A DNA stretch of 64,000 nt from Olivibacter sp. XZL3. GTDB lineage: Bacteria > Bacteroidota > Bacteroidia > Sphingobacteriales > Sphingobacteriaceae. The stretch lies in contig NZ_SBJH01000042.1 of assembly GCF_004368405.1 (NCBI RefSeq), forward strand, positions 62,001 through 126,000, read 5' to 3'. The notes beneath the pieces were generated by a model, which was given only the letters and a program-made list of their open reading frames with translations, did not search any database and had not been told where the DNA came from. The position numbers and the translations under genes were made by a program. This document shows positions 1 to 64,000 of this stretch, one piece after another. The stretch's first letter is position 1; the number at the start of each line of letters is the position of its first letter.

Positions 1-1652
1 TCCTTGTTGAGGTACCTGCGGTCGACCCCCCAAAGATCGATTAAAATGATAATTCCTACAACGACAATTGCCGTTTTCGCCGTCAGCTTGCCTTTTGCCA
101 GCAACCAAACGGTACCGGCCGTTAACAGGATGAATAGCAATGAACGGAAGGCATCACTTCGCGCTAGATCCGTCCGATCTTCGATCAAGGCGCGTCCCAA
201 AGATTGCGCAAACCCATTGTCCTGCATCTGTTGGGAAATCGATTGGATAAGCTGTTGGTGATTGCTTGCCTGAAAGCTAAAGAACAAGTCGGGCAATACC
301 CATACCAACAAGGAAATGCCGCCAACGATCGCCAAAGAATAGATTATCTTTTTATCCAATTTTTCGATCGCTTTTCCTTTGCGGATGATTTCGTCGATAG
401 CGATAATAGCTAATATTGGAACGAGGAAAGAAGCGACCACTAAGGTAGACTCAACCGCCCTGAATTTATTGTACAAGGGGAAGTAATCGAAAAACAAGTC
501 GGAAACAAAAGAGAAGTGCCGGCCCCAGGATAGCACAATGCTCAATAAGGTTGCCGACAAGATCCACCATTTGATTCGGCTTTGTACGACAAATAGGCCC
601 AAAACAAACAGGAATATCACCGCCGCCCCAAAGTACCAAGGTCCGGAAGTCATGGGCTTATCGCCCCAATACACGAGCCCGGCCGTTTGATCGGCACTAA
701 ACCCCCTGCTCCCTAGCAATTTGACGGTGTTAGAGTTTTCGTCGAAATTACTTTGCGTAGCGCCACCATAAACGTTGGGAATTAAAAAGGTAATACTTTC
801 TCCAACCCCTTGACTCCATTGGTAAGCATATTCCTTGCTCACTCCTTGTTGCGCGGAGCCTTTTGTTTCGGAGGTAATATTGGATTTACCCCGGATCGAT
901 TCTTTTGAATATTCGTAGGTGGTCCATAACAATCCGGCATTAACGCCTAAAGCTATGACACCTGCAATTGCCATAAAGCCAATCGACTTAAGAAAAGCCG
1001 GCGCTTTTTTCGCCTTTATAGCATGATACAGCTCGATACCTACCAAGATCAGTAAGGCTATAAAAAGATAATAGGTTACCTGGATATGGTTAAAGCGTAT
1101 CTCTAAGGCGAGCGATAATGCCAAGATAGATCCTCCCAAGAGATTTTTACCGCGGAAGCAAAGCAGCATACCCGCCACTACCGGAGCGAATAAGGCAATG
1201 GCATAGGCCTTATTGGCATGGCCCGCTTCGATATAAATAAAATTGTAGGACGTAAAGGCGAAAGCGACGGCTCCCACCGCAGCCAGCCAGGGCCTCACGC
1301 CAAGCACATTCAATAACAAATAGGCCCCTAGCAAATACAACAGCACCACATCCACGGGATATGGAAGCGCTCCTTTTAGGCCAGCCATGATGTGTGTTCC
1401 GATATTTTTAGGATAAGACACCCATATCTGATAGGAAGGCATGCCTCCGAACATCGAATTTGTCCAAAGAGGACCTTTACCATCCTTTTCGCGGAAGTCC
1501 ATGATTTCTTTCTGCATGGCTTGCGCTTGGGTGACATCGCTTTGGACAAGCACCTTACCCTGCCAAGCGGGCGCAAAATAGATAAAACAGATAGCGATAA
1601 AGATGCCTATAATGGCAAGATGGGTAGCATTTCGGTTGAACCAATTCTTCAT
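1..1652 (-). CDS. YfhO-like multi-pass membrane protein (3' end outside window)
   Basis: I read this frame directly from the reverse strand. It starts with ATG at 1652 (MKNWFNRNATHLAIIG) and stays open for about 550 codons to the window edge, so the C-terminus is missing. A first membrane helix lies at about residues 9-27. It is followed by a soluble loop with a D-V-T-Q-A-Q segment and a P-L-W-T-N-S-M-F-G-G-M-P motif, then many hydrophobic helices. This arrangement matches the large YfhO-type (GT-C-like) membrane proteins common in Bacteroidota, whose substrate is generally unknown but is thought to be a glycolipid or cell-envelope polymer. It is separated from the upstream tilS unit by a symmetrical terminator hairpin, so it is probably its own transcription unit. 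Family assignment is by recall of motifs; the exact reaction is not inferable. Confidence 0.75.
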   Translation of the reverse strand, partial: MKNWFNRNATHLAIIGIFIAICFIYFAPAWQGKVLVQSDVTQAQAMQKEIMDFREKDGKGPLWTNSMFGGMPSYQIWVSYPKNIGTHIMAGLKGALPYPVDVVLLYLLGAYLLLNVLGVRPWLAAVGAVAFAFTSYNFIYIEAGHANKAYAIALFAPVVAGMLLCFRGKNLLGGSILALSLALEIRFNHIQVTYYLFIALLILVGIELYHAIKAKKAPAFLKSIGFMAIAGVIALGVNAGLLWTTYEYSKESIRGKSNITSETKGSAQQGVSKEYAYQWSQGVGESITFLIPNVYGGATQSNFDENSNTVKLLGSRGFSADQTAGLVYWGDKPMTSGPWYFGAAVIFLFVLGLFVVQSRIKWWILSATLLSIVLSWGRHFSFVSDLFFDYFPLYNKFRAVESTLVVASFLVPILAIIAIDEIIRKGKAIEKLDKKIIYSLAIVGGISLLVWVLPDLFFSFQASNHQQLIQSISQQMQDNGFAQSLGRALIEDRTDLARSDAFRSLLFILLTAGTVWLLAKGKLTAKTAIVVVGIIILIDLWGVDRRYLNK

Positions 1653-1691
1653 TCTTTTGTATTCTTTGAGCGAAGGTTCAAACCTATTACA

Positions 1692-1737
1692 AAAAAATGA
1701 TATTTCGAACTTTTAAGGGCTCGAAATATCATTTTTT
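1692..1737. terminator. Bidirectional rho-independent terminator
   Basis: A perfect 17-bp stem (1692-1708 with 1721-1737) encloses a 12-nt loop. The outer base pairs are A-tract/T-tract, so both strands have a U-run at the end. It sits between the DUF4834 gene and the YfhO-like gene, both on the minus strand, and would end the tilS-led transcript. Confidence 0.75.
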
Positions 1738-1738
1738 A

Positions 1739-1931
1739 TCAATTTATTATCTATAACTTTGAGGCTTGCGGATCTTTGCGCTGAGCTTCGTTCGCCACTT
1801 CCTCACGCAGTTTCTCTTCGGACGGGCTAAAATTTGTTAACGCTCCTTTCAAGAGCGCGTCTTTCCTTGCACCGGGATGCCCTTGTCGAAACGGTCTCAG
1901 TTTAATTGATGGCCTAGAAAGTAGCTTAAGT
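1739..1931. other. Intergenic stretch with no supported gene
   Basis: A minus-strand frame runs through here (stop near 1751), but it overlaps the DUF4834 gene out of frame and has no independent start or recognisable family. It contains a short inverted repeat (CGCTC/GAGCG, about 1840-1857). I see no convincing gene. Confidence 0.4.
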
Positions 1932-2216
1932 TTATTTAATCTCTTCGAACTCGACAAACTCTCCGACTCCCCCATTTGTAGTGGAAGGTTTGTTTTTTGT
2001 CGTTTTGGGCGGCACATAATCGATACGTACTTTACCGTCAGGTTTCGGAGCATTCTCCTGTGCATAAGATCCGGTCTGCCTCTCGTATTGTTTTTGGGCT
2101 TCGCGTTGCATTTTTCCAACAAACATGGCCATTAAATATGGAAATAATACAGTTACCAGTATGCGAAGCACCCATAAAATCAAAATAGTAACTAATAATA
2201 TTTTTAATAACCCCAT
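1932..2216 (-). CDS. DUF4834 family small membrane protein
   Basis: This 94-residue protein (from ATG at 2216) begins MGLLKILLVTILILW, a single N-terminal membrane helix of about 28 residues. A basic/polar linker follows, and it ends with the V-R-I-D-Y-V-P-P and G-E-F-V-E-F-E-E-I-K patterns typical of the Bacteroidota family DUF4834. The function of the family is unknown; the topology suggests an inner-membrane anchor with a cytoplasmic tail. An in-frame TTG at 2225 would add three residues, but the ATG is preferred. It lies 135 bp downstream of the small PH-like membrane protein gene and may be the last gene of the tilS unit before the terminator. Confidence 0.7.
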   Translation of the reverse strand: MGLLKILLVTILILWVLRILVTVLFPYLMAMFVGKMQREAQKQYERQTGSYAQENAPKPDGKVRIDYVPPKTTKNKPSTTNGGVGEFVEFEEIK

Positions 2217-2351
2217 TAATATCAATCTTAAATTAGAACAGTATAGCTTAATTGCGCCACCGAATACGGCAACCCACTCCTAACAAACTTACGCAATTAT
2301 TAAGTAAATAGTATTGTTATCCGTTTCTAAATATGGTTATTGACAATAAAT

Positions 2352-2837
2352 TTACGATTCTTTAGCCTTTAAGATAGCGCGCGTCAGGTCGTTAGGATGT
2401 TGCGTTCCGATGACATATACCAAGCCATCTCTATCGGTAAGCCAAACAGCCGACTTTCCGCCGGCATAAAAGCGAATTTTACCTTTTTGGTGCAGGTTAT
2501 ATACCGGGCTATTGATGAGATACGAACTATAGAGTCCGTTTTCCACTTTAACAATGCTGTTCAAGTCGATCTTTACCAGTCTGGCGGTCCACAGTCCCTG
2601 TAAGATAACGCTTTTATTTTTTACCGTAATACGGTAATGCAGCATATACATCATGATGATGGATACAATTAAGATAATGCAACCAACTAGCAAGAATAGC
2701 TGCTGGCTTCGTTCGCGCTCGGTACTTACATAATAAGCAGCAAAGCAGAACAGTGCCATTACCAAACGTACACTCACCCAACCTCGGTCGCGACCGAGGT
2801 ATTGATTCTCAACAAACAAAGGTTTAGCTTCTTCCAT
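2352..2837 (-). CDS. Small two-helix membrane protein, PH-domain-like tail
   Basis: I do not recognise a specific family. The 161-residue product has two predicted membrane helices (about 23-39 and 47-67). A C-terminal soluble part of about 90 residues follows, with alternating hydrophobic strands (YRITVKNKSVILQG, KGKIRFYAGGKSAVWLTDRDG), a pattern seen in bacterial PH-like (bPH) membrane proteins. It starts one nucleotide after the tilS stop codon, so translation is probably coupled to tilS. Nothing in it suggests an enzyme. Confidence 0.55.
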   Translation of the reverse strand: MEEAKPLFVENQYLGRDRGWVSVRLVMALFCFAAYYVSTERERSQQLFLLVGCIILIVSIIMMYMLHYRITVKNKSVILQGLWTARLVKIDLNSIVKVENGLYSSYLINSPVYNLHQKGKIRFYAGGKSAVWLTDRDGLVYVIGTQHPNDLTRAILKAKES

Positions 2838-2838
2838 A

Positions 2839-4170
2839 TTATATGCACTCTAAAATAGCAACTTTTTTCGTTTTGTCGGTAATTTTATACCGATCGTCCA
2901 TCCGGTAAGGTATTACCCAAATGATATCGCCATTTCCGTTGACCAATAACGGGATCTCGCTTTTGTTGAAGCGCGGTATCTTTAAGGATATAAAATAGTC
3001 GCTCAACTTCTTTTTTCCGCTCATCCCCAAGGGCTTGAACCAATCACCCTCTTGCCAAGACCGTACCAAAAGCGGAAAGATCAATTTATCGGCATCTACA
3101 GCGGCTTTTCCAAACTCGTTGACTTTATCGAGGTTTTCTGCAAATTGCATACGCAACTGATATCCTTTGTAGGTAACCTCTTGATCAAAGGTAAAAAGCT
3201 GGTTTAGCGGATCTGCCGGTTCACTTGTTTTGAGGATCAAGTTCGTCCGGTCGACCAACAATTTGTGGCTCGCCGAATGAAATTGCTTTCCAACGCGATT
3301 ATCATTATTCCAGATTGAAATCAAATCATCAAGAACCTCGGGAAGAAATTGGTAGGGTTTAAACAGTTCGTACATCAGGGTGCGCAAGGGCCGCAGCTCT
3401 TGAAGCGCTTTTAACTCGATCTGATAAGTCTTGGATGCGGTTTCAATAAATAGTTTCCTCCTTAATTGATCGCTATAATTCTTCAGCAAGGTTTCCAGTT
3501 CTTCAAACCGCTTACTGTTTTCCTGAAACGTTTTTTCGAGCGAGGGGTTGATTTCTTTCAATCGGGGCACCACCTCCAACCGAATTTTATTCCGCAAATA
3601 GTCAATAGAAAGGTTAGATTCATCTTCCCGATAGGCTAAATTTCTTTCCGACACAGCTGCGGTAACTTCCGCGCGCGTCAGGAATAATAAGGGCCGGATA
3701 AGCGCTCCCCTTTTGGGTAAAATACCATGTAAGCCAGCAATGCCGGTGCCTCTTGTGAGGTTCAGCAGTACAGTTTCCAAGGAGTCATTCTGATGATGGG
3801 CAACCGCGACGTATTGGTAGTTTTCGGTTGTCCGGAGCTGCTCGAACCATGCGTACCGCAAGGCCCTCGCCGCCATTTCGGTGGAAATACCCTTCTCTTT
3901 TGCATAAGCTGCTGTATCAAAATGCTTACTATATAAAGGTACGTTTAACTCAGCGGCTAAGGCTGTAACCAACCTTTCATCGTCATCGGCGTTTTCGCCT
4001 CTTAATCCGAAATTGCAGTGGGCAATCCCGAAAGCTAGTCCGGCTTTTGCGAATAAATAAGTCATAAGTACCGAATCCCTGCCACCACTAACGGCCAGCA
4101 GTACGCGGTCTTTCCGGTTAAACAGCCTGTTCTCCTCACTGAATTTTAAAAAACGCTCCAAAAGGTCCAT
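2839..4170 (-). CDS. tilS: tRNA(Ile)-lysidine synthase
   Basis: TilS attaches lysine to C34 of the CAU-anticodon isoleucine tRNA using ATP, so that AUA is read as isoleucine. The N-terminal PP-loop ATPase signature S-G-G-R-D-S is at residues 28-33, followed by the H-H-Q-N-D-S-L-E-T motif near residue 128. The C-terminal substrate-recognition domain (R-S-W-Q-E-G-D-W-F-K-P-L-G-M) is present. The 443-residue length is normal for the family. A TAnnTTTG element (TACCTTTG on the minus strand) ends only four bases upstream of the ATG. The gene is divergent from the OstA-like gene. Confidence 0.95.
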   Translation of the reverse strand: MDLLERFLKFSEENRLFNRKDRVLLAVSGGRDSVLMTYLFAKAGLAFGIAHCNFGLRGENADDDERLVTALAAELNVPLYSKHFDTAAYAKEKGISTEMAARALRYAWFEQLRTTENYQYVAVAHHQNDSLETVLLNLTRGTGIAGLHGILPKRGALIRPLLFLTRAEVTAAVSERNLAYREDESNLSIDYLRNKIRLEVVPRLKEINPSLEKTFQENSKRFEELETLLKNYSDQLRRKLFIETASKTYQIELKALQELRPLRTLMYELFKPYQFLPEVLDDLISIWNNDNRVGKQFHSASHKLLVDRTNLILKTSEPADPLNQLFTFDQEVTYKGYQLRMQFAENLDKVNEFGKAAVDADKLIFPLLVRSWQEGDWFKPLGMSGKKKLSDYFISLKIPRFNKSEIPLLVNGNGDIIWVIPYRMDDRYKITDKTKKVAILECI

Positions 4171-4174
4171 GGGT

Positions 4175-4182
4175 CAAAGGTA
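4175..4182 (-). promoter_or_regulatory. -7 promoter element of tilS
   Basis: On the minus strand it reads TACCTTTG, an exact TAnnTTTG match. It ends four nucleotides before the tilS ATG. No TTG is found at the expected 19-20 nt upstream, so the call rests on the -7 box alone. If used, the transcript would be leaderless or nearly so. Confidence 0.4.
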
Positions 4183-4302
4183 TAAAAATTGTTCGTTGTA
4201 GAGCGCCCATTGATTATAACGTGAGTTCCCTTTGGATTGGCTCGCATAGCGAGCACCTTTGTTAAAATTTCTTAAAACATTCCTTCCCGATGTTTATTTA
4301 GG

Positions 4303-4310
4303 TAACTTTG
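4303..4310 (+). promoter_or_regulatory. -7 promoter element abutting the OstA-like start codon
   Basis: TAACTTTG, an exact TAnnTTTG match, is separated from the ATG at 4312 by one nucleotide. No TTG lies at the usual distance upstream. Transcription would begin within or immediately beside the start codon. Confidence 0.4.
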
Positions 4311-4311
4311 C

Positions 4312-6723
4312 ATGGTGAAAAAATGTATTGTACTGTTAACCTGGTTATGCTGCATACTGCCTTTTTATGTTCAAGCACAAAAGGAAGTCCGATTAATCAG
4401 TTCACGTGATTATGAGGCACGAAAGGAATGGGGCGTTAACAGATTTTACAAACCGGTCTTTTTGCACGAAGGCAGCACTTTATCGGCTGATAGTTCCGAC
4501 TACAATCCGGAGGAACGCTTTTTTGATGCCTTTGGCAACGTGGTTATCACACAGCCAAATGGCACGGTGGTATATGCTGATAAGTTACATTACATTAAAG
4601 ATGACCGAATTGCGATATTGACCAATAACGTTAGAATGGTAGATCCCAAAGGCGCTGTTTTAACAACAAATCACCTCACGTATAACCTCAATTCGAAAAT
4701 AGGCACCTACACCGACGGCGGCCGAATCGTGAACGAAAAAGATACTTTGAACAGCAAGACGGGCTATTATTTTGAGAACAGCTCAGACGCTTATTTTAGG
4801 CATGACGTAGTAGTCCGCACTTCGCAATCTAATATTTTTACCGATACGCTACGCTATAATTCGCTATCAAAAATGGCCTATTTTTATGGGCCTACGAATA
4901 TAAAGGGTAAAAATGGCGGTAATCTTTATACAGAAAATGGAGACTACCATACCGAGAGCGACCGCGCACGTTTCGGGAAAAACAATTTGTATACCGAGGG
5001 CAGTAAGTTCTTACGGGGCGATAGCCTTTATTACGATGGTAAGCTCGGTTATGGAAGGGCCATAAAAAACGTCGTCTTTATCGACACGGCACAGCAGGGA
5101 ATTTTGTATGGGCAGCGAGGGATCTACTTAAAAAAGGATGAAAGCATCACGATGACCGAAAGGGCCTATATGATTATGGTGGTAAACAACGATTCAACGG
5201 CTAGGGACAGTGGGCGAGACAGCCTCGCTACAGATAGCTTAGCGGAGCTGCAACTGGCTGCGCAAGATTCGATAAGCCGTGACACGGCAGCGGAGACACC
5301 AGCTACCAAAAAGACCGATTCGGTTTATATGGCCGCCGACACCCTGTATTCGCAGGTTATTTTTCTGAGGGATTACAAACCGATTGAACTTAATTTACGT
5401 CGAGATGGCGGCGATTTAGATGCAGAAGAGGAAGAAGACTTTACGGAAGGATCTTTGGATAGCCTGTCTTCAGAAGACTTCGATGCAACAGCTGCTGACT
5501 CCACCCTTTTGAACGGTCCGGACAGTCTTGATCTGGCGCAGTCATCCGCATTTACCGACAGTTTGGCGCGCGTCTCTACGCCAGGTGGAGCCCCACCGGG
5601 CGTCGATTTATCCGCTGATTCCCTGATGCGGATGGCCGGTAAAGACAGTCTTAACAAAACATCGCCGCTGACCGAGCTTAATGAAGACAGCCTCCAAAGA
5701 GCGGTTGCCCAAAGCACCAAACTTCGTGAGGATTCCGTCATGAAAAGTGAACGGCAACTGATCAGTAAGGAGCTCGCCGCCGACAGCCTATTAATTGATT
5801 CCATGGGCAGCCCGCCTAAAGTTGGCGAGGCCGATAGTTCGCTGTTACTGGCGAAAAATTCAGCCTTGAATGCCGCTCCGAGAGATTCAAGTACGCTAGA
5901 TACTGCACGGACACGTATTGTGAAGGCCTTCCATCATATGCGCATTTTCAAATCGGACCTGCAGGCCAGGGCCGATTCGGCCTACTATGGCTACCCAGAT
6001 TCGATTATTAGGTGTTATGGGAATCCAATGATCTGGGCCCAGGGATCCCAGCTGTCGGGTGATACCATTTATATGCAGCTTAAAAACCAGAAGCTCGATA
6101 ATATGCTGCTAAAGGCCAACGCTTTCATTGTAAGTACCCAGTTGGACTCTGTTAAATTCAATCAAGTCAAAGGTCGTAAAATTACCGGCTTCTTCCGTAA
6201 TAACAAACTAGATCTTATGTATGTCGATGGAAATGCGGAAAGCATTTACTATACCCAAGAAAGTAATAAGATCAACGGTATGACCAAAAGTATAGGAGCC
6301 CGTATAAAAATAATATTCAGCGACAATGAGGTTGCTGAAATACTTAATATCCGAAAAACCGAAACGAGCTATACGCCGGTTGCTGCATTTGATGCCGATA
6401 AAGAAATACTTCCCGGCTTTATTTGGAAGCCAAAAGACAGGCCTAAAAGCAAGGAAGAAATTATCAATCCCATTGCTGCCATACCGGAACCCGTAACAGA
6501 TACAACCGCTGTGACGGCAAGCGACAGCTTACAGCGGGATACCACTCAATCTAGCGCGCTGCCGAAGCAACCATTGAAGGAAAAACAAGAAGATTCCGAT
6601 AGCGCTGAAGATCAAGACAAGAAGAAAGCGCCTGAAGGGAAAGAAAACGGCATCACCGCCGAAGAACAAAAACAGCTGCCCGACAGTCTGGTCAAAAAAG
6701 GAACCCCTCCTATTAGCAACTGA
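4312..6723 (+). CDS. OstA/LptA-like LPS-transport protein with long Asp-Ser-Leu-rich insertion
   Basis: This 803-residue exported protein has a cleavable signal peptide (MVKKCIVLLTWLCCILPFYVQA) and repeated beta-jellyroll units of OstA type. Examples are the 'V-V-Y-A-D-K-L-H-Y' and 'L-T-T-N-H-L-T-Y-N' strands at about residues 80-130. Proteins of this kind form the periplasmic bridge or outer-membrane receptor that moves lipopolysaccharide to the cell surface. The jellyroll region (about 30-290) is interrupted at about 293-535 by an acidic, low-complexity block rich in D-S-L triplets. OstA-like sequence resumes at about 536-690 and is followed by a charged Lys/Glu-rich tail. Most relatives I recall are shorter, so the insertion accounts for the unusual size. 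It is alone in its transcription direction, divergent from tilS. Confidence 0.8.
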   Translation: MVKKCIVLLTWLCCILPFYVQAQKEVRLISSRDYEARKEWGVNRFYKPVFLHEGSTLSADSSDYNPEERFFDAFGNVVITQPNGTVVYADKLHYIKDDRIAILTNNVRMVDPKGAVLTTNHLTYNLNSKIGTYTDGGRIVNEKDTLNSKTGYYFENSSDAYFRHDVVVRTSQSNIFTDTLRYNSLSKMAYFYGPTNIKGKNGGNLYTENGDYHTESDRARFGKNNLYTEGSKFLRGDSLYYDGKLGYGRAIKNVVFIDTAQQGILYGQRGIYLKKDESITMTERAYMIMVVNNDSTARDSGRDSLATDSLAELQLAAQDSISRDTAAETPATKKTDSVYMAADTLYSQVIFLRDYKPIELNLRRDGGDLDAEEEEDFTEGSLDSLSSEDFDATAADSTLLNGPDSLDLAQSSAFTDSLARVSTPGGAPPGVDLSADSLMRMAGKDSLNKTSPLTELNEDSLQRAVAQSTKLREDSVMKSERQLISKELAADSLLIDSMGSPPKVGEADSSLLLAKNSALNAAPRDSSTLDTARTRIVKAFHHMRIFKSDLQARADSAYYGYPDSIIRCYGNPMIWAQGSQLSGDTIYMQLKNQKLDNMLLKANAFIVSTQLDSVKFNQVKGRKITGFFRNNKLDLMYVDGNAESIYYTQESNKINGMTKSIGARIKIIFSDNEVAEILNIRKTETSYTPVAAFDADKEILPGFIWKPKDRPKSKEEIINPIAAIPEPVTDTTAVTASDSLQRDTTQSSALPKQPLKEKQEDSDSAEDQDKKKAPEGKENGITAEEQKQLPDSLVKKGTPPISN

Positions 6724-6731
6724 CGGGCCAC

Positions 6732-6762
6732 TTGCATTGCAAATAAATAAAATGCATCTTTG
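6732..6762 (+). promoter_or_regulatory. Probable promoter of the S46 peptidase gene
   Basis: TTG at 6732-6734, a 20-nt spacer, then CATCTTTG at 6755-6762, which matches TAnnTTTG at all but the first position. The spacing is right for a Bacteroidota housekeeping promoter. It leaves a leader of about 80 nt before the ATG at 6847. Confidence 0.5.
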
Positions 6763-6846
6763 TTGCCTTACATAAATAGCTTTGCCAGGAACCAACTATT
6801 TAACCGACGAATTGTCTTGGCAAAAAATATTACACATAAAAAACAT

Positions 6847-9000
6847 ATGAAAACAAAGAACATTTGGTTTTTAGTCTTATTCTTACTTTCCTTTACCGGC
6901 GTAAGGGCAGACGAGGGCATGTGGTTTCTTATGCATATCGACCGATTGAACCACCGGGATATGCAAAAGATGGGTTTACAGTTAAGCTCTGAAGAAATTT
7001 ACAGCATTAATCATTCGAGCTTAAAAGATGCCATCGTCCAATTTGGAGGAGGCTGTACCGCTGAGATTGTCTCAAAAGACGGTTTAGTGCTGACCAACCA
7101 TCACTGCGGCTACGGCGCCATCGCTGAGCTTTCTACACCTGAGCACGACTATTTAACCAATGGCTTTTGGGCCGGAAGTAAGCCGGAAGAGCTGAAGCCG
7201 AAGTCGCTTTCCGTCCGCTTTTTTGTTCGTATGGACGACGTTTCGAAACGCATCTTAGCTAAGGTAAACGACCAGATGGACGAGCAGGAAAGACAACGGG
7301 TCATTAACCAGGAAATAGCGCTCATTGAACAAGAGAACAATGAAGGAGGAAAATATGTGGTGTCCGTCAAATCGTTCTACAATGGTAACGAGTATTATTA
7401 CTTCGTATATCAAGATTATAATGATGTTCGGCTCGTGGGCACACCACCGAATAGTATCGGGAAATTTGGCGGTGATACCGACAATTGGGAATGGCCCCGC
7501 CACACGGGAGACTTTTCATTATTTCGCGTTTACGCCGATCGCGAGGGGAATCCAGCCGAATACAGTCAAAGCAATGTTCCGTTAAAGCCAAAATACCATT
7601 TGCCAATCAGTCTGAAAGGTTTTCAAGACAACGATTTTGCCATGATTTTAGGCTATCCCGGCCGCACCAATCGGTGGATGCCTGCCTCCGGCATTGATCA
7701 GAACGTCAACTTTGCCTATCCCGCTTGGGTTGAGGCTTCCAAAGTTGGTATGGATAACATGAAAAAACACATGGACCAAAACCAACAAGTGAAGCTCGAG
7801 TATGCCTCTAAATATGCGCAGGTGGCCAATTATTGGAAAAATAGACAAGGCATGATCGATGCCCTGAGCAAGCACCAAACAGCGACGACCAAACGTGCCG
7901 AAGAAGCAAAATTTAATCTTTGGGCGAACAAGAAAGGCAACAAGGATCGGTTTGGCCAGGTCATCACAAACATTAACCGCTATTACGAGCTGACCAACGA
8001 ACAAAGTCGCCACGACAACTATATGATGGGTATGTTACGCTCCAGTACTTTTTCCTCTTTACCTTATGTATTGGGCAGGGCCTTATTGATTTACGCCAAC
8101 AGCAACGATGCTAAACGAGCAGAACTCAAATCGCCTTTGAGCGAAGAGATAGCCAACCAATATGAGAAGTTGTATTTGCCTTTGGAACAGGATGTTTTGG
8201 CCGCTGAACTAAATTTATATGCGGCGAAGGCAAAGGCCGGCGGATTGGCGCCACGTGTCGACTCACTTGCTCAGGTAAACGGTGGTGAGTTTGACTCCTA
8301 CGTGAAGAAAGCATTTGAAACGAGTATCTTTTCGTCGCCGGAAAAGCTGCTAGCGTTTTTAACCAACGCCAACGCGGCATTGATAGAACAAGATCCGCTT
8401 TTCCTTCTTTCATCAGATTTAATGAACCGCTATCGCTATACGGATGAAGAACAAAAGAAAGAGGAGGAGAATTTTCAACGCGCTTTCAGACTGATGGTTG
8501 AGGGCATGCGCAAAGCCAATCCGAAAAAGGTATATTATCCGGATGCCAATAGCACCTTGCGTTTGACTTACGGTAAGATTACTGCACTTCCTGCCGATCC
8601 ACGGAATGATGCAAAAGAGAACTACTATACAACGCTTAAAGGAACGGTTGCGAAATATAAGCCCAATGATGAGGAGTTCGACCTTCCTCAGAAACTGATC
8701 GACCTTTACGAAGCCAAAGATTTTGGCCGATATGCGGATAAAGCGGGCTATCTGCCAGTCAATTTCCTGACCAACAACGACATTACCGGGGGCAACTCGG
8801 GATCACCTGTTATTAATGGAACAGGCGAATTGATCGGAATTGCTTTCGATGGAAATATAGAAGCAATGGCAGGTGACGTAATTTTTGACCATCAGCTTCA
8901 ACGAACCATTGCAGTCGACATCCGATATGTCCTGTTTATTATGGATAAATTTGCCGGTGCGAAGCATTTAGTAGATGAGATGACTATTGTAGAAAAATAG
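6847..9000 (+). CDS. S46 dipeptidyl peptidase, DPP7 type
   Basis: This periplasmic serine peptidase of 717 residues removes dipeptides from peptide N-termini. I start it at ATG 6847 because a signal peptide (MKTKNIWFLVLFLLSFTGVRA) follows directly; an upstream in-frame ATG at 6760 would place 29 unlikely residues before it. The S46 catalytic triad is visible: His86 (T-N-H-H-C-G-Y), Asp222 (P-R-H-T-G-D) and Ser651 (G-G-N-S-G-S-P). The specificity residue 18 positions after the serine is Gly669 (F-D-G). From family knowledge this marks DPP7 (hydrophobic P1) rather than DPP11 (Asp/Glu P1), which has Arg here. It ends in a strong hairpin shared with convergent miaA. Confidence 0.92.
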   Translation: MKTKNIWFLVLFLLSFTGVRADEGMWFLMHIDRLNHRDMQKMGLQLSSEEIYSINHSSLKDAIVQFGGGCTAEIVSKDGLVLTNHHCGYGAIAELSTPEHDYLTNGFWAGSKPEELKPKSLSVRFFVRMDDVSKRILAKVNDQMDEQERQRVINQEIALIEQENNEGGKYVVSVKSFYNGNEYYYFVYQDYNDVRLVGTPPNSIGKFGGDTDNWEWPRHTGDFSLFRVYADREGNPAEYSQSNVPLKPKYHLPISLKGFQDNDFAMILGYPGRTNRWMPASGIDQNVNFAYPAWVEASKVGMDNMKKHMDQNQQVKLEYASKYAQVANYWKNRQGMIDALSKHQTATTKRAEEAKFNLWANKKGNKDRFGQVITNINRYYELTNEQSRHDNYMMGMLRSSTFSSLPYVLGRALLIYANSNDAKRAELKSPLSEEIANQYEKLYLPLEQDVLAAELNLYAAKAKAGGLAPRVDSLAQVNGGEFDSYVKKAFETSIFSSPEKLLAFLTNANAALIEQDPLFLLSSDLMNRYRYTDEEQKKEEENFQRAFRLMVEGMRKANPKKVYYPDANSTLRLTYGKITALPADPRNDAKENYYTTLKGTVAKYKPNDEEFDLPQKLIDLYEAKDFGRYADKAGYLPVNFLTNNDITGGNSGSPVINGTGELIGIAFDGNIEAMAGDVIFDHQLQRTIAVDIRYVLFIMDKFAGAKHLVDEMTIVEK

Positions 9001-9016
9001 AAATAAACAGGTATTT

Positions 9017-9064
9017 AATAATAGGCTATCTTTTGGTTACAGAAGATAGCCTATTATTTTTTCG
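9017..9064 (+). terminator. Terminator for the S46 peptidase, overlapping the miaA 3' end
   Basis: A perfect 16-bp inverted repeat (9017-9032 with 9043-9058) encloses a 10-nt loop and is followed by a T-tract on the plus strand. The right arm encodes the last residues of convergent miaA (I-I-G-Y-L), and the miaA stop codon lies in the loop. The U-tract supports plus-strand termination; in the minus direction it is weak. Confidence 0.75.
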
Positions 9065-9948
9065 ACATTCTCAGCAACGAAATCTGTTCCGTCCAACCAA
9101 TGGATGTGTATACCATCTTTCTCCATCTTTCTGAAGTAGGTCATCTGTCGCTTTGCAAAGCGATGGATCTCTGTATTTAATTTAGTAAATAACTGCTGTC
9201 TATCCATTTCTCCTAAGAGAAATGCGGTTACATACTTATACTCGAGGCCGTAAAATTTAAGCTTATCAGCCGAAACGCCGGCATCCATCAGCCTTTTCAC
9301 TTCATCGATTAATCCCGCAGCTAAGCGTTTTTCCAAGCGCTGCGTAATACGTGCACGCCGATCGTCCAATGATAATTGGATACCGAAAACCAGCGCGGCG
9401 GGCTTTTGCGGCTGCTTGACGACGGCCTGTGGATTATCTTTCAGCCAGCTGGCGATTTCAATGGCTCTGATTAGCCGTTTTTTAGTACTGATATCTGCTT
9501 TAAAGGTGGTGGGCTGAGGCATGGATAAAAAAAGCTTTTCGAGCTCCTCCATATCCTTTTCCAATAGGTGGAAACGTAGGCTATCATTGCGTGGAATAGC
9601 GGTAAACATATAATGCTGTAATACCGATTGTATATACAATCCGGTTCCGCCACACAGAATCGGTATTTTACCTTGCGCCTGTATCTTCAACAAAGCTTCT
9701 TGAAAATCATCCTGAAAATGAGCAACGTGGTAGTCGGCCCCCGCATCGCGAATATCGATGAGGTAATAATCAACTCCCTCGTATTCGGCCAAATCCTTAC
9801 CCGTACCGATATCCATTCCCCTGAATACCTGCCGTGAATCGGCACTGATGATAGCGCCATTTATTTTTTTAGCAAGGGCAACGGCCAGGGAGGTCTTTCC
9901 CGAAGCCGTTGGTCCTAAAATGCATATTAAACCACGAATTTGGTCCAT
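9037..9948 (-). CDS. miaA: tRNA dimethylallyltransferase
   Basis: MiaA transfers a dimethylallyl group to N6 of adenosine 37 in tRNAs that read codons starting with U. The P-loop G-P-T-A-S-G-K-T-S is at residues 12-20. The substrate-binding segments S-A-D-S-R-Q-V-F-R-G-M-D-I-G-T-G-K and C-G-G-T-G-L-Y-I are intact. The 303-residue length is normal. Its start overlaps the end of the upstream oxidoreductase gene by 22 bp, so the two are probably co-translated. The final codons form one arm of the neighbouring terminator. Confidence 0.95.
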   Translation of the reverse strand: MDQIRGLICILGPTASGKTSLAVALAKKINGAIISADSRQVFRGMDIGTGKDLAEYEGVDYYLIDIRDAGADYHVAHFQDDFQEALLKIQAQGKIPILCGGTGLYIQSVLQHYMFTAIPRNDSLRFHLLEKDMEELEKLFLSMPQPTTFKADISTKKRLIRAIEIASWLKDNPQAVVKQPQKPAALVFGIQLSLDDRRARITQRLEKRLAAGLIDEVKRLMDAGVSADKLKFYGLEYKYVTAFLLGEMDRQQLFTKLNTEIHRFAKRQMTYFRKMEKDGIHIHWLDGTDFVAENVEKIIGYLL

Positions 9949-11084
9949 TTTTCGTTACTAGCACTACTGGCTACTACATTATCGATAAAAGCCATTCCTC
10001 TTACGCCATCTTCCACGGTAGGGAAATCAAGCATTTCAGGAGTTGGCGTTTCCCCGTTTAATTTAGCAGACACCGTTAACACGAAGTTTCGGTAGATGTT
10101 TCCAAAGGCTTCCAACAAGCCTTCGGGATGTCCGGAAGGAATTCTGGTATTGTGTTTAGCCGCATTACTTAAGTAAGCATTTCCTGTGCGGTAGATCTGC
10201 TTAGGTTGATCCAGCAGGTTAACATAAAGGCTATTGGGCTCCTCCTGTATCCATTCCAGTCCGCCATGCTCACCGTATACCCTTATGCGAACCGCATTTT
10301 CATCACCCGCTGCGATTTGTGAAGCAATTAAAACGCCGTTCGCGCCGTTATCAAAGCGTAGCAGCACGTTGCCGTCATCGTCTAACAGTCGCCCTTCCAC
10401 CAAGGTATTCAGATCAGCGCAAATATCCGTAATCTTCAGTCCGGTAATGTATTCTGCCAAATGGGCTGCATGCGTACCGATATCGCCCATGGCACCACTT
10501 TTTCCCGAACGTTTTGGGTCTGTCCGCCATGCGGCCTGTGCATTCCCTTCGCGCTCGCTGAGGCGGCTTAACCACCCCTGCGGGTATTCAACAATTACCT
10601 TTCGAATCTTGCCAAGTTTGTTGTCTTTCACTAAAGCTTTCGCCTCTTTAACCATCGGATAACCGCTGTACGTATGCGTAAGCGCTAAGGTCAGCCCCGT
10701 ACTTTCCACCAGGTCTCTCAATTGCTTAGCCTCTTCCAAGGTGAAGGTCATTGGCTTTTCGAGCACTACGTTGAAGCCATTTTCCAAAGCTAAACGGGCG
10801 GGATCAAAGTGGACAAAGTTAGGCGTAACGATCGTCACAAAATCCATTCGTATGTCTTCCGGCAACTGGCTTTCTTTTTCTATCATTTCCTGATAGCTAC
10901 CATAAACCCGGCTTGGATCAATAAACAAGGCCGCACCGGACTCTTTTGAAACCTCTGGATTTACGCTGAAAGCGCCGCAGACTAATTCAACCAAACCGTC
11001 CATTCGGGCGGCAATACGATGTACTGAGCCAATAAACGCATCAATACCACCGCCTACCATGCCCATACGAAGTTTTCTTTTCAT
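9927..11084 (-). CDS. Gfo/Idh/MocA family oxidoreductase
   Basis: This 385-residue NAD(P)-dependent dehydrogenase probably acts on a sugar or inositol-like substrate. The N-terminal Rossmann motif (G-M-V-G-G-G-I-D-A) is at residues 8-16. The family E-K-P-M-T motif follows near residue 110, and the C-terminal domain carries G-D-I-G-T-H-A-A-H, the usual catalytic His region. No sugar-utilisation operon is nearby, so the substrate cannot be deduced. It lies 63 bp downstream of the GNAT-like gene and overlaps miaA by 22 bp. Confidence 0.88.
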   Translation of the reverse strand: MKRKLRMGMVGGGIDAFIGSVHRIAARMDGLVELVCGAFSVNPEVSKESGAALFIDPSRVYGSYQEMIEKESQLPEDIRMDFVTIVTPNFVHFDPARLALENGFNVVLEKPMTFTLEEAKQLRDLVESTGLTLALTHTYSGYPMVKEAKALVKDNKLGKIRKVIVEYPQGWLSRLSEREGNAQAAWRTDPKRSGKSGAMGDIGTHAAHLAEYITGLKITDICADLNTLVEGRLLDDDGNVLLRFDNGANGVLIASQIAAGDENAVRIRVYGEHGGLEWIQEEPNSLYVNLLDQPKQIYRTGNAYLSNAAKHNTRIPSGHPEGLLEAFGNIYRNFVLTVSAKLNGETPTPEMLDFPTVEDGVRGMAFIDNVVASSASNEKWTKFVV

Positions 11085-11147
11085 TGCTATTTGTTTTAAT
11101 TAATTGGTGTTGACCTATAAGTATCGGCCTAAAATAAAAAAAAGATC

Positions 11148-11936
11148 TTATAACACCTGACGCATTTTTATACTGCCCAGATTTTCCACATGATGAGCGG
11201 AAGCGCCCTTATCAACCGGTAAATCGAAACGTTTATCTTGATAGCGTTTTTTTTCAATGGCATGCACCAAGAAGCATTGTGGCGGCGATATTCCTTCGGA
11301 TTGAAAGCCAAGCTTTTCATAATTCTCGCCGGAAGACCAGTCTTTATCGACATAAGTCATGATGTCACCGGGTGTGAATTCCCGCGCGAAACCCTTTAAC
11401 AATTTGCTCAGGCCGCCTACCACTAAATAGCCGGAACGATTACAAAATCGCAATAATTCAAAAGAACGGTAATCGGAAGCTGTGGCACGCATCTTGCGTC
11501 CGCCACTGAACACCGCAACCGCCGTTAAAGTACCTTCGTGCCATAGGCCATAGCGGTATTTCCCCGGAAGCGGCACTTGTAAATGATGCTCTTCCTGAAA
11601 CCGTAACGCTTCTTCTTTATTGATTCGGGTTAATACCGTATCGCGTGCATATACCCGCTTTGCCAAACCCAAAGCCGCGCGAAGTCTCGCCATTATCACT
11701 TTGTTTTTGCTTAAGAAGAGATCTTCGTCTAAGTGTATTTGACGAATACCGGCCAACGGTTCTTCTCGGTGTTTCACATCAAAATGGAGACTGCTGTAAA
11801 ATTTAATAACCAAGGCCATGGAAGCAACAGCGATGTGTGTGAGGGCTGCGGATCGTTCGACCAAAGAAACTTGGATACCGAACTCCTCTTTCAGCTGTTT
11901 TATTAATTTATCGACGCTTTTATGTTCAGCTTCCAT
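11148..11936 (-). CDS. Conserved GNAT-like protein of unknown substrate
   Basis: The 262-residue product has an N-terminal helical part and, from about residue 130, a segment resembling an acyltransferase fold: a strand series (YGLWHEGTLTAVAVFSGGR), an R-F-C-N-R-S-G-Y core, and a C-terminal V-D-K-D-W-S-S-G-x-x-Y-E-K-L-G-F motif. That last motif is typical of phage- and Bacteroidota-encoded GNAT-like proteins. No canonical acetyl-CoA loop is obvious, so the enzymatic call is tentative. It is divergent from the serine hydrolase gene, and a TAnnTTTG box lies four bases before its ATG. Confidence 0.5.
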   Translation of the reverse strand: MEAEHKSVDKLIKQLKEEFGIQVSLVERSAALTHIAVASMALVIKFYSSLHFDVKHREEPLAGIRQIHLDEDLFLSKNKVIMARLRAALGLAKRVYARDTVLTRINKEEALRFQEEHHLQVPLPGKYRYGLWHEGTLTAVAVFSGGRKMRATASDYRSFELLRFCNRSGYLVVGGLSKLLKGFAREFTPGDIMTYVDKDWSSGENYEKLGFQSEGISPPQCFLVHAIEKKRYQDKRFDLPVDKGASAHHVENLGSIKMRQVL

Positions 11937-11940
11937 ATTG

Positions 11941-11948
11941 CAAACATA
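11941..11948 (-). promoter_or_regulatory. -7 element close to the GNAT-like start
   Basis: On the minus strand it reads TATGTTTG, an exact TAnnTTTG match, four nucleotides before the ATG. No clear -33 TTG is seen. The same close spacing is found at tilS and the OstA-like gene. Confidence 0.4.
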
Positions 11949-12033
11949 CTAAACTTGTGTCTTTTCACTTTTTTTATCGGAAAAGCATTTGCTCTATCCG
12001 AAGGATCCATTTCAATATATCTATTTCTAAATA

Positions 12034-12064
12034 TTGTATATAAAAGTTAATTTACCTAAGTTCG
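12034..12064 (+). promoter_or_regulatory. Probable promoter of the serine hydrolase gene
   Basis: TTG at 12034-12036, a 20-nt spacer, and TAAGTTCG at 12057-12064 (one mismatch to TAnnTTTG). It lies 25 bp upstream of the ATG at 12090, in the divergent gap with the GNAT-like gene. Confidence 0.5.
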
Positions 12065-12089
12065 ATAAATATCACAAAAAGCAAACTTT

Positions 12090-13904
12090 ATGTATATACC
12101 AAAGCATTTCCCTTCTTTCCTTATCATCTTTCTGATTGCTTTAAATGCTTGTGCGCAGAGCAAACATCAAGAAAATATACAGCAGGAGCTGGCTGAGAAG
12201 AACCTAAGTTTATCGCAAACAGTTGTTTTGAACAACGAGGCAGGCTTGATTCCGATCAACGGGCTTGGGAACTACAAAATTGCGAGCATCGACCTCGGCT
12301 TTGACCACGCCGATGACTTTAATGCCATGTTAGCTCGCTATGCGGCTGTTGATACCTACCACAGCGATGGCAACTTAGCGGCATTAAAGGTATTGAGCGA
12401 ACAGCTTAAGTTTCATAACCTGCTGATCGTCCAACTTGCAAAGGACGTTGCCGCTAGCCAGCCGGTGCTTGATTTTATCAAAAATGAAATAGCTAGCAAA
12501 AAAGTAATTCTCTGTGGGTTTGGTTCCCCTCAAAAGCTGGCGTTACTAGATGAATTGACCGCTCCGATTGTCTGGTCGACCGACACGACGCTTGCTGCGG
12601 CGCAGAACAGCGCCGCCGGTGTCTTTGGAGGAATTGCCCTTTCGGGTAAACTGACCACTAATATTTCGCCTCGTTTCCCTGCAGGAAGCGGATTTACAAC
12701 TATTAAAACGCGCCTGGCCTATGATTTTCCCGAATCGGTTGGTATAAAGAGCAGTAATTTAACGGACCCGATTGGTGAAGTTGTAAGAGAAGCCATCGCT
12801 GAAAAGGCAACGCCCGGCGCCGTGGTAATGATTGTAAAAAATGGGACGGTCATTTTTGAGCAAGCCTATGGCTTCCACACCTATGAAAACAAACGCCCGA
12901 CACAGACTTCCGATATTTTTGACATGGCTTCTATTAGCAAAATCACAGCGACCACCCCGGCTGTCATGCGCCTCTATGAAGAGAAAAAAATTGACCTCAA
13001 TGAAACCATCGGCCATTATCTTTTCCAAGCGCGGCAAACGAATAAAAGCAACATCAAGCTCAGCGACGTTATGCTCCATCAGGCAGGCTTTATTCCATTC
13101 ATTCCTTTTTATAAAAACTTAAAACCTGGCGATGTAAGCAAGGACTCGTCGGCCACCCATAATGTAAAGTTGGCCGATGGCCGTTTCCTGCGTAGCAATT
13201 ACTATCAGCAGGTCATGTGGCCAGAGATGCTCGCCTCCAAAGTAGAAACACCGGGTCAGTATATTTACAGTGATATCAGCATGTACGTCATGAAAGAAGT
13301 AGTAGAACAACAAGCTTCTCAGCCCATTGAATCCTATGTTCAAGAGCAGTTCTATCAACCCTTAGGCATGTTGAAAACAGGATATAACCCGCGTAAGCGC
13401 TTCGCCAAAGAAGATATTGTCCCTACGGAAAATGACATCGATTTCAGGGATACCCTTTTGCAGGGTTATGTACATGATCAGGGAGCTGCTATGGCCAATG
13501 GCGTGGCGGGACATGCGGGAATATTCAGTACAGCGAACGATTTAGCAATTTACGCACAAATGCTGTTAAATAAAGGCACCTATGGCGGGGAAATCTATTT
13601 CGCTCCGAGCACCGTAACGCAGTTTACAAGCAAGCAATCGGCCGTCAGCCGCAGAGGCTTTGGTTTTGACCGAAAGGACCCCGATGCGAAAAAAGCCTAT
13701 CCTTCAGCTTTAGCTTCGCTCTCCACTTATGGGCATACCGGCTATACGGGCACTTGCATTTGGATGGACCCCGAACATCAGTTAACGTATATTTTCTTAT
13801 CCAACCGCGTGCATCCGAAAGTTACCACTAAATTATTTGATCTTAATATCCGATCGCGCATTCAAGACGCCATTTACGAAGCAATCGCTAAAGGGCTGGA
13901 ATAA
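12090..13904 (+). CDS. Exported serine hydrolase (class C beta-lactamase-like) with GH3 C-terminal-like domain
   Basis: This 604-residue protein has an export signal ending L-N-A-C-A-Q, compatible with a lipobox. The C-terminal two-thirds is a penicillin-binding/beta-lactamase-type hydrolase: S-I-S-K at 281-284 (SxxK), Y-S-D at 393-395, and H-T-G at 549-551. Residues of about 35-215 look like the C-terminal domain of family 3 glycoside hydrolases (L-S-Q-T-V-V-L-N-N-E-A-G-L-I-P-I). In many Bacteroidota this tandem follows a NagZ-like TIM barrel in a protein of about 1000 residues. Here the barrel is absent and the signal peptide directly precedes the GH3-C-like part. It may act on peptidoglycan, but no substrate is evident. 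Confidence 0.78.
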   Translation: MYIPKHFPSFLIIFLIALNACAQSKHQENIQQELAEKNLSLSQTVVLNNEAGLIPINGLGNYKIASIDLGFDHADDFNAMLARYAAVDTYHSDGNLAALKVLSEQLKFHNLLIVQLAKDVAASQPVLDFIKNEIASKKVILCGFGSPQKLALLDELTAPIVWSTDTTLAAAQNSAAGVFGGIALSGKLTTNISPRFPAGSGFTTIKTRLAYDFPESVGIKSSNLTDPIGEVVREAIAEKATPGAVVMIVKNGTVIFEQAYGFHTYENKRPTQTSDIFDMASISKITATTPAVMRLYEEKKIDLNETIGHYLFQARQTNKSNIKLSDVMLHQAGFIPFIPFYKNLKPGDVSKDSSATHNVKLADGRFLRSNYYQQVMWPEMLASKVETPGQYIYSDISMYVMKEVVEQQASQPIESYVQEQFYQPLGMLKTGYNPRKRFAKEDIVPTENDIDFRDTLLQGYVHDQGAAMANGVAGHAGIFSTANDLAIYAQMLLNKGTYGGEIYFAPSTVTQFTSKQSAVSRRGFGFDRKDPDAKKAYPSALASLSTYGHTGYTGTCIWMDPEHQLTYIFLSNRVHPKVTTKLFDLNIRSRIQDAIYEAIAKGLE

Positions 13905-14047
13905 TACTTGACATAGGCTTAACAAATACTATAAAAAATAACGTTTAATTTGCATCCATATTTGACAAAAAAATCAGACAATTGAGTGCGACATCATTAC
14001 CTGCATCCATTGTTTATGATCAATAGCTAAAATTTAGTACACATCGA

Positions 14048-15190
14048 ATGAAGATAGGTATTGTATGTTACCCAACATTTGGCGGTAGTGGCGTGGTGGC
14101 TACCGAATTGGGCAAAGGCCTTGCTGCTAACGGCCATCAGGTACATTTTATTACCTATAGCCAACCGGCGCGGCTGGACTTCTTTTCAGCGAATTTATTT
14201 TACCATGAGGTGAGTATATCGAAATACCCGCTATTTGATTTCCCTCCCTATGAACTGGCTTTAGCCAGTAAGCTGGTAGATGTGGTTCGTTTTGAAAAAC
14301 TGGATCTTTTACACGTACATTATGCCATCCCGCATGCATCGGCCGCGTTTATGGCAAAGCAGATTCTGGAGAGTTATGGCATTCGCATTCCCGTTGTTAC
14401 GACGCTTCATGGAACCGATATCACCTTGGTGGGAAAAGATCCGACGTACAATCCGGTGGTTACATTCTCCATCAACCAGTCGGACGGCGTAACGGCAGTA
14501 TCAACGAATTTGAAAGAAGACACGTTAAGCCATTTTGAAGTAATCAAAGACATTCGCGTAATTCCTAACTTTATAGACTTGACACGCTTTCGTCTAAAAC
14601 CCAGGGAGCATTTCAAGAAAGCAATCGCCCCGGGAGACGAACGTATTTTGGTCCACACGTCTAACTTTAGACGAGTAAAGCGGACATCGGACGTTATAAA
14701 AGTATTTCAAAAGATACAAGAAAAAATCAAATGCAAGCTCTTAATGGTGGGCGATGGCCCCGATCGGGTAAACGCAGAGCAATTATGTAGGGATTTAGGC
14801 GTTTGCAACGATGTACGTTTTCTGGGAAAACAAGATGCGATTGAAGAGATTCTCTCCGTTGCAGATCTTTTTATGATGCCTTCTGAATCGGAAAGCTTTG
14901 GCTTAGCAGCCTTGGAAGCGATGGCCTGCAGCGTACCGGTTATCTCATCCAATGCAGGCGGCTTACCGGAGTTAAATATCGATGGTAAAACCGGGTTCTT
15001 GGATGACGTGGGCGCTATCGACAGCATGGCTGCACATGCCGTTTATATACTGGAAGATGACGAGCGGCTAGCCGCCTTTAAATCGGCCGCCCTGGCACGC
15101 GCGAAAGAGTTCGATCTGGGCTTGATCTTGCCCATCTACGAGCAATATTATCAGGAGGTGATTTCGCTAGTAAACGAAAAGGTCTTATAG
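14048..15190 (+). CDS. bshA: N-acetyl-alpha-D-glucosaminyl L-malate synthase
   Basis: BshA is the family 4 glycosyltransferase that joins UDP-GlcNAc to L-malate in the first step of bacillithiol synthesis. The N-terminus C-Y-P-T-F-G-G-S-G-V-V-A-T-E-L-G is the characteristic BshA start. The nucleotide-sugar motif E-S-E-S-F-G-L-A-A-L-E-A-M-A is near residue 280. The 380-residue length is normal. The other bacillithiol genes (bshB, bshC) are not in this window. It stands 143 bp after the serine hydrolase and converges with the lactonase-like gene over a gap holding two overlapping inverted repeats. Confidence 0.92.
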   Translation: MKIGIVCYPTFGGSGVVATELGKGLAANGHQVHFITYSQPARLDFFSANLFYHEVSISKYPLFDFPPYELALASKLVDVVRFEKLDLLHVHYAIPHASAAFMAKQILESYGIRIPVVTTLHGTDITLVGKDPTYNPVVTFSINQSDGVTAVSTNLKEDTLSHFEVIKDIRVIPNFIDLTRFRLKPREHFKKAIAPGDERILVHTSNFRRVKRTSDVIKVFQKIQEKIKCKLLMVGDGPDRVNAEQLCRDLGVCNDVRFLGKQDAIEEILSVADLFMMPSESESFGLAALEAMACSVPVISSNAGGLPELNIDGKTGFLDDVGAIDSMAAHAVYILEDDERLAAFKSAALARAKEFDLGLILPIYEQYYQEVISLVNEKVL

Positions 15191-15225
15191 AGTCGGCGAT
15201 AAAGCTGTCTCTATAAGGCTTTATC
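15184..15225. other. Two interleaved inverted repeats between convergent genes
   Basis: Stem A pairs 15184-15192 (CTTATAGAG) with 15209-15217 (CTCTATAAG). Stem B pairs 15198-15205 (GATAAAGC) with 15218-15225 (GCTTTATC). Both are perfect. The 3' arms are directly adjacent, so the stems cannot both form; they are alternatives. There is no strong U-tract. They may act as a bidirectional terminator for bshA and the lactonase-like gene. Confidence 0.5.
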
Positions 15226-16367
15226 TATTCATCAAACAATACGCAAACCGGCGCCCCTACGTCGATCCGGTTACCTGTATCTGTTAAGCGTCCCGTTTCT
15301 TCATTGCGTGCAAAAACGATCACTTCGTCGGTGTATTGATTGGCCACCAACAGGAATTTACCGTCGGGGGCAATGGCGAAATTCCGAGGTCCCTTACCTT
15401 TCACGGATTCATTTCCGATATGGCTTATTTCTCCGGTCGCGGCATTAATGGAATAGATGGCAATGTCATTTGCCTCCCCTCGGTTTGATGCATACAGAAA
15501 CTTTCCATCAGGAGAAATGTGGACATCTGCCGCTCCTACCTCTCCGCCGAAGGAAGGGTTCAGCATACTGACTTCCTGTATGGGCGTTAAATGACCGTCT
15601 TTATAGGAATAGACAGTAATTGCTGCCTTCATTTCCTGTACCAGGTAAACATATTTTCCATCTTTTGAGAAGGTTAAATGCCTCGGGCCACTGCCCGGCG
15701 ATGCCTTCGCCTCGTTCACCGCTGTTAATGCCACCGGCTGCTTGTTATCCGAAGCGTCATAGCGATAAATGGTAATGCGATCCGTGCCAAGATCTTGCAC
15801 CAGCAGAAACTTACCATCGGGCGAGAATGTCGCAGAATGAACATGTGGCCCTTCTTGCCGGCTTTTATCCGGTCCGCTTCCTTCATGCTTTACCAATTGA
15901 ACTTTTTCGCTCAGTCGGCCGTCAGGCTGAATACCGAAGACCGTAAAGCTGCCTCCAGAATAGTTGGAAGCAACGGCATAGCGCGTATTAGCATCAACCG
16001 TTACATGACAGGGGCTATCTCCATGGGTCAATTGCGTATTTAATAAGCTGAGTTTACCATCTGCCCGCTTGTACTGGAAGGCACTTATTGTGCCCTCCCC
16101 TTTTTCCAATTCATTAACAGCGTATACGAATTTTTTATCGCTACTCAATGCCAGAAAAGACGGGTTTGCCGATTCAATTTCATTTTTTAAGCTTAAGCGC
16201 CCCGTGTTGGGATCAAAAGCATACACGTAAATCCCTTTGCTTTTACCGGTATTGGTATAGGTACCGATCAGTACATTAATCGTTTTGGATTGCGCATTTG
16301 ACACCATTGGCAGCAAGATTGTACAATACATTAATAGGACTCTATGGAGCGGTTTCATAAACTTCAT
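15225..16367 (-). CDS. Exported lactonase-family beta-propeller protein
   Basis: The 380-residue protein has a signal peptide (cleaved after about V-S-N-A-Q) and a seven-bladed propeller of the 6-phosphogluconolactonase/cycloisomerase-2 type. Evidence includes I-G-T-Y-T-N-T-G near the mature N-terminus and repeated 'F-S-P-D-G-K-F' and 'S-P-D-G-K-F-L-Y' blades. It also has the E-G-P-H-V-H-S motif. Cytoplasmic family members hydrolyse 6-phosphogluconolactone. The signal peptide here places it in the periplasm, so the physiological substrate is uncertain. No pentose-phosphate genes are nearby. Confidence 0.82.
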   Translation of the reverse strand: MKFMKPLHRVLLMYCTILLPMVSNAQSKTINVLIGTYTNTGKSKGIYVYAFDPNTGRLSLKNEIESANPSFLALSSDKKFVYAVNELEKGEGTISAFQYKRADGKLSLLNTQLTHGDSPCHVTVDANTRYAVASNYSGGSFTVFGIQPDGRLSEKVQLVKHEGSGPDKSRQEGPHVHSATFSPDGKFLLVQDLGTDRITIYRYDASDNKQPVALTAVNEAKASPGSGPRHLTFSKDGKYVYLVQEMKAAITVYSYKDGHLTPIQEVSMLNPSFGGEVGAADVHISPDGKFLYASNRGEANDIAIYSINAATGEISHIGNESVKGKGPRNFAIAPDGKFLLVANQYTDEVIVFARNEETGRLTDTGNRIDVGAPVCVLFDE

Positions 16368-16408
16368 TTTACAAAACCAAGTATACGTAAAATATAAAGT
16401 AACACCAA

Positions 16409-16759
16409 CTAGCTTTCGCGGTTGGTGCCAAAAATACTACTCAGAATCATTTGGATAATAGCCGTTAAAATGGCGAAGAACAATGCTGAAAAGAAACCGC
16501 TCACCGAAAAACCGCTCATGATGCTGCTGACCAACATTACCATTAATACCGTGATAATAAAGGAGACCAAGCCCAAGGTTAAAATGTTGAGGGGCAAGGT
16601 AAAGATACGCAGGATCGTGCCAACTGTTGCATTAGCCAAACCGATTAATATACCTGCAAACATAGCACTCCAAAAGCCTGATACTTCAGCCCCCGGAACA
16701 ACGTAGGCCGCCGCCATAACGGCCAGCCCTGTGATTATTAACTCAATGATAAACCTCAT
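16409..16759 (-). CDS. Phage holin family (superfamily IV) small membrane protein
   Basis: This 116-residue protein consists almost entirely of four hydrophobic helices with short polar loops (MRFIIELIITGLAVMAAAYVV; V-S-G-F-W-S-A-M-F-A-G). It matches the broadly distributed 'phage holin family / 4-TMS' proteins, which in most chromosomes are not part of a phage. There are no prophage genes around it, so a lysis role is unlikely. I use ATG at 16759, which has an A/G-rich stretch upstream, rather than an in-frame TTG at 16783. It is divergent from rimP. Confidence 0.75.
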   Translation of the reverse strand: MRFIIELIITGLAVMAAAYVVPGAEVSGFWSAMFAGILIGLANATVGTILRIFTLPLNILTLGLVSFIITVLMVMLVSSIMSGFSVSGFFSALFFAILTAIIQMILSSIFGTNRES

Positions 16760-16852
16760 ATATGCTCTTTTGTTATTACTCAAACGCCGAAAGGAAGAAA
16801 ATGTTTAAGAAAATCCGTCATTGAATTTCGTTGTAGCAAGAAAATCAACTGT

Positions 16853-16882
16853 TTGAATTATAAAATATTTGTCGTACATTTG
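16853..16882 (+). promoter_or_regulatory. Promoter of the rimP-nusA-infB operon
   Basis: TTG at 16853-16855, a 19-nt spacer and TACATTTG at 16875-16882, an exact match to the Bacteroidota consensus. The predicted transcript starts near 16887-16889, just before a strong hairpin. Confidence 0.7.
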
Positions 16883-16894
16883 CCTATCTTGAAG

Positions 16895-16924
16895 AAAGAG
16901 GGGACAGCTATAGTCCCCTCTTTT
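16895..16924 (+). promoter_or_regulatory. Terminator-like hairpin in the rimP-nusA-infB leader
   Basis: A perfect 11-bp stem (16895-16905 with 16913-16923, core GAGGGGAC/GTCCCCTC) has a 7-nt loop and is followed by T residues. It lies 3' of the predicted promoter and 5' of rimP. The gene upstream is divergent, so it cannot be terminating another gene. It is therefore a leader element, possibly an attenuator or a 5'-end stabiliser. Confidence 0.6.
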
Positions 16925-16950
16925 CATTACAAGAACTTTGCAAATTCAAT

Positions 16951-17415
16951 ATGGGTATCGAGAAAAGGGTAACAGAATTAGTAGAAGAGAAGATTGCGGA
17001 TCGGCCGGATTTATTTTTAGTAGACGTTAAGATGCATGTTAACGGCAAGTTGATTATCCATGTAGATGGTGATCAAGGTGTTAGTATACAAGATTGTGTA
17101 GCGATCAGCCGACATGTAGGCTATCATCTGGAAGAAGAAAACGCTATTGAAAATGCGTATAATCTGGAAGTATCGTCGCCGGGCATTGACGCTCCTCTTA
17201 AATTAGGCCGCCAATATCAAAAGAACATCGGGCGATCAGTGGCTTTGAAAATGATCGACGGAACGAAACGAGAAGGAACATTACTAGCAGCTTCGGAAAA
17301 GGAGCTAACCTTATTAGAAACGGTTAAAGAAAAAGGCAAAAAAGCAACGCAGTTGGAAGCAATTGTTCCGCTGGATCAAATAACAGAAACAAAGGTTTTA
17401 ATTTCATTTAAATAA
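16951..17415 (+). CDS. rimP: Ribosome maturation factor RimP
   Basis: RimP assists maturation of the 30S subunit. The 154-residue protein shows the family core L-E-V-S-S-P-G-I-D-A-P-L near residues 72-83 and a C-terminal SH3-like barrel (G-R-S-V-A-L-K-M-I-D-G-T). It is the first gene of the classic rimP-nusA-infB order, with a 2-bp gap to nusA. Expression is likely set by the consensus promoter and leader hairpin upstream. Confidence 0.95.
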   Translation: MGIEKRVTELVEEKIADRPDLFLVDVKMHVNGKLIIHVDGDQGVSIQDCVAISRHVGYHLEEENAIENAYNLEVSSPGIDAPLKLGRQYQKNIGRSVALKMIDGTKREGTLLAASEKELTLLETVKEKGKKATQLEAIVPLDQITETKVLISFK

Positions 17416-17417
17416 AA

Positions 17418-18653
17418 ATGAGCAATATAAATTTAATAGACTCATTTCAGGAGTTTAAAGACTTCAAAAATATTGACCGTCCGACGGTGATCAGTGTGCT
17501 GGAAGAAGTATTCAGAAGCATGATACGGAAACGGTTTGGTACAGACGAAAACTGTGACGTGATTGTGAACCCGGATAATGGTGACTTGGAAATCTGGCGT
17601 ACAAGAACGGTTGTAGCGGACGAATTTTCAGAAGATGACGATTTGGAGATCGAACTTGCAGAAGCACGAAAAGTAGATCCGGATTTAGAAATCGGTGATG
17701 ACTTCATTGAAGAGATCACTTTGGAGAGTTTTGGCAGAAGAGCCATTCTCGCCGCAAGACAGACCTTGGTTTCAAAAGTATTGGAGCTTGAAAAAGACGA
17801 GATCTTCAAAAAATATAAAGATCGTGTAGGCGAAATCGTTACAGGGGAAGTGTATCAGATCTGGAAGAAAGAGACGCTGGTGTTAGATGATGAAGGAAAT
17901 GAACTGATATTACCTAAAACGGAGCAGATCCCGGCGGATTATTTCAAAAAGGGAGATACCATCCGAGCCGTGGTTTACAAGGTAGATATGATGAATACTA
18001 CGCCTAAAATCATTATCTCACGTACTGCGCCGGAATTCTTACAGCGTTTATTTGAGCTGGAAGTTCCCGAGATTTTTGATGGTTTGATCACGATTAAGAA
18101 CATTGTCCGGGAGCCGGGCGAACGGGCAAAAGTAGCCGTTGAATCTTATGACGATCGGATTGATCCGGTTGGCGCCTGTGTGGGTATGAAGGGTTCCCGT
18201 ATTCATGGGATTGTTCGGGAGCTGCGCAATGAGAACATCGACGTAATTAACTTCACGAACAATATATCACTCTATATACAGCGTGCATTGAGTCCGGCCA
18301 GAATCAGTTCTATCAAGTTAGATGACGAAGAGAAAAGAGCGGCCGTTTATCTTCAATCGGACCAGGTTTCGCTCGCGATCGGACGTGGCGGACATAACAT
18401 CAAATTAGCGGGTAAGTTGACCGGCTATGAAATCGATGTATACAGAGAAAGTAACGAGAACGATGAAGATGTGGATTTAGAAGAATTTGCAGACGAAATC
18501 GACGGCTGGATTTTGGACGAATTTAAACGCGTCGGCTTGGATACAGCAAAATCAGTATTAGCCTTGTCAATGGACGAACTTGTTCGCCGCACTGATTTAG
18601 AAGAAAACACCATACAAGAAGTTGTGCAAGTGTTACGTGCAGAATTTGAGTAA
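17418..18653 (+). CDS. nusA: Transcription elongation/termination factor NusA
   Basis: NusA binds RNA polymerase and modulates pausing, termination and antitermination. In order the 411-residue protein has an N-terminal polymerase-binding domain, an S1 domain (about 134-200, V-G-E-I-V-T-G-E-V), and two KH domains (including D-P-V-G-A-C-V-G-M-K-G-S-R-I and A-I-G-R-G-G-H-N-I-K-L-A). A short acidic C-terminus follows. It lacks the extra C-terminal acidic repeats of the longer E. coli protein, as is usual outside gammaproteobacteria. Confidence 0.96.
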   Translation: MSNINLIDSFQEFKDFKNIDRPTVISVLEEVFRSMIRKRFGTDENCDVIVNPDNGDLEIWRTRTVVADEFSEDDDLEIELAEARKVDPDLEIGDDFIEEITLESFGRRAILAARQTLVSKVLELEKDEIFKKYKDRVGEIVTGEVYQIWKKETLVLDDEGNELILPKTEQIPADYFKKGDTIRAVVYKVDMMNTTPKIIISRTAPEFLQRLFELEVPEIFDGLITIKNIVREPGERAKVAVESYDDRIDPVGACVGMKGSRIHGIVRELRNENIDVINFTNNISLYIQRALSPARISSIKLDDEEKRAAVYLQSDQVSLAIGRGGHNIKLAGKLTGYEIDVYRESNENDEDVDLEEFADEIDGWILDEFKRVGLDTAKSVLALSMDELVRRTDLEENTIQEVVQVLRAEFE

Positions 18654-18720
18654 TTTCGCGAACGTGCACAAACAAAAGAATGCTTTGTTCATTATTTTAG
18701 TAATAAACAACTAAAAAGTA

Positions 18721-18728
18721 TACTTTTG
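18721..18728 (+). promoter_or_regulatory. -7 element upstream of infB
   Basis: TACTTTTG, an exact TAnnTTTG match, lies 37 nt before the infB ATG in the 112-bp nusA-infB gap. No TTG is at the right distance, so an internal infB promoter is possible but unproven. Confidence 0.35.
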
Positions 18729-18765
18729 TAATATAACATCATAAATTAAGAGGTAAATAGATTAA

Positions 18766-21700
18766 ATGACAGAAGGTAAAAGCATAAACTTACTGAAAGC
18801 TGCGAAGGAACTGAATATCGGAATTGGTACAGCTGTAGATTTTTTAGCAAAGAAGGGCTATGAAATCGAGGCGAAGCCTAACACTAAGTTAGACCGAGAC
18901 ATGTATGAGGTTCTTCTGAGAGAGTTTCAAGGAGACAAGATCGTGAAAGAGGAAGCCAATCAGATTGTTATTGGCAAGATTCGTCGCGAGGAGGCCCCTA
19001 TTGAAGCCACTACATCAAAAACAACGCAGCCTGAGGTTGAAAATGATGAGATATTAATTAAAAATAATAGCGCTTTCTCCCCTTCTGTTGAGGATTCTAA
19101 AGCGAGCGCTTACAAAGCTCAGCAAAAGGAACCTTCTACCGATGAGCAAAAAGATAAAAGCAAAGAACCAGGTGCAGAACCTTCGATGGGCGTAAAAGTT
19201 GTTGGAAAAATAGACCTTTCGAGCATTAATCAACGCAGCAGGCCTGACAAAAAACCTTATATTAAAGAAGAACCCAAACTGGAACCATCGGTAGAAAAGC
19301 CGGCTCCTATTGTAGAGTCTAAGGCCGAAGTAGCTCCAGAGCCTCCTAAAGAGGCCCCTATTGCGGAAGAGAAGCCACAGGCTCCCTCTGTGCCTGAAGA
19401 GCCAAAAAGAGCCGAGGAAATACCGGCAGCACAAAGCGAGCAGCCAAAAACTGAAGTCGACAAACCAAGTGCTGCACAGCCAAAAGAACCGGCTAAAGAA
19501 GCTGCACCTACTCCAACGCCTGCCCCTCAAAATGAGGTGTTCAGAGCGCGTGCAGAGCACTTAAGTGGCCCGAAAGTAATTGGTAAAATAGAATTACCTA
19601 GTTCTCCTCAAAAACGCAAGGATCAACCTATCGCTTCCTCTTCGGGTGCCGGTGGGGTATCCGACCATAAGCGTAAGCGGAAACGTAATACACTCGGCGG
19701 ACATCAAAATCGCCCGGGAGATAATAACCAACAGCAACGAGGCGGCCAGGCTGCTGCCGGAGGCGGCGGTCAAACGCAAAACCGTCCTCATCCAGGCCAA
19801 GGGCAAAATCAAGGCGGGCAAAGGCCTGACCATAGAGGTAAAGGCAAGCACGATTTCAAAGGCCGTGGCCGACATACGGAAACGCCGAAGGAAGAGCCTA
19901 CAGAAAAAGAGATACAAGATCAAATAAAGGCGACGCTGGCACGTCTAAGCGGTGCCGGTAAGTCGGGCAAATTTGCACAAAGAGCGAAATTACGCCGTCA
20001 GAAGCGGGATGATGTCGCTTTATCTGCCGAAGAAGCGGCTATGGAAAGAGAGATGCAGTCGAAAGTGCTCCGTGTTACCGAGTTTGTTACAGCAAACGAA
20101 TTGGCGAACATGATGGACGTTTCGGTAACGCAGGTTATTTCCACTTGTATGAGCTTAGGTATATTTGCTTCTATCAACCAACGATTAGATGCAGAGACTC
20201 TTACGATTGTTGCTGATGAATTTGGCTACGAAGTTGAATTTGTGAAGCCTGAGGATGAGGAAACACATTCATTGGAAGAGGAAGATAATCCGGATAATTT
20301 AATTCCACGTGCGCCTATTGTTACGGTAATGGGACACGTTGACCACGGTAAGACCTCACTACTGGATTACGTAAGAAAAACCAACGTTATCGGAGGAGAA
20401 GCCGGAGGCATTACCCAACACATCGGGGCTTATGCTGTTAAATTGGACGATGGACGAAAAATCACCTTTTTGGATACACCAGGTCACGAGGCCTTTACGG
20501 CGATGCGTGCCCGCGGTGCAAAAATAACGGATATTGCCATCATCGTCATTGCAGCTGATGACAGTGTGATGCCACAAACGAAAGAGGCAATAAACCATGC
20601 CCAAGCTGCTGGAGTACCGATTGTTTTTGCCTTTACGAAAATAGATAAACCCGGCGCCAATGCCGATAAGATCCGGGAACAGCTTTCTGCCATGAACATT
20701 TTGGTGGAAGACTGGGGTGGAAAATATCAGGCCCAGGAGATTTCTGGTAAAACCGGTTTAAACGTCGATTTGCTCTTGGAAAAAGTGCTTTTGGAAGCTG
20801 AATTATTAGATTTGAAGGCAGACCCGAAAAAACGTGCCGTTGGATCGGTTGTAGAGGCGGCTTTAGACAAAGGACGAGGTATCGTAACAACGGTCTTAAT
20901 AGAAGGGGGTACCTTACGTATCGGTGACCCGATATTGGCCGGATCGCATAGCGGTAAAGTGAAGGCACTGACGAATGAGCGGGGCCAAAAAGTTACCGAA
21001 GCCGGTCCGTCTACACCTATACAGCTACTGGGTATGAATGGTGCACCTACGGCGGGCGATAAATTCTATGTACTTGAAAGCGAAGCGGAAGCTAGGCAAA
21101 TTGCCAATAAACGCTTACAGCTGCAACGGGAACAAGGACTTCGTACACAGAAACATATCACGCTGGACGAAATTGGTCGCCGTTTAGCTATTGGAAACTT
21201 CAAAGAGCTCAATGTAATTGTAAAAGGTGACGTGGACGGTTCTATTGAAGCCTTGTCAGACTCCCTTTTGAAATTGTCTACGGAAGAAATCCAAGTAAAT
21301 ATCATCCACAAATCGGTTGGACAGATTTCAGAATCGGACGTGTTATTAGCTTCGGCATCAGACGCTATCATTATAGGTTTCCAGGTAAGGCCTTCTCAAA
21401 ATGCGCGTAAATTAGCAGAGCAGGAACAAATAGACATCCGTTTGTACTCCATTATTTACGATGCGATCGAAGAGTTGAAAGCCGCAATGGAAGGCATGTT
21501 GGCTCCTAAGTTTGAGGAAAAAATTGTCGCCAACGTGGAAATCCGGGAAACGTTCAAAATCAGCAAAGTGGGAACCATCGCCGGTTGTATGGTACTAGAT
21601 GGAAAAATTAACCGCAACCACGATATTCGCTTGATTCGAGACGGTGTTGTGGTTCACTCCGGTAAATTAGCCTCTCTAAAACGCTACAAAGATGATGTTA

Positions 21701-21813
21701 AAGAAGTTTCTCAGGGATATGAGTGCGGATTAAACATTTACAATTTCAACGACATCAAAGTCGGGGATATTGTGGAAGCTTATGAACAGGTAGAAGTAAA
21801 GAGAAAATTATAA
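18766..21813 (+). CDS. infB: Translation initiation factor IF-2
   Basis: IF-2 is the GTPase that brings initiator tRNA to the 30S subunit. The 1015-residue protein has the IF2_N fold at its start and a long, Pro/Glu/Lys-rich then Gly/Gln/Asn/Arg-rich linker (about 100-400). A second IF2_N module and the G domain follow, with G1 G-H-V-D-H-G-K-T at 523-530, G3 D-T-P-G-H-E and G4 T-K-I-D. Domains II-IV complete the C-terminus. The large disordered linker accounts for its size. A strong terminator follows the gene. Confidence 0.97.
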
Positions 21814-21834
21814 AGAAGCTCTTCTATAAACAAG

Positions 21835-21868
21835 AAAAGGGGTTTTCCGGTTGGGAAACCCCTTTTTT
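21835..21868 (+). terminator. Rho-independent terminator after infB
   Basis: A 14-bp stem with one G-U pair (21835-21848 with 21853-21866, core AAAAGGGGTTT/AAACCCCTTTT) has a GGTT loop and a T-run. It closes the rimP-nusA-infB operon. Confidence 0.88.
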
Positions 21869-21917
21869 ATTAAGTACTTTCTTTCGGAAGGCATAATTTG
21901 CATAAGGTATTGAACCT

Positions 21918-22345
21918 TTTTCGTTACTTTTTTCCGCAAAAAGTAACAAAAACCGACCGTAGGGAGCTCATGAGCACCAAAAATGGACAGAATGCGAATA
22001 AACTCATCGCTTGGAACTTTGCTACAACCGCAGCGCATCAACATGCAAACCGCAAATTTCCTAGGCGATATTTTTATGTCGAACGGAGGGATATTGCTTC
22101 TAACCGTCCGTATCACTTTCGCTTGGTAACACGACGTTGTGTGGTGGGAAAAATGACCTTGGAGGATACCGAAGCAGCGAGCAGCAAAGCATTGGCGGTA
22201 TCTTTCATTTTGCAATATCCAAGCAGATTGAGGAAGTGAAGCGGCTCCAATACCGCGATGGATGCTTGGCCATCAGGCGCAAGGTAGCCTACATAGCCTT
22301 GATCTTTTTTGGTTCTTTTTTGGGTCAAGCCAAAAAGAACATATT
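21918..22345. repeat. Hairpin-flanked gene-free element, probably a dispersed repeat
   Basis: About 600 bp between infB and the ABC transporter hold no credible gene. Within them a unit of about 425 bp is flanked by two similar hairpins: GTTACTTTTT/AAAAAGTAAC (21923-21932 with 21938-21947) and GTTCTTTTTTGG/CCAAAAAGAAC (22312-22323 with 22330-22340). Open frames cross it on both strands with no family likeness. Translations such as K-K-V-T-K-K-V-Q and S-S-K-V-I-F-P-T-T-Q-R resemble spurious short 'hypothetical proteins' I recall as recurring in Sphingobacteriaceae, suggesting a dispersed repeat or structured RNA. Only one copy is in the window. Confidence 0.45.
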
Positions 22346-22473
22346 ATTAAAAAAATGACTAAAGAAAGGGTCGTTTTAAATAAGCAGATATTGACTAAAA
22401 AAGTACATTAGAACGCTGGCTAAGAAAGAAACAAGAAGCATTTATTCTACATAGCACCAAAAAAGACATCTAT

Positions 22474-24297
22474 TTATACTTCCTCAAATTGCTGCATATC
22501 TACCAAGCGCTTATATAAGCCGTTTTTTGCCATAAGCTCCGTGTGCGTGCCTTGTTCTACAATAGCACCGGACTCCAAGACGATGATCACGTCTGCTGAT
22601 TGGATGGTGCTGAGCCTATGTGCAATAACGAGCGTCGTTCTGCTATGCATTAACTTATTCAGCGCGTCCTGTACCAGCTTTTCCGACTCAGTATCCAAAG
22701 CAGATGTCGCCTCATCGAGCAGCAAGATCGGTGGATTACGTAAGACCGCCCTGGCGATACAGATCCGTTGCCGCTGTCCGCCCGACAACTTAACACCGCG
22801 GTCACCAATATTCGTGTAATAACCCTGCTCGGTAGCTTCAATAAAATCATGCGCATTCGCTATTTTTGCTGCCGTAACGACCTGCTCCAAAGTCGCATCT
22901 TGTACGCCAAAAGCGATATTGTTGAATATGGTATCGTTAAACAAAATGGACTCTTGGTTTACCGTACCCATCAAGGCCCGTAAAGAATCGCTTTGAATCT
23001 CTTTAATGTTTAGGCCGTCAAATGTGATTTCGCCGAACTGTACATCTTGGAAACGAGGCACTAAATCCATCAAGGTCGATTTTCCTCCACCGGAAGGCCC
23101 CACCAGCGCGATTGTTTTTCCTTTAGGAATATCAAAGCTTATGTTGTCTAATACCTTCTTATCCTGATAGGAAAAACTCACATTCCTGAAAGCGATTGCT
23201 TCTTTAAAGTCTGTTACGGCAACTGCATTCGGGCTATCCGCAATAGCCGGACGTTCGTCAATCAGTTCCAGTACCCTTTCGCCTGCTGCAATTCCGGAGT
23301 GAATATTACTAAAAGAATCGGTAATCGCTTTGGCAGGACGCATAACTTGCGAAAACATAGCGATATAAGCAATAAACGATGCCGCATCTAACTCCTCGCT
23401 CCCTGCGAGCACCAGATTGCCACCATATAATACCAGCGCCGCCACCATCAAGATTCCGAGCAGCTCCGACACGGGCGCCCCTAATTGCTGTCTCCTTGCC
23501 ATTCGCTTTCCTAATTTGGAATAATATACATTCTCTTCATGAAATCGTCCCTTAACAAAGGAAGTAGCATTGAAGGCTTTGATAATCTTTACTCCCGACA
23601 GGGCTTCATCGAGGTAACTTATCATTTTTCCGTACACCTTTTGCGCCTCGGTAGCCTGCTGTTTCAATTTCCGAACGATCAACGAAATAATAAAGGCCGA
23701 TACCGGAATTACCAAGATGGCGAAGAAAGTCAACTTATAGCTGATGGCGAAAAGCCAAATGATATAAAAAAGCAATTGTAATGGCTCTTTGAATACTACC
23801 TGTAACGTCGCGGTAACAGAGAACTGAACAACTTGTACATCGGACGCAATCTTTGAAATGATGTCTCCTTTTCGCTGATTATTAAAATAACCGACATGCA
23901 GGTCCATCACATTATCAAATACGGTTTTCCTTAGGTTGAGTAGCGTATGAATCCGAAGATTCTCCATAATCCGTTGCGCAAAATAGCGAAACAGATTACT
24001 GACAAACACCGAAGCCACGATTACAACGAGTACCCGTTGCAGGGTACCATAAGGCCCGAAGCGCTGGCTAAGATCCTGCGCGTAATAATTAAAATGGTCG
24101 ATTAAGTTATACCAATTGTCTGGCTTGCTTACAACTTCGATACTATCTCCTTCCGCAAATAAAGTGTTCAAGAGCGGGATGAGCAGCGCCAGATTTAGCG
24201 TTCCGAAGAACACCGTAATAAGGGTGCATATAATATAAGGAATAGCGTATTTCTCGATGGGTTTGGCAAAAGACAATAATCTCAGATAGGTTTTCAT
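22474..24297 (-). CDS. ABC exporter, MsbA/lipid-flippase-like
   Basis: The 607-residue half-transporter has six membrane helices in its first 310 residues. It ends in an ATPase domain with Walker A G-P-S-G-G-G-K-S-T, signature L-S-G-G-Q-R-Q-R, Walker B I-L-L-L-D-E-A-T-S-A-L-D and a switch His (V-I-A-H-R-L-S-T). This architecture fits MsbA-type exporters that flip lipid A or other lipids across the inner membrane. A drug or peptide exporter cannot be excluded from sequence alone. It stands alone on the minus strand, facing infB across the hairpin-flanked element. Confidence 0.85.
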   Translation of the reverse strand: MKTYLRLLSFAKPIEKYAIPYIICTLITVFFGTLNLALLIPLLNTLFAEGDSIEVVSKPDNWYNLIDHFNYYAQDLSQRFGPYGTLQRVLVVIVASVFVSNLFRYFAQRIMENLRIHTLLNLRKTVFDNVMDLHVGYFNNQRKGDIISKIASDVQVVQFSVTATLQVVFKEPLQLLFYIIWLFAISYKLTFFAILVIPVSAFIISLIVRKLKQQATEAQKVYGKMISYLDEALSGVKIIKAFNATSFVKGRFHEENVYYSKLGKRMARRQQLGAPVSELLGILMVAALVLYGGNLVLAGSEELDAASFIAYIAMFSQVMRPAKAITDSFSNIHSGIAAGERVLELIDERPAIADSPNAVAVTDFKEAIAFRNVSFSYQDKKVLDNISFDIPKGKTIALVGPSGGGKSTLMDLVPRFQDVQFGEITFDGLNIKEIQSDSLRALMGTVNQESILFNDTIFNNIAFGVQDATLEQVVTAAKIANAHDFIEATEQGYYTNIGDRGVKLSGGQRQRICIARAVLRNPPILLLDEATSALDTESEKLVQDALNKLMHSRTTLVIAHRLSTIQSADVIIVLESGAIVEQGTHTELMAKNGLYKRLVDMQQFEEV

Positions 24298-24495
24298 TCA
24301 ATATTTTTAAACCAAAAGCTCAAAGGTAACAAAAAGCTCAAACACTCCGGTAATAGAACGTAAAAACTTGACCGACATCTATATAAAAACGGGAGGAATA
24401 TTACTTTCACTTCATAAAACATTAAAAAGTTGATCCCTCTCCGATATCAAATAACACAACTATTTTAGTAAATTAGGCCGCTTAAATAAGATGCA

Positions 24496-25656
24496 ATGTT
24501 TATAGAGGTAGCGAAAAGATTACAACATACAGAGGAATACTATTTCTCCAAAAAACTCCGGGAAATCGACGAGCTCAACAAAAATGGGGCTAAGGTTATT
24601 AATTTGGGAATCGGCAGTCCGGATTTACCACCACATCCAACGGTTATCGAAACGCTAAATAAGTATGCTTCGCTACCTAGTGCCCATGCTTACCAAAGTT
24701 ATAAAGGCTTGCCTGCATTACGCAGTGCCATTGCTTCGTGGTATAACAAGTATTATGCAGTAACCCTTAATCCGGACACGGAAATATTGCCGCTCATTGG
24801 CTCAAAAGAAGGCATCATGCACATTTGCATGACCTACCTCCAAGAAGGCGACGAAGCATTAATCCCGAATCCGGGATACCCTACCTATAGTTCGGCTGTA
24901 CGCTTAGCGGGGGCAACGGGCGTGCCCTATGAACTGGAGGAGAGCAGGGGGTGGCTTCCGGATCTCGACGCGCTCGCCAAGCGCGACCTGAGCAAGGTTA
25001 AATTAATGTGGATCAACTATCCGCACATGCCTACCGGTGCTAAGGCCGACAAGGATTTCTTTGTACGATTAATTGCTTTCGCCAAGGCGCATCACATCCT
25101 GCTTTGCCATGACAATCCCTACAGCTTTATATTGACCGAGCAGCCGAGTAGCCTAATGTCTATAGAAGGTGCAAAGGAAGTGTCCCTGGAATTAAATTCC
25201 TTGAGTAAATCCAGTAATATGGCCGGCTGGCGTGTTGGGATGCTTGTTGGGCAGCAGGATCGGATTAATGAGATCATGCGCTTCAAAAGCAATATGGATT
25301 CTGGCATGTTTTTACCCTTGCAAATGGCTGCTGCTGCCGCCCTTGCCTTAGATACCGATTGGTATAAAGATTTGAATGAGATTTACCGGAGCCGACGGGA
25401 AAAAGTTTACCAGCTGCTTCGCGCATTGAATTGCGATTTTAACCCCTCGCAAGTTGGTCTATTTGTCTGGGCGAAGATACCTTCCGGGTACAGCGACGGT
25501 TACCAGTTAAGTGATGAAATATTGAAGCAAGCCGCCGTATTTATAACCCCTGGTGGTATTTTCGGAAGCGCAGGCAACTCTTATATACGCGTTAGTTTGT
25601 GTACGACAGAGAACGTCTTACAAGAAGCTATCGATAGAATTACAACTAAAGGATAA
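24496..25656 (+). CDS. Class I/II PLP-dependent aminotransferase, likely aromatic amino acid
   Basis: The 386-residue enzyme has the fold-type I features N-L-G-I-G-S-P-D-L-P near residue 36 and the conserved N-P-G-Y-P near residue 125. The PLP-binding lysine is K238 in S-L-S-K-S-S-N-M-A-G-W-R. It lies 19 bp upstream of tyrA. In Bacteroidota an aminotransferase next to prephenate dehydrogenase usually belongs to tyrosine/phenylalanine synthesis, so that role is inferred. Members of this family are often annotated as LL-diaminopimelate or aspartate aminotransferase, which remains possible. Confidence 0.82.
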   Translation: MFIEVAKRLQHTEEYYFSKKLREIDELNKNGAKVINLGIGSPDLPPHPTVIETLNKYASLPSAHAYQSYKGLPALRSAIASWYNKYYAVTLNPDTEILPLIGSKEGIMHICMTYLQEGDEALIPNPGYPTYSSAVRLAGATGVPYELEESRGWLPDLDALAKRDLSKVKLMWINYPHMPTGAKADKDFFVRLIAFAKAHHILLCHDNPYSFILTEQPSSLMSIEGAKEVSLELNSLSKSSNMAGWRVGMLVGQQDRINEIMRFKSNMDSGMFLPLQMAAAAALALDTDWYKDLNEIYRSRREKVYQLLRALNCDFNPSQVGLFVWAKIPSGYSDGYQLSDEILKQAAVFITPGGIFGSAGNSYIRVSLCTTENVLQEAIDRITTKG

Positions 25657-25675
25657 AAACGATTTACAGTACGAA

Positions 25676-26518
25676 ATGAAGATTGCCATCATTGGTGTCG
25701 GTCTAATAGGCGGATCGATTGCCATTACGCTCAAAGAGAAAAAATTTGCTTCCTGGGTTATCGGTATTGACAAAGAGGAGCAGAATATAAGAAAGGCGCT
25801 AAGCTTGGGATTTATTGACGAAAGTAAATCGCTGGAAGCTGCCCTTCCCGAAGTAGACGTACTCATTTTGGCGGTACCTGTCGACGCCATTTGCAAGCTG
25901 CTACCATCTATTTTAGACAACATATCGCCGTCGCAAACGGTTATGGATATGGGGTCTACCAAGGAAAAACTGTTATCACTCATAGAAAAACACGAAAACC
26001 GGGGGCGATTTGTGGCTTGCCACCCTATGGCGGGTACCGAACATTCCGGACCTGAGGCTGCGATTCCCAATCTATTTGCAGGGAAAACGATGATTTATTG
26101 TGATGCGACCAATAGCGATGAAGACGCCTTTGAAACTGCCGAAGCGTTGGTGGATCAGTTAGAGATGAAGACGGTGTTTATGAACGCCAAAGAACACGAT
26201 GTGCATACGGCTTATGTTTCTCACATCTCGCATATCACCTCTTTTGCCTTAGCACTAACCGTTCTTGAAAAAGAAAAGTCGCAAGGCAGGATCTTTGAAT
26301 TGGCAAGTTCGGGCTTCGAATCTACGGTCCGCTTAGCCAAAAGTTCGGCGGATATGTGGATACCGATTTTTAGACAAAATCGCAAAAACATAATGGATGT
26401 CTTGGAAGAACATATCCATCAGCTACAGAATATGCAGCATTTGTTAGAGACGGAAGATTACCCCGGAATCTATAAATTGATAAAGAAATCAAACAAGATA
26501 AAACGGATTTTAAAATAG
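25676..26518 (+). CDS. tyrA: Prephenate dehydrogenase
   Basis: This NAD-dependent enzyme converts prephenate to 4-hydroxyphenylpyruvate for tyrosine synthesis. I start at ATG 25676 (MKIAIIGVGLIGGSIA), where the Rossmann G-x-G-x-x-G begins; an upstream in-frame start would overlap the aminotransferase. The active-site H-P-M-A-G-T-E-H-S-G motif is present, as is the H-D-V-x-x-A-Y-V-S-H-I-S-H segment of the helical domain. The 280-residue size is normal. It is co-oriented with the aminotransferase. Confidence 0.92.
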   Translation: MKIAIIGVGLIGGSIAITLKEKKFASWVIGIDKEEQNIRKALSLGFIDESKSLEAALPEVDVLILAVPVDAICKLLPSILDNISPSQTVMDMGSTKEKLLSLIEKHENRGRFVACHPMAGTEHSGPEAAIPNLFAGKTMIYCDATNSDEDAFETAEALVDQLEMKTVFMNAKEHDVHTAYVSHISHITSFALALTVLEKEKSQGRIFELASSGFESTVRLAKSSADMWIPIFRQNRKNIMDVLEEHIHQLQNMQHLLETEDYPGIYKLIKKSNKIKRILK

Positions 26519-26544
26519 ATGGAGGTTGACGCCGCAAAACCGGA

Positions 26545-27264
26545 TTATTTTACATCAGTGCGATATGCCAAATTAACTTCCATACAAGCGTATAATGCTG
26601 CTGTTTCTGTTCGCAGACGGGTATTACCCAAGCTAATCGCTTGATAGCCATTGTTGGTTGCCGACTCCACCTCTTGTTGGCTGAAATCCCCTTCGGGGCC
26701 AATCAAGATGCAATAGCTGCCGCTCCCATCTATTGCTTGCGTCAAGGTAGTTTTAGCAGCCTCCAGGCAGTGGGCGATGAACTTCTGTGATACAGAGCAC
26801 TCCTCGACAAACTGTTGAAAGGCTACCGGCTCGTTCACTTTGGGATGATAAGCGGTGAGCGATTGTTTGACAGCAGCCGTTACCACTTTATTAAGGCGTT
26901 CGATCTTCACTTCTTTCCGCTCCGATCGCTCGCAAATGATCGGAGTAATTTCGTCAATACCTATTTCAGTGGCCTTTTCTAAAAACCATTCCAATCGATC
27001 TATATTTTTAGTAGGTGCTACGGCTATATGTAAATAGTGATTTCGCTTGCCGTAGTTCCGCTCAATCGACAGGATCCCGACTTTGGACCGCTTCGGGTGG
27101 TCGTCTATAAGCTCGGCATGAAATAAATTGCCCTTTCCATCGATTAGTACGATGGCATCGCCTTTACCAAGCCTCAGCACGCGTACACAGTGTTTGCTCT
27201 CTTCTTCACTGAGTACATACTCATGTGCGTTGCTATCGATATCCGGTGTATAAAAGAGATGCAC
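26545..27264 (-). CDS. rsmE: 16S rRNA (uracil(1498)-N(3))-methyltransferase
   Basis: RsmE methylates U1498 of 16S rRNA using SAM. The 239-residue protein has the N-terminal PUA-like domain (H-C-V-R-V-L-R-L) and the C-terminal SPOUT knot: I-L-I-G-P-E-G-D-F-S at about 183-192 and S-L-G-N-T-R-L-R-T-E-T-A near the end. It is the last gene of a minus-strand run DedA-ppa-CNNM-rsmE with gaps of 3-19 bp. Confidence 0.94.
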   Translation of the reverse strand: MHLFYTPDIDSNAHEYVLSEEESKHCVRVLRLGKGDAIVLIDGKGNLFHAELIDDHPKRSKVGILSIERNYGKRNHYLHIAVAPTKNIDRLEWFLEKATEIGIDEITPIICERSERKEVKIERLNKVVTAAVKQSLTAYHPKVNEPVAFQQFVEECSVSQKFIAHCLEAAKTTLTQAIDGSGSYCILIGPEGDFSQQEVESATNNGYQAISLGNTRLRTETAALYACMEVNLAYRTDVK

Positions 27265-27276
27265 TTTTACTTACTA

Positions 27277-28596
27277 TCAACGTTCTTCTTCTTCATTATC
27301 GTTGTTATGGGGCAACGACTCTAGCTTTACATATTCTATGTTCTGCTGTGTTTTCTTTAGAATAGTGAAAATATAGCCGTGGAACTCCTTTCTTTCGCCT
27401 ACATCCGGAATTTTATCAAAGACGGTAATTACCAAGCCTGAAATGGTGTCATAATCCGAACTTTCCGGCAATTCATATGGCAAATACTCATTCACGTCAT
27501 GCACGCTCGCAGCAGCTTCCACGATATATTCTGTATCCGAGGCTTTCTCAACAATTGGTTTTTCCTCGTCATATTCGTCCTGTATTTCACCCACCAATTC
27601 TTCCACGATATCTTCTAGGGTCACCATTCCAGCCGTACCGCCAAACTCATCCAACACGATAGCGATTTGAATACGTTTGAGCTGAAACTCGCTCATTAAA
27701 TCGTTTATTTTCTTGTTTTCAGCGATAAAATAAGGCTTTCTTATGATGGTCTTAAGTACAAACTCCTTATTATTGACCATCAGCGGTAGAATATCTTTGG
27801 CATGTACGATTCCAACAATCTTATCGATTGTTTCATCATATACCGGAATTCTGGAATATCCCTCACTGATAATCGTCTGCAAAAGTTCTTCTTTCGGGCT
27901 ACTTAGTTCGATGCCAACGATTTTTGTCCGAGGTACCATGATGTTCTTTACCACGCGCTCATTGAAGTCGAACACATTTTTAATAAGCTCGTGCTCAATC
28001 ATATTCAAGGCACCGCTTTCCTTTCCCTGATCCAGTAGGTATTGTAACTCTTCGGTCGAATGGTGCGCTTCGTGAATGTTCGATCCGAAACCTAAAATGC
28101 GCAAAATAAAATTAGCAAATCCGTTCAGAATCCAGATAAAAGGGCGGAAGATAACGTAGAAAAATCGTAAAGGCAGTGATAGCGCCATGGTAGTACCGAC
28201 CGGACGTTGAATGGCGATCGATTTTGGAGCCAGCTCTCCAAAGACTATATGTAGAACCGTTATAATGGAAAAAGCCAGCACGTGGCCTAAATTGGTGGCA
28301 ATTTGCCCCGTCAGCTCCACATTGAAAAGGCCAAAGACCCTATTTACAATTTGGGTCATCACCGACTCGCCGACCCAGCCTAAGCCAAGGGAAGCAAGCG
28401 TAATACCCAACTGGGTGGCCGCTAGATAACCGTCTAAGTGTTGCGTTATATGCTTAGCAACCTTTGCCACGCTATTGCCGGATTTTGCTTTCACCTCGAT
28501 CTGCGAAAGTCTAACCTTTACAATAGCGAACTCCGCAGCAACGAAAAATCCGTTGAGCAATACCAGAAATAACGTGACAAATATTTGGAAGCCCAT
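27277..28596 (-). CDS. CNNM/CorC-type hemolysin family membrane protein
   Basis: The 439-residue protein has a DUF21 (CNNM) domain with about four membrane helices (N-G-F-F-V-A-A-E-F-A-I-V near the start), a pair of CBS domains (about 205-330, I-M-V-P-R-T-K-I and V-L-D-E-F-G-G-T-A-G), and a C-terminal CorC/HlyC transporter-associated domain. Such proteins are linked to Mg2+/Co2+ handling; 'hemolysin' is a historic name. Bacteroidota gliding protein GldE has the same architecture, so a GldE-related role cannot be excluded. It sits 3 bp after ppa. Confidence 0.85.
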   Translation of the reverse strand: MGFQIFVTLFLVLLNGFFVAAEFAIVKVRLSQIEVKAKSGNSVAKVAKHITQHLDGYLAATQLGITLASLGLGWVGESVMTQIVNRVFGLFNVELTGQIATNLGHVLAFSIITVLHIVFGELAPKSIAIQRPVGTTMALSLPLRFFYVIFRPFIWILNGFANFILRILGFGSNIHEAHHSTEELQYLLDQGKESGALNMIEHELIKNVFDFNERVVKNIMVPRTKIVGIELSSPKEELLQTIISEGYSRIPVYDETIDKIVGIVHAKDILPLMVNNKEFVLKTIIRKPYFIAENKKINDLMSEFQLKRIQIAIVLDEFGGTAGMVTLEDIVEELVGEIQDEYDEEKPIVEKASDTEYIVEAAASVHDVNEYLPYELPESSDYDTISGLVITVFDKIPDVGERKEFHGYIFTILKKTQQNIEYVKLESLPHNNDNEEEER

Positions 28597-28599
28597 TTA

Positions 28600-29142
28600 T
28601 TATTTATTAATGAACGTATTCTGATAGAGCTCCAAGCTCTCTTGGATACAGGTATATGCAAATGACTTACCCATCCATTTTTCGATCGTGACATTCTTGC
28701 CTTCGAGCGCTTTATAGTCCTGGAAGAACCGAACAATTTCCTTCATCGTATGGGGAGGCAGTTCGGAAAGGTCGTTGATGTAATTGACGGACATATCGTT
28801 TTTGGCAACAGCAATAATTTTATCGTCCTGCTCGCCTCCATCGACCATGTGCATTACGCCAATCACCTTTGCTTCTATAATGGACATAGGAACTACGTCT
28901 ACGGAACAAATAACCAGAATATCCAACGGGTCTTTATCGTCGCAGTACGTCTGTGGAATAAACCCATAATTAGCTGGGTACATTACGGATGAAAAGAGCA
29001 CGCGGTCGAGCTTAAGCAAGCCGCTTTCTTTATCGATTTCATATTTGGCTTTGGAGCCTTTAGGTATTTCTATGATTGCGTTTACGGAAGAAGGGACATC
29101 ATCGCCCGGAGATACATTGTGCCACGGATGTGCGTTGTTCAT
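28600..29142 (-). CDS. ppa: Inorganic pyrophosphatase (family I)
   Basis: This soluble enzyme hydrolyses pyrophosphate to drive biosynthesis. The 180-residue protein contains the family signature [10 protein letters not shown], with its metal-binding aspartates, and the upstream [10 protein letters not shown] motif. Length is normal for the family. It is placed between DedA (19 bp) and the CNNM gene (3 bp). Confidence 0.95.
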
Positions 29143-29161
29143 ATAATTCTTAACTTAACTA

Positions 29162-29821
29162 TTATTCTTTTTCTTGTTTTTTATCCTCGATTGGACGTTT
29201 TTTCAAACTTTGCTTTATAATCGCTATAATAACGGGCGATGCCGTCAGCGCGACAAAGCCAATTACAATATATTCGATATAGTCGATAATTTGTGGAAAT
29301 TGTTTGCCTAAATAAAATCCGGCTAACGTCAAGGTAAGTATCCATAAAAAACTTCCTATAACGTTAAAAAGCACAAACTTTTTAAAATCTAAGCGCACAA
29401 TACCTGCAAAGATCGGAGCAAAGGTACGTATTATTGGCATAAATCTGCCCAAAATTAGAGCGGCTCCTCCATATCTGTTATAAAACTCTTCTGCCATTAC
29501 GATGTATTTCCGCTTGAAAAGCCAAGAATCTTTACGTTTAAACAGCACTGGGCCGGTGCGCCACCCGAACCAATAGCCCACAAAATTCCCCAATATGGCA
29601 GCAAATATCATTCCTGAACAAAGTGTAAAAATGGAAACGTCCAATAATCCCGAAGCAACGAATAACCCGGCGAGAAAAAGTAGGTAATCTCCCGGTAAGA
29701 AGAAACCAAAGAAAAGTCCTGTTTCGGCAAAAATTACGAATACTATTAAATAGAAGCCACCCGACCGGATCAAGGTCTCAGCATCCAAATAGTCAAAAAT
29801 AGATAAGCAGAATTCTTGCAT
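29162..29821 (-). CDS. DedA family membrane protein (VTT domain)
   Basis: The 219-residue protein has several membrane helices and the DedA signature, including F-x-E-T-G-L-F-F-G-F-F-L-P-G-D near residues 30-44 and G-R-F-M-P-I-I-R-T-F-A-P-I-F-A-G at about 121-136. Some DedA members flip undecaprenyl phosphate or phosphatidylethanolamine; the substrate here is not determinable. Two exact TAnnTTTG boxes (29831-29838 and 29851-29858, minus strand) precede the start. Confidence 0.88.
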   Translation of the reverse strand: MQEFCLSIFDYLDAETLIRSGGFYLIVFVIFAETGLFFGFFLPGDYLLFLAGLFVASGLLDVSIFTLCSGMIFAAILGNFVGYWFGWRTGPVLFKRKDSWLFKRKYIVMAEEFYNRYGGAALILGRFMPIIRTFAPIFAGIVRLDFKKFVLFNVIGSFLWILTLTLAGFYLGKQFPQIIDYIEYIVIGFVALTASPVIIAIIKQSLKKRPIEDKKQEKE

Positions 29822-29891
29822 ATATAGCTACAAAGCTACCATTATAAATCCAAACATACGAAAAATTTAGGTATGCCGCATTGCAAGATCA

Positions 29892-31271
29892 TTATATTAA
29901 GCTGCTTAACCATTCTGGATAAATGCCGATAAGAACAGTCAACAGCACTGCGATCACTAAAACTACTTTGTAATTTCCGTTTGTCGCAATATAAAGGGTT
30001 TTTCCCTCTTTGAAATACATGTTGATAATGACATGAAAATAATAGAAGATGCCAATGGCGGCATTGATTGCTGCCAAGATGACAAGTGCTACATGAAAAT
30101 TAGACAGCGCCCCAGAAAACATCAAAAATTTACCCACGAAACCAGCGGTAAGCGGAATACCGGCCAAGGACAACATCGCTATCGTTAGGATGAATGCCAA
30201 AAAGGGATTCGTTTTTCCCAAGCCGTTGAAAGCCTCAAAATGTTCGCTCCCCTCGCTCCTCTTCACTAAAATCAACACCGCAAAGGCCACAACCGAAGCA
30301 ATCGAATAAGCTGTTACATATACCAGCATGGCGCCATTCGCCTGATCGCCTATATTTAAAATAGCAAATAACATGTAGCCGGCATGGGAAATGCTCGAAT
30401 AAGCAAGCATGCGTTTAAAACTCTGTTGAACCAGTGCACTTACATTTCCTATAAAGAGTGTTAAAACAATAATAATGAGCAGAACCGGCGCCCAGAAGCT
30501 CTGTAACGATTCAAAACAAAGGGAGAACAAGCGCAAAAAAGCGCCAAATGCCGCCGTTTTAACAACCGTGCTCATATAGCTCGTAATTAAAATGGGAGAA
30601 CCATCGTACACATCAGGCGTCCAAAAATGAAAGGGTGCCGCCCCTACTTTAAAAGCTAAGCCGATGAGCAGGAAGAGTATTCCTGCATAAAATAACGGCG
30701 ATATATTCCCTCCATTTGCTTCTACATAACTTTTTATTCCTCCCAAATCGAAGGACGCACTCGCTCCATAAATGAGGGCTATACCAAACAATAAAAAGCC
30801 CGTAGAAAACGCGCCCATTAGAAAATACTTGAGCGAGGCTTCGTTTGAAGCCAAATCTTTCTTTCTGATTCCGACTAAAATATAAAGCGCTACAGACATG
30901 ATTTCGATTCCGATAAACAACATGGATAAGTTGTAAAAAGAAACCACTAATAAAGCACCCGTTAAGGAAAAAATAAGGAGCGCATAATATTCAGCAATGT
31001 GGCTGCTTATATGGTCGAAATAGTCTTTCGACAAAATAAATATCAAGATGGCTATCAGAATGAGCAGTACAGAAAAAGCGAGTGCAAATCTGTCGAACAA
31101 AACCATGTTACTATATAACGGAACCGCTTCTGAATTCCACCATTTCAATTCAAAACATACCGCAGCCACCATCCCGAGTAAGGAGACAGGAAGTAATGCT
31201 TTGGGCATCTTGAAGAGCCCAAGGTATAAAACAAGTATTGCTAATAATGACAATGTAATAATTGCGCTCAT
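29892..31271 (-). CDS. nuoN: NADH-quinone oxidoreductase subunit N
   Basis: This proton-pumping membrane subunit of respiratory complex I is the last gene of the 14-gene nuo operon. The 459-residue antiporter-like protein has about 13-14 helices. It shows the H-F-W-T-P-D-V-Y-D-G-S-P motif, the internal lysine helix F-K-V-G-A-A-P-F and F-K-R-M-L-A-Y-S-S-I-S-H-A-G-Y. No terminator is apparent after it. Confidence 0.95.
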   Translation of the reverse strand: MSAIITLSLLAILVLYLGLFKMPKALLPVSLLGMVAAVCFELKWWNSEAVPLYSNMVLFDRFALAFSVLLILIAILIFILSKDYFDHISSHIAEYYALLIFSLTGALLVVSFYNLSMLFIGIEIMSVALYILVGIRKKDLASNEASLKYFLMGAFSTGFLLFGIALIYGASASFDLGGIKSYVEANGGNISPLFYAGILFLLIGLAFKVGAAPFHFWTPDVYDGSPILITSYMSTVVKTAAFGAFLRLFSLCFESLQSFWAPVLLIIIVLTLFIGNVSALVQQSFKRMLAYSSISHAGYMLFAILNIGDQANGAMLVYVTAYSIASVVAFAVLILVKRSEGSEHFEAFNGLGKTNPFLAFILTIAMLSLAGIPLTAGFVGKFLMFSGALSNFHVALVILAAINAAIGIFYYFHVIINMYFKEGKTLYIATNGNYKVVLVIAVLLTVLIGIYPEWLSSLI

Positions 31272-31327
31272 TTGTATTCTATTAATTTCTTCGAATCTAC
31301 TTCTTTATTTAAGTTCATTTTCTCCCT

Positions 31328-32779
31328 TTAACGGATAATCTTTACCTGCTCTATTAAATTTGCAACGGCAGCTTCCGAAAGCTGAAGCAGCGGCTTCGGG
31401 TATATACCTATAGCGATGATCAAGATAGCGATCAGACCTAACAAAAGTAAATCCGTCCCCTTGACATCGCGAAAGCCAGACGTCTTTTCATTCATATCGC
31501 CCAACATGACGCCTTGATACATGCGGAGCATATACACTGCGCCTAAAATGATGGTTAAACCAGCAAAGACCGTGGTCCAAAAACCGGTTTGGTAAATGCC
31601 CATAAGTAACAAGAATTCGCCGATAAAGCCATTGGTTAAGGGAAGTCCGACAGCCCCGAGCACAATGATAAGGAAAACCAAAGCAAGGGTAGGCGCTTGC
31701 TTCGCAATTCCGCCCATAGATTGTATATCGCGGCTTTCCAACTGCCGTTCGATTATATCCACCACAAAAAACAAGCCCACAACCGTAATACCATGATTAA
31801 CCATCTGTATGATGGCTCCTTGTAGACTTTGGATATTCCAAACAAAAACCCCTGCCGCAATCAGGCCCACATGGGCAATAGACGAGTATGCGATTAATCG
31901 TTTAACATCTCGTTGCCTAAATGCAATAACGGATGCATAGACAATACCAATAATCGCTAAGCTCAATACCAGACTGCCGTATTTACCAGCGCCAAGCGGC
32001 GCGATTGGTAACAACCACCTAATTACACCATACACGCCCATTTTCAGCATAATTCCAGACAAGAGCATGGTCCCCGCAGTGGGCGCCTCCACGTATGTGT
32101 CCGGTTGCCAGGTGTGAAAAGGGAAAAGCGGCATTTTAATAGCAAAAGCGATAAAGAAGGCCCAAAAGATGTAGCCTTGCGTTTCTTCATCCAACCTGAG
32201 TTCATAGAAAGAGGCCAAGGCGTAATTAGCGGTTGGGACCTGTGTATAAAGGTAAATGATGGCAATTAACATCAGCAGGCTGCCCGCAAAGGTGTAGATA
32301 AAGAACTTTAAAGTAACGCGGGCCCTATTTTTACCGCCCCACAAACCACATATAAAATAGATCGGAATGAGTGCGATTTCCCATCCAACATAAAAAAGAA
32401 ATGCATCTAAAGCCGTAAACACCAGTAACAGGCCGGTTTGCATAAATAAAACAAGCGCATAAAAAGTTCCTTTTTGCTGCTGACTAAAAGTGCTGACAAT
32501 GATTAAAGGTATCAAGCCGTTGGTAAGCAAGACTAAAGGCATACTAATGCCGTCGATGCCTACATGGAAATGGACGCCAAGCGCTGGAATCCAGGGGATA
32601 TCCTGTTCAAATTGAATACGGCCGTCGGTAGAGAAAGCACCTAGCAAAGTCGCAGTCAACCCGAGCGTTACAAGCGAACAGACGAGGGCCATTGGCTTAG
32701 CCAAGTGAGTACTTTTTACGAAAGCTAGCAAACCTGCTCCTATTAAGGGTACAAGAAGAAGTAAAACTATGTTATCCAT
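31328..32779 (-). CDS. nuoM: NADH-quinone oxidoreductase subunit M
   Basis: Antiporter-like proton channel subunit of complex I, 483 residues, about 14 helices. The family motifs A-F-A-I-K-M-P-L-F-P-F-H-T-W-Q-P-D and V-K-R-L-I-A-Y-S-S-I-A-H-V-G are intact, as is the conserved Glu in helix 5 (Y-V-G-W-E-I-A-L-I-P). It lies 21 bp after nuoL and 56 bp before nuoN. Confidence 0.96.
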   Translation of the reverse strand: MDNIVLLLLVPLIGAGLLAFVKSTHLAKPMALVCSLVTLGLTATLLGAFSTDGRIQFEQDIPWIPALGVHFHVGIDGISMPLVLLTNGLIPLIIVSTFSQQQKGTFYALVLFMQTGLLLVFTALDAFLFYVGWEIALIPIYFICGLWGGKNRARVTLKFFIYTFAGSLLMLIAIIYLYTQVPTANYALASFYELRLDEETQGYIFWAFFIAFAIKMPLFPFHTWQPDTYVEAPTAGTMLLSGIMLKMGVYGVIRWLLPIAPLGAGKYGSLVLSLAIIGIVYASVIAFRQRDVKRLIAYSSIAHVGLIAAGVFVWNIQSLQGAIIQMVNHGITVVGLFFVVDIIERQLESRDIQSMGGIAKQAPTLALVFLIIVLGAVGLPLTNGFIGEFLLLMGIYQTGFWTTVFAGLTIILGAVYMLRMYQGVMLGDMNEKTSGFRDVKGTDLLLLGLIAILIIAIGIYPKPLLQLSEAAVANLIEQVKIIR

Positions 32780-32800
32780 GAATTTCTTTACCTTATCTGA

Positions 32801-34714
32801 TTAAATTATAAATAAACCGTACGCTAACACGGCGATAATACCAATCACCATATAAAAAATATAATATCCCACATTGCCTTGCTGCAGCAGGCGCAGTAAA
32901 CTGCCCGCTTGTGCCGCCCCATTTCCCAGATAGTTCACAAAACCATCAATCATCTTTTTATCGATCGTATAGAAAAAGTCAGATAAAACATTCAGCGGTC
33001 GTACGATGATGCGATCGTAAAGCTCGTCGATATAAAACTTGTGATAAGATAATCGTTCCAAGGCGTTCCGTTTTTCATAATCCGCTATAGGCAAGCTGGC
33101 TCTTTTTACATAAACGACATAGGCATACAGGGCCATGCCAAGAGCTGCAAGCGCGGCACTTCCCATTAGTATATATTCTGCTGTATGCGATAAATGGACC
33201 TCCGCATTTTTTGATGCCGACGCTGCAAAAACAGGTTGCAAAAAGCCGGCGAGCCACGTATGGCCGCCCAACGCCTCCGGTATATTTAAAAGGCCTCCAC
33301 AAAAAGAAAGCACTGCTAATACAATAAGTGGGACAGTCATCACGGCTGGCGACTCGTGGAGGTATTTTTCTTGATCGAGTGTACCTCTGAACTTACCATA
33401 GAAAGTGAGGAAAAGCATCCTGAACATATAAAATGCCGTGAACAAGGCGCCTATAAAACCGCCTGCCCATAAAAGCTTGTTATGTACAAAAGCCTGCGCC
33501 AATATTTCGTCTTTAGAGAAAAATCCGGCCAATGGAGGAATGCCGGCAATAGCGATGGTGCCTATCAACATCGTAACGAAGGTCGTGGGCAGCTTCTTTC
33601 TTAAACCACCCATCAGTCGCATATCCTGTTCATTACTCATGGCATGAATGACCGACCCGGCCCCCAAGAACAGTAGGGCTTTGAAAAACGCATGCGTAAT
33701 CACATGAAAAAAGGCCCCGGTAAAGGCACCCACTCCCAAACCCAAAAACATATACCCTAATTGCGAAACCGTTGAATACGCTAAGACTTTCTTTATATCG
33801 TTTTGCGTAACGGCAATAAATGCAGCCAATAATGCAGTTAACAAACCTACTATGGCAATGATTTCCATAGTGACCGGCGATAGTGTAAAGAGAATATTCG
33901 ATCTTGCAACAAGGTATATGCCTGCCGTAACCATCGTAGCGGCGTGTATCAGGGCCGATACCGGTGTTGGTCCCGCCATGGCATCAGGCAGCCAAGTAAA
34001 TAAAGGGATTTGTGCCGACTTGCCGGTTGCAGCGATGAATAGTAAAAGTGAAATTAAAAGCAAGGTGGTATCTCCATATGCAGACATTGCGGCTTTCGGT
34101 AATACCTCACTGAATTCAAGCGAGCCGAAGGTGTAAAACAACAGGAATACAGCCAGGAGAAAACCAAGATCGCCTATCCGATTCATTATAAAGGCCTTTT
34201 TAGCTGCATTTGCATAATCGCTTCGGCCATACCAGAAACCAATCAATAAATACGAACAAAGACCGACTCCTTCCCAGCCGATAAACATCACTGCATAATT
34301 GGACCCCAAGACTAAAAGCAGCATGAAAAAGATAAAAAGATTTAAATAGGCAAAGAACTTACCGTAACCGGCATCGTGTTTCATATATCCGGTTGAATAT
34401 ACGTGAATCAAAAAACCGATTCCTGTAATGATGAGTAGCATAATAGCACTCAAGGGATCAACGAAAAAAGATAACGATATCTGGAGATCTCCGGCACTGA
34501 TCCAGTCAAAGATGCTAAGCGAGAAGGTAGCATCTTCGCCTGCTTGCCGCGCCGCATAAACGGCACCGAAAACACCACAGCTTAACAGGAAGGAGGCCAA
34601 GACTGTTCCGCAGGCTATCAGCGAAATAATTAGCTTTGAAAAGCTATTTCTGCCCAATCCGTTTAGTACAAACCCTATTAGAGGTAAAAGAACGATCCAA
34701 ATTAATCCAGTCAT
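32801..34714 (-). CDS. nuoL: NADH-quinone oxidoreductase subunit L
   Basis: The largest antiporter-like subunit of complex I, 637 residues. It has the conserved W-E-G-V-G-L-C-S-Y-L-L-I-G-F-W, S-A-Q-I-P-L-F-T-W-L-P-D-A-M-A-G-P-T-P-V-S-A and I-K-K-V-L-A-Y-S-T-V-S-Q-L-G-Y segments. The C-terminus carries the lateral helix that braces subunits M and N. Confidence 0.97.
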   Translation of the reverse strand: MTGLIWIVLLPLIGFVLNGLGRNSFSKLIISLIACGTVLASFLLSCGVFGAVYAARQAGEDATFSLSIFDWISAGDLQISLSFFVDPLSAIMLLIITGIGFLIHVYSTGYMKHDAGYGKFFAYLNLFIFFMLLLVLGSNYAVMFIGWEGVGLCSYLLIGFWYGRSDYANAAKKAFIMNRIGDLGFLLAVFLLFYTFGSLEFSEVLPKAAMSAYGDTTLLLISLLLFIAATGKSAQIPLFTWLPDAMAGPTPVSALIHAATMVTAGIYLVARSNILFTLSPVTMEIIAIVGLLTALLAAFIAVTQNDIKKVLAYSTVSQLGYMFLGLGVGAFTGAFFHVITHAFFKALLFLGAGSVIHAMSNEQDMRLMGGLRKKLPTTFVTMLIGTIAIAGIPPLAGFFSKDEILAQAFVHNKLLWAGGFIGALFTAFYMFRMLFLTFYGKFRGTLDQEKYLHESPAVMTVPLIVLAVLSFCGGLLNIPEALGGHTWLAGFLQPVFAASASKNAEVHLSHTAEYILMGSAALAALGMALYAYVVYVKRASLPIADYEKRNALERLSYHKFYIDELYDRIIVRPLNVLSDFFYTIDKKMIDGFVNYLGNGAAQAGSLLRLLQQGNVGYYIFYMVIGIIAVLAYGLFII

Positions 34715-34807
34715 ACGATATTTATATTAGCTAGAACGCCTTACGAATAGCTTATTTTTGTTTAAGTCGGCTTAAAATTTTAGATTGATGGTTAACCTTG
34801 TGATCCA

Positions 34808-35137
34808 TTACCACTTCAATTTATTGAGAGAGTTGATATCAATCGACCTCGTATTTCTATATACCATCACAATGATGGCCAGTCCCACAGCAACTTCCGC
34901 AGCAGCAAGTGCCATCACAAAAAACACAAAGACCTGTCCGGAAGCATCGCCATGATATACAGAGAACGCAGCCAACAAAAGATTTACTGCATTCAACATC
35001 AATTCAATAGACATCATGATAATAATCACATTCCTTCGGGTAAGTACGCCAATTACACCGATGGAAAATATGACACTACTCAGTAACAGGTAGTGATTGA
35101 GCGGTATTCCCTGCATGTCTTTTACGATCGTTTCCAT
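34808..35137 (-). CDS. nuoK: NADH-quinone oxidoreductase subunit K
   Basis: Small three-helix subunit (109 residues) of the complex I membrane arm. It has the characteristic [18 protein letters not shown] and [11 protein letters not shown] helices with their conserved glutamates. Its start codon overlaps the nuoJ stop by one base (TAATG), a coupling arrangement. A 93-bp gap precedes nuoL. Confidence 0.96.
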
Positions 35138-35634
35138 TATATACTTTTTTGTTCTTTTTTCGCCAATAAAACGGCTCCTACCATTGCCGTAAGGAGCAGA
35201 AGAGATGAAATTTCAAAGGGCAGTAAGAATTCATTAAACAGTACTTTACCTAAACTGCTAACGAGACCTATATCCGGATTTTTAAGAATTAGCGGATCGG
35301 AGACCTCCATCGCGCGTATTGAACCGGCGACTGTAACCAGCAAGCACATACCGGCTACCGCTCCAATTACTTTAATCAAAACCGATTTCATCGGCTCGGT
35401 CTCTTTGTTCAAATTCAACAGCATCAACACAAACAGGAAGAGCACCATGATAGCCCCCATGTATACGATAAAATTTACGACTGCCAGAAATTGGGCATTC
35501 AATAGGACATAATGCACGGTGAAAGTAAAAAAGGTGATTACGAGATACAGTACGCTGTGTACCGGGTTTTTAGTGATAATCACCATGAGCGAAAAGAATA
35601 TGGAAAGAAAGGCTACAAAATAAAATAAGCTCAC
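35137..35634 (-). CDS. nuoJ: NADH-quinone oxidoreductase subunit J
   Basis: The 165-residue membrane subunit has five helices, including the conserved [19 protein letters not shown] segment (the pi-bulge helix involved in coupling). Its stop codon overlaps the nuoK start. Confidence 0.94.
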
Positions 35635-35679
35635 AATTTAAAGTTTATGTTGTTTACAGAATTGTTTATATTGAATACT

Positions 35680-36189
35680 TTATCGCAACGAATGCAGATC
35701 GAAACGCTCTTCAACCAGCTTGTCTTTACCATATATGAAGTCTTTCCGTAGATAATCTGCCGGCACATGCGGACCGTCTAAATAAATGGCCTCTTTCGGA
35801 CAAGCCTCTTCGCACAATCCACAAAAGATGCATCGGAGCATATTTATCTCGTAAACAGCCGCATATTTTTCTTCGCGGTATAAATGTTCTTCTCCTTTCT
35901 TTCTCTCTGCAGAAATCATGGTTATCGCTTCAGCAGGACATGAAAGCGCACATAACCCGCAAGCGGTACACCGTTCCCTCCCCTCTTCATCACGCTTCAG
36001 CGAGTGCAGGCCCCGATAATTCTTCGAATAAGGACGCGCTACTTCCGGATAGGAGACCGTGGCTTTCTTCCGAAAGAAATGCTTTATCGTAACGCCCATT
36101 CCTTTTAGCACCGCGGGGAGGTACATCCGCTCCCAAAAATTCATCGGTTTTTGCTCTAAAACTTTTTTTCTATTACTTAAGGGTTCCAT
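35680..36189 (-). CDS. nuoI: NADH-quinone oxidoreductase subunit I
   Basis: Hydrophilic subunit of 169 residues carrying two [4Fe-4S] clusters that pass electrons to NuoB. The two ferredoxin motifs C-T-A-C-G-L-C-A-L-S-C-P and C-I-F-C-G-L-C-E-E-A-C-P are complete. It lies between nuoH (52 bp) and nuoJ (45 bp). Confidence 0.96.
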   Translation of the reverse strand: MEPLSNRKKVLEQKPMNFWERMYLPAVLKGMGVTIKHFFRKKATVSYPEVARPYSKNYRGLHSLKRDEEGRERCTACGLCALSCPAEAITMISAERKKGEEHLYREEKYAAVYEINMLRCIFCGLCEEACPKEAIYLDGPHVPADYLRKDFIYGKDKLVEERFDLHSLR

Positions 36190-36241
36190 CTTGTTGCTTT
36201 TTTAAGCCTATGCTTTAATTAATATCCCTGCTGCTTCGATT

Positions 36242-37279
36242 CTACCAGTAAGTGTCCTTTATTAGGGTTATCACGCCGGTTAATACAATGTTTGCAATTG
36301 CCAAAGGAATAAGTATCTTCCATCCCAAGTTCATCAACTGATCGTATCGGAAACGTGGAAGCGTCCATCGAATCCACATGAAAAAGAAAATGAATGCGAA
36401 AATCTTCAGGAAAAAGACCAATACGCCAATCACCGTAATCCAATTTTGCGACAGCCCCAAATCATACATAAAAGGAAAGTTATAGCCACCAAAATAGAGT
36501 GTAGACATTACGGCGGATGAGACAAACATATTGATGTATTCGGAAAACATATACAAGCCGAGTTTCATGGATGAATATTCCGTATGATACCCGCCCACCA
36601 GTTCCGTTTCACATTCGGGCAGGTCGAAGGGAACACGATTACATTCGGCAAAAGCGCAGGTCATGAAAATGATAAAGCCTAGTGGTTGCACCCAAATGTT
36701 CCAATTGACAAAGCCTTCTTGCTGTGCGACGATTTCCTTTAGGGATAATGTTTGTGTCACCATAAGAAGTGCAATAATGGAGAGGCCCATAGCCACCTCA
36801 TAGCTGATGCTTTGCGACGCTGCCCGAATAGCTCCCATCAAGGAAAATTTGTTATTAGACGCCCAGCCCCCTAACATAATGCCATAAACACCCAGAGCAA
36901 TAACGCCAAAAATATAGAGAACGCCCACATTTACATCCGCTACCTGTAATTCAACCGTCCTTCCGCCGATCTGTAATGACTGCCCCCAAGGTATAACAGC
37001 ACTACTGATGCAAGCCGTTATGATGGCAATCGTTGGCCCGGCAATAAAAAGTCCTTTATGTGCTCCTGCTGGAATAATCTCCTCCTTAAAGAAAAATTTG
37101 CCTCCATCGGCCAAGGGCTGTAAAATACCGAACGGCCCAGCGCGGTCGGGACCTTTCCTATCTTGCATAAAACCCGCCACCTTTCTTTCTGCCAATGTAG
37201 AATACATCGCAATGACGAGCGTCAGTACGAAAACGACGACAATGAGCACTAATTTTTCTATAATAAATATGGCTTCCAT
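36242..37279 (-). CDS. nuoH: NADH-quinone oxidoreductase subunit H
   Basis: The 345-residue membrane subunit forms the quinone-access channel at the junction of the two complex I arms. The signature A-E-R-K-V-A-G-F-M-Q-D-R-K-G-P-D-R-A-G-P is near residues 30-49, and E-C-N-R-V-P-F-D-L-P-E-C-E-T-E-L-V follows the central helices. Length and motifs are normal. Confidence 0.97.
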   Translation of the reverse strand: MEAIFIIEKLVLIVVVFVLTLVIAMYSTLAERKVAGFMQDRKGPDRAGPFGILQPLADGGKFFFKEEIIPAGAHKGLFIAGPTIAIITACISSAVIPWGQSLQIGGRTVELQVADVNVGVLYIFGVIALGVYGIMLGGWASNNKFSLMGAIRAASQSISYEVAMGLSIIALLMVTQTLSLKEIVAQQEGFVNWNIWVQPLGFIIFMTCAFAECNRVPFDLPECETELVGGYHTEYSSMKLGLYMFSEYINMFVSSAVMSTLYFGGYNFPFMYDLGLSQNWITVIGVLVFFLKIFAFIFFFMWIRWTLPRFRYDQLMNLGWKILIPLAIANIVLTGVITLIKDTYW

Positions 37280-37328
37280 TATTTTACTTTTTCTATTTAT
37301 CGATGTGCGTTATGACGACGGTATACCT

Positions 37329-38339
37329 TTAAAGTCGGACGGATCGTTCAAATTGATATTTATTTGCTTCTTGAAGTTTCGGATTTTCCTTAACCACCGG
37401 TAAGGGTTTAAGCGTTTCGTAGTGGTTAGCCGAAATAACCGAGGTATGAGCGACTTTTCTCGGACCTTCGATTACCCAATCTGACGTCTGTTTTTTGTCG
37501 AAACGGCAGGTATTGCAAATAAAAGCCTCCACCTCGCCATATTGATCTTTTCTCGCAGTTACCCGTAATACCTCTTCTCCTTTATACCAAAGGGTAACCT
37601 TTCCTGCGCAATCCGGACAATCCCGATGGGCATCTACGGGCTTAGTAAACCACACCCTGTTTTTAAACCTGAATGTTTTATCTGTCAAAGCGCCTACGGG
37701 ACAAACGTCAATTACATTTCCAGAAAAATTATTGTCGATTGCCTTTTCTATATAGGTTGAAATTTCCGCGGCATCCCCTCTTCCCAAAACGCCATGTACC
37801 CGCTTATCCGTCAGCTGATCAGCTACAAAGACACAACGGTAACATAAAATGCAACGCGTCATATGCAGTTGGATTTTATCTCCGATATCTATTCTTTCAA
37901 AAGTCCTACGTTCAAATTCGTAGCGCGTAGCGGCAGCACCGTGTTCGAATCCAAGATCTTGCAAATGACACTCGCCGGCCTGATCACAAATAGGACAGTC
38001 CAAGGGATGGTTAATTAACAACATCTCCACTACTCCCTTCCGAGCCTCCAACACTTCATTTGAGGTTATATTCTGAACCTCCATACCGTCCATCACCGTT
38101 GTACGGCAAGAAGCAACCAGCTTAGGCATAGGTCGCGGATCCTTTTCCGACCCTTTGCTGACCTTTACCAGACAGGTTCTACATTTTCCTCCACTTCCTT
38201 GTAATTTCGAATAATAACACATCGCCGGAGGAACGATGTCGCCCCCAATCTGCCGGGCTGCATTGAGTATCGTCGTCCCTGGTGCAACCTCCACCTGGAT
38301 ACCGTCAATACTCACTTTTAATTTTTCGTTATCAGCCAT
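37329..38339 (-). CDS. nuoG: Short NuoG-like Fe-S subunit of complex I
   Basis: This 336-residue subunit carries the electron-wire clusters between NuoF and NuoI. The [2Fe-2S] cysteines are C41, C53, C56 and C78. The H-x-x-D-C-P-I-C-D-Q-A-G-E-C segment and the C-I-L-C-Y-R-C ... C-P-V-G-A-L and C-P-D-C ... C-N-T-C motifs follow. It stops after the Fe-S region, lacking the molybdopterin-oxidoreductase-like domain of about 400-550 residues found in standard NuoG. From recall, other Bacteroidota have this short form too. The C-terminal tail (residues about 290-336) resembles no known domain to me. Confidence 0.9.
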   Translation of the reverse strand: MADNEKLKVSIDGIQVEVAPGTTILNAARQIGGDIVPPAMCYYSKLQGSGGKCRTCLVKVSKGSEKDPRPMPKLVASCRTTVMDGMEVQNITSNEVLEARKGVVEMLLINHPLDCPICDQAGECHLQDLGFEHGAAATRYEFERRTFERIDIGDKIQLHMTRCILCYRCVFVADQLTDKRVHGVLGRGDAAEISTYIEKAIDNNFSGNVIDVCPVGALTDKTFRFKNRVWFTKPVDAHRDCPDCAGKVTLWYKGEEVLRVTARKDQYGEVEAFICNTCRFDKKQTSDWVIEGPRKVAHTSVISANHYETLKPLPVVKENPKLQEANKYQFERSVRL

Positions 38340-38344
38340 CTCTC

Positions 38345-38400
38345 GTTAGTAGTTATTAGTTATCAGTTGTAAGCCTTTAACGGCCTTTAACGGCCGGATT
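38345..38400. repeat. Low-complexity spacer with 10-bp tandem duplication
   Basis: The nuoF-nuoG gap holds degenerate TTAGT/TTATTAGTTAT units (38346-38373), then an exact tandem pair of GCCTTTAACG at 38373-38382 and 38383-38392. No gene or promoter is evident. Confidence 0.55.
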
Positions 38401-38442
38401 TAACCTATCCTTTTTATCTTACATCGTTCTTCACCTTAAAAC

Positions 38443-39795
38443 TTAGCTTTCCACCGTTAGCGGGTCTGCGTAATGCGCCAAGCCAAAATTTCGGATTTGC
38501 GCTTCCTCGCCATGGGTAACATGCCATTCAAATTCATCTCTAAAGTGGCGGATGGCACTAGCAACAGGCCAAGCCGCTGCATCGCCCAACGGGCAAATCG
38601 TATTTCCCTCTATTTTCTTTGATACATCCACCAAAAGGTCTATATCACTCATTTTACCATGGCCATGTTCCAGCCGATGCAATACCTTTTCCATCCAGCC
38701 GGTACCTTCTCGACATGGAGAGCATTGTCCGCAACTTTCATGATGGTAAAAGCGCGCAAAATTCCAGGTGTTGCGCACGATACACTGATCTTCATCAAAC
38801 ACGATGAAGCCTCCCGAGCCAAGCATGGTTCCGGAGGCAAAGCCGCCATCGGCTAAGGATTCATAGGTCATTAGTCGGTTATCGCCCTTGGCCGTCTTCA
38901 ATATCAGGTTCGCGGGAAGGATGGGTACGGAAGAGCCTCCAGCCACGACCGCCTTCAGGCGTTTCCCCTTAGTGATGCCGCCGCAGTATTCATCGGAGTA
39001 TATAAACTCTTCCACTGGAAGGCCGAGCTCAATCTCATATACGCCCGGCTTATTGATATTACCCGAAGCCGAAATGAGCTTCGTCCCTGTACTTCTTTCA
39101 ATACCGATCTTGGCATACTCTTCACCTCCAATATTTAATACCGGTACAGTTGCGGCAATCGACTCGACATTATTGACCACGGTGGGGCAATTATACAAGC
39201 CGGCCACAGCAGGGAAGGGGGGTTTTATGCGTGGGTTCCCCCTCTTTCCTTCCAATGATTCCAAGAGGGCTGTTTCTTCGCCACATATGTAAGCACCGCC
39301 ACCGGGTTGTACATACAATTCCAAATTGTACCCAGATCCTAAAATATTAGTTCCCAAAAAGCCAGCGGCTTTGGCCTCTTCAATTGCCCTTTCAAGGATA
39401 CGGATTTGCGGCATCATCTCCCCTCTTACATAAATGTAAGAGGTGTTAGCTCCCAAGGCGTAGCTTGCGACAATCATGCCTTCAATCAGCGCATGCGGAA
39501 TATGTGTCATCAGATACCGATCCTTAAAAGTACCCGGTTCTGACTCGTCTGCGTTGCATACCAGATAGCGCGGTACTCCCTCCGGTTTAGCGAGGAAGCT
39601 CCATTTCATTCCTGTAGGAAATCCGGCGCCACCGCGTCCTCTCAATCCAGATTTCTTTACCTCCTCCACAACGTCTTCCGGGCTAAGCGTTCTCAAGGCC
39701 TTTTCGGCGGCTCTATAGCCTCCCTTTTGCCGATAGACCTCGAACGTATTGATTCCTGGAATGTGAACATGCTCTAATAATAATTTCCGCGCCAT
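38443..39795 (-). CDS. nuoF: NADH-quinone oxidoreductase subunit F
   Basis: The 450-residue NADH-binding subunit carries FMN and cluster N3. NADH/FMN motifs G-R-G-G-A-G-F-P-T-G-M-K-W and G-A-Y-I-C-G-E-E-T-A-L are near residues 53-65 and 172-182. The [4Fe-4S] ligands S-C-G-Q-C-S-P-C-R-E-G and the distal I-C-P-L-G-D are intact. Low-complexity spacers of 103 and 140 bp flank it. Confidence 0.97.
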   Translation of the reverse strand: MARKLLLEHVHIPGINTFEVYRQKGGYRAAEKALRTLSPEDVVEEVKKSGLRGRGGAGFPTGMKWSFLAKPEGVPRYLVCNADESEPGTFKDRYLMTHIPHALIEGMIVASYALGANTSYIYVRGEMMPQIRILERAIEEAKAAGFLGTNILGSGYNLELYVQPGGGAYICGEETALLESLEGKRGNPRIKPPFPAVAGLYNCPTVVNNVESIAATVPVLNIGGEEYAKIGIERSTGTKLISASGNINKPGVYEIELGLPVEEFIYSDEYCGGITKGKRLKAVVAGGSSVPILPANLILKTAKGDNRLMTYESLADGGFASGTMLGSGGFIVFDEDQCIVRNTWNFARFYHHESCGQCSPCREGTGWMEKVLHRLEHGHGKMSDIDLLVDVSKKIEGNTICPLGDAAAWPVASAIRHFRDEFEWHVTHGEEAQIRNFGLAHYADPLTVES

Positions 39796-39870
39796 TACAT
39801 TAGTCTTTAGCTGTTAGTATTGGTTATTCGTTGTTGGTTATTTGTTGTTAGTTTTGTTAATGTGATCGGC
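39796..39870. repeat. Low-complexity GTTGTTAGTTATT-type spacer
   Basis: In the nuoE-nuoF gap the sequence from 39800 to 39860 is built of degenerate GTTATT/GTTGTTAG units, like those in the nuoF-nuoG gap. No other feature is apparent. Confidence 0.5.
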
Positions 39871-39935
39871 CGGTCACACGACCTTATTCAAGCGATCACT
39901 CTTTTAATGCTCTAATCCCCGACACCTCATTCTAC

Positions 39936-40448
39936 TTACTTGCTTTTTAATTCTTCAATTAACTGATCAACGCTTTCTTCCGTCAGATTTTCATAATAGG
40001 TATAAGTCGGTCCGATCTGTAGGACCGGCCCCATTCCGCAAGCGGCGATGCACTCGATGCCTCGCCAACTAAACAGGCCATCCGGAGTAACTTCGTTTTC
40101 TTTTACACCCAAGCGATGCTCAATATGCTTCATAATACGTTCCGCCCCTACCAAACAACAGGGACCGGTACGGCAGACTTCCAAAACGTATTTACCCTGT
40201 GGTTGTAGAAAGAACATGGTATAAAAGGTAGCAACTTCATACACTTCAATCGGCTCTATTTCCAGGTAAGCGGCTACTTTGTCCATTGCATCCACACTTA
40301 ACCAGCCGAAGGCAGCTTGTACTGCGTGCAGTATGGGTAAGAGGGCAGATTTTTGTCGACCTTCAGGATACCTTTTTACAATTTCATCGAACTGAGCGAT
40401 CAGCTCATCCTGAAATTCCGTTGGATGGTTATTTTTTACACTAAGCAT
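39936..40448 (-). CDS. nuoE: NADH-quinone oxidoreductase subunit E
   Basis: Thioredoxin-like subunit of 170 residues with a [2Fe-2S] cluster. Ligand motifs are C-R-T-G-P-C-C (C-x4-C) and C-I-A-A-C-G-M-G-P (C-x3-C). The start overlaps the end of nuoD by 8 bp. Confidence 0.95.
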   Translation of the reverse strand: MLSVKNNHPTEFQDELIAQFDEIVKRYPEGRQKSALLPILHAVQAAFGWLSVDAMDKVAAYLEIEPIEVYEVATFYTMFFLQPQGKYVLEVCRTGPCCLVGAERIMKHIEHRLGVKENEVTPDGLFSWRGIECIAACGMGPVLQIGPTYTYYENLTEESVDQLIEELKSK

Positions 40449-41694
40449 CTAGTTCTCCTGCTATAACGTTTAAACTACTCATGTTGATAATAGCGTCTGA
40501 AAGTAACATACCCCTGCTCATGGGCGCGTACATCTGGTAATTGATAAAGGATGGCCTTCTAAAGTGCAGCCTATAGGGCGCCCTCCCCCCATCGCTAATA
40601 AGATAAAAGCCCAATTCTCCATTTGCACCCTCTACCGCGTGATATACTTCGGATTTTGGCGTATCGATTTCGCCCATCACGATTTTAAAGTGATAGATGA
40701 GCGCTTCCATATTGTTGTATACCTCTTCTTTTGGAGGTAGATAAATTTCGGGCACATCCGCATGAAAGATGCCTTTAGGTTCCTGCTCAATCTTATTCAA
40801 TGCCTGCTCAATAATCCGAATGCTTTGGCGCATCTCTTCATTACGAACCATATAGCGGTCGTATACATCGCCATTTTCGCCGACAGGGATATCGAAATCA
40901 AACTCCTCATAAGAAGAGTAAGGCTCATTTACACGCACGTCATAATCGATTCCGGTAGCCCTCAGCAAAGGCCCGCTCCAACTATAGCTCAATGCGGTTT
41001 CGGGGTCTACGGCCGCCACTCCCGAGGTGCGGTCTATAAATATCCTGTTCCTATTAAACAGATCTTCAAATTCGCTCAGTACGGGCGGATACCTTTTCAC
41101 AAACTGTCGGATTTTCGCGAAAGCCACCTCGTTAAAATCGCGCTCAAAGCCGCCAATACGTCCGATGTTTGTGGTCAAGCGGGCGCCACAGATCTCTTCA
41201 TAGATCTCATAGATAAATTCCCGCTCCTGCATGACGTAAAGAAATCCTGAAAACGCACCCGTATCTACGCCCAATATGCCGTTACAGATGATATGATCGG
41301 CTATGCGGGCTAACTCCATGACGATGACGCGCATATATTGCACCCGCTTTGGAACTTCTATGCCCAGCAACTTCTCTACCGTCATATGCCATCCCATATT
41401 ATTAATTGGCGATGAGCAATAATTAAGACGATCAGTAAGCGGTGTAATCTGGTAATAAGGCCGATGTTCGGCTATTTTTTCAAAAGCACGATGGATGTAA
41501 CCGATAGTGGAAACACCGCTTACAATGCGCTCCCCGTCTATCTGCAAAACATTCTGGAAGACTCCATGTGTTGCGGGATGCGTAGGCCCGAGATTGAGGG
41601 TTACTAATTCATCTTGCGGATCGTTATCCTCAAATATCGGTTGGTTTGTCATTCTTTTAGGTCGCAGCTCGCTCATAATAACATTATCTACCAA
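40441..41694 (-). CDS. nuoD: NADH-quinone oxidoreductase subunit D
   Basis: The 417-residue subunit forms the quinone pocket. Evidence includes N-L-G-P-T-H-P-A-T-H-G with the catalytic His near residue 38, and the conserved Y-R-L-H-F-R-R-P-S-F near residue 380. NuoC and NuoD are separate genes here, not fused. It overlaps nuoC by 11 bp and nuoE by 8 bp, so the genes are tightly coupled. Confidence 0.97.
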   Translation of the reverse strand: MVDNVIMSELRPKRMTNQPIFEDNDPQDELVTLNLGPTHPATHGVFQNVLQIDGERIVSGVSTIGYIHRAFEKIAEHRPYYQITPLTDRLNYCSSPINNMGWHMTVEKLLGIEVPKRVQYMRVIVMELARIADHIICNGILGVDTGAFSGFLYVMQEREFIYEIYEEICGARLTTNIGRIGGFERDFNEVAFAKIRQFVKRYPPVLSEFEDLFNRNRIFIDRTSGVAAVDPETALSYSWSGPLLRATGIDYDVRVNEPYSSYEEFDFDIPVGENGDVYDRYMVRNEEMRQSIRIIEQALNKIEQEPKGIFHADVPEIYLPPKEEVYNNMEALIYHFKIVMGEIDTPKSEVYHAVEGANGELGFYLISDGGRAPYRLHFRRPSFINYQMYAPMSRGMLLSDAIINMSSLNVIAGELDA

Positions 41695-42187
41695 AGAAAA
41701 AGTCTTTTTTATCTACTCGATTCGGATCTTCTAAAGGATACTCTTTTCGCATAGGAAACACCTCCATCTCATCAACATTCAGAATTCTGCGTAGATCGGG
41801 ATGGCCCTCGAATATAACCCCAAAGAAATCGTACGTTTCACGCTCCATCCAATTCGCCCCATTCCATAAGGAGGTTGCGGATGGAATCTCCGGTTTCGCT
41901 CCGTCCAAAAACACTTTGATCCGGATTCGTATATTGTTTACCAGACTATGCAGGTGGTAGACAACCGCTATACTGAGTGCTTGTGCCGGATAATGAACCG
42001 CGGTAATATCCGTTAAGTAAATAAACTGCAATTCCTTATCGTCCTTTAAAAAAGCAAGTATCGATAAGATCCTCTCTTTTGAAACCTGTATGCTCAGTAA
42101 GCCGAAGGGTTCCTCTACGCTACTTATATCGCTCCCGAATGCTTTCTGTAAGTGACCTATAAGTGTTTGGTTGTCTAGCTTAGCCAT
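41684..42187 (-). CDS. nuoC: NADH-quinone oxidoreductase subunit C
   Basis: Peripheral-arm subunit of 167 residues, the 30-kDa-type protein that packs against NuoD. The signature E-R-E-T-Y-D-F-F-G-V-I-F-E-G-H-P-D-L-R-R is at about 111-130. It overlaps nuoB by 8 bp and nuoD by 11 bp. Confidence 0.95.
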   Translation of the reverse strand: MAKLDNQTLIGHLQKAFGSDISSVEEPFGLLSIQVSKERILSILAFLKDDKELQFIYLTDITAVHYPAQALSIAVVYHLHSLVNNIRIRIKVFLDGAKPEIPSATSLWNGANWMERETYDFFGVIFEGHPDLRRILNVDEMEVFPMRKEYPLEDPNRVDKKDFFFGR

Positions 42188-42731
42188 TTTTATGTATTCC
42201 GTAACTTTCTAATAAGGCTTTGTACTCATCGCTTTCCCGTCGCCGAATGGATTCGTTTTTAACAATTTCCTGTAAGCGCATCACGCCATCCAGGATTGCT
42301 TCGGGCCTAGGGGGGCATCCAGGGACGTATACGTCTACCGGGATCACTTCATCGATGCCCTGCAACACGGAGTAGGAATCAAAAATTCCTCCGCTAGAGG
42401 CACAAGCGCCAACGGCAATTACCCAACGAGGCTCGGCCATTTGGATATAAACCTGTTTAAGTACCGGTCCCATTTTTTTTGCTATGGTTCCCATGACTAA
42501 TAACATGTCGGATTGACGAGGTGAAAAACTAGGGCGTTCGGCACCGAAACGAGCAAGGTCGTAAGTTGCACCCATTGTAGCCATGAATTCTATTCCACAG
42601 CAGGAAGTGGCAAAGGGTAAAGGCCATAGAGAGTTTGCGCGGGCAAGCCCAACAGCTTTATCGAGCGTAGTGGCGAAAAAACCTGACCCTGTTACTCCCG
42701 GAGGAGGGGGGGCTAATTTTATATCACTCAT
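42180..42731 (-). CDS. nuoB: NADH-quinone oxidoreductase subunit B
   Basis: The 183-residue subunit carries cluster N2, which reduces quinone. The ligands are visible as A-T-S-C-C-G-I-E-F, G-A-C-A-S-S-G-G and V-P-G-C-P-P-R-P-E. The gap of 146 bp to nuoA contains a small hairpin (CTGCT/AGCAG at 42784-42798) and is otherwise featureless. Confidence 0.96.
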   Translation of the reverse strand: MSDIKLAPPPPGVTGSGFFATTLDKAVGLARANSLWPLPFATSCCGIEFMATMGATYDLARFGAERPSFSPRQSDMLLVMGTIAKKMGPVLKQVYIQMAEPRWVIAVGACASSGGIFDSYSVLQGIDEVIPVDVYVPGCPPRPEAILDGVMRLQEIVKNESIRRRESDEYKALLESYGIHKNG

Positions 42732-42877
42732 AATTCAAGGTATTAAATGCCAACTGGTCATGGCATATCATCATAAAATGCCACTGCTTTAAAAGCAGGT
42801 ATGCTCAAATTTAATAATTTAATAGGTTAGATATGAAAAATACGGGTATTTAGAATGGTTCTAATGAATAGCCCGGT

Positions 42878-43255
42878 TTAGTCCCACTCTAGCGCCCGCT
42901 TCTTGATCACATAAATAAAGCCCAACAGTAGCAGCCCCATAAATATAAACATTTCAATAAGCCCTTCCATACCGAGGGATCGGAAATTAACCGCCCAAGG
43001 ATACATAAAAATGACCTCGACATCGAAAATAACGAAGAGTATAGCTACCATGAAATATTTAATCGAGACGGGCTGACGGGCATTTCCAATCACCTCGATC
43101 CCCGACTCAAAGGAGCTTAGTTTATTTTCTGTTCGGAGTTTAGGCCCGATGAGGTGTGTACCGATAATGGTGGTAACGCCAAAACCGACGGCAACTAACA
43201 TTTGCAGCAGGATGGGCAAGTAATCGACGGGAGTACTGTTTGTAGCGGCTTCCAT
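42878..43255 (-). CDS. nuoA: NADH-quinone oxidoreductase subunit A
   Basis: First gene of the operon: a 125-residue, three-helix membrane subunit. The loop E-S-G-I-E-V-I-G-N-A-R-Q-P-V-S-I-K-Y and the helix F-D-V-E-V-I-F-M-Y-P-W-A are diagnostic. It is preceded by a promoter that matches the Bacteroidota consensus exactly. Confidence 0.96.
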   Translation of the reverse strand: MEAATNSTPVDYLPILLQMLVAVGFGVTTIIGTHLIGPKLRTENKLSSFESGIEVIGNARQPVSIKYFMVAILFVIFDVEVIFMYPWAVNFRSLGMEGLIEMFIFMGLLLLGFIYVIKKRALEWD

Positions 43256-43286
43256 AATCTAGTTTAGTTAGTGTCTGTTAATAATA

Positions 43287-43317
43287 CAAACATAAATTTT
43301 ACTTCTTATATTATCAA
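43287..43317 (-). promoter_or_regulatory. Promoter of the nuo operon
   Basis: On the minus strand: TTG (43315-43317), a 20-nt spacer, and TATGTTTG (43287-43294). Both elements fit the Bacteroidota consensus exactly, 31 nt upstream of nuoA. It lies just past the terminator of the neighbouring operon. Confidence 0.75.
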
Positions 43318-43339
43318 CTTATCTATCAACATTTTCCGA

Positions 43340-43375
43340 TTAAAAAAAAGCGCCTGCTATTGCTAACAGGCGCTT
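43340..43375 (-). terminator. Terminator of the exbB-tonB-TPR operon
   Basis: A 9-bp stem (AAGCGCCTG 43348-43356 with CAGGCGCTT 43367-43375) is followed on the minus strand by a run of eight T. It separates the TPR gene from the nuo promoter. Confidence 0.85.
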
Positions 43376-43398
43376 ACCAAAATAAAATTTTATTAAGA

Positions 43399-45156
43399 TT
43401 ATTTTTGTTGAGCAGATGTGCCAGTATTGGCAGCTGGCTTCAATTGCTCTAAGGTTTGTCTAGCGTATTCATCTTCCGGGTTTACCGCCAATGATTTTTC
43501 CAATAGTTCCCGAGCCCCTTGGTAATCTTCTTTATTCACCAAATCAGCAGCGACTACATCATACGCTTCGGAAAGATTTCTTTTCACACTCGCTGTTTGC
43601 GCCTCCGCTCCTTTCGCCTCGACCACCTCTATATATTTTTTAAAGGCTTCGACCCCGAGCCCCTGAGGATTTTCCGGATCATCCAATAATCGCTCAGAAC
43701 GAGCCTTAAATAGATACGCTTCTGCCATTGTAGAATCAACTTCATTCATTTTAGAAAATGCTTCAACTGCATCCTCAAGAATTGCCTTTGAAGGATTTTG
43801 CTTTGCTTGATAAGCCATGGCATAATTGAAGTATTGTGCATATCCCCAATAAAATAAATCGTAGTTGTATGTTTCCGATTTCGGAGCTTGTGCTGCCGCT
43901 TTGAATAAAGCACCAGCCAAAGCGAAGTTTTTAGCCTTGAAGGCTTCTCTAGCCTCCTTTTCGCTTAAATCCTTAGCCAGTTGCCAGGTAGTGTCCATTT
44001 GGACCCCTTTAGTTAAATTAGCAATACCTTGTGTCAATAACGTAGTATCGGCAGCCTCCGTAGTATCGCTTGCAACCCTGATTTCAGATAAACCTAAGAA
44101 ATAGTAATCTTGTGGGATAACACGATTTTCCTCTACTTTGGAAAGGAAGTCTGTCAATGCTTTCTGGCTGGAAGTATAATTGCCATTTTCGTAAGAAGCA
44201 TAACCTAAATAACGCAGGATACGCGGATTAACCTGATCTAATTTAGCCATTTCGTTGGCTTGTTCCTCCAAGTTCTTATAGTCGCGCGCCTTGATCATAA
44301 AGTCAGCATAACGCATACGTGAATCTAAGGAGTAGTCAGTCAAATCCATGTACTGTTTGTAAGCTTTTAACGCTTCTTGTACGCGGCTGTCATAATCCTC
44401 TGATTTAGTAGCGAACTGTGCATAAGCATTATAAGTTTCCGCTAATTCTCTATAAGCAGGCGCATAATCTGGGTGCTCTTGAATAATTGTATTTAAATCC
44501 TGAATTGCTTCCGGAAACGCACGCGCTTGTTTAGAGATAACGGTCATCTGTACACGAGCCCGTGTAAAGGTATTATCCAAGTCGTAAGCATCACGATAGT
44601 TTGTATACGCATTACTAGCGTCACCCATGCCGAAATAAGCATCGCCCAAAGAAGAAGGGATCAATGCATCTTTTTGGTTCGCTTCTTTTGCCTTTTCTAA
44701 GTAAGGTAAGGCCTTTTTATAGTCTGGGTTTTCCAAGTTAGGATTCATATAAGCACGGCCTACGTATAAGTTTTCCAGGTAGTCCTTCTTTTTTGCCTTC
44801 TCGGTAGCCTCTGTAAATAACTTTTCTGCTTCTGCTGTATTTCCTTGTACAAGCGCTACAGCGCCCAAACCTACTTTATTCAAATTATCTTTAGGATCTG
44901 CTTCAAGCCCTTGTTGGAAAAAAGTTTTTGCTGAATCCGGATAATCGGTCACCAAATAAACGTCTCCTAAATAAAAGTAGTTTTCTGCATCTTTCGGCTT
45001 ACTCTGAACCAAATTCTTTAAAATAGTCTTAGCCTTCGCATATTGCTCTGCATCGATTGCTACTTGTGCATCTTTCAGACTTTGTGCATAAGAAGCCCCC
45101 GAAGCTATGAAAGCAATCGCAAGACCTACACTTGCTGCTCTTCTTATCATTTTCAT
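43399..45156 (-). CDS. Exported tetratricopeptide-repeat protein
   Basis: The 585-residue protein has a signal peptide (MKMIRRAASVGLAIAFIASGASYA) and at least nine TPR-like helical pairs, with the usual spacing of Y/F/A/P positions (for example Y-F-Y-L-G-D-V-Y-L, A-Y-R-E-L-A-E-T-Y-N-A-Y). TPR solenoids bind proteins or peptides. It is the last gene of the exb/tonB cluster, 31 bp after the PstS-like gene, and is followed by a terminator. A periplasmic partner-binding role for the TonB machinery is plausible but inferred only from position. Confidence 0.82.
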   Translation of the reverse strand: MKMIRRAASVGLAIAFIASGASYAQSLKDAQVAIDAEQYAKAKTILKNLVQSKPKDAENYFYLGDVYLVTDYPDSAKTFFQQGLEADPKDNLNKVGLGAVALVQGNTAEAEKLFTEATEKAKKKDYLENLYVGRAYMNPNLENPDYKKALPYLEKAKEANQKDALIPSSLGDAYFGMGDASNAYTNYRDAYDLDNTFTRARVQMTVISKQARAFPEAIQDLNTIIQEHPDYAPAYRELAETYNAYAQFATKSEDYDSRVQEALKAYKQYMDLTDYSLDSRMRYADFMIKARDYKNLEEQANEMAKLDQVNPRILRYLGYASYENGNYTSSQKALTDFLSKVEENRVIPQDYYFLGLSEIRVASDTTEAADTTLLTQGIANLTKGVQMDTTWQLAKDLSEKEAREAFKAKNFALAGALFKAAAQAPKSETYNYDLFYWGYAQYFNYAMAYQAKQNPSKAILEDAVEAFSKMNEVDSTMAEAYLFKARSERLLDDPENPQGLGVEAFKKYIEVVEAKGAEAQTASVKRNLSEAYDVVAADLVNKEDYQGARELLEKSLAVNPEDEYARQTLEQLKPAANTGTSAQQK

Positions 45157-45187
45157 TGTTCTTTTGATTTATTTAAAGTCTAATATA

Positions 45188-46105
45188 CTAATTTCTTACT
45201 ATAATTTCACGAGGTGGGATACTATCGGGCAATAGGCCGGATTTTAAAATAAGTCTTTGTCCGCGCTCCCCATGCAGGAAAGACGAAAAGCCCATACCAA
45301 CGGCTTCTTTCCCTTGCACATTAATGCTATACAAAGACCTCGTGAAAGGATACAAATTTAAAGCCAAATTCGATTGTGTAGGCTTATAATACCCATCGTC
45401 ACCTGGCTTTCCCTTCTGATTTTTAACGCCAAGCACCTTGATGTTTTCTACATAGGACACAAGCGCCGACTGCGGCTGCATAATCCAATTGATTCCTAAA
45501 ATACCTATACTCTGTGGATTTTCATTCACATATTTTAGTATTTCCCCATTGCCTTTAAGCGCATAGACGCCACGATCAGGTAACTTATCCACACCAGCTA
45601 ACTTTCTAAAGTAGGTAACAGTGCTTGAGTTTGCATTATCAAATACCACGGCCTTCACTTTCGCCACCGGCTGTCCCTTCATAATTTGAATGATTTCATC
45701 CACACTTATTGTGGAATCCGGGTTACTTTTATTAGTGATAACGGCAATGGCATCGGTAGCAAAACGTACGGTTCTGGGATATATTGTCTTCGATTTAAAA
45801 AATTCCGTCTCTTTCTCTGTTAATTCTCGGGTCGTTATCGCTAACTGAGCCGAATCTCTTAATAGGGCACTAAAGACCTCGTTCTCCGGTTTAGCCATCA
45901 TCGTCAGTTCCGCATTCGTATAACTACTTTCAAACACGTCTATTTGATCTTCAATGATGGGTGCTACGGTTTCGTCCACCAACACCTTGGCGCGCCCCGT
46001 AAGAATGCCTTGAGTATCTTTGGTTGGTGCATTATTGCAGGCACCAAGGAATACCGTCCAAGTTGACGCACATACAATATAAACAATGACACGAATATTT
46101 TTCAT
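45188..46105 (-). CDS. PstS-like substrate-binding lipoprotein
   Basis: The 305-residue protein has a lipobox L-G-A-C near residue 22. Its fold resembles the phosphate-binding PstS family (A-Q-L-A-I-T-T-R-E-L type loop, F-A-T-D-A-I-A-V-I-T-N-K, and T-V-T-Y-F-R-K-L). The classic phosphate-contacting residues cannot be confirmed by eye, and there are no pstC/A/B genes here. It sits between a small membrane protein and the TPR gene in the exb/tonB cluster. The binding target may be phosphate, another anion, or none. Confidence 0.72.
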   Translation of the reverse strand: MKNIRVIVYIVCASTWTVFLGACNNAPTKDTQGILTGRAKVLVDETVAPIIEDQIDVFESSYTNAELTMMAKPENEVFSALLRDSAQLAITTRELTEKETEFFKSKTIYPRTVRFATDAIAVITNKSNPDSTISVDEIIQIMKGQPVAKVKAVVFDNANSSTVTYFRKLAGVDKLPDRGVYALKGNGEILKYVNENPQSIGILGINWIMQPQSALVSYVENIKVLGVKNQKGKPGDDGYYKPTQSNLALNLYPFTRSLYSINVQGKEAVGMGFSSFLHGERGQRLILKSGLLPDSIPPREIIVRN

Positions 46106-46163
46106 GGTTAGGCAGTAATTAGTAACACGCTACATTAACACAGGTTCTTGGCATGAAATTTCC

Positions 46164-46409
46164 TTATCTTCTCCTTTCGATTGTCTGGTTTTGCCATAAT
46201 CTTGCAAATCGCAAAAATGAATAGACAATCAGCAGCAGACCAAATAGAATCCGATAGGTTTTATCTAGGCTCAGCGGAAAATCTTTCCAGAAGATGATAA
46301 TCAGTCCAAGCACGAAATAGAACCCGAACATGCAAAGTCCTAAAATGGACAGAAATCGCTTTGCGGGCGATTTCTGTCTACCATTACGTTTATCTGTACG
46401 TTCAAGCAT
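46164..46409 (-). CDS. Small two-helix membrane protein in the TonB cluster
   Basis: An 81-residue protein with no family I recognise. A basic N-terminus (about 20 residues) is followed by two hydrophobic helices, F-L-S-I-L-G-L-C-M-F-G-F-Y-F-V-L and I-L-F-G-L-L-L-I-V-Y-S-F-L-R, and an R-rich tail. It starts 3 bp after tonB ends, so it is co-transcribed and probably co-translated. Confidence 0.6.
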   Translation of the reverse strand: MLERTDKRNGRQKSPAKRFLSILGLCMFGFYFVLGLIIIFWKDFPLSLDKTYRILFGLLLIVYSFLRFARLWQNQTIERRR

Positions 46410-46412
46410 GAA

Positions 46413-47240
46413 TTACATTCCTTGAAGGTTCAATTTAATAGGCAGTGAGTAAGATACACGTACCGGACGTCCGTTTTGGATACCAGGCTTCCATTTCGGC
46501 GACGACTTTAACAATCGCATTGCCTCTTCTCCTGTACCATATTTAAGGTCACGCAACACCTTGATATCGGTTAAGGAACCATCTCTTTCCACCACGAAAG
46601 ACACGTGGATAGACCCACTTACACCCTGCTCCTTCGCCATTTGCGGATATCTATAATTCGCACCAACCCATTTGTAGAAGGCCTGTAAACCTCCGGGGAA
46701 AGATGGCTGTACTTCTACCGCGTTAAAGTCCATGATTCCAGAACCTTCTTCTGTCACTTGCGCATCTTTCGGTCCTTCACCCACTGGCATATCGATACGG
46801 ATATCTGCAGTAGGATCGCCGGCGATTGTTTTTGGCCCAGGATCCGCCTTTTTCAATTCTTCGACTGTAGGCGGCTCTTCATCACGTACCTGTTCAGCCG
46901 GCACTACCTTTGGTGGAGGCATTCTGACCTGGTCTACACGCGGTGGCGGTGGCTCAACCGGTGGCGGCGGCGGCGGCGCCTCTTCGTTTACTGGCGGTGG
47001 TTCAGAAAGAACCACTTCCGTTTCAATTATTTCTTCTGGGGCTTCTTCTTGTTCGCCCCGAATCGCCTTGATGATCATGGGTGATGTTACCAAACCCACA
47101 AACAATAGAACCCCAATCAGGAGCGCTCGCGAAGTGTACTTCGGCGATATGACTCGCAAGTCATAAGCCCCATACGCTTTATTGCGTCCTGCGAAGACTA
47201 CATCAAGCCATTGCGGTTTAAATATATCTAATTTAGACAT
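46413..47240 (-). CDS. tonB: Energy transducer TonB
   Basis: The 275-residue protein spans the periplasm and transmits inner-membrane energy to outer-membrane TonB-dependent receptors. A single membrane helix (about 37-58, L-L-I-G-V-L-L-F-V-G-L) follows a cytoplasmic N-terminus. A Pro-rich rod (P-P-P-P-P-P-V-E-P-P-P-P at about 86-103) comes next, then the C-terminal TonB domain with Y-P-x-M-A-K-E-Q-G-V-x-G and R-V-S-Y-S-L-P-I. Such TonBs are needed for SusC/D-type uptake. It is linked to exbB and two exbD genes. Confidence 0.93.
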   Translation of the reverse strand: MSKLDIFKPQWLDVVFAGRNKAYGAYDLRVISPKYTSRALLIGVLLFVGLVTSPMIIKAIRGEQEEAPEEIIETEVVLSEPPPVNEEAPPPPPPVEPPPPRVDQVRMPPPKVVPAEQVRDEEPPTVEELKKADPGPKTIAGDPTADIRIDMPVGEGPKDAQVTEEGSGIMDFNAVEVQPSFPGGLQAFYKWVGANYRYPQMAKEQGVSGSIHVSFVVERDGSLTDIKVLRDLKYGTGEEAMRLLKSSPKWKPGIQNGRPVRVSYSLPIKLNLQGM

Positions 47241-47270
47241 GCTGATTTCTTTTTAAGGGATTCCCCTTTG

Positions 47271-47777
47271 TTAATAAATTCCCTCACGTTTAAGCAATTC
47301 AATCTCTGGATTACTAATGTCACCAATCATATATTGTTTGGCGTTAACGATTTTCATCTCATCCAGGATATCTACTAAGTTACGGTAGTTTGAATTGTCG
47401 CTTGGTCTGATAATAACAATGAGCGGTTTTCCCGTTGCTGCCTGCACCTCTTTCATTTTTTTCAGCAGGACAGGTCTGATTCCACTTTTGCCGTAATCTA
47501 CTATTGTTGGACCATCTAAGGGCTTTTCTAGTTGCCCCATATAGTATTCGATTTTATTGTTTGCGCCCAACAAGATGGTCATTGATCTATTATCAGCGAC
47601 TTCCAGATTATCATCTTTGTTTTCCTTATCCTTATCTGGCATAGCCACATCCATTGCATGGGGCTTAGCCAAACTGGTAGTCAACATGAAGAAGGTAATC
47701 AGAAGGAAAGCCAAGTCAACCATGGCCGTCAAATCCACTCGAGGAGACTGTTTACCACCGGTATTTAATTCTGCCAT
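47271..47777 (-). CDS. exbD: ExbD/TolR biopolymer transport protein (second copy)
   Basis: A 168-residue inner-membrane protein with one N-terminal helix that contains the proton-path Asp (V-D-L-A-F-L-L-I-T-F-F-M-L-T near residues 18-32). The C-terminal periplasmic domain follows. It is downstream of a longer paralogue (27 bp gap) and 30 bp upstream of tonB. Confidence 0.9.
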   Translation of the reverse strand: MAELNTGGKQSPRVDLTAMVDLAFLLITFFMLTTSLAKPHAMDVAMPDKDKENKDDNLEVADNRSMTILLGANNKIEYYMGQLEKPLDGPTIVDYGKSGIRPVLLKKMKEVQAATGKPLIVIIRPSDNSNYRNLVDILDEMKIVNAKQYMIGDISNPEIELLKREGIY

Positions 47778-47804
47778 CTCTTCTTAAATTTTTATGAATT
47801 ATTT

Positions 47805-48437
47805 TTAGTTTCCGTAATCTTCTGTTCTAAGATTAGTAACCAAACTAAACTTATTGATTTTTTGCCCTTGAAGAATATCTATTACTTTTTTAATAGCCGG
47901 ATATTGTTCTTTGGCATCTCCTTTGATTGCTACCCGCATTTCCGCATTATTAATTTCTTTTGTTGCGTAACGAGCAGCGATAATCCATTCGTGCAGCTCA
48001 GATGGACTGTTTCCTACTGAATCTGACGGAATTCCGGGTTGGAGACCTGGTTTACCCCTTTCGTTATTGTCCATTGCAATCACTTGCTTCAGGTTTTTAA
48101 AAGGGACGCCGAACCCTTCCATCAAAGAAAATCTTTCCTTTTCTTTTTGAGAGAATCCAACACTGTACTTCTCCGACATTCTCTCCAACATACGCACTCT
48201 TACATTCGGACCAGCAACGCCAAAAAACACTTTGCCATCTCCTCCTACGGTAATTGTACCCAAGTTTGCATCCGGAACCTTGATCTGTACCGTTGATGCG
48301 GGGGTATCCACCGGCAGCGGCTCTGGCTGACGAGCAGTCGCGGTAAGAATAAAGAACGTGAGCAGTAAGAATGACACGTCACACATCGCCGTCATATCAA
48401 TGGTAGTGCTCGCTCTTTTTACTTTAATCTTTGGCAT
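47805..48437 (-). CDS. exbD: ExbD/TolR biopolymer transport protein (first copy)
   Basis: The 210-residue paralogue has the same single helix and Asp (C-D-V-S-F-L-L-L-T-F-F-I-L-T near residues 19-33). Its periplasmic domain is larger, with an insertion of about 50 residues relative to its neighbour. The ExbB-ExbD-ExbD order is common in Bacteroidota; the two copies may form mixed complexes. Confidence 0.9.
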   Translation of the reverse strand: MPKIKVKRASTTIDMTAMCDVSFLLLTFFILTATARQPEPLPVDTPASTVQIKVPDANLGTITVGGDGKVFFGVAGPNVRVRMLERMSEKYSVGFSQKEKERFSLMEGFGVPFKNLKQVIAMDNNERGKPGLQPGIPSDSVGNSPSELHEWIIAARYATKEINNAEMRVAIKGDAKEQYPAIKKVIDILQGQKINKFSLVTNLRTEDYGN

Positions 48438-48536
48438 CTCTTTACGTTTATAAGTAAATAAAAAAATTAGTTTCTAATATAGTGATGCAAATTCCACAGC
48501 GTTTCCATAAATACTATGGAATTTTTATCACTTTTT

Positions 48537-49370
48537 TTATTTATGCTTAGATGCGTAAGTCTGAACGATTGAGAAGCCGGCCTCATCAATAGAATAAGTC
48601 AATTTATCTATTTTAGAAGTAAATACGTTGTACATTACAATCGCGATAGTGGACGTAAAGATACCAGTAGCTGTATTGATAAGCGCCTCAGAGATACCGT
48701 TTGCTAACTGAGCCTGATCTGGAGCACCACCAGTTGCCAATGCCGCGAAGGCTTTGATCATCCCTGTTACTGTTCCTAATAGACCTGTCAATGTACCGAT
48801 AGATACCAATGTAGCAATCACGGTTAAGTTCTTCTCCAACATAGGCATTTCTAAGGCAGTCGCTTCTTCGATTTCCTTTTGAATTGCCAACACAGAGTGC
48901 TCAGTATCTAAGGTAGCGTCTACAGAAGCCTCTTTATACTTATAAAGGCCCGATTTGATTACATTGGCTACAGAACCTTGTTGTTTATCACATTCTGCGA
49001 TGGCAGCATCAATATTTCCTGCGGAAAGGAATCCTTGCACTTTTGAAACGAATGCATCTACATTTCCTTTTCCAGATGCTCTGCTAATTACAAAAAAGCG
49101 CTCAAATGAGAAGACGATAACCATTAAAAGCAAGCCTAGTAGGACCGGCACAACAAATCCTGCCTTGTAAACCATGCCAAAATAATTACCCGGTAGTGGG
49201 TGGCCGTTTTCTGGATCTCCGCCTTCGAAGTTGCCTGGATCACCCATTACGAATTTCCACACACATGCTCCGATGATAAAACAAATGATAATTGCCAAAC
49301 TTGCAAATACGTTAGAACCTTTTGAGCTGCTCTCTTTTTTAGCTGGGGTTGGTTTTGGTGCGTTTGCCAT
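48537..49370 (-). CDS. exbB: MotA/TolQ/ExbB proton channel family protein
   Basis: The 277-residue inner-membrane protein has an N-terminal helix (about 23-41), a second helix in the middle, and the conserved C-terminal hairpin (T-L-T-G-L-L-G-T-V-T-G-M-I-K-A-F ... I-S-E-A-L-I-N-T-A-T-G). It forms the proton channel that energises TonB. First gene of the operon, with a promoter about 90 bp upstream. Confidence 0.92.
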   Translation of the reverse strand: MANAPKPTPAKKESSSKGSNVFASLAIIICFIIGACVWKFVMGDPGNFEGGDPENGHPLPGNYFGMVYKAGFVVPVLLGLLLMVIVFSFERFFVISRASGKGNVDAFVSKVQGFLSAGNIDAAIAECDKQQGSVANVIKSGLYKYKEASVDATLDTEHSVLAIQKEIEEATALEMPMLEKNLTVIATLVSIGTLTGLLGTVTGMIKAFAALATGGAPDQAQLANGISEALINTATGIFTSTIAIVMYNVFTSKIDKLTYSIDEAGFSIVQTYASKHK

Positions 49371-49915
49371 TTTCTTGATTTTTTAGTTTTTAGTTTTTAT
49401 GGATTAATTTTAATTGTACATAACACTTTGCCGTTCTTTATTCGTCAAAAAGGCAAAAGCAAATTTATAATTTTAGATTTAAAAACAAATTTATGCAATA
49501 TTAACTTTTAAATACCTCTTCTTCCAACGTGCAACAGCGGCATCAACGCCAAAAAAAGAGCTCTATTGTGTCACTGTCCCCGTTTTCGAAGACAATATTT
49601 TACAATAAAAACCATTTTTTTTTGTAATTGCAAATAAATGACACAAAAAAAACGTCGATTCCAGCATCTATTCCTTAATATTGTGAACCCGAATGTGTCA
49701 TTTTCACACCTTTCCAGATCCTGTTAATATATTCTCTTCCAACAGCCTAAACTAAGTGTAAAAAGAACACTATGTTTACTGCTTTTTTTCGCTTGGTCTC
49801 AAAATAAACTTTTAAATAGCGTTTAAGCGTTTTCAGATGAAATTGTAAACGTTGACAAATGGCTTAATATTGTGTAGGCGAGAGAAAATTCTTCAAAGAA
49901 CAACGAGGTATACCT
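49371..49915. other. 545-bp intergenic region with repeated TGTGTCA motif
   Basis: No gene on either strand. It contains the exbB promoter (49460-49488) and an AT-rich stretch. The motif TGTGTCA occurs at 49567-49573 and 49694-49700, and its complement TGACACA at 49639-49645, spaced 55-72 bp. The SUI1-like gene ends at 49916. The motif copies are within 225 bp of the exbB promoter and could be operator sites; this is unproven. Confidence 0.4.
49460..49488 (-). promoter_or_regulatory. Probable promoter of the exbB-tonB operon
   Basis: On the minus strand: TTG (49486-49488), 18-nt spacer, TAAATTTG (49460-49467). Both elements are exact; the spacer is one nucleotide short of the usual 19-20. 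The leader is about 85 nt. Confidence 0.5.
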
Positions 49916-50263
49916 TTATCCTCCTATCTGCTTTACTTTATATCCTTGGGCACTTAAGATCTCGGCAATTTTCTTTCTGAAATCGCCCTGTACCATCACT
50001 TGTCCTTCCTTAACAGCTCCACCTACGCCGCACCGTTGTTTCAACAATTTCCCTAAAGCCAACAGATCTTCCTCCCGTCCAACAAAACCTGAAACGAGGG
50101 TTACCGCCTTTCCCGCCCTTTGCTTTTTGTCGAGCTGCACCCGTAATTGTTGTTTACCGGGCGGCAGGGTTTCTTCCCCAAACGGTTCTTCTTCCTGATA
50201 GCTATAATCTTGATCCGTTGAATAGACAATACCGTCAAACTGCTTCCTTTTTTGCTTTGCCAT
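49916..50263 (-). CDS. SUI1/eIF1-like (YciH) translation factor family protein
   Basis: The 115-residue protein has the eIF1/SUI1 fold: L-R-V-Q-L-D-K-K-Q-R-A-G-K-A-V-T-L-V and K-Q-R-C-G-V-G-G-A-V-K-E-G, then V-M-V-Q-G-D-F-R-K-K-I. Bacterial YciH members are thought to affect start-site fidelity. It lies 23 bp after the lipid kinase gene and may be co-transcribed with it. Confidence 0.9.
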   Translation of the reverse strand: MAKQKRKQFDGIVYSTDQDYSYQEEEPFGEETLPPGKQQLRVQLDKKQRAGKAVTLVSGFVGREEDLLALGKLLKQRCGVGGAVKEGQVMVQGDFRKKIAEILSAQGYKVKQIGG

Positions 50264-50286
50264 TACACCAAGTTTAAAACATTATA

Positions 50287-51162
50287 CTAACATACCACAT
50301 TTAAAGAAGACGGCAAAACTTCAATTGACAATTTTTTGTCGAGCGTCAGCGGCTCTCCGTCTAAATGCACGGGTCCGCTTTTTGGCCTTTCGATTATAAT
50401 GTGTTTGCCCTTAATGATTTCTACATACTCGGACTGATGGGCGGTGCGACTAAATAAGTGGTAAATCATCAAGGGAAATTGAATCATAGGAAATTGCTTT
50501 ATGATGCAGACATCCAGCAGTCCATCGTCAACCGACGCTCCCGGTGCGATATAGGCATTGTTTCCATATTGCGGCGAATTGGCGATACTGATCATAAAAG
50601 CTTCGCGCTGCAATTCCTTTCCATCGATATGAATCGTATAATACTCCGCTTTATACTTACTGATCTCGTTTAGCACGATCCGCAAGTAGCCCACGGGGCC
50701 ACGTGTCATGTTTTCAGCGAATCGATCACTGATAAGCGCGTCGAAGCCCATGCCCGCCACATTAAAAAAAGCTTTTCCGTTCACTAAGCCGCTATCGATG
50801 GTAATGATATCACCTTTATTTATTTTGGCTATGGCTTGTGAAACGTCTGTAGAAATACCGAGATATCGCGCCAAGCCATTTCCTGATCCTTCCGGTACGA
50901 TTGCCAAGGGAATGGGCGTATTCAACAGTTCTTTTGCAATTTCATTAATGGTACCGTCGCCCCCAACCGCTACCACCAAATCAACATGTTCCTGTATGGC
51001 CTGCTTGGTCAATTCAGATGCATGATTTGCTCGCTCGGTTACCTTAAAACTGGCGTCAAACAAATCCAGGTTTAAGTGCCTCTTTGCCAACATTTCAAAG
51101 CCTTTCTTGCTTTTGCCCCCTGAGATTGGATTGATTAAAAACTGAATACGCTTTTTTGCCAT
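50287..51162 (-). CDS. Diacylglycerol/lipid kinase family protein
   Basis: The 291-residue protein has the DAGK catalytic motif V-V-A-V-G-G-D-G-T-I-N-E near residues 64-75, preceded by I-N-P-I-S-G-G-K-S-K. The E-G-S-G-N-G-L-A-R-Y loop follows. Such YegS/DgkB-type enzymes phosphorylate diacylglycerol or sphingoid-type lipids. Sphingolipids occur in many Bacteroidota, so a sphingosine-kinase-like role is a possibility, not a claim. Confidence 0.85.
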   Translation of the reverse strand: MAKKRIQFLINPISGGKSKKGFEMLAKRHLNLDLFDASFKVTERANHASELTKQAIQEHVDLVVAVGGDGTINEIAKELLNTPIPLAIVPEGSGNGLARYLGISTDVSQAIAKINKGDIITIDSGLVNGKAFFNVAGMGFDALISDRFAENMTRGPVGYLRIVLNEISKYKAEYYTIHIDGKELQREAFMISIANSPQYGNNAYIAPGASVDDGLLDVCIIKQFPMIQFPLMIYHLFSRTAHQSEYVEIIKGKHIIIERPKSGPVHLDGEPLTLDKKLSIEVLPSSLNVVC

Positions 51163-51241
51163 TTAACCGTCATAGCTAGTCTTCCACAAATGTAAGAAAA
51201 TACTTCTCCTATTGTTCCTTTTATATTATCAAAATGAATTG

Positions 51242-51249
51242 TACTTTTG
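51242..51249 (+). promoter_or_regulatory. -7 promoter element of the metK transcript
   Basis: TACTTTTG, an exact TAnnTTTG match, 10 nt before the riboswitch-like stem. A TTG occurs at 51212-51214 but is farther away (27 nt) than usual. Confidence 0.45.
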
Positions 51250-51259
51250 CACGGTAAAA

Positions 51260-51324
51260 TGTGGAATGATTTGCGTGCCAACTACGTGGCGGGATTGCAA
51301 CCACAGTAAAAAAAAGTGCTAATG
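51260..51324 (+). ncRNA. SAM-II-like riboswitch upstream of metK
   Basis: The leader matches the SAM-II pattern I remember. P1 pairs 51260-51264 (TGTGG) with 51301-51305 (CCACA). In the loop are TGATTT (51268-51273) and TTGCA (51295-51299), with an extra small hairpin (GCCA 51277-51280 with TGGC 51287-51290). After P1 come TAAAAAAAA and GTGCTAA. A pseudoknot can form between ATTGCA (51294-51299) and TGCTAAT (51317-51323) with one bulged T. metK makes SAM, so feedback control fits. SAM-I features are absent. P1 has two extra bases before GATTT compared with the pattern I recall. Confidence 0.65.
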
Positions 51325-51387
51325 ATTGCCTTTCTAATTACGCTTCATTTTTGCTTATCAAACATTTTACAGACAGATAAAATATAG
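51322..51387 (+). CDS. Possible 21-codon upstream ORF in the metK leader
   Basis: The ATG at 51322 follows GTGCTA and opens a 21-codon hydrophobic reading frame (M-I-A-F-L-I-T-L-H-F) that stops at TAG 51385-51387, 28 nt before metK. The first two bases of its AUG are in the proposed SAM-II pseudoknot. It has no strong ribosome-binding site. It could be a chance ORF or a leader peptide; no family is recognised. Confidence 0.3.
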   Translation: MIAFLITLHFCLSNILQTDKI

Positions 51388-51415
51388 GTAGAACTCTTTT
51401 GAAAAAAATACTTTT

Positions 51416-52669
51416 ATGCCATACTTATTCACTTCTGAATCTGTTTCAGAAGGACATCCTGATAAAATAGCGGATCAAATTTCTGATGCACTTATTGACA
51501 ATTTTTTAGCGTGGGATCCTGACTCCCGTGTTGCAATTGAAACCCTAGTAACTACCGGACAGGTTGTATTAGCGGGAGAGGTTAAATCGAACACCTATTT
51601 GGATGTTCAGAAAATTACGCGATCGGTTATTGAAAAAATCGGCTATACCAAGTCGGCTTATATGTTCGAAGCGAATTCCTGCGGTATTTTGTCGGCCATC
51701 CATGAACAATCCTCGGATATCAACCAGGGTGTGGACCGCAAAGAAAAGCAAGACCAAGGGGCCGGCGACCAAGGGATTATGTTTGGGTATGCAAATAAAG
51801 AAACAGAAAATCTCATGCCCCTGGCACTCGATCTTTCTCATAAATTGCTGATGGAACTGGCGGCTCTTAGAAGAGAAAACAGGGACATCACCTATTTACG
51901 TCCGGATGCCAAAGCGCAGGTTACGATTGCTTATAATGACGATCACACGCCTTTGCGTGTTGACACCATTGTTGTTTCCACACAACACGACGATTTTGCG
52001 GAGGAGGAAGCTATGTTAGCAAAAATCAAGCATGATATCATTCATATTTTGATTCCACGGGTAAAGGCTCAGCTGACACCCGCGCTTCAGGGGCTCTTTG
52101 ATGAAGAGATCACTTATCATATTAACCCGACTGGCAAATTTGTTATCGGAGGTCCACATGGAGACACCGGCTTAACGGGCAGAAAAATTATTGTAGACAC
52201 CTACGGTGGTAAAGGCGGCCATGGCGGTGGCGCGTTTTCCGGAAAAGACCCTTCGAAAGTAGACCGCTCTGCCGCTTATGCTGCCCGACATATTGCGAAA
52301 AACCTAGTCGCTGCCGGTGTGGCGGATGAAATACTTGTTCAGCTATCTTACGCCATTGGGGTAAAACATCCTATGGGGATTTACGTAAATACTTACGGGA
52401 AAAGCAACGTTGCTTTATCCGACGGACAAATTGCAGAGAAAATCAGTGCACTTTTTGACCTTACGCCATATGGCATTGAAACGCGGTTAAAATTAAGGAA
52501 CCCTATTTATTCAGAAACAGCCGCCTATGGTCATATGGGCAGGCAGCCGGTTACCGCGACGAAAACTTTCGAGAACTCTACGGGCGAAACAAAAACGGTA
52601 GAAGTTGAACTTTTTACTTGGGAAAAGCTTGATCATATCGAAGCGGTAAAGGACGCTTTTGGAATTTAA
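51416..52669 (+). CDS. metK: S-adenosylmethionine synthetase
   Basis: MetK makes SAM from methionine and ATP. The 417-residue protein has the N-terminal [14 protein letters not shown], the [11 protein letters not shown] hexapeptide region, and [24 protein letters not shown]. It is somewhat longer than the E. coli enzyme (384), as is common in Bacteroidota. Likely feedback-regulated through the riboswitch-like leader; a strong terminator follows. Confidence 0.97.
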
Positions 52670-52692
52670 GATTCTCTCCTGTTTTTTCACGG

Positions 52693-52745
52693 GGCTGTTT
52701 TCCTATATTGTCTTCGACAGGGATAGGAAGACAGCCTCTTTTTAT
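52693..52745 (+). terminator. Rho-independent terminator after metK
   Basis: A 14-bp outer stem with one G-U pair (52693-52706 with 52723-52736) encloses a small inner hairpin (TGTC/GACA, 52709-52712 with 52716-52719). A T-run follows. Confidence 0.85.
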
Positions 52746-52768
52746 TCTGTACCTTTATAAAAATATCT

Positions 52769-52776
52769 TATTTTTG
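52769..52776 (+). promoter_or_regulatory. -7 element upstream of plsC
   Basis: TATTTTTG, an exact TAnnTTTG match, 54 nt before the plsC ATG. No TTG at the expected distance; weak support. Confidence 0.3.
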
Positions 52777-52830
52777 ATGGCGTAGCTACGCAGCCTACAG
52801 GGACTGCAATGGTAAAAAAGCCTTTAGTAA

Positions 52831-53577
52831 ATGAACAAATTTTTCGGATATCTCTTAACGCCTTTACATTACCTTTATTTTGGCCTTATCCTCGTCGTCT
52901 TTCATCCCATACAGTGGTTATGTCTTAAGTTAGGCGGATACCAACCCCATAAGAAGTCGGTAGACATCCTGAATTGGTTTCTTACAAGCAGTTATTATCT
53001 ATTGGGCAACAGCGTTCGCTTTGTCAACAACCAACGGCTACCGGACAACCGATCTATCATTTTTGTCGCCAACCACCAAAGCATGTACGACATCCCGCCT
53101 TTGATCTATCACTTAAGGAAGCATCATGCAAAATTTATTTCAAAAATTGAATTGGCCAGTGGTATTCCGAGCATTTCTTTTAATCTTAAGCACGGTGGGG
53201 CGGCGAATATTGACAGGAGTGATCCCAAGCAATCTCTTGGAGAGATATTAAAGTTGGCAAAGAACATGAAAGACAAGAACTGGTCGACCGTGATTTTTCC
53301 CGAAGGAACGCGCTCTAAAACCGGCGTAATGAAACCCTTTGCGGTTGGAGGCATTGCGACTATCTTAAAAAAGGTACCGAATGCCTTAGTAGTGCCTATT
53401 GCAATTAACAATTCTTGGAAGATGGTACAGTATGGCCCCTTTCCACTTCGCGCATTTACAGCCATGTCCTGGGAAGTGCTGGAACCGATTAATCCAGAGG
53501 GGCATACAGCGGAAGAACTTGTAAAAGCGGCAGAAGAAGCCATCCGGAGCAAGGTAGCATTACCGAACGCTATTTAA
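52831..53577 (+). CDS. plsC: 1-acyl-sn-glycerol-3-phosphate acyltransferase
   Basis: The 248-residue membrane enzyme adds the second acyl chain to lysophosphatidic acid. The catalytic H-x4-D motif is N-H-Q-S-M-Y-D and the substrate motif is F-P-E-G-T-R-S-K-T-G. Two hydrophobic segments lie near the N-terminus. Its stop codon overlaps the tail of the convergent GT2 gene by 8 bp, with no terminator between. Confidence 0.9.
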   Translation: MNKFFGYLLTPLHYLYFGLILVVFHPIQWLCLKLGGYQPHKKSVDILNWFLTSSYYLLGNSVRFVNNQRLPDNRSIIFVANHQSMYDIPPLIYHLRKHHAKFISKIELASGIPSISFNLKHGGAANIDRSDPKQSLGEILKLAKNMKDKNWSTVIFPEGTRSKTGVMKPFAVGGIATILKKVPNALVVPIAINNSWKMVQYGPFPLRAFTAMSWEVLEPINPEGHTAEELVKAAEEAIRSKVALPNAI

Positions 53578-54727
53578 CCTTCCTTCCCTTCCAATAGTAT
53601 TTGCCGGTATTGCCTGCTATTCCTATATAAATAATATAAAAGATGTGGATAAGACTAAGCAAAGGCAAATTCAGCAGTAAGCTCCGTCGAGATGCAAATT
53701 TCACCATGGGTATCAAGAACAAAAGCTCTACCATTATCTTAACGAATAGCGCGCCTAAAAAACAGTAAAAAAGCGTTGGAATGAAAGCCCCGAGCACCAC
53801 ATTTAATAAAATAATCAGATTAAACGCCCAGATTGTTATCCCTAAAGCCACTACCTTTTTGTCTTTATATTTTGTGCTTTTCGATGCCCAACGCTTACGT
53901 TGCCTTATAAACGCTTTTAGGTTCTCCTTGGCTTCGGTATAAACCACTGCGTCAACGGATTTACAGAAACCTATGTCTGACGGATATTTCTGAGCAACCT
54001 TATGCAGGAACAGTTCATCGTCTCCACTGGCTAAATCGTCAATACCGTTAAATCCACCTAATTCGTAAAACACATCTCGCCGATAAGCGAGGTTAGCGCC
54101 GTTGCATGTCGACGGTTTGCGCAAGCCAATAGAGGCGGCGCCTAAACCTATCAGGTACAAAAACTCCAATGTCTGCAGTTTTTCGAAATAACTTTTTTCT
54201 TGATGATAAAGTACGGGAGACGAGATTAACTTATAGCTCCCCTCTTCATAGAGCGACACAATGGCCTTCAACCAATTGGGCCCCATCACACAGTCGGCAT
54301 CCGTCGCCACCATGAGTTCGCCTTTAGCATCAGCTATCGCTTCACTTATCGCCTTCTTCTTATAGGAATTCAACTTTTCATGCTCGTTCAATTCGATCAA
54401 TCTCACTCCTTGGTCCGCATATGACGCAATAATTTCGGCGGTTCTATCGGTAGAATGATCGTTCACAATAATCACTTCCAGCAACTCTTTCGGAAAATGC
54501 TGCTTCAATATGGCATCGATTGTTTTTGCGATATTCTCTTCTTCATTGCGCGCTGCAATCAACACACTTACAAAGGTTTTAAAGACGGTTGAATCCTTCG
54601 TTACACAATTTGGTATTCGCTTCCACCCTTTTAACAGGGTAAGCACAACATATCCATAATACAAGCACAGTATAGCGGTAACTCCGCTAAGAATTTGAAT
54701 TGCCAAAGAAATTAATTTTAAACACAA
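53570..54727 (-). CDS. Family 2 glycosyltransferase with membrane anchors
   Basis: The protein (385 residues from the first candidate start) has one N-terminal membrane helix (about 5-30), a GT-A domain with V-S-V-L-I-A-A-R-N-E-E-E-N-I, D-H-S-T-D and A-T-D-A-D-C-V-M-G. C-terminal Q-R-K-R-W-A-S-K (the QxxRW-type motif) and about three membrane helices follow. This resembles processive or lipid-linked GT2 enzymes. No ATG is available; the candidate start is TTG at 54727 (41 bp inside the upstream gene) or TTG at 54706. The two genes are clearly coupled. Confidence 0.85.
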   Translation of the reverse strand: MCLKLISLAIQILSGVTAILCLYYGYVVLTLLKGWKRIPNCVTKDSTVFKTFVSVLIAARNEEENIAKTIDAILKQHFPKELLEVIIVNDHSTDRTAEIIASYADQGVRLIELNEHEKLNSYKKKAISEAIADAKGELMVATDADCVMGPNWLKAIVSLYEEGSYKLISSPVLYHQEKSYFEKLQTLEFLYLIGLGAASIGLRKPSTCNGANLAYRRDVFYELGGFNGIDDLASGDDELFLHKVAQKYPSDIGFCKSVDAVVYTEAKENLKAFIRQRKRWASKSTKYKDKKVVALGITIWAFNLIILLNVVLGAFIPTLFYCFLGALFVKIMVELLFLIPMVKFASRRSLLLNLPLLSLIHIFYIIYIGIAGNTGKYYWKGRKVK

Positions 54728-55712
54728 ATACCGACCCTATGATGGCCGGAACAATCAGATTAATAAACCAAATGGACGCAGCGGATGCCATAACGGCCAA
54801 CTCCTGCGTTGTTATAAAGGCGAAAAGATAGCCAGCTGTTACGCTTCGTACTCCTATATCCAGCAAATCTAACGAAGGCATTGCAGATTGAATAAAAAAC
54901 AATAAAAAAATCATTAGAATCATCGGCAATGTGGGTATAGAAGGTATAAGAATATGCATAATCAGCACGTATTGCGATGTAAAAACGATATATCTCAGCA
55001 AGGATACCGTAAAAATATATCTTAGTTCCTGCATGCTATATCGCTCTAAGAGCGAGAAAAAGCGATGAACTTTCGCCAGCCACTTTAAGCGTCGAATAAA
55101 GCGATTAAGCAACTTAATTCTAAAGTACAACACCAACATTAGTACAATAAAGGCGATTGCTGCAGCACAGAGGAGTACATACAGCCAAAACGGGGGACGT
55201 TTATAACTTCCAATAAACCAAAGCAGGGCCGTTGCTCCCATGATATTGGTGATAACTAACTGTGCAAATGCTCCGACGGCCATCGCCAATACGCCAAATA
55301 GGCGCTTACGCGGCTTTAAGAACAACACCCGTCCGCCGTATTCGCCAATCCTGTTTGGCGTAAAAATCGCCCAACTTAATCCACAAAAAACGGATTCAAA
55401 CGCGCGGACGAAAGAAAGTTTCTGTATAGGCCGACAGAGGTATTGCCATTTGACGCATTCGAGTGACCAATTTACCATCATTAACATGACGAGCGAAAAG
55501 ATGGTAACAAACAGCACCTCTTTGTTTAACTGTTTTACTAACGAATTGAATTCGTACAAATTATGGTTATCGCTCAGCTTCTTATATACAAACCATATGG
55601 TTAATAAGAGTACGGCTATCTTCGTGCTTATGCTGATTATTTTTCTCCCCTTAACGCTCAATGGTATTTTTGTTTTTGCAATGTTAAGAAAACTTAAATA
55701 AAATTGTAACAT
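54687..55712 (-). CDS. Lysylphosphatidylglycerol synthase transmembrane-domain/UPF0104 family protein
   Basis: The 341-residue protein consists of about eight membrane helices in the flippase-like arrangement of the LPG-synthase TM region, with F-E-S-V-F-C-G-L-S-W-A-I-F-T-P-N-R-I-G-E and G-G-R-V-L-F-L-K. The soluble aminoacyltransferase domain of MprF is not present. It may flip a lipid made or modified by the downstream GT2. The overlap of about 41 bp suggests the two act together. Confidence 0.8.
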   Translation of the reverse strand: MLQFYLSFLNIAKTKIPLSVKGRKIISISTKIAVLLLTIWFVYKKLSDNHNLYEFNSLVKQLNKEVLFVTIFSLVMLMMVNWSLECVKWQYLCRPIQKLSFVRAFESVFCGLSWAIFTPNRIGEYGGRVLFLKPRKRLFGVLAMAVGAFAQLVITNIMGATALLWFIGSYKRPPFWLYVLLCAAAIAFIVLMLVLYFRIKLLNRFIRRLKWLAKVHRFFSLLERYSMQELRYIFTVSLLRYIVFTSQYVLIMHILIPSIPTLPMILMIFLLFFIQSAMPSLDLLDIGVRSVTAGYLFAFITTQELAVMASAASIWFINLIVPAIIGSVFVFKINFFGNSNS

Positions 55713-55772
55713 GCCAAGGCCGAAAGAACGTTCTCAACGCTTTTTATGATAATAAAATCGTAATATTGTGCC

Positions 55773-56339
55773 ATGTTGCAACGCGATTTAAAGGAGCGCA
55801 TTATCTTGGGAATCGATCCCGGCACCAAGGTTATGGGATATGGCTTGATCAAAGAGAAGGGAAAACAACTTACACTCATTAGCCTAGGAATCGTTAAATT
55901 GGCCCATCTGGACAATCATGCGCTGAAGTTGCAACGCATATTCGAAAAGACTGCAGCCTTAATCGATCAATATCATCCGGATTGCATGGCTTTAGAAGAT
56001 CCCTTTTATGGCAAAAACATCCAAGTGATCCTAAAATTAGGAAGAGCGCAAGGGGTGGCCATGGCTGCGGCCTTAGCCAAAAGCGTTGAAATCGCAGAAT
56101 ATGCACCCAGAAAGATTAAGCAATCAGTTACAGGAAATGGAAGCGCATCAAAAGAACAGGTGGCTTCTATGCTAAAGAGTTTACTAAACTTCAACGAAAG
56201 CCCACAATTCCTTGATGCGACAGATGGTTTAGCGGTAGCGGTATGCCATGCCTTTCAGGGAAGCAGCGCGGGTAGCAATAAAAAGAACTATACCGGCTGG
56301 GAGGCCTTTATAAAAGACAATACACATCGCCTGAAATAA
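55773..56339 (+). CDS. ruvC: Holliday junction resolvase RuvC
   Basis: RuvC cleaves four-way recombination junctions. The 188-residue protein has G-I-D-P-G-T-K-V-M-G-Y-G with the first catalytic Asp, A-L-E-D-P-F-Y-G-K-N with the Glu, and D-A-T-D-G-L-A-V-A-V-C-H near the C-terminus. A TAATATTG element four bases before the ATG has one mismatch to TAnnTTTG. ruvA and ruvB are not here. Confidence 0.95.
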   Translation: MLQRDLKERIILGIDPGTKVMGYGLIKEKGKQLTLISLGIVKLAHLDNHALKLQRIFEKTAALIDQYHPDCMALEDPFYGKNIQVILKLGRAQGVAMAAALAKSVEIAEYAPRKIKQSVTGNGSASKEQVASMLKSLLNFNESPQFLDATDGLAVAVCHAFQGSSAGSNKKNYTGWEAFIKDNTHRLK

Positions 56340-56366
56340 GTACCCGGTTGCACGCCGTGTTCAATA

Positions 56367-56780
56367 TCAGGACTTGCTGGTTAATTTGGCAAGTTCTTCT
56401 CTGATTCGTTCGGCATGTATATTCAGTTGTTCGCTGCTAAGGCTGAGCTTTTCCTTTGAGAAATTAATATCGCCAACGTGATTGATCGGTACCAAGTGAA
56501 TATGCGCATGCGGAACCTCTAAACCCACCACTGCCACGCCCACCTTTTCACAAGGAAAAACGACCTTGATCGCGGATGCGACAATCTTAGCGAACATCCA
56601 AATCCCCATGTATTCATCGTCGTCCAGATCAAAGATATAATCTGTTTCTTTTTTTGGAATAACAAGCACGTGCCCTTCCGCTAAAGGCTGGATGTCCAAG
56701 AACGCTAAAAAGTCATTTGATTCAGCTACTTTATATGAAGGAATTTCGCCTGATACGATTTTTGAAAATATAGAAGACAT
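56367..56780 (-). CDS. HIT family nucleotide hydrolase
   Basis: The 137-residue protein carries the histidine triad H-A-H-I-H-L-V-P and the N-terminal F-S-K-I-V-S-G-E-I-P-S-Y motif. Hint-type members hydrolyse AMP-lysine or similar nucleotide conjugates. I start at ATG 56780 (MSSIFSKIV); an upstream in-frame start at 56864 would add 28 unlikely residues. It faces ruvC tail to tail. Confidence 0.93.
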   Translation of the reverse strand: MSSIFSKIVSGEIPSYKVAESNDFLAFLDIQPLAEGHVLVIPKKETDYIFDLDDDEYMGIWMFAKIVASAIKVVFPCEKVGVAVVGLEVPHAHIHLVPINHVGDINFSKEKLSLSSEQLNIHAERIREELAKLTSKS

Positions 56781-56885
56781 AGTAAGTAAAAATTCAAAAG
56801 TAAAAAAACTTATCTCTGTTGGAATGGCCTGCCTCCCGAAGGAATGGTAAAACCACCAGACCAAAGGTAATTTATTTTTAGTGCT

Positions 56886-56920
56886 ATGTGGCGGTTATGG
56901 CAGCAACCGCACATAACCGC
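56886..56920. other. Alternative inverted repeats between greA and HIT genes
   Basis: GCGGTTATG (56891-56899) pairs with CATAACCGC (56912-56920). ATGTG-CGGTT (56886-56896, one bulge) can instead pair with AACCGCACAT (56905-56914). The two are mutually exclusive. There is no U-tract, so it does not look like a classical terminator. Confidence 0.4.
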
Positions 56921-56927
56921 TAACAGC

Positions 56928-57401
56928 TTATCTCGAAATTTCTAATATTTCCAGTTCAATTTTCCCTGCGGGCACTTCTATTTCGGCCTTATCCCCAACC
57001 GATTTACCTAATAGACCTTGCGCGATGGGTGATTTTACGGAGATCTTTCCAGACTTAAGGTCTGCTTCCGTTTCTGAGACTAATTGGTAAGTCATAACCG
57101 CTCCATTTTTTGTATTCTTGAGTTTCACAATAGATAAGGCCAGTACTTTGGTTACATCCAATTTAGATTCATCAATTAATCTGGCATTCGCCAAAACCTC
57201 TTCAAGTTTGGCTATTTTAGCTTCATGAAGGCCTTGCGCTTCTTTGGCCGCGTCGTACTCTGCATTTTCGGATAAGTCTCCTTTATCCCTTGCTTCTGCA
57301 ATAGCCTTCGCTATGGCCGCCCTTCCTTCCGTCTTCAGATATTGAAGTTCCTCTTTCAGCTTTTCCAATCCTTCTTTGCTATAATATGTTACGTCTGCCA
57401 T
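56928..57401 (-). CDS. greA: Transcription elongation factor GreA
   Basis: GreA rescues backtracked RNA polymerase by stimulating RNA cleavage. The 157-residue protein has an N-terminal coiled coil with the catalytic acidic tip (D-K-G-D-L-S-E-N-A-E-Y) and the C-terminal FKBP-like domain with S-P-I-A-Q-G-L-L-G-K-S-V-G-D. I use ATG 57401 (MADVTYYSKEG); the upstream extension is unlikely to be translated. Confidence 0.95.
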   Translation of the reverse strand: MADVTYYSKEGLEKLKEELQYLKTEGRAAIAKAIAEARDKGDLSENAEYDAAKEAQGLHEAKIAKLEEVLANARLIDESKLDVTKVLALSIVKLKNTKNGAVMTYQLVSETEADLKSGKISVKSPIAQGLLGKSVGDKAEIEVPAGKIELEILEISR

Positions 57402-57424
57402 AAAAAAATAATATATTAAGGTTC

Positions 57425-57475
57425 CATTATAAAAAATAAGCAAGACCACGCCTAATTACCAAGCGTGGTCTTGCT
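57425..57475 (-). terminator. Terminator of the S9 peptidase-kinase-regulator operon
   Basis: A 13-bp perfect stem (57439-57451 with 57463-57475, core GACCACGC/GCGTGGTC) is followed on the minus strand by a TTATTTTTT tract. It ends the two-component operon ahead of greA. Confidence 0.85.
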
Positions 57476-57545
57476 GAATTACCAACGAAGTTAACTCAAT
57501 TTTCTTAAAAAAACAAATTCAACTGCCTCTTGATCTGCTTCCCGC

Positions 57546-58238
57546 CTACGTTCTTTCTGCCACAAATTTATAGCCCATTCCCCTTACCGTTTGCAGATGG
57601 TAAGGCTTGTCTGGATTAATTTCGATCTTTTTTCTTAATCGTACAATATGCATATCTAATGTGCGTGTGTTGACATTAGAGCTATACCCCCATACTACCT
57701 GCATGAGTTCATCTCTGCTGATAACCCGATTAACGTTCTGCAAAAAATAAAGCAAGATCCGATTTTCAAGAATCGTCAATTCTATCTTCTTACCGTCCCT
57801 AATTAAAGAATGCGTATTGGGATGATGCTCGGTATTGCCGAAATAGAGGGTGTCATTTGTATTGTTGACAAAAAATTTCACTTTATTCTCAATCATGGCC
57901 ACCAAGACGTCCATATTGAAAGGTTTGGTTATATAATCCGAAACACCAAAGCTATACGCGTCAATTTTATCTATATCTTGCGACTTTGCCGTCATCATAA
58001 TAATCAGGTTGTTAAAGCCTGCTTTACGCAGATTAGTGCATACTTCAGATCCCTGCTTTCCAGGTAACATCCAGTCCAATAATACGATATCGGGCTTTTC
58101 GCTCAATATCAATGCCTCCGCCTCCTTCCCGTTCGAAGCTTGTATTACGTGATAATGTTCTGATTCCAGGCGATGAACAACCAAAAAACGGAGATTTTCA
58201 TCATCTTCGATGACAGCAATTTTAGTGTTTTTTTGCAT
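57546..58238 (-). CDS. OmpR-family response regulator
   Basis: The 230-residue protein has an N-terminal receiver with the acidic pair (I-E-D-D), phospho-acceptor Asp (V-L-L-D-W-M-L-P-G) and Lys (I-T-K-P-F). A winged-helix DNA-binding domain follows (R-V-I-S-R-D-E-L-M-Q-V-V-W-G; R-T-L-D-M-H-I-V-R-L-R-K-K-I). The partner kinase is 27 bp upstream. Target genes are not indicated by the sequence. Confidence 0.94.
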   Translation of the reverse strand: MQKNTKIAVIEDDENLRFLVVHRLESEHYHVIQASNGKEAEALILSEKPDIVLLDWMLPGKQGSEVCTNLRKAGFNNLIIMMTAKSQDIDKIDAYSFGVSDYITKPFNMDVLVAMIENKVKFFVNNTNDTLYFGNTEHHPNTHSLIRDGKKIELTILENRILLYFLQNVNRVISRDELMQVVWGYSSNVNTRTLDMHIVRLRKKIEINPDKPYHLQTVRGMGYKFVAERT

Positions 58239-58265
58239 AGTCTTACTTCTGTGCCGTTTGTCTAA

Positions 58266-59909
58266 TTAATGTGCATATGGCAGTGTTACTATAAACGTTG
58301 ACCCCTTCCCTACCGTGCTCTTCACTTGTATATCTCCCTCCATAAAGTTCAACAACTCTTTACAAAACGCCAAGCCTAAACCGACACTGCCTTGTTGGTT
58401 ATACTGACTTTTTACTCGATAAAATTTCTTAAAGATGTTTATAAGCTCACTTTTAGGAATTCCTATCCCCTTATCAACAAACTTAAACATTATTTGCTTT
58501 TTTTGCCTAAAAATTGTGATTTTTAACGATTTACTTCCCTCTTCGGAATACTTATAAGCATTGTCTATTAGGTTTTGAAACACACTTCCTAACAACACAG
58601 GATCTGTGTACAGGGTAGACACCTCTTTGAGCTCATACTGCAAGTCAAAATCCGGAAATTTGAGCTGGTATGTACTGATGAGTTTCCTGCAAAATTCGTC
58701 GAGATTTACCTTCTCGTAGGCTAGCTTAATAGACTTGTTTTCAATTTGGGTAAATGACAGCAAGGTATTCAATAAGTTGTTTAGCTTATCGGCTTCTTCA
58801 TCTAATATTTTACCGTATAACTGCCGGGTGTCATCCTTAAGTTCCTTTGCGCTTCGAATATTATTTCCGGCTATTTTAATAACGCTTACAGGGGTTTTAA
58901 ACTCGTGGGTCAGGTTGTTCACGAAGTCATATTGCAGTTTAAACATTTTATTGTTAAAACTGATATTTCTGTAGATCAGGTAGCCAATTATAAACAGCAC
59001 AAGGTACCCCATCGAAATCATGAGTGCTAAAGGCATAAAACGTCTATTGGCTTCATTTGTTAAAAAATTTCTGTTCGCGCTGAAGTATATCTTATAAGAT
59101 GCAAGCGCCCCTGGCAATGGGCTCTCGGCAGTTAACAAATCAGGGTCGGTATCAAGCGAAGTATAAAACAAAGGCTTTATCTCTATTTTCTCATAAAGTT
59201 CGGGATGATTGTTCTGTAATTTCAGCGCCTGTGGATCGATATAGTAGCTCAATATATCTTGTTCATAAACAGAATTGTTGTCTACAGATCCTTCGACGAA
59301 CTGCTTATAGGCTTTAATATCCTCCTTGCGAGGAATATTCATATAGGTGATCTTCTCAGGAATGACGGCATAGAAAAACTTATTTATTTCGTCGTTATTA
59401 ACGCTCCGCGAGGTATCAGCAATATCAATAAAGCCACTAAGCCTGGCGGCCATGCTATTGAAATCATCTGCTATACGGATATCCATTTTGGTGCCTGAAC
59501 CGGCTTTATAGATAATATGACTCTTCGGACAGTCCCTATTAAACTGATAGACGACGCGAGGGCTTATGGCAAGCCCTCCAGCTGTATTACTCACATAGGC
59601 ATCAAAAAACAAGATCCGCTTTACAAAGTCATATTTCCTTAGTATTGAATCCGCATAAATAAGGGCGGAATTTGAATCGAGATAGCCTTGATAAAAGGAT
59701 ACTTCCGGTATTTTATTGAAGAAAAGGTCGTTATAAGATTCGATATTTTTGTCTAAAACATCTATTTTTTTACCTACAAATTCATTTTCTACGATTTTTC
59801 GCGCATATTTTTTCGCAAAGCCCAATGCTGTGATAAACAATAGCGAGGCCAATACTGCAAAAATGATAATGAGCCAGTAATTTTTTCTATAGTGGTTATG
59901 ATGTGGCAT
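58266..59909 (-). CDS. Membrane-bound sensor histidine kinase
   Basis: The 547-residue protein has a first membrane helix (about 12-30), an extracytoplasmic sensor region of about 265 residues of no recognised family, a second helix (about 296-314), the H-box (N-L-T-H-E-F-K-T-P-V), and the ATPase boxes N (N-L-I-D-N-A-Y-K-Y), G1 (D-K-G-I-G-I-P) and G2 (G-L-G-L-A-F). There is no HAMP domain evident. It lies between the S9 peptidase (21 bp) and the response regulator (27 bp). Confidence 0.93.
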   Translation of the reverse strand: MPHHNHYRKNYWLIIIFAVLASLLFITALGFAKKYARKIVENEFVGKKIDVLDKNIESYNDLFFNKIPEVSFYQGYLDSNSALIYADSILRKYDFVKRILFFDAYVSNTAGGLAISPRVVYQFNRDCPKSHIIYKAGSGTKMDIRIADDFNSMAARLSGFIDIADTSRSVNNDEINKFFYAVIPEKITYMNIPRKEDIKAYKQFVEGSVDNNSVYEQDILSYYIDPQALKLQNNHPELYEKIEIKPLFYTSLDTDPDLLTAESPLPGALASYKIYFSANRNFLTNEANRRFMPLALMISMGYLVLFIIGYLIYRNISFNNKMFKLQYDFVNNLTHEFKTPVSVIKIAGNNIRSAKELKDDTRQLYGKILDEEADKLNNLLNTLLSFTQIENKSIKLAYEKVNLDEFCRKLISTYQLKFPDFDLQYELKEVSTLYTDPVLLGSVFQNLIDNAYKYSEEGSKSLKITIFRQKKQIMFKFVDKGIGIPKSELINIFKKFYRVKSQYNQQGSVGLGLAFCKELLNFMEGDIQVKSTVGKGSTFIVTLPYAH

Positions 59910-59930
59910 ATTATACCCGATAAGCCTATT

Positions 59931-61817
59931 TTAATTCCCGCCGAGATTGGCCGCGAAAAAAGCCTCTAGTTGTTGATAAAACGCCAAACGCGCCTGCTCA
60001 TCTTTAAAGAAATGTCCTTCTTTCTCTTTTAAAAAATAAGTTATATTAATATTCTTTCCTTTAAGATCTCTTACCATCTGATTCGTTTCATTTACATTAC
60101 CCCGTTCATCTTTGCCACCCTGTGCGATAAAAATAGGCCCTTTGATTTTATCGGTGTGAAAAACAGGAGAAACGGCCCGGAAGTAGTCTGCTTGCTTCTC
60201 TGGATTGCCAATTATCTCATAATACATTTGCAAATATGGCTTATAGTAAGGTGGTATTTCCTTTAGGTAAGTAAACAAATTTGTAATTCCCGAATAGGAT
60301 GCGGCACATTTATACAGATCCTGATGGAAACAGGCGCCATATAGTGCACAGAAACCACCGAAGCTATATCCATAAATGCCAATTCTTTTAGGGTCTGCGA
60401 TTTTTTTATCGATCAGGTATCTTACGCCATCAGCAATATCTTCTTGTATTTTACCTCCCCATTCGCCGAAGCCTGCGGACCAGAACGCTTTTCCATATCC
60501 GGTTGACCCGCGGTAATTCGGCTGGAAGACTGCGTAGCCGCGGTTTGCTAAAAATTGGACCTCGCTGTTATATTCCCACACATTTCTTGCAGAAGGCCCG
60601 TTATGCGGAATGACAATGAGCGGCAAACCTTGCTTTCTCAGTCGATTCGGCAAGGTCAAATAGCCACTAATGGGCATCCCATCCCGTGCATTGTAGCGGA
60701 TAGAATCCATTTTGCACAATTTCCGACCATTAAGTGCCGGATTGACATCAGCCAATTTCGTTAAGCGGTCGTCGTTAATACTATATAAGTAGACAGCTCC
60801 GGGGTCATCGTCTGCGTAAGTACGGATAATGAATCTCGTCTCCGCTTCATTCTTATCGACGACACGCATCCAATAACCATTTAGTCGGCGTCGCAGATCC
60901 TCGTGCACATCCTTTATTCTCTTGTTAAAATAATACTTCTCGGGCTTCCATGTGTCGTATTCGGCATAAGCCAAGCCTTTTGCCACCGAAGAAAAACGAA
61001 TGTCTTCTATATCACTTTCGGGATGCATATAAACAGTTTTGATCTCTTCGCCTTTGTCGAGATCAATAATTACCAAAGCGAGTTTGTCCCTATCAATATT
61101 CGACAAAGCGTATATATGGTTAGTCCGTCCTTCCAAAAACCGCAAAGGCTTAACCGTTGTCTTAAAATTATTCTCAAAAACGCGTCTGAAGGCATGCTCT
61201 TCGTCTTCACGATAAAGCAACGTTTCGTTTACACCATCACTGGCAATGGCCAACCGCACTTTTCCATCAGGATCGGCAACCCAATTGCTGATATTACCCG
61301 GATTTCGGGCGACAATTTTTAGGTGACAGTTATGGAGATTTAGGCGATAAACGTCGAATACAGAGGAGTCTCTTTTGTTTAGGGAGATCAACAACTCGTC
61401 GTTATTTACTTGTTGGCTCACCCAGCGGAAACGCATCGGTTCGGGCGTTATCAAATTACGGACTGAAAGCGAGGTTCTGTTAACTGCATAAATACTTAAA
61501 TTATCATCCTTCGATCGCTCTTTCCAAAAAACAAGTTCATCATCATCAGCCCAAAAGTAATTAGCGATATTTTTATCTGTTTCGGTTGTAATACGCTTCG
61601 GTTCAGCGTTATCCCAAGTAGTTAGATAAAGGTTTTGGGTTCCGTTGTAAGATTGTAAAAAGGCGATATAGTTTCCACTGGGAGAAATTTGAAAATTACT
61701 TTTCGGCGATTTCATAAAAAAACTCTCTATCGGAATTTCTTCTCTTCTGGCAAAATCATTGCAAGCGCAAAAACTTAAAAGAAAAAACACTAAAACGATC
61801 GGAGTAAGAATCCTCAT
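59931..61817 (-). CDS. S9 family prolyl oligopeptidase-like lipoprotein
   Basis: The 628-residue protein starts at ATG 61817. It has a signal peptide with a Cys at a lipobox-like position (L-S-F-C-A-C-N), a beta-propeller in the first half, and an alpha/beta hydrolase in the second: Ser in G-Y-S-F-G-G, Asp in G-G-K-D-E-R-G and His in E-G-H-F-F. S9 members cleave small peptides or remove N-terminal dipeptides. It is co-transcribed with the kinase and regulator genes that follow. The upstream gap (61818-62115) holds two short palindromes but no gene. Confidence 0.86.
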   Translation of the reverse strand: MRILTPIVLVFFLLSFCACNDFARREEIPIESFFMKSPKSNFQISPSGNYIAFLQSYNGTQNLYLTTWDNAEPKRITTETDKNIANYFWADDDELVFWKERSKDDNLSIYAVNRTSLSVRNLITPEPMRFRWVSQQVNNDELLISLNKRDSSVFDVYRLNLHNCHLKIVARNPGNISNWVADPDGKVRLAIASDGVNETLLYREDEEHAFRRVFENNFKTTVKPLRFLEGRTNHIYALSNIDRDKLALVIIDLDKGEEIKTVYMHPESDIEDIRFSSVAKGLAYAEYDTWKPEKYYFNKRIKDVHEDLRRRLNGYWMRVVDKNEAETRFIIRTYADDDPGAVYLYSINDDRLTKLADVNPALNGRKLCKMDSIRYNARDGMPISGYLTLPNRLRKQGLPLIVIPHNGPSARNVWEYNSEVQFLANRGYAVFQPNYRGSTGYGKAFWSAGFGEWGGKIQEDIADGVRYLIDKKIADPKRIGIYGYSFGGFCALYGACFHQDLYKCAASYSGITNLFTYLKEIPPYYKPYLQMYYEIIGNPEKQADYFRAVSPVFHTDKIKGPIFIAQGGKDERGNVNETNQMVRDLKGKNINITYFLKEKEGHFFKDEQARLAFYQQLEAFFAANLGGN

Positions 61818-61879
61818 GTATGCCCGTCTCTTTATTATACCCAATTTGAGTTGTTTGTTCCCGGCGACCTACCAGGTGT

Positions 61880-61904
61880 GTACATTTTGTACGGTTAAGT
61901 TAAC
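61880..61904. promoter_or_regulatory. Two adjacent palindromes in the S9/DUF4286 divergent gap
   Basis: GTACA-TTT-TGTAC (61880-61892) and GTTAA-G-TTAAC (61894-61904) lie 63-87 bp upstream of the S9 peptidase ATG. The spacing and symmetry are compatible with an operator. Confidence 0.35.
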
Positions 61905-62115
61905 AAAAGAAGCTTTTTTTTTCAAAACTTGCGCGTAACATTTAAAGTACACTTCCTTCAATCCCTTCTCTCGCTAAAAAGCGGAGTTGATATATTCTTA
62001 TAAGCGCAGAAATTCAACGGCAACTCTAGGAAAGGCACCTTCTGTTTCAAAGCATTCTGAGCAGAAAATGATATCCGAACTCGAGTTAATACACGAGGAT
62101 TACTATCTTAGCCGA

Positions 62116-62418
62116 ATGATTTTATTTAATATTACGCACATTATTTCTGACCAAAAAGCCGCAGCGTATACCGAATGGCTTAAGGCCGAATATATTCCTT
62201 TGGTGAAGGAGCAGTCGCCATTTCGTGAAATAAGACTACTGAAGATTGTCGACTCTCCGAATGAAGGGCAGTCCTTAAGCCTGCAATTGTTCACAAATAA
62301 CCAGGATGATATACTAAAATTCAAAGAATCCCTGTTTAATATTTTACAGAAGAAGATGCAGGAAGACTTTTACGGACACCTTTTTCTGTTCGATACTGTT
62401 ATGGAATATATCGATTAA
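62116..62418 (+). CDS. DUF4286 family protein
   Basis: A 100-residue protein beginning MILFNITHIISDQ, the characteristic start of DUF4286, a small single-domain Bacteroidota family of unknown function. The core (W-L-K-A-E-Y-I-P, F-R-E-I-R-L-L-K) and ending (F-L-F-D-T-V-M-E-Y) fit. I use ATG 62116, since the upstream in-frame extension lacks similarity to the family. It precedes rfbC by 37 bp. Confidence 0.8.
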   Translation: MILFNITHIISDQKAAAYTEWLKAEYIPLVKEQSPFREIRLLKIVDSPNEGQSLSLQLFTNNQDDILKFKESLFNILQKKMQEDFYGHLFLFDTVMEYID

Positions 62419-62455
62419 GGTAAACAAACACGATTAGGTTACACACTATATTTAT

Positions 62456-63004
62456 ATGAATTTTATAAAGACACCGATAGAAGGGCTGATGATTATTGAA
62501 CCAAAGATTTGGAAAGACAACAGGGGAGCCTTTTTTGAAACTTATAATGAGCAATTATTTAAGGATAATGGCATCGATGAGCAATTCGTTCAAGACAATC
62601 AGTCAATATCCTGTAAAGGAGCCCTCCGCGGGCTGCATGCCCAAGCCGGCCCCCATGCGCAGGGAAAGCTTGTCCGTGTTATCAAGGGAAGCGTTATTGA
62701 CATTGCGGTAGACATCCGAAAAAAGTCGCCAACATTCGGCCAAAGCTTCCACATAGAGCTCAGTGAAGCCAATGCAAAAATGGTTTGGATTCCGGTTGGC
62801 TTTTTACATGGCTTTGTTTCACTGGAAGAGGATACAATCTTCTGTTACAAAGTGACGGGGAAATACGATAAGGAAAATGAAATCGGCGTTCGTTATAACG
62901 ACCCGGCCTTCAATATCCAATGGCCATTACCTCAAGATGAATTGGTATTGTCTGAAAAAGACTTGCAGTTACCTCTGCTTGCCGATATTGACAACCCTTT
63001 TTAA
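62456..63004 (+). CDS. rfbC: dTDP-4-dehydrorhamnose 3,5-epimerase
   Basis: RfbC makes dTDP-4-keto-L-rhamnose for LPS or capsule sugars. The 182-residue cupin has D-N-R-G-A-F-F-E-T-Y near residue 21, G-A-L-R-G-L-H-A-Q (with the catalytic His) near 60, and W-I-P-V-G-F-L-H-G-F. Other rfb genes (A, B, D) are not in the window. Confidence 0.95.
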   Translation: MNFIKTPIEGLMIIEPKIWKDNRGAFFETYNEQLFKDNGIDEQFVQDNQSISCKGALRGLHAQAGPHAQGKLVRVIKGSVIDIAVDIRKKSPTFGQSFHIELSEANAKMVWIPVGFLHGFVSLEEDTIFCYKVTGKYDKENEIGVRYNDPAFNIQWPLPQDELVLSEKDLQLPLLADIDNPF

Positions 63005-63023
63005 GTAGTAATTATAACCGGCG

Positions 63024-63078
63024 AGAAGCGGTCGGCTGTGCATTTTGTCAAGACAAATATTGTCAACCGCTTCTTTAC
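63024..63078. terminator. Terminator between rfbC and the OmpA-like gene
   Basis: AGAAGCGGT (63024-63032) pairs with ACCGCTTCT (63066-63074). A small inner hairpin (TTGTC/GACAA) lies in the loop, and a short T-rich tract follows on the plus strand. It overlaps the 3' boundary of the convergent OmpA-like gene. Confidence 0.55.
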
Positions 63079-63884
63079 TTTATTAAGTCGTAAAGTTCAT
63101 CTAATTTGGGTGACAGGACGATCTCTATTCTTCTATTCGCGCTCCTAGCTTCTGTGGTGCTGCTTGTGTCTACCGGCGTAAACTCGCCCTTTCCCGTTGC
63201 AATCAATCTTCTGGGATCAATACCTTCCTCTTCTGTCAAATACCTTACGACAGAGGTTGACCGCAAAACACTCAGATCCCAGTTGTCTTTTATCTGACCT
63301 AAACGTCTTACTTTTTGATCATCGGTATGACCTTCAACGGCTATGTTAATTTCAGGCTGCGTATCTAAAACTTTGGCCAACTCGGCAAGCGCTTGTTTTC
63401 CGTGTTGATCAATCACAATGCTACCTGAAGGAAACAGCAACTTATCTGCAAGTAACACATACACTTTCCCTTCCCGCATTTCTACTGTTAATCCGCTTTC
63501 GCGAAAGCCGAGTAATGCGCGTTGTAATTTATCTTTCAATAGGTTACCCGCTTCTTCACGTTTACGTAGCACGTCTTCGACTTCTTTTAAACGTTCTTCG
63601 CGTTCTGCTAAGTTGGCCGCCAATTTTTTAACCTCGCCCGAACTCGAACTCAAGCTTTTTTCCAAGGAAGCCAATTTCCTTCCTAAAGAGGCCGTATCAG
63701 CTTGTAGTTTAGCAAGCTCATCTTCCAAATTATCAATCTTTATCTGAGCTGCTCTCCAGCCCTGATTCAAGGAATCCTGTACATTCAGCATAGATTGATA
63801 AGCCTTAGGAGACATCACTTTACACCCGCTAAACAGCATACCCGCGAAGATAAATAAGCTAAAACCTTTATTAAGAAATGACAT
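63075..63884 (-). CDS. OmpA family peptidoglycan-binding lipoprotein
   Basis: The 269-residue protein has a lipobox (L-F-S-G-C near residue 21), a long coiled coil (about 35-135, repeated heptads such as L-E-D-E-L-A-K-L), and a C-terminal OmpA domain with V-E-G-H-T-D-D and R-L-I-A-T-G-K-G-E ... N-R-R-I-E-I. It anchors the outer membrane to peptidoglycan. I choose ATG 63884 because a normal signal peptide follows. It converges with rfbC. Confidence 0.88.
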   Translation of the reverse strand: MSFLNKGFSLFIFAGMLFSGCKVMSPKAYQSMLNVQDSLNQGWRAAQIKIDNLEDELAKLQADTASLGRKLASLEKSLSSSSGEVKKLAANLAEREERLKEVEDVLRKREEAGNLLKDKLQRALLGFRESGLTVEMREGKVYVLLADKLLFPSGSIVIDQHGKQALAELAKVLDTQPEINIAVEGHTDDQKVRRLGQIKDNWDLSVLRSTSVVRYLTEEEGIDPRRLIATGKGEFTPVDTSSTTEARSANRRIEIVLSPKLDELYDLIK

Positions 63885-64000
63885 ACTATGTAAATAAGTG
63901 ATAAATCTAGCGCTCATCGTCAAACTGATATTTCGGATTGTACTTAATCTTGGGTGTGAGAAAATACAACAGAATTAACCGTGAATACCGGTAATTAAAA

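Follow-up and report, generated by a model that had tools for sequence, protein, structure and literature searches.

The DNA at positions 21918-22345 of the window (the whole stretch of 64,000 nucleotides that was analysed), behind infB, belongs very probably to an old member of a foldback, mosaic and non-autonomous MITE-like family of Olivibacter. The family is apparently an undescribed, hairpin-rich, non-coding repeat that is dispersed over a few Olivibacter genomes, and the window copy, in which neither a CAGGG nor a CAGGGATT-like outer end can be recognised, is probably immobile. The features of a MITE are found at the level of the family: its members are short, non-coding and multicopy, they have terminal inverted repeats (TIRs), an anchored subset of them shows a target-site duplication (TSD) of near-fixed length, and there are sites without the insertion. 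The original prediction had left the choice between a non-autonomous mobile element and a structured RNA. The former fits better, in view of dispersed copies, empty orthologous sites and TSDs in a subset of copies, and what that prediction had named as refuting evidence (a single copy, no matches in relatives and no covariation) was looked at and is not what we found.

The insertion behind infB and its relatives

Relative to the genome of O. jilunii, the window contains an insertion of about 550 bp in the convergent intergenic gap 3' of infB. The latter gene, whose name is that given in the original prediction, corresponds to the ORF at 18766-21813 and is followed by a terminator-like hairpin at 21835-21866; the convergent ORF ends at 22474 and reads, by its sequence, as that of an ABC transporter. 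The originally predicted element is thus contained within a wider insertion, in which the following features were distinguished:

About 21907..22454, + strand: full extent of the insertion as compared with O. jilunii, where the site without the element lies at ~295.2 kb of G001:C1; ends +/- a few bases
21897..21906, + strand: possible eroded left target-site copy TTTGCATAAG (weak), by eye against the empty site TCTGCATAAG
21910..21921, + strand: left inner terminal-repeat block TTGAACCTTTTT, by eye against the AAAAGGAACGTTTTT blocks of other copies
21923..21947, + strand: left end hairpin GTTACTTTTTTCCGCAAAAAGTAAC, a palindrome at three sites in its own genome
21948..22002, + strand: optional left inner module (ACCGACCGTAGGGAGCTCATGAGC...), in some copies (L003, L035) and not in others
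22003..22069, + strand: core arm 1, in which compensatory changes are seen between copies; the arm alone matched at other loci
22157..22298, + strand: core arm 3, a long imperfect stem, matched elsewhere alone or with another middle
22298..22302, + strand: core-edge CTTGA, to which the loop of the right hairpin is complementary
22311..22340, + strand: right end hairpin GGTTCTTTTTTGGGTCAAGCCAAAAAGAAC, with loop TCAAG at 22325-22329
22343..22379, + strand: right inner terminal-repeat block ATTATTAAAAAAATGACTAAAGAAAGGGTCGTTTTAA, by eye against the right blocks of other copies
22380..22454, no strand assigned: tail within the insertion, of which no second copy was found in the DNA compared

In the empty counterpart in O. 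jilunii, TCTGCATAAG is directly followed by AAAAAAGATCAAGG. A possible right counterpart of TTTGCATAAG was seen by eye (TCTACATAG, 22446-22454), but neither the unanchored nor the anchored scored search confirmed this pair, and a TSD of the window copy is not convincing; the script used for inner repeats did not recognise the window blocks on the left or on the right. The two hairpins that had been described as similar are both present, with only a moderate likeness (83% over 18 nt), and across the copies the left and right hairpins are of two different types. If up to 3 mismatches are allowed, no other site in the 64 kb window matches either pattern, and dinucleotide shuffles also give 0. An exact 11 bp direct repeat, AGCACCAAAAA, occurs at 21973-21983 in the left inner module and at 22453-22463 at the right insertion junction. 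Elsewhere in the window, at 51255-51332 (+), a SAM-II riboswitch (RF01726) reaches 44.9 bits, the gathering score being 44.

Searching the own genome (G000) with a 471 bp query yielded 40 matches at E <=10, of which 11 are at <1e-5, the query itself included and some of the matches consisting of end hairpins alone. A wider query matched 10 of 60 genomes (the own genome included) at E 0.001, outside Olivibacter with the end hairpins only. Searches of single genomes, in each of which 40 candidates were scored (out of 88 in G001 and out of 65 in G004), gave at least 48 matches in G001 and at least 27 in G004; sequence shared at 7 of 10 and 6 of 8 loci, respectively, identifies these genomes as O. 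jilunii P8502 and O. domesticus DSM 18733. The core alone matches in three of the five genomes of the genus: at 9 places, at 39 or more in G001 (where 40 of the 50 candidates were scored) and at 16. It has no match in the other two, G002 and G003, although with the wider query G003 shows weak, partial similarity. When 84,980 species genomes, a set from which the records of the window genome itself were possibly left out, were scanned with a degenerate 31-base motif of the core, the resulting 30 stretches all lay in O. jilunii P8502 or O. domesticus DSM 18733. Phage records contained no match to the family, and plasmid records a single one of 47 bp (Haliscomenobacter) and none to an array element of G006. 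The copies that were looked at occupy intergenic positions. A literature search retrieved no account of this Olivibacter family; subscription journals lay mostly outside its coverage, so that absence is unproven. Within G001:C1:107059-113251 there are five family matches of 42-43 bp, the last three intervals being 362 bp each, and a sixth match lies 4.6 kb further on, possibly a tandem array.

Open frames are indeed present on both strands, as had been noted, and none of the four ORFs tested resembles a protein family at cut-off (Pfam gave two weak matches, E 0.1 and 0.17; NCBIfam gave none at E 1). Among 171 pairwise indels between 34 other copies and the window copy, 160 are not multiples of three (115, 45 and 11 have lengths of 1, 2 and 0 modulo 3, shared indels being counted repeatedly), and 3 of 210 frames are open through the core. 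A protein-coding gene is ruled out by the frame-breaking indels, the closed frames and the lack of a protein family at cut-off. The element therefore contains no gene, in agreement with the original prediction, and its translations are frames through a non-coding repeat and not the short 'hypothetical proteins' for which they had been taken.

Modular anatomy, empty sites and the putative transposase

For the anatomy of the family 37 near-full copies were oriented, including the window copy (L001). Going inwards, a copy can show an optional outermost block that begins with CAGGGATT, then another optional one (CATATAGATGAAGGTGTTTATATT), then an inner block resembling AAAAGGAACGTTTTT, followed by an end hairpin, an inner module that is not always present and, in the middle, a core of ~270-320 bp that contains arms 1 and 3. 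Terminal inverted repeats take two forms at family level: candidate CAGGGATT-like ends, which 17 of the 37 copies have on either side (several of them poor), and AAAAGGAAC inner blocks. The match between left and right inner repeats is only slightly better within a copy than between copies (0.749 vs 0.688, permutation p 0.025, 19 of the 37 copies being usable). Arms and end modules also recur separately from full copies, there are several types of end hairpin, and other elements with the same left hairpin carry other cores and ATGACTATCGG outer ends; the full copy L070 has ATGACTATCGG ends at both sides. L033 (G000:C114:15444-15703) and L031 (G000:C88, ~3.7 kb) represent a second class of elements, which share this left hairpin and have outer ends of the ATGACTATCGG type, and L031 has ATAAATTTT on both sides. 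In L004 and L009 of the window genome another block, in which CCCACCGTTCTGCGGAGCC-like sequence or the complement thereof occurs, has taken the place of part of the element.

A comparison of the sequences flanking the 37 copies with 2.38 Mb of G000 and G001 placed both flanks at one orthologous position for nine. For four of these (the window copy, L052, L066 and L080) the orthologous site lacks the element, the unaligned DNA of L066 and L080 being wider than the match to the core family. At the orthologous sites of L073 and L078 the element is absent but other unaligned DNA is present, and those of L062, L071 and L060 are occupied by another element or by a shorter one. The copy that is found at the L060 site in the window genome has a right half that resembles, by eye, the inverted left half.

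The search for duplications anchored on CAGGGATT-like ends covered the 17 copies with candidate ends, a set to which the window copy does not belong. A direct repeat of 9-10 bp with at most 2 mismatches flanks seven of them (L002, L003, L066, L067, L074, L076 and L081), against 2 of 272 mismatched pairings between copies. The repeat is exact in L066 (CATAACAAAA) and exact over 9 bp in L067; in the remaining 10 copies, several with poor candidate ends, no TSD was found. An unanchored search over the 37 copies was overall no better than its null (medians ~24 vs ~23). Two copies in that search, L066 and L001, outscore every one of the 110 null draws; the left member of the L001 repeat (AGCACCAAAA, 21973 and 22453) is located inside the element, with its right member at the junction. 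A TSD of 9-10 bp at CAGGGATT-like ends, be it in a subset, is the mark of a DDE transposase, perhaps of the ISAs1 family. Such an enzyme, encoded elsewhere, would recognise the outer ends and insert the element between genes, and end modules and arms may be swapped among copies by recombination or template switching, with the inverted repeats as a help. Transposition of the DDE type followed by decay and exchange of parts would be the most economical reading.

As to the source of the transposase, an ISAs1-family enzyme is the likeliest candidate, a suggestion that we make tentatively and that derives from an element in a non-carrier of the same genus. This ISAs1-like element of G002 (L283, G002:C63, 669-1906, 1238 bp) has CAGGG ends, five bases with which the outer ends of the Olivibacter family begin as well, a TIR that matches at 18 of 18 positions and an exact direct repeat of 10/10 bp (TGTTTGGAGT); CGC occurs, by eye, at the same spacing as in the short outer end of the Olivibacter family. 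In the ISAs1 family as a whole the ends are CAGGG and the repeats are 8-10 bp long, with which the measured case agrees. Unlike it, the Olivibacter element is without a transposase and the rest of its TIR is different. The ISAs1 transposase domain PF13808 is above cut-off in none of the three carriers, and a resident ISAs1 helper was accordingly rejected: none was found in O. jilunii and O. domesticus, and the window genome has a fragment alone (31.5 bits against a cut-off of 32.3). No transposase-bearing partner with CAGGG ends turned up in the DNA scanned, using a strict scan that missed known copies such as L066; its output was one 488 bp pair in O. jilunii and the G002 element, with 0 in the control.

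The short end hairpins, the mosaic make-up and the intergenic copies could also be those of a REP/BIME-type repeat, moved in single-stranded form by a RAYT (IS200/IS605-like Y1) transposase. Palindromic units and a mosaic arrangement are indeed shared with these systems (PMC2817692, PMC3733652), whereas the Olivibacter unit is much longer, has TSDs in a subset of its copies and resides in genomes in which no Y1 transposase was found. At E 1e-5 the domain PF01797 is found in none of the three carriers, and the single genome out of five in the genus that has it, G002, is a non-carrier, so that RAYT/IS200 was rejected as the mover. IS200/IS605 insertion, moreover, is not known to make a TSD. With the duplications and the distribution of the domain both against it, this reading is largely refuted, barring a very divergent Y1 protein in the carriers, and we consider it highly improbable. 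The MITE-like reading has parallels in the elements BrickBuilt, MITE239 and MITE464/PgRS of Porphyromonas gingivalis (PMC4596501), which are non-autonomous and multicopy, with TIRs and predicted long stem-loops, are lacking at a site in some strains and, in the case of BrickBuilt, show TSDs in only some copies (3/4 of those with both TIRs). The Olivibacter family resembles them in being non-autonomous and multicopy and in its TIRs, partial TSDs, stem-loops and empty sites. It differs in its CAGGGATT-like outer ends with a 9-10 bp TSD, the P. gingivalis TIRs (GAGAC..., ACGT...) resembling IS5-family ends according to a table in PMC4596501, and in consisting of exchangeable hairpin modules instead of a 23 nt minisatellite.

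Preserved pairing in the core

Pairing is maintained in the core arms and shows no bias of the sort that an RNA from one strand should leave. The consensus folds were derived from 35 of the 37 copies (L003 and L078 were left out) and have 58 pairs in common between the two strands. These shared pairs contain 1872 Watson-Crick cells and 51 cells with a double change, where sliding the partners gives no more than 559 and 19, respectively, and 16 pairs show a double change from Watson-Crick to Watson-Crick, counts that are inflated by the kinship among copies and by the derivation of the structure from the same alignment. Wobble asymmetry is small on the shared pairs (47 GU vs 35 AC cells). It is greater on either strand's fold taken alone, with 181 GU vs 65 AC on the + strand and 182 vs 56 on the - strand (35 copies), and 135 vs 18 for the + strand in a first alignment (36 of the 37 copies, without L078, and with L003 and L085 misaligned at the left). 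Since both single-strand folds have it, the GU excess arises from folding one strand, and Watson-Crick pairing that is kept through double changes without a clear strand bias does not support a dedicated RNA.

A structured non-coding RNA gene family that is multicopy by chance could nevertheless claim the compensatory pairing in arms 1 and 3, the GU excess of the + strand fold and the folding energy of 21890-22360, with a z-score of -2.41 for the + strand, where 1 of 100 shuffles did as well, and of -1.76 for the - strand, where 6 of 100 did. Against it stand the equal GU excess on the other strand, the near balance on the shared pairs, the exchange of modules and the absence of whole copies at orthologous sites. 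No family in Rfam reaches its gathering score, so that a known RNA family was rejected; the five weak matches were to miRNA models (the best being mir-544, E 0.026) and to one bacterial sRNA model, which lay over the infB terminator. A scan for promoters and terminators gave 0 of each and is uninformative on this matter, because it expects few and missed the infB terminator. We therefore regard an RNA gene, which had been put forward as a separate explanation, as very improbable. The double changes may instead result from templated repair of quasi-palindromes and not from selection on the fold: whole blocks change on both sides together (GGAACTTTGC/GCAAATTTCC vs CAAAATTTACAG/CTGTAAATTTTG), and GU and AC are about equally frequent on the shared pairs. 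We give this explanation somewhat less than an even chance; it concerns the upkeep of the pairing only, and is compatible with the reading as a mobile element.

Complementarity between loop and core edge in the right end module

In the right end module the loop (NTCAAG) is complementary to the edge of the core just outside the stem (CTTGAN), and the same holds in several families of the class with unrelated cores. Among 149 genomes of the class, 12 contain the pattern GGTTCTTTTTN(4-14)AAAAAGAAC, with a total of 20 matches, of which a single genome has 8, against 1 for the reversed control, and CTTG is found within 18 bases upstream at 12 of 17 readable loci, or in 6 of 11 when counted by genome. 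The match between flank and loop exceeds all 5000 permutations over 71 hairpin readings at 34 loci (23 readings at 5 or more bases), where the readings combine the class scan with earlier relatives, both strands are counted and many come from the same genomes. A separate hairpin scan, set too strictly to be of use, did no better than its control. For Olivibacter alone, the match is 4.45, against at most 2.21 in letter shuffles (29 of the 37 copies, with the wrong hairpin in several), but 244 of 2000 row permutations did as well, which implies that within Olivibacter the complementarity is conserved and not covarying. Clusters of elements in other genera, L110 (G006:C2:136000-151000) and L111 (G042:C64:1-3000), have hairpins of the form GTTCTTTTT...AAAAAGAAC and loop-to-edge complementarity, with other cores.

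Because there is hardly any linker between them, the loop-edge pairing and the stem seem to be mutually exclusive, which would give two alternative hairpins. That the module is a switch, recognised by one shared enzyme as single-stranded DNA or RNA and serving as a common signal for mobilisation or maturation, is a doubtful proposition at present; if true, such a signal has not yet been described, and the complementarity across the genomes of several families is the part that a specialist may want to follow. For Olivibacter, the analysis explains short open frames of a kind that might be annotated as hypothetical proteins and defines a repeat family in three genomes of the genus, and the orthologous sites at which different modules are found provide a workable system for the exchange of parts in mosaic foldback elements.

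Follow-up and report, generated by a model that had tools for sequence, protein, structure and literature searches.

The leader of metK in Olivibacter sp. XZL3 is, by its sequence, a genuine SAM-II riboswitch, and we favour, with a rough probability of 0.6, a feedback on metK in which two structures compete for one pseudoknot strand, the linker ahead of the gene serves as expression platform and Rho-dependent termination is the likeliest output. The window analysed here is a 64 kb stretch (64,000 nt) of contig NZ_SBJH01000042.1; all positions refer to it, and the features of the leader as well as metK itself lie on its forward (+) strand. According to the proposed mechanism, plentiful SAM would bind the aptamer, close the pseudoknot and so lower the production of MetK. 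The contested element would be the 3′ strand of P2, the pseudoknot helix, engaged in P2 when SAM is bound and probably in a hairpin with the linker when it is not. The pyrimidine-rich, G-poor linker would act as the expression platform and, once freed, would allow Rho to end transcription ahead of metK or early within it. A short open reading frame that begins in the leader would take no part in the switching.

A search of the whole window against Rfam with cmscan returned a single match above the gathering score, the long-loop SAM-II variant RF01726 at 51255–51332, with 44.9 bits at a gathering score of 44 (E 2.6e-5, or 2.8e-7 when the search is confined to 701 nt). The homologues in congeneric genomes reach 50–55 bits, and together with the match itself they argue that the aptamer is no chance hit. 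That the window scores so close to the threshold is probably due to a 19-nt insertion in the long loop, which brings its own small hairpin (GCCA 51277–51280 with TGGC 51287–51290), and to two extra A residues. A stem of this GCC/GGC type is retained by several congeners. The P1 stem pairs TGTGG at 51260–51264 with CCACA at 51301–51305, in accordance with both the sequence and the Rfam alignment, while the pseudoknot P2 joins ATTGCA (51294–51299) to TGCTAAT (51317–51323). Further recognizable elements are TGATTT, TTGCA (51295–51299), an A tract and GTGCTAA (51316–51322). An initial annotation of this DNA had proposed a SAM-II riboswitch from P1 and these four elements; each of them lies where it was placed, and the Infernal search bears the assignment out.

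Among 179 metK leaders of the phylum, UUGCA and UGCUAA are almost invariant, and in the window the two are complementary to each other; owing to this near-invariance the set carries no covariation that could speak for P2. Long-loop SAM-II riboswitches were described by Weinberg et al. in 2010 (PMC2864571), and Bacteroidetes are among the host groups listed for RF01726. The window matches the sequence and structure of this family above its gathering score and shows no essential difference from it, merely the loop insertion with its small hairpin. The sensor thus belongs to a class already known and reported from Bacteroidetes, and as a riboswitch it is ordinary; binding of SAM by this particular aptamer is putative and follows the family assignment.

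The gene behind the aptamer encodes the methionine adenosyltransferase MetK (51416–52669; TIGR01034, 505 bits at a cut-off of 309), whose nearest named relatives are those of Olivibacter jilunii (93% identity) and O. domesticus (89%). The sequence at 51242–51249, TACTTTTG, agrees with TAnnTTTG, the −7 promoter element of Bacteroidota. It lies 10 nt before P1, and the mRNA therefore probably starts right at the aptamer. Averaged over 34 groups, 71% of the loci have such a box no further than 45 nt ahead of P1, at a median distance of 13 nt, and alphaproteobacterial SAM-II leaders share both the aptamer and a promoter a few nucleotides before P1 (Corbino et al. 2005, PMC1273637). Divergent from metK, at 50287–51162, lies a gene for a lipid kinase of the YegS/BmrU type (TIGR00147, 158.8 bits).

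With an aptamer that begins very close to where the mRNA is predicted to start, a riboswitch acting mainly on mRNA stability would also fit, the bound pseudoknot protecting or exposing the 5′ end. There is a precedent in S. meliloti, whose SAM-II riboswitch stabilises the metA and metZ mRNA (PMC9373788). We regard this as improbable for metK, as it leaves unexplained both the conserved composition of the linker and the competing helix described below.

Within the family Sphingobacteriaceae, RF01726 matches were obtained in 189 of 201 sampled genomes, and within the class in 44 of 295; wherever it could be read in these samples, the gene downstream is metK. The genome of Olivibacter sp. XZL3 holds one significant SAM-II match, the one at metK. 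It also carries two SAM-I riboswitches, one of them upstream of a metH-like gene, and most genomes of the family contain two to four SAM-I copies. A search for a similar leader on plasmids found none.

From the pseudoknot strand to the ATG of metK the 179 leaders span a median of 80 nt, with the 5th and 95th percentiles at 64 and 122 nt. The 93 nt of the window are therefore ordinary, and the view of the initial annotation that a spacing of about 90 nt is unusual does not survive the comparison. Five metK leaders do without the aptamer, namely those of three Parapedobacter, of Sphingobacterium sp. CZ-2 and of bacterium A37T11. The same five have no linker, their promoter box standing only 20–22 nt from the ATG, from which it follows that aptamer and linker are present or absent together. 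In Sphingobacterium haloxyli, the metK leader (L212, approximately 1425–1500) looks as if most of the SAM-II aptamer had been removed by an internal deletion, with pieces of P1 and the end of the linker retained.

Is the short reading frame in the leader part of the switch? The initial annotation had suggested that SAM hides the AUG of this frame and that its translation might control metK. The positions it gave are accurate: the 3′ strand of P2 (51317–51323) takes in the A and the T of an ATG at 51322–51324, and the frame opened there runs for 21 codons to 51387, ahead of the metK ATG at 51416. The overlap of AUG and pseudoknot speaks for such a model, as does the nearest relative O. jilunii, in which the pseudoknot strand runs into an ATG in the same way as in the window (GTGCTAATG). 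A further point in its favour would be the NUG triplet that lies within the pseudoknot strand in 176 of the 179 leaders; this, however, just follows from the aptamer consensus UGCUAA, which is preceded by any base but C.

Comparison with relatives shows that neither the start codon nor the frame is conserved. Among the five congeneric genomes, three retain the aptamer and have GTGCTAAAA in place of GTGCTAATG, hence no ATG, which leaves the start codon in two of the five. In the larger set an ATG at the pseudoknot strand occurs in 14 of 179 leaders, ten of them from one other genus, two from Olivibacter and two scattered. In 125 family leaders, the frame that passes through the pseudoknot (NUG CUA AAN) stays open for a median of 19 codons, as against 19 and 20 codons in the other two, and a similar number of frames run through to metK in all three; open frames are to be expected here, given the low G content of the linker. 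Moreover, the phase of the pseudoknot strand relative to metK is random (67/58/54 in the 179 leaders). The annotation itself had named the absence of the ORF from close relatives that keep the pseudoknot as fatal to its model, so of its interpretation the SAM-II riboswitch ahead of metK stands and the masked AUG does not. The congeners and the frame comparison likewise dispose of a leader ORF that would start at the in-frame GUG at 51316. Judged from these sequences, the 21-codon frame at 51322–51387 is very probably a coincidence, and control of metK through its translation is very improbable.

The strand competition that we favour instead calls for a second partner of the P2 3′ strand, and the linker offers one. 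In the window, a predicted hairpin at 51305–51355 pairs 51305–51312 with 51348–51355, 51314–51318 with 51341–51345 and 51320–51323 with 51337–51340, capturing the whole strand including the bases of the ATG. Folding of this single sequence (−8.9 kcal/mol, z −1.52, with 17 of 200 shuffles equally stable) weakly suggests such a structure. Comparison supports an equivalent helix in some relatives. In one genus (g14) the helix NUGCUAA/UURGCRN is paired in 99.0% of cells compared to at most 53% when slid, contains a compensatory change from UA to GC in four sequences and is recovered unguided by RNAalifold. In an alignment of Sphingobacterium and Olivibacter that includes the window, AAGUG..AAAA and UUUU.CACUU are, scored on a hand-made structure, paired in 92.7% of cells compared to at most 57% when slid; four cells, in two pairs, are altered on both sides.

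Over 38 groups, a group-wise test of sequestration yielded a modest excess over shuffled linkers (p 0.03). Little or no excess was seen for the competing helix in genera g15, g18 and g21, in family f4 and in several families, and in Olivibacter alone the sequestration of the P2 strand was 0.45 versus 0.46 with shuffled linkers, that is, without excess. We regard a competing helix as likely for some clades and, for the species of the window, as possible.

A second anti-aptamer element may exist in the form of GCAATC, which is complementary to GATTGC in the aptamer. Across the 38 groups it is the most enriched hexamer in the metK linkers, and it appears only together with aptamers of the GATTGC type (26 of 159, versus 0 of 20). 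Linkers behind aptamers of the GCTTGC type lack the matching complement, and for this reason we leave the element as suggestive. In the window, GTAAAATG (51254–51261, where the leader starts) and CATTTTAC (51363–51370, within the linker) are perfect complements of each other, and the latter recurs in the leaders of O. jilunii and O. domesticus although the rest of their linkers differs.

The linker between pseudoknot and metK (51323–51415) is the probable expression platform. It is absent along with the aptamer from the five relatives mentioned above, and its composition is distinctive: in the 179 metK linkers C makes up 25.8% and G 11.1%, and 176 of them have an excess of C over G. The window's own linker stands at the weak end of the family, having a weak excess of C (11 C and 8 G in 68 nt). 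As controls, other leaders in the window contain 16.9% each of C and G, and sequence ahead of the metK promoter has 17.7% C and 15.7% G. In related genomes the bias is missing behind TPP and cobalamin riboswitches, where C exceeds G in 10 of 18 and in 9 of 22 linkers, respectively, and is much smaller behind SAM-I, whose linkers hold 19.9% C and 17.0% G, with C in excess in 17 of 27.

Rho classically loads on RNA that is rich in C and poor in G, and the genome carries a rho gene. From this combination Rho-dependent termination emerges as the first guess for the output, tentative when taken on its own and less likely than not. The richness in C could instead serve the loading of ribosomes. Two other outputs drop out: an intrinsic terminator was found neither in the window linker nor in any of the 179 linkers, and a model in which one of the two states masks the metK start directly is at odds with the predicted accessibility of that start, which is equal between them (0.545 and 0.540). 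In many SAM-II representatives, by comparison, a putative terminator separates P2 from the gene and takes the place of direct control of the ribosome-binding site (Corbino et al. 2005, PMC1273637), and the alphaproteobacterial leaders with their putative intrinsic terminators differ in this respect from those of metK.

Ribosome loading could be controlled at a distance if, without SAM, the A- and pyrimidine-rich RNA at about 51306–51360 offered ribosomes a standby site, 90 nt ahead of the metK start, and the SAM-bound pseudoknot blocked it. The model for this is S. meliloti, where the metA SAM-II riboswitch uses an element of its own to govern a start codon that lies 74 nt further downstream (PMC9373788), and both the missing terminators and the pyrimidine-rich, G-poor linker of nearly all relatives would agree with it. 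The element in S. meliloti, however, is a Shine-Dalgarno sequence, and a motif of this kind is seen at the metK start in only 2 of the 179 leaders, in line with the natural lack of Shine-Dalgarno sequences in the mRNAs of Bacteroidota (PMC6847099). It also counts against a standby site that in the aptamer-less relatives metK is preceded by a very short leader without one, and that the accessibility of the start hardly changes in the prediction. We consider this output possible but rather doubtful. Our ranking, which is a guess, puts Rho-dependent termination first, with distant control of ribosome loading close behind.

Among the known systems, the metA riboswitch of S. meliloti (PMC9373788) comes near to that of the window in that an AUG adjoins the pseudoknot and the true start codon lies tens of nucleotides downstream. 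It differs in possessing a Shine-Dalgarno sequence and a terminator, neither of which the window leader has, and the AUG in the window is not conserved. One could go further and suppose that in a phylum whose ribosomes make no use of Shine-Dalgarno sequences the SAM-II platform itself is of a different make, with a hairpin that captures the P2 3′ strand and with a linker, rich in C and poor in G, that mediates a SAM-controlled, Rho-dependent termination of metK; in this full form we think the proposal is unlikely.

With the riboswitch itself being ordinary, the less settled matter is how riboswitches act on their gene in bacteria that make do without Shine-Dalgarno sites, here over a distance of 90 nt to the start codon. 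For this question the metK leaders of Sphingobacteriaceae present a consistent and testable case: while the leader ORF does not recur, the spacing, the composition of the linker and, in some clades, the competing helix do.
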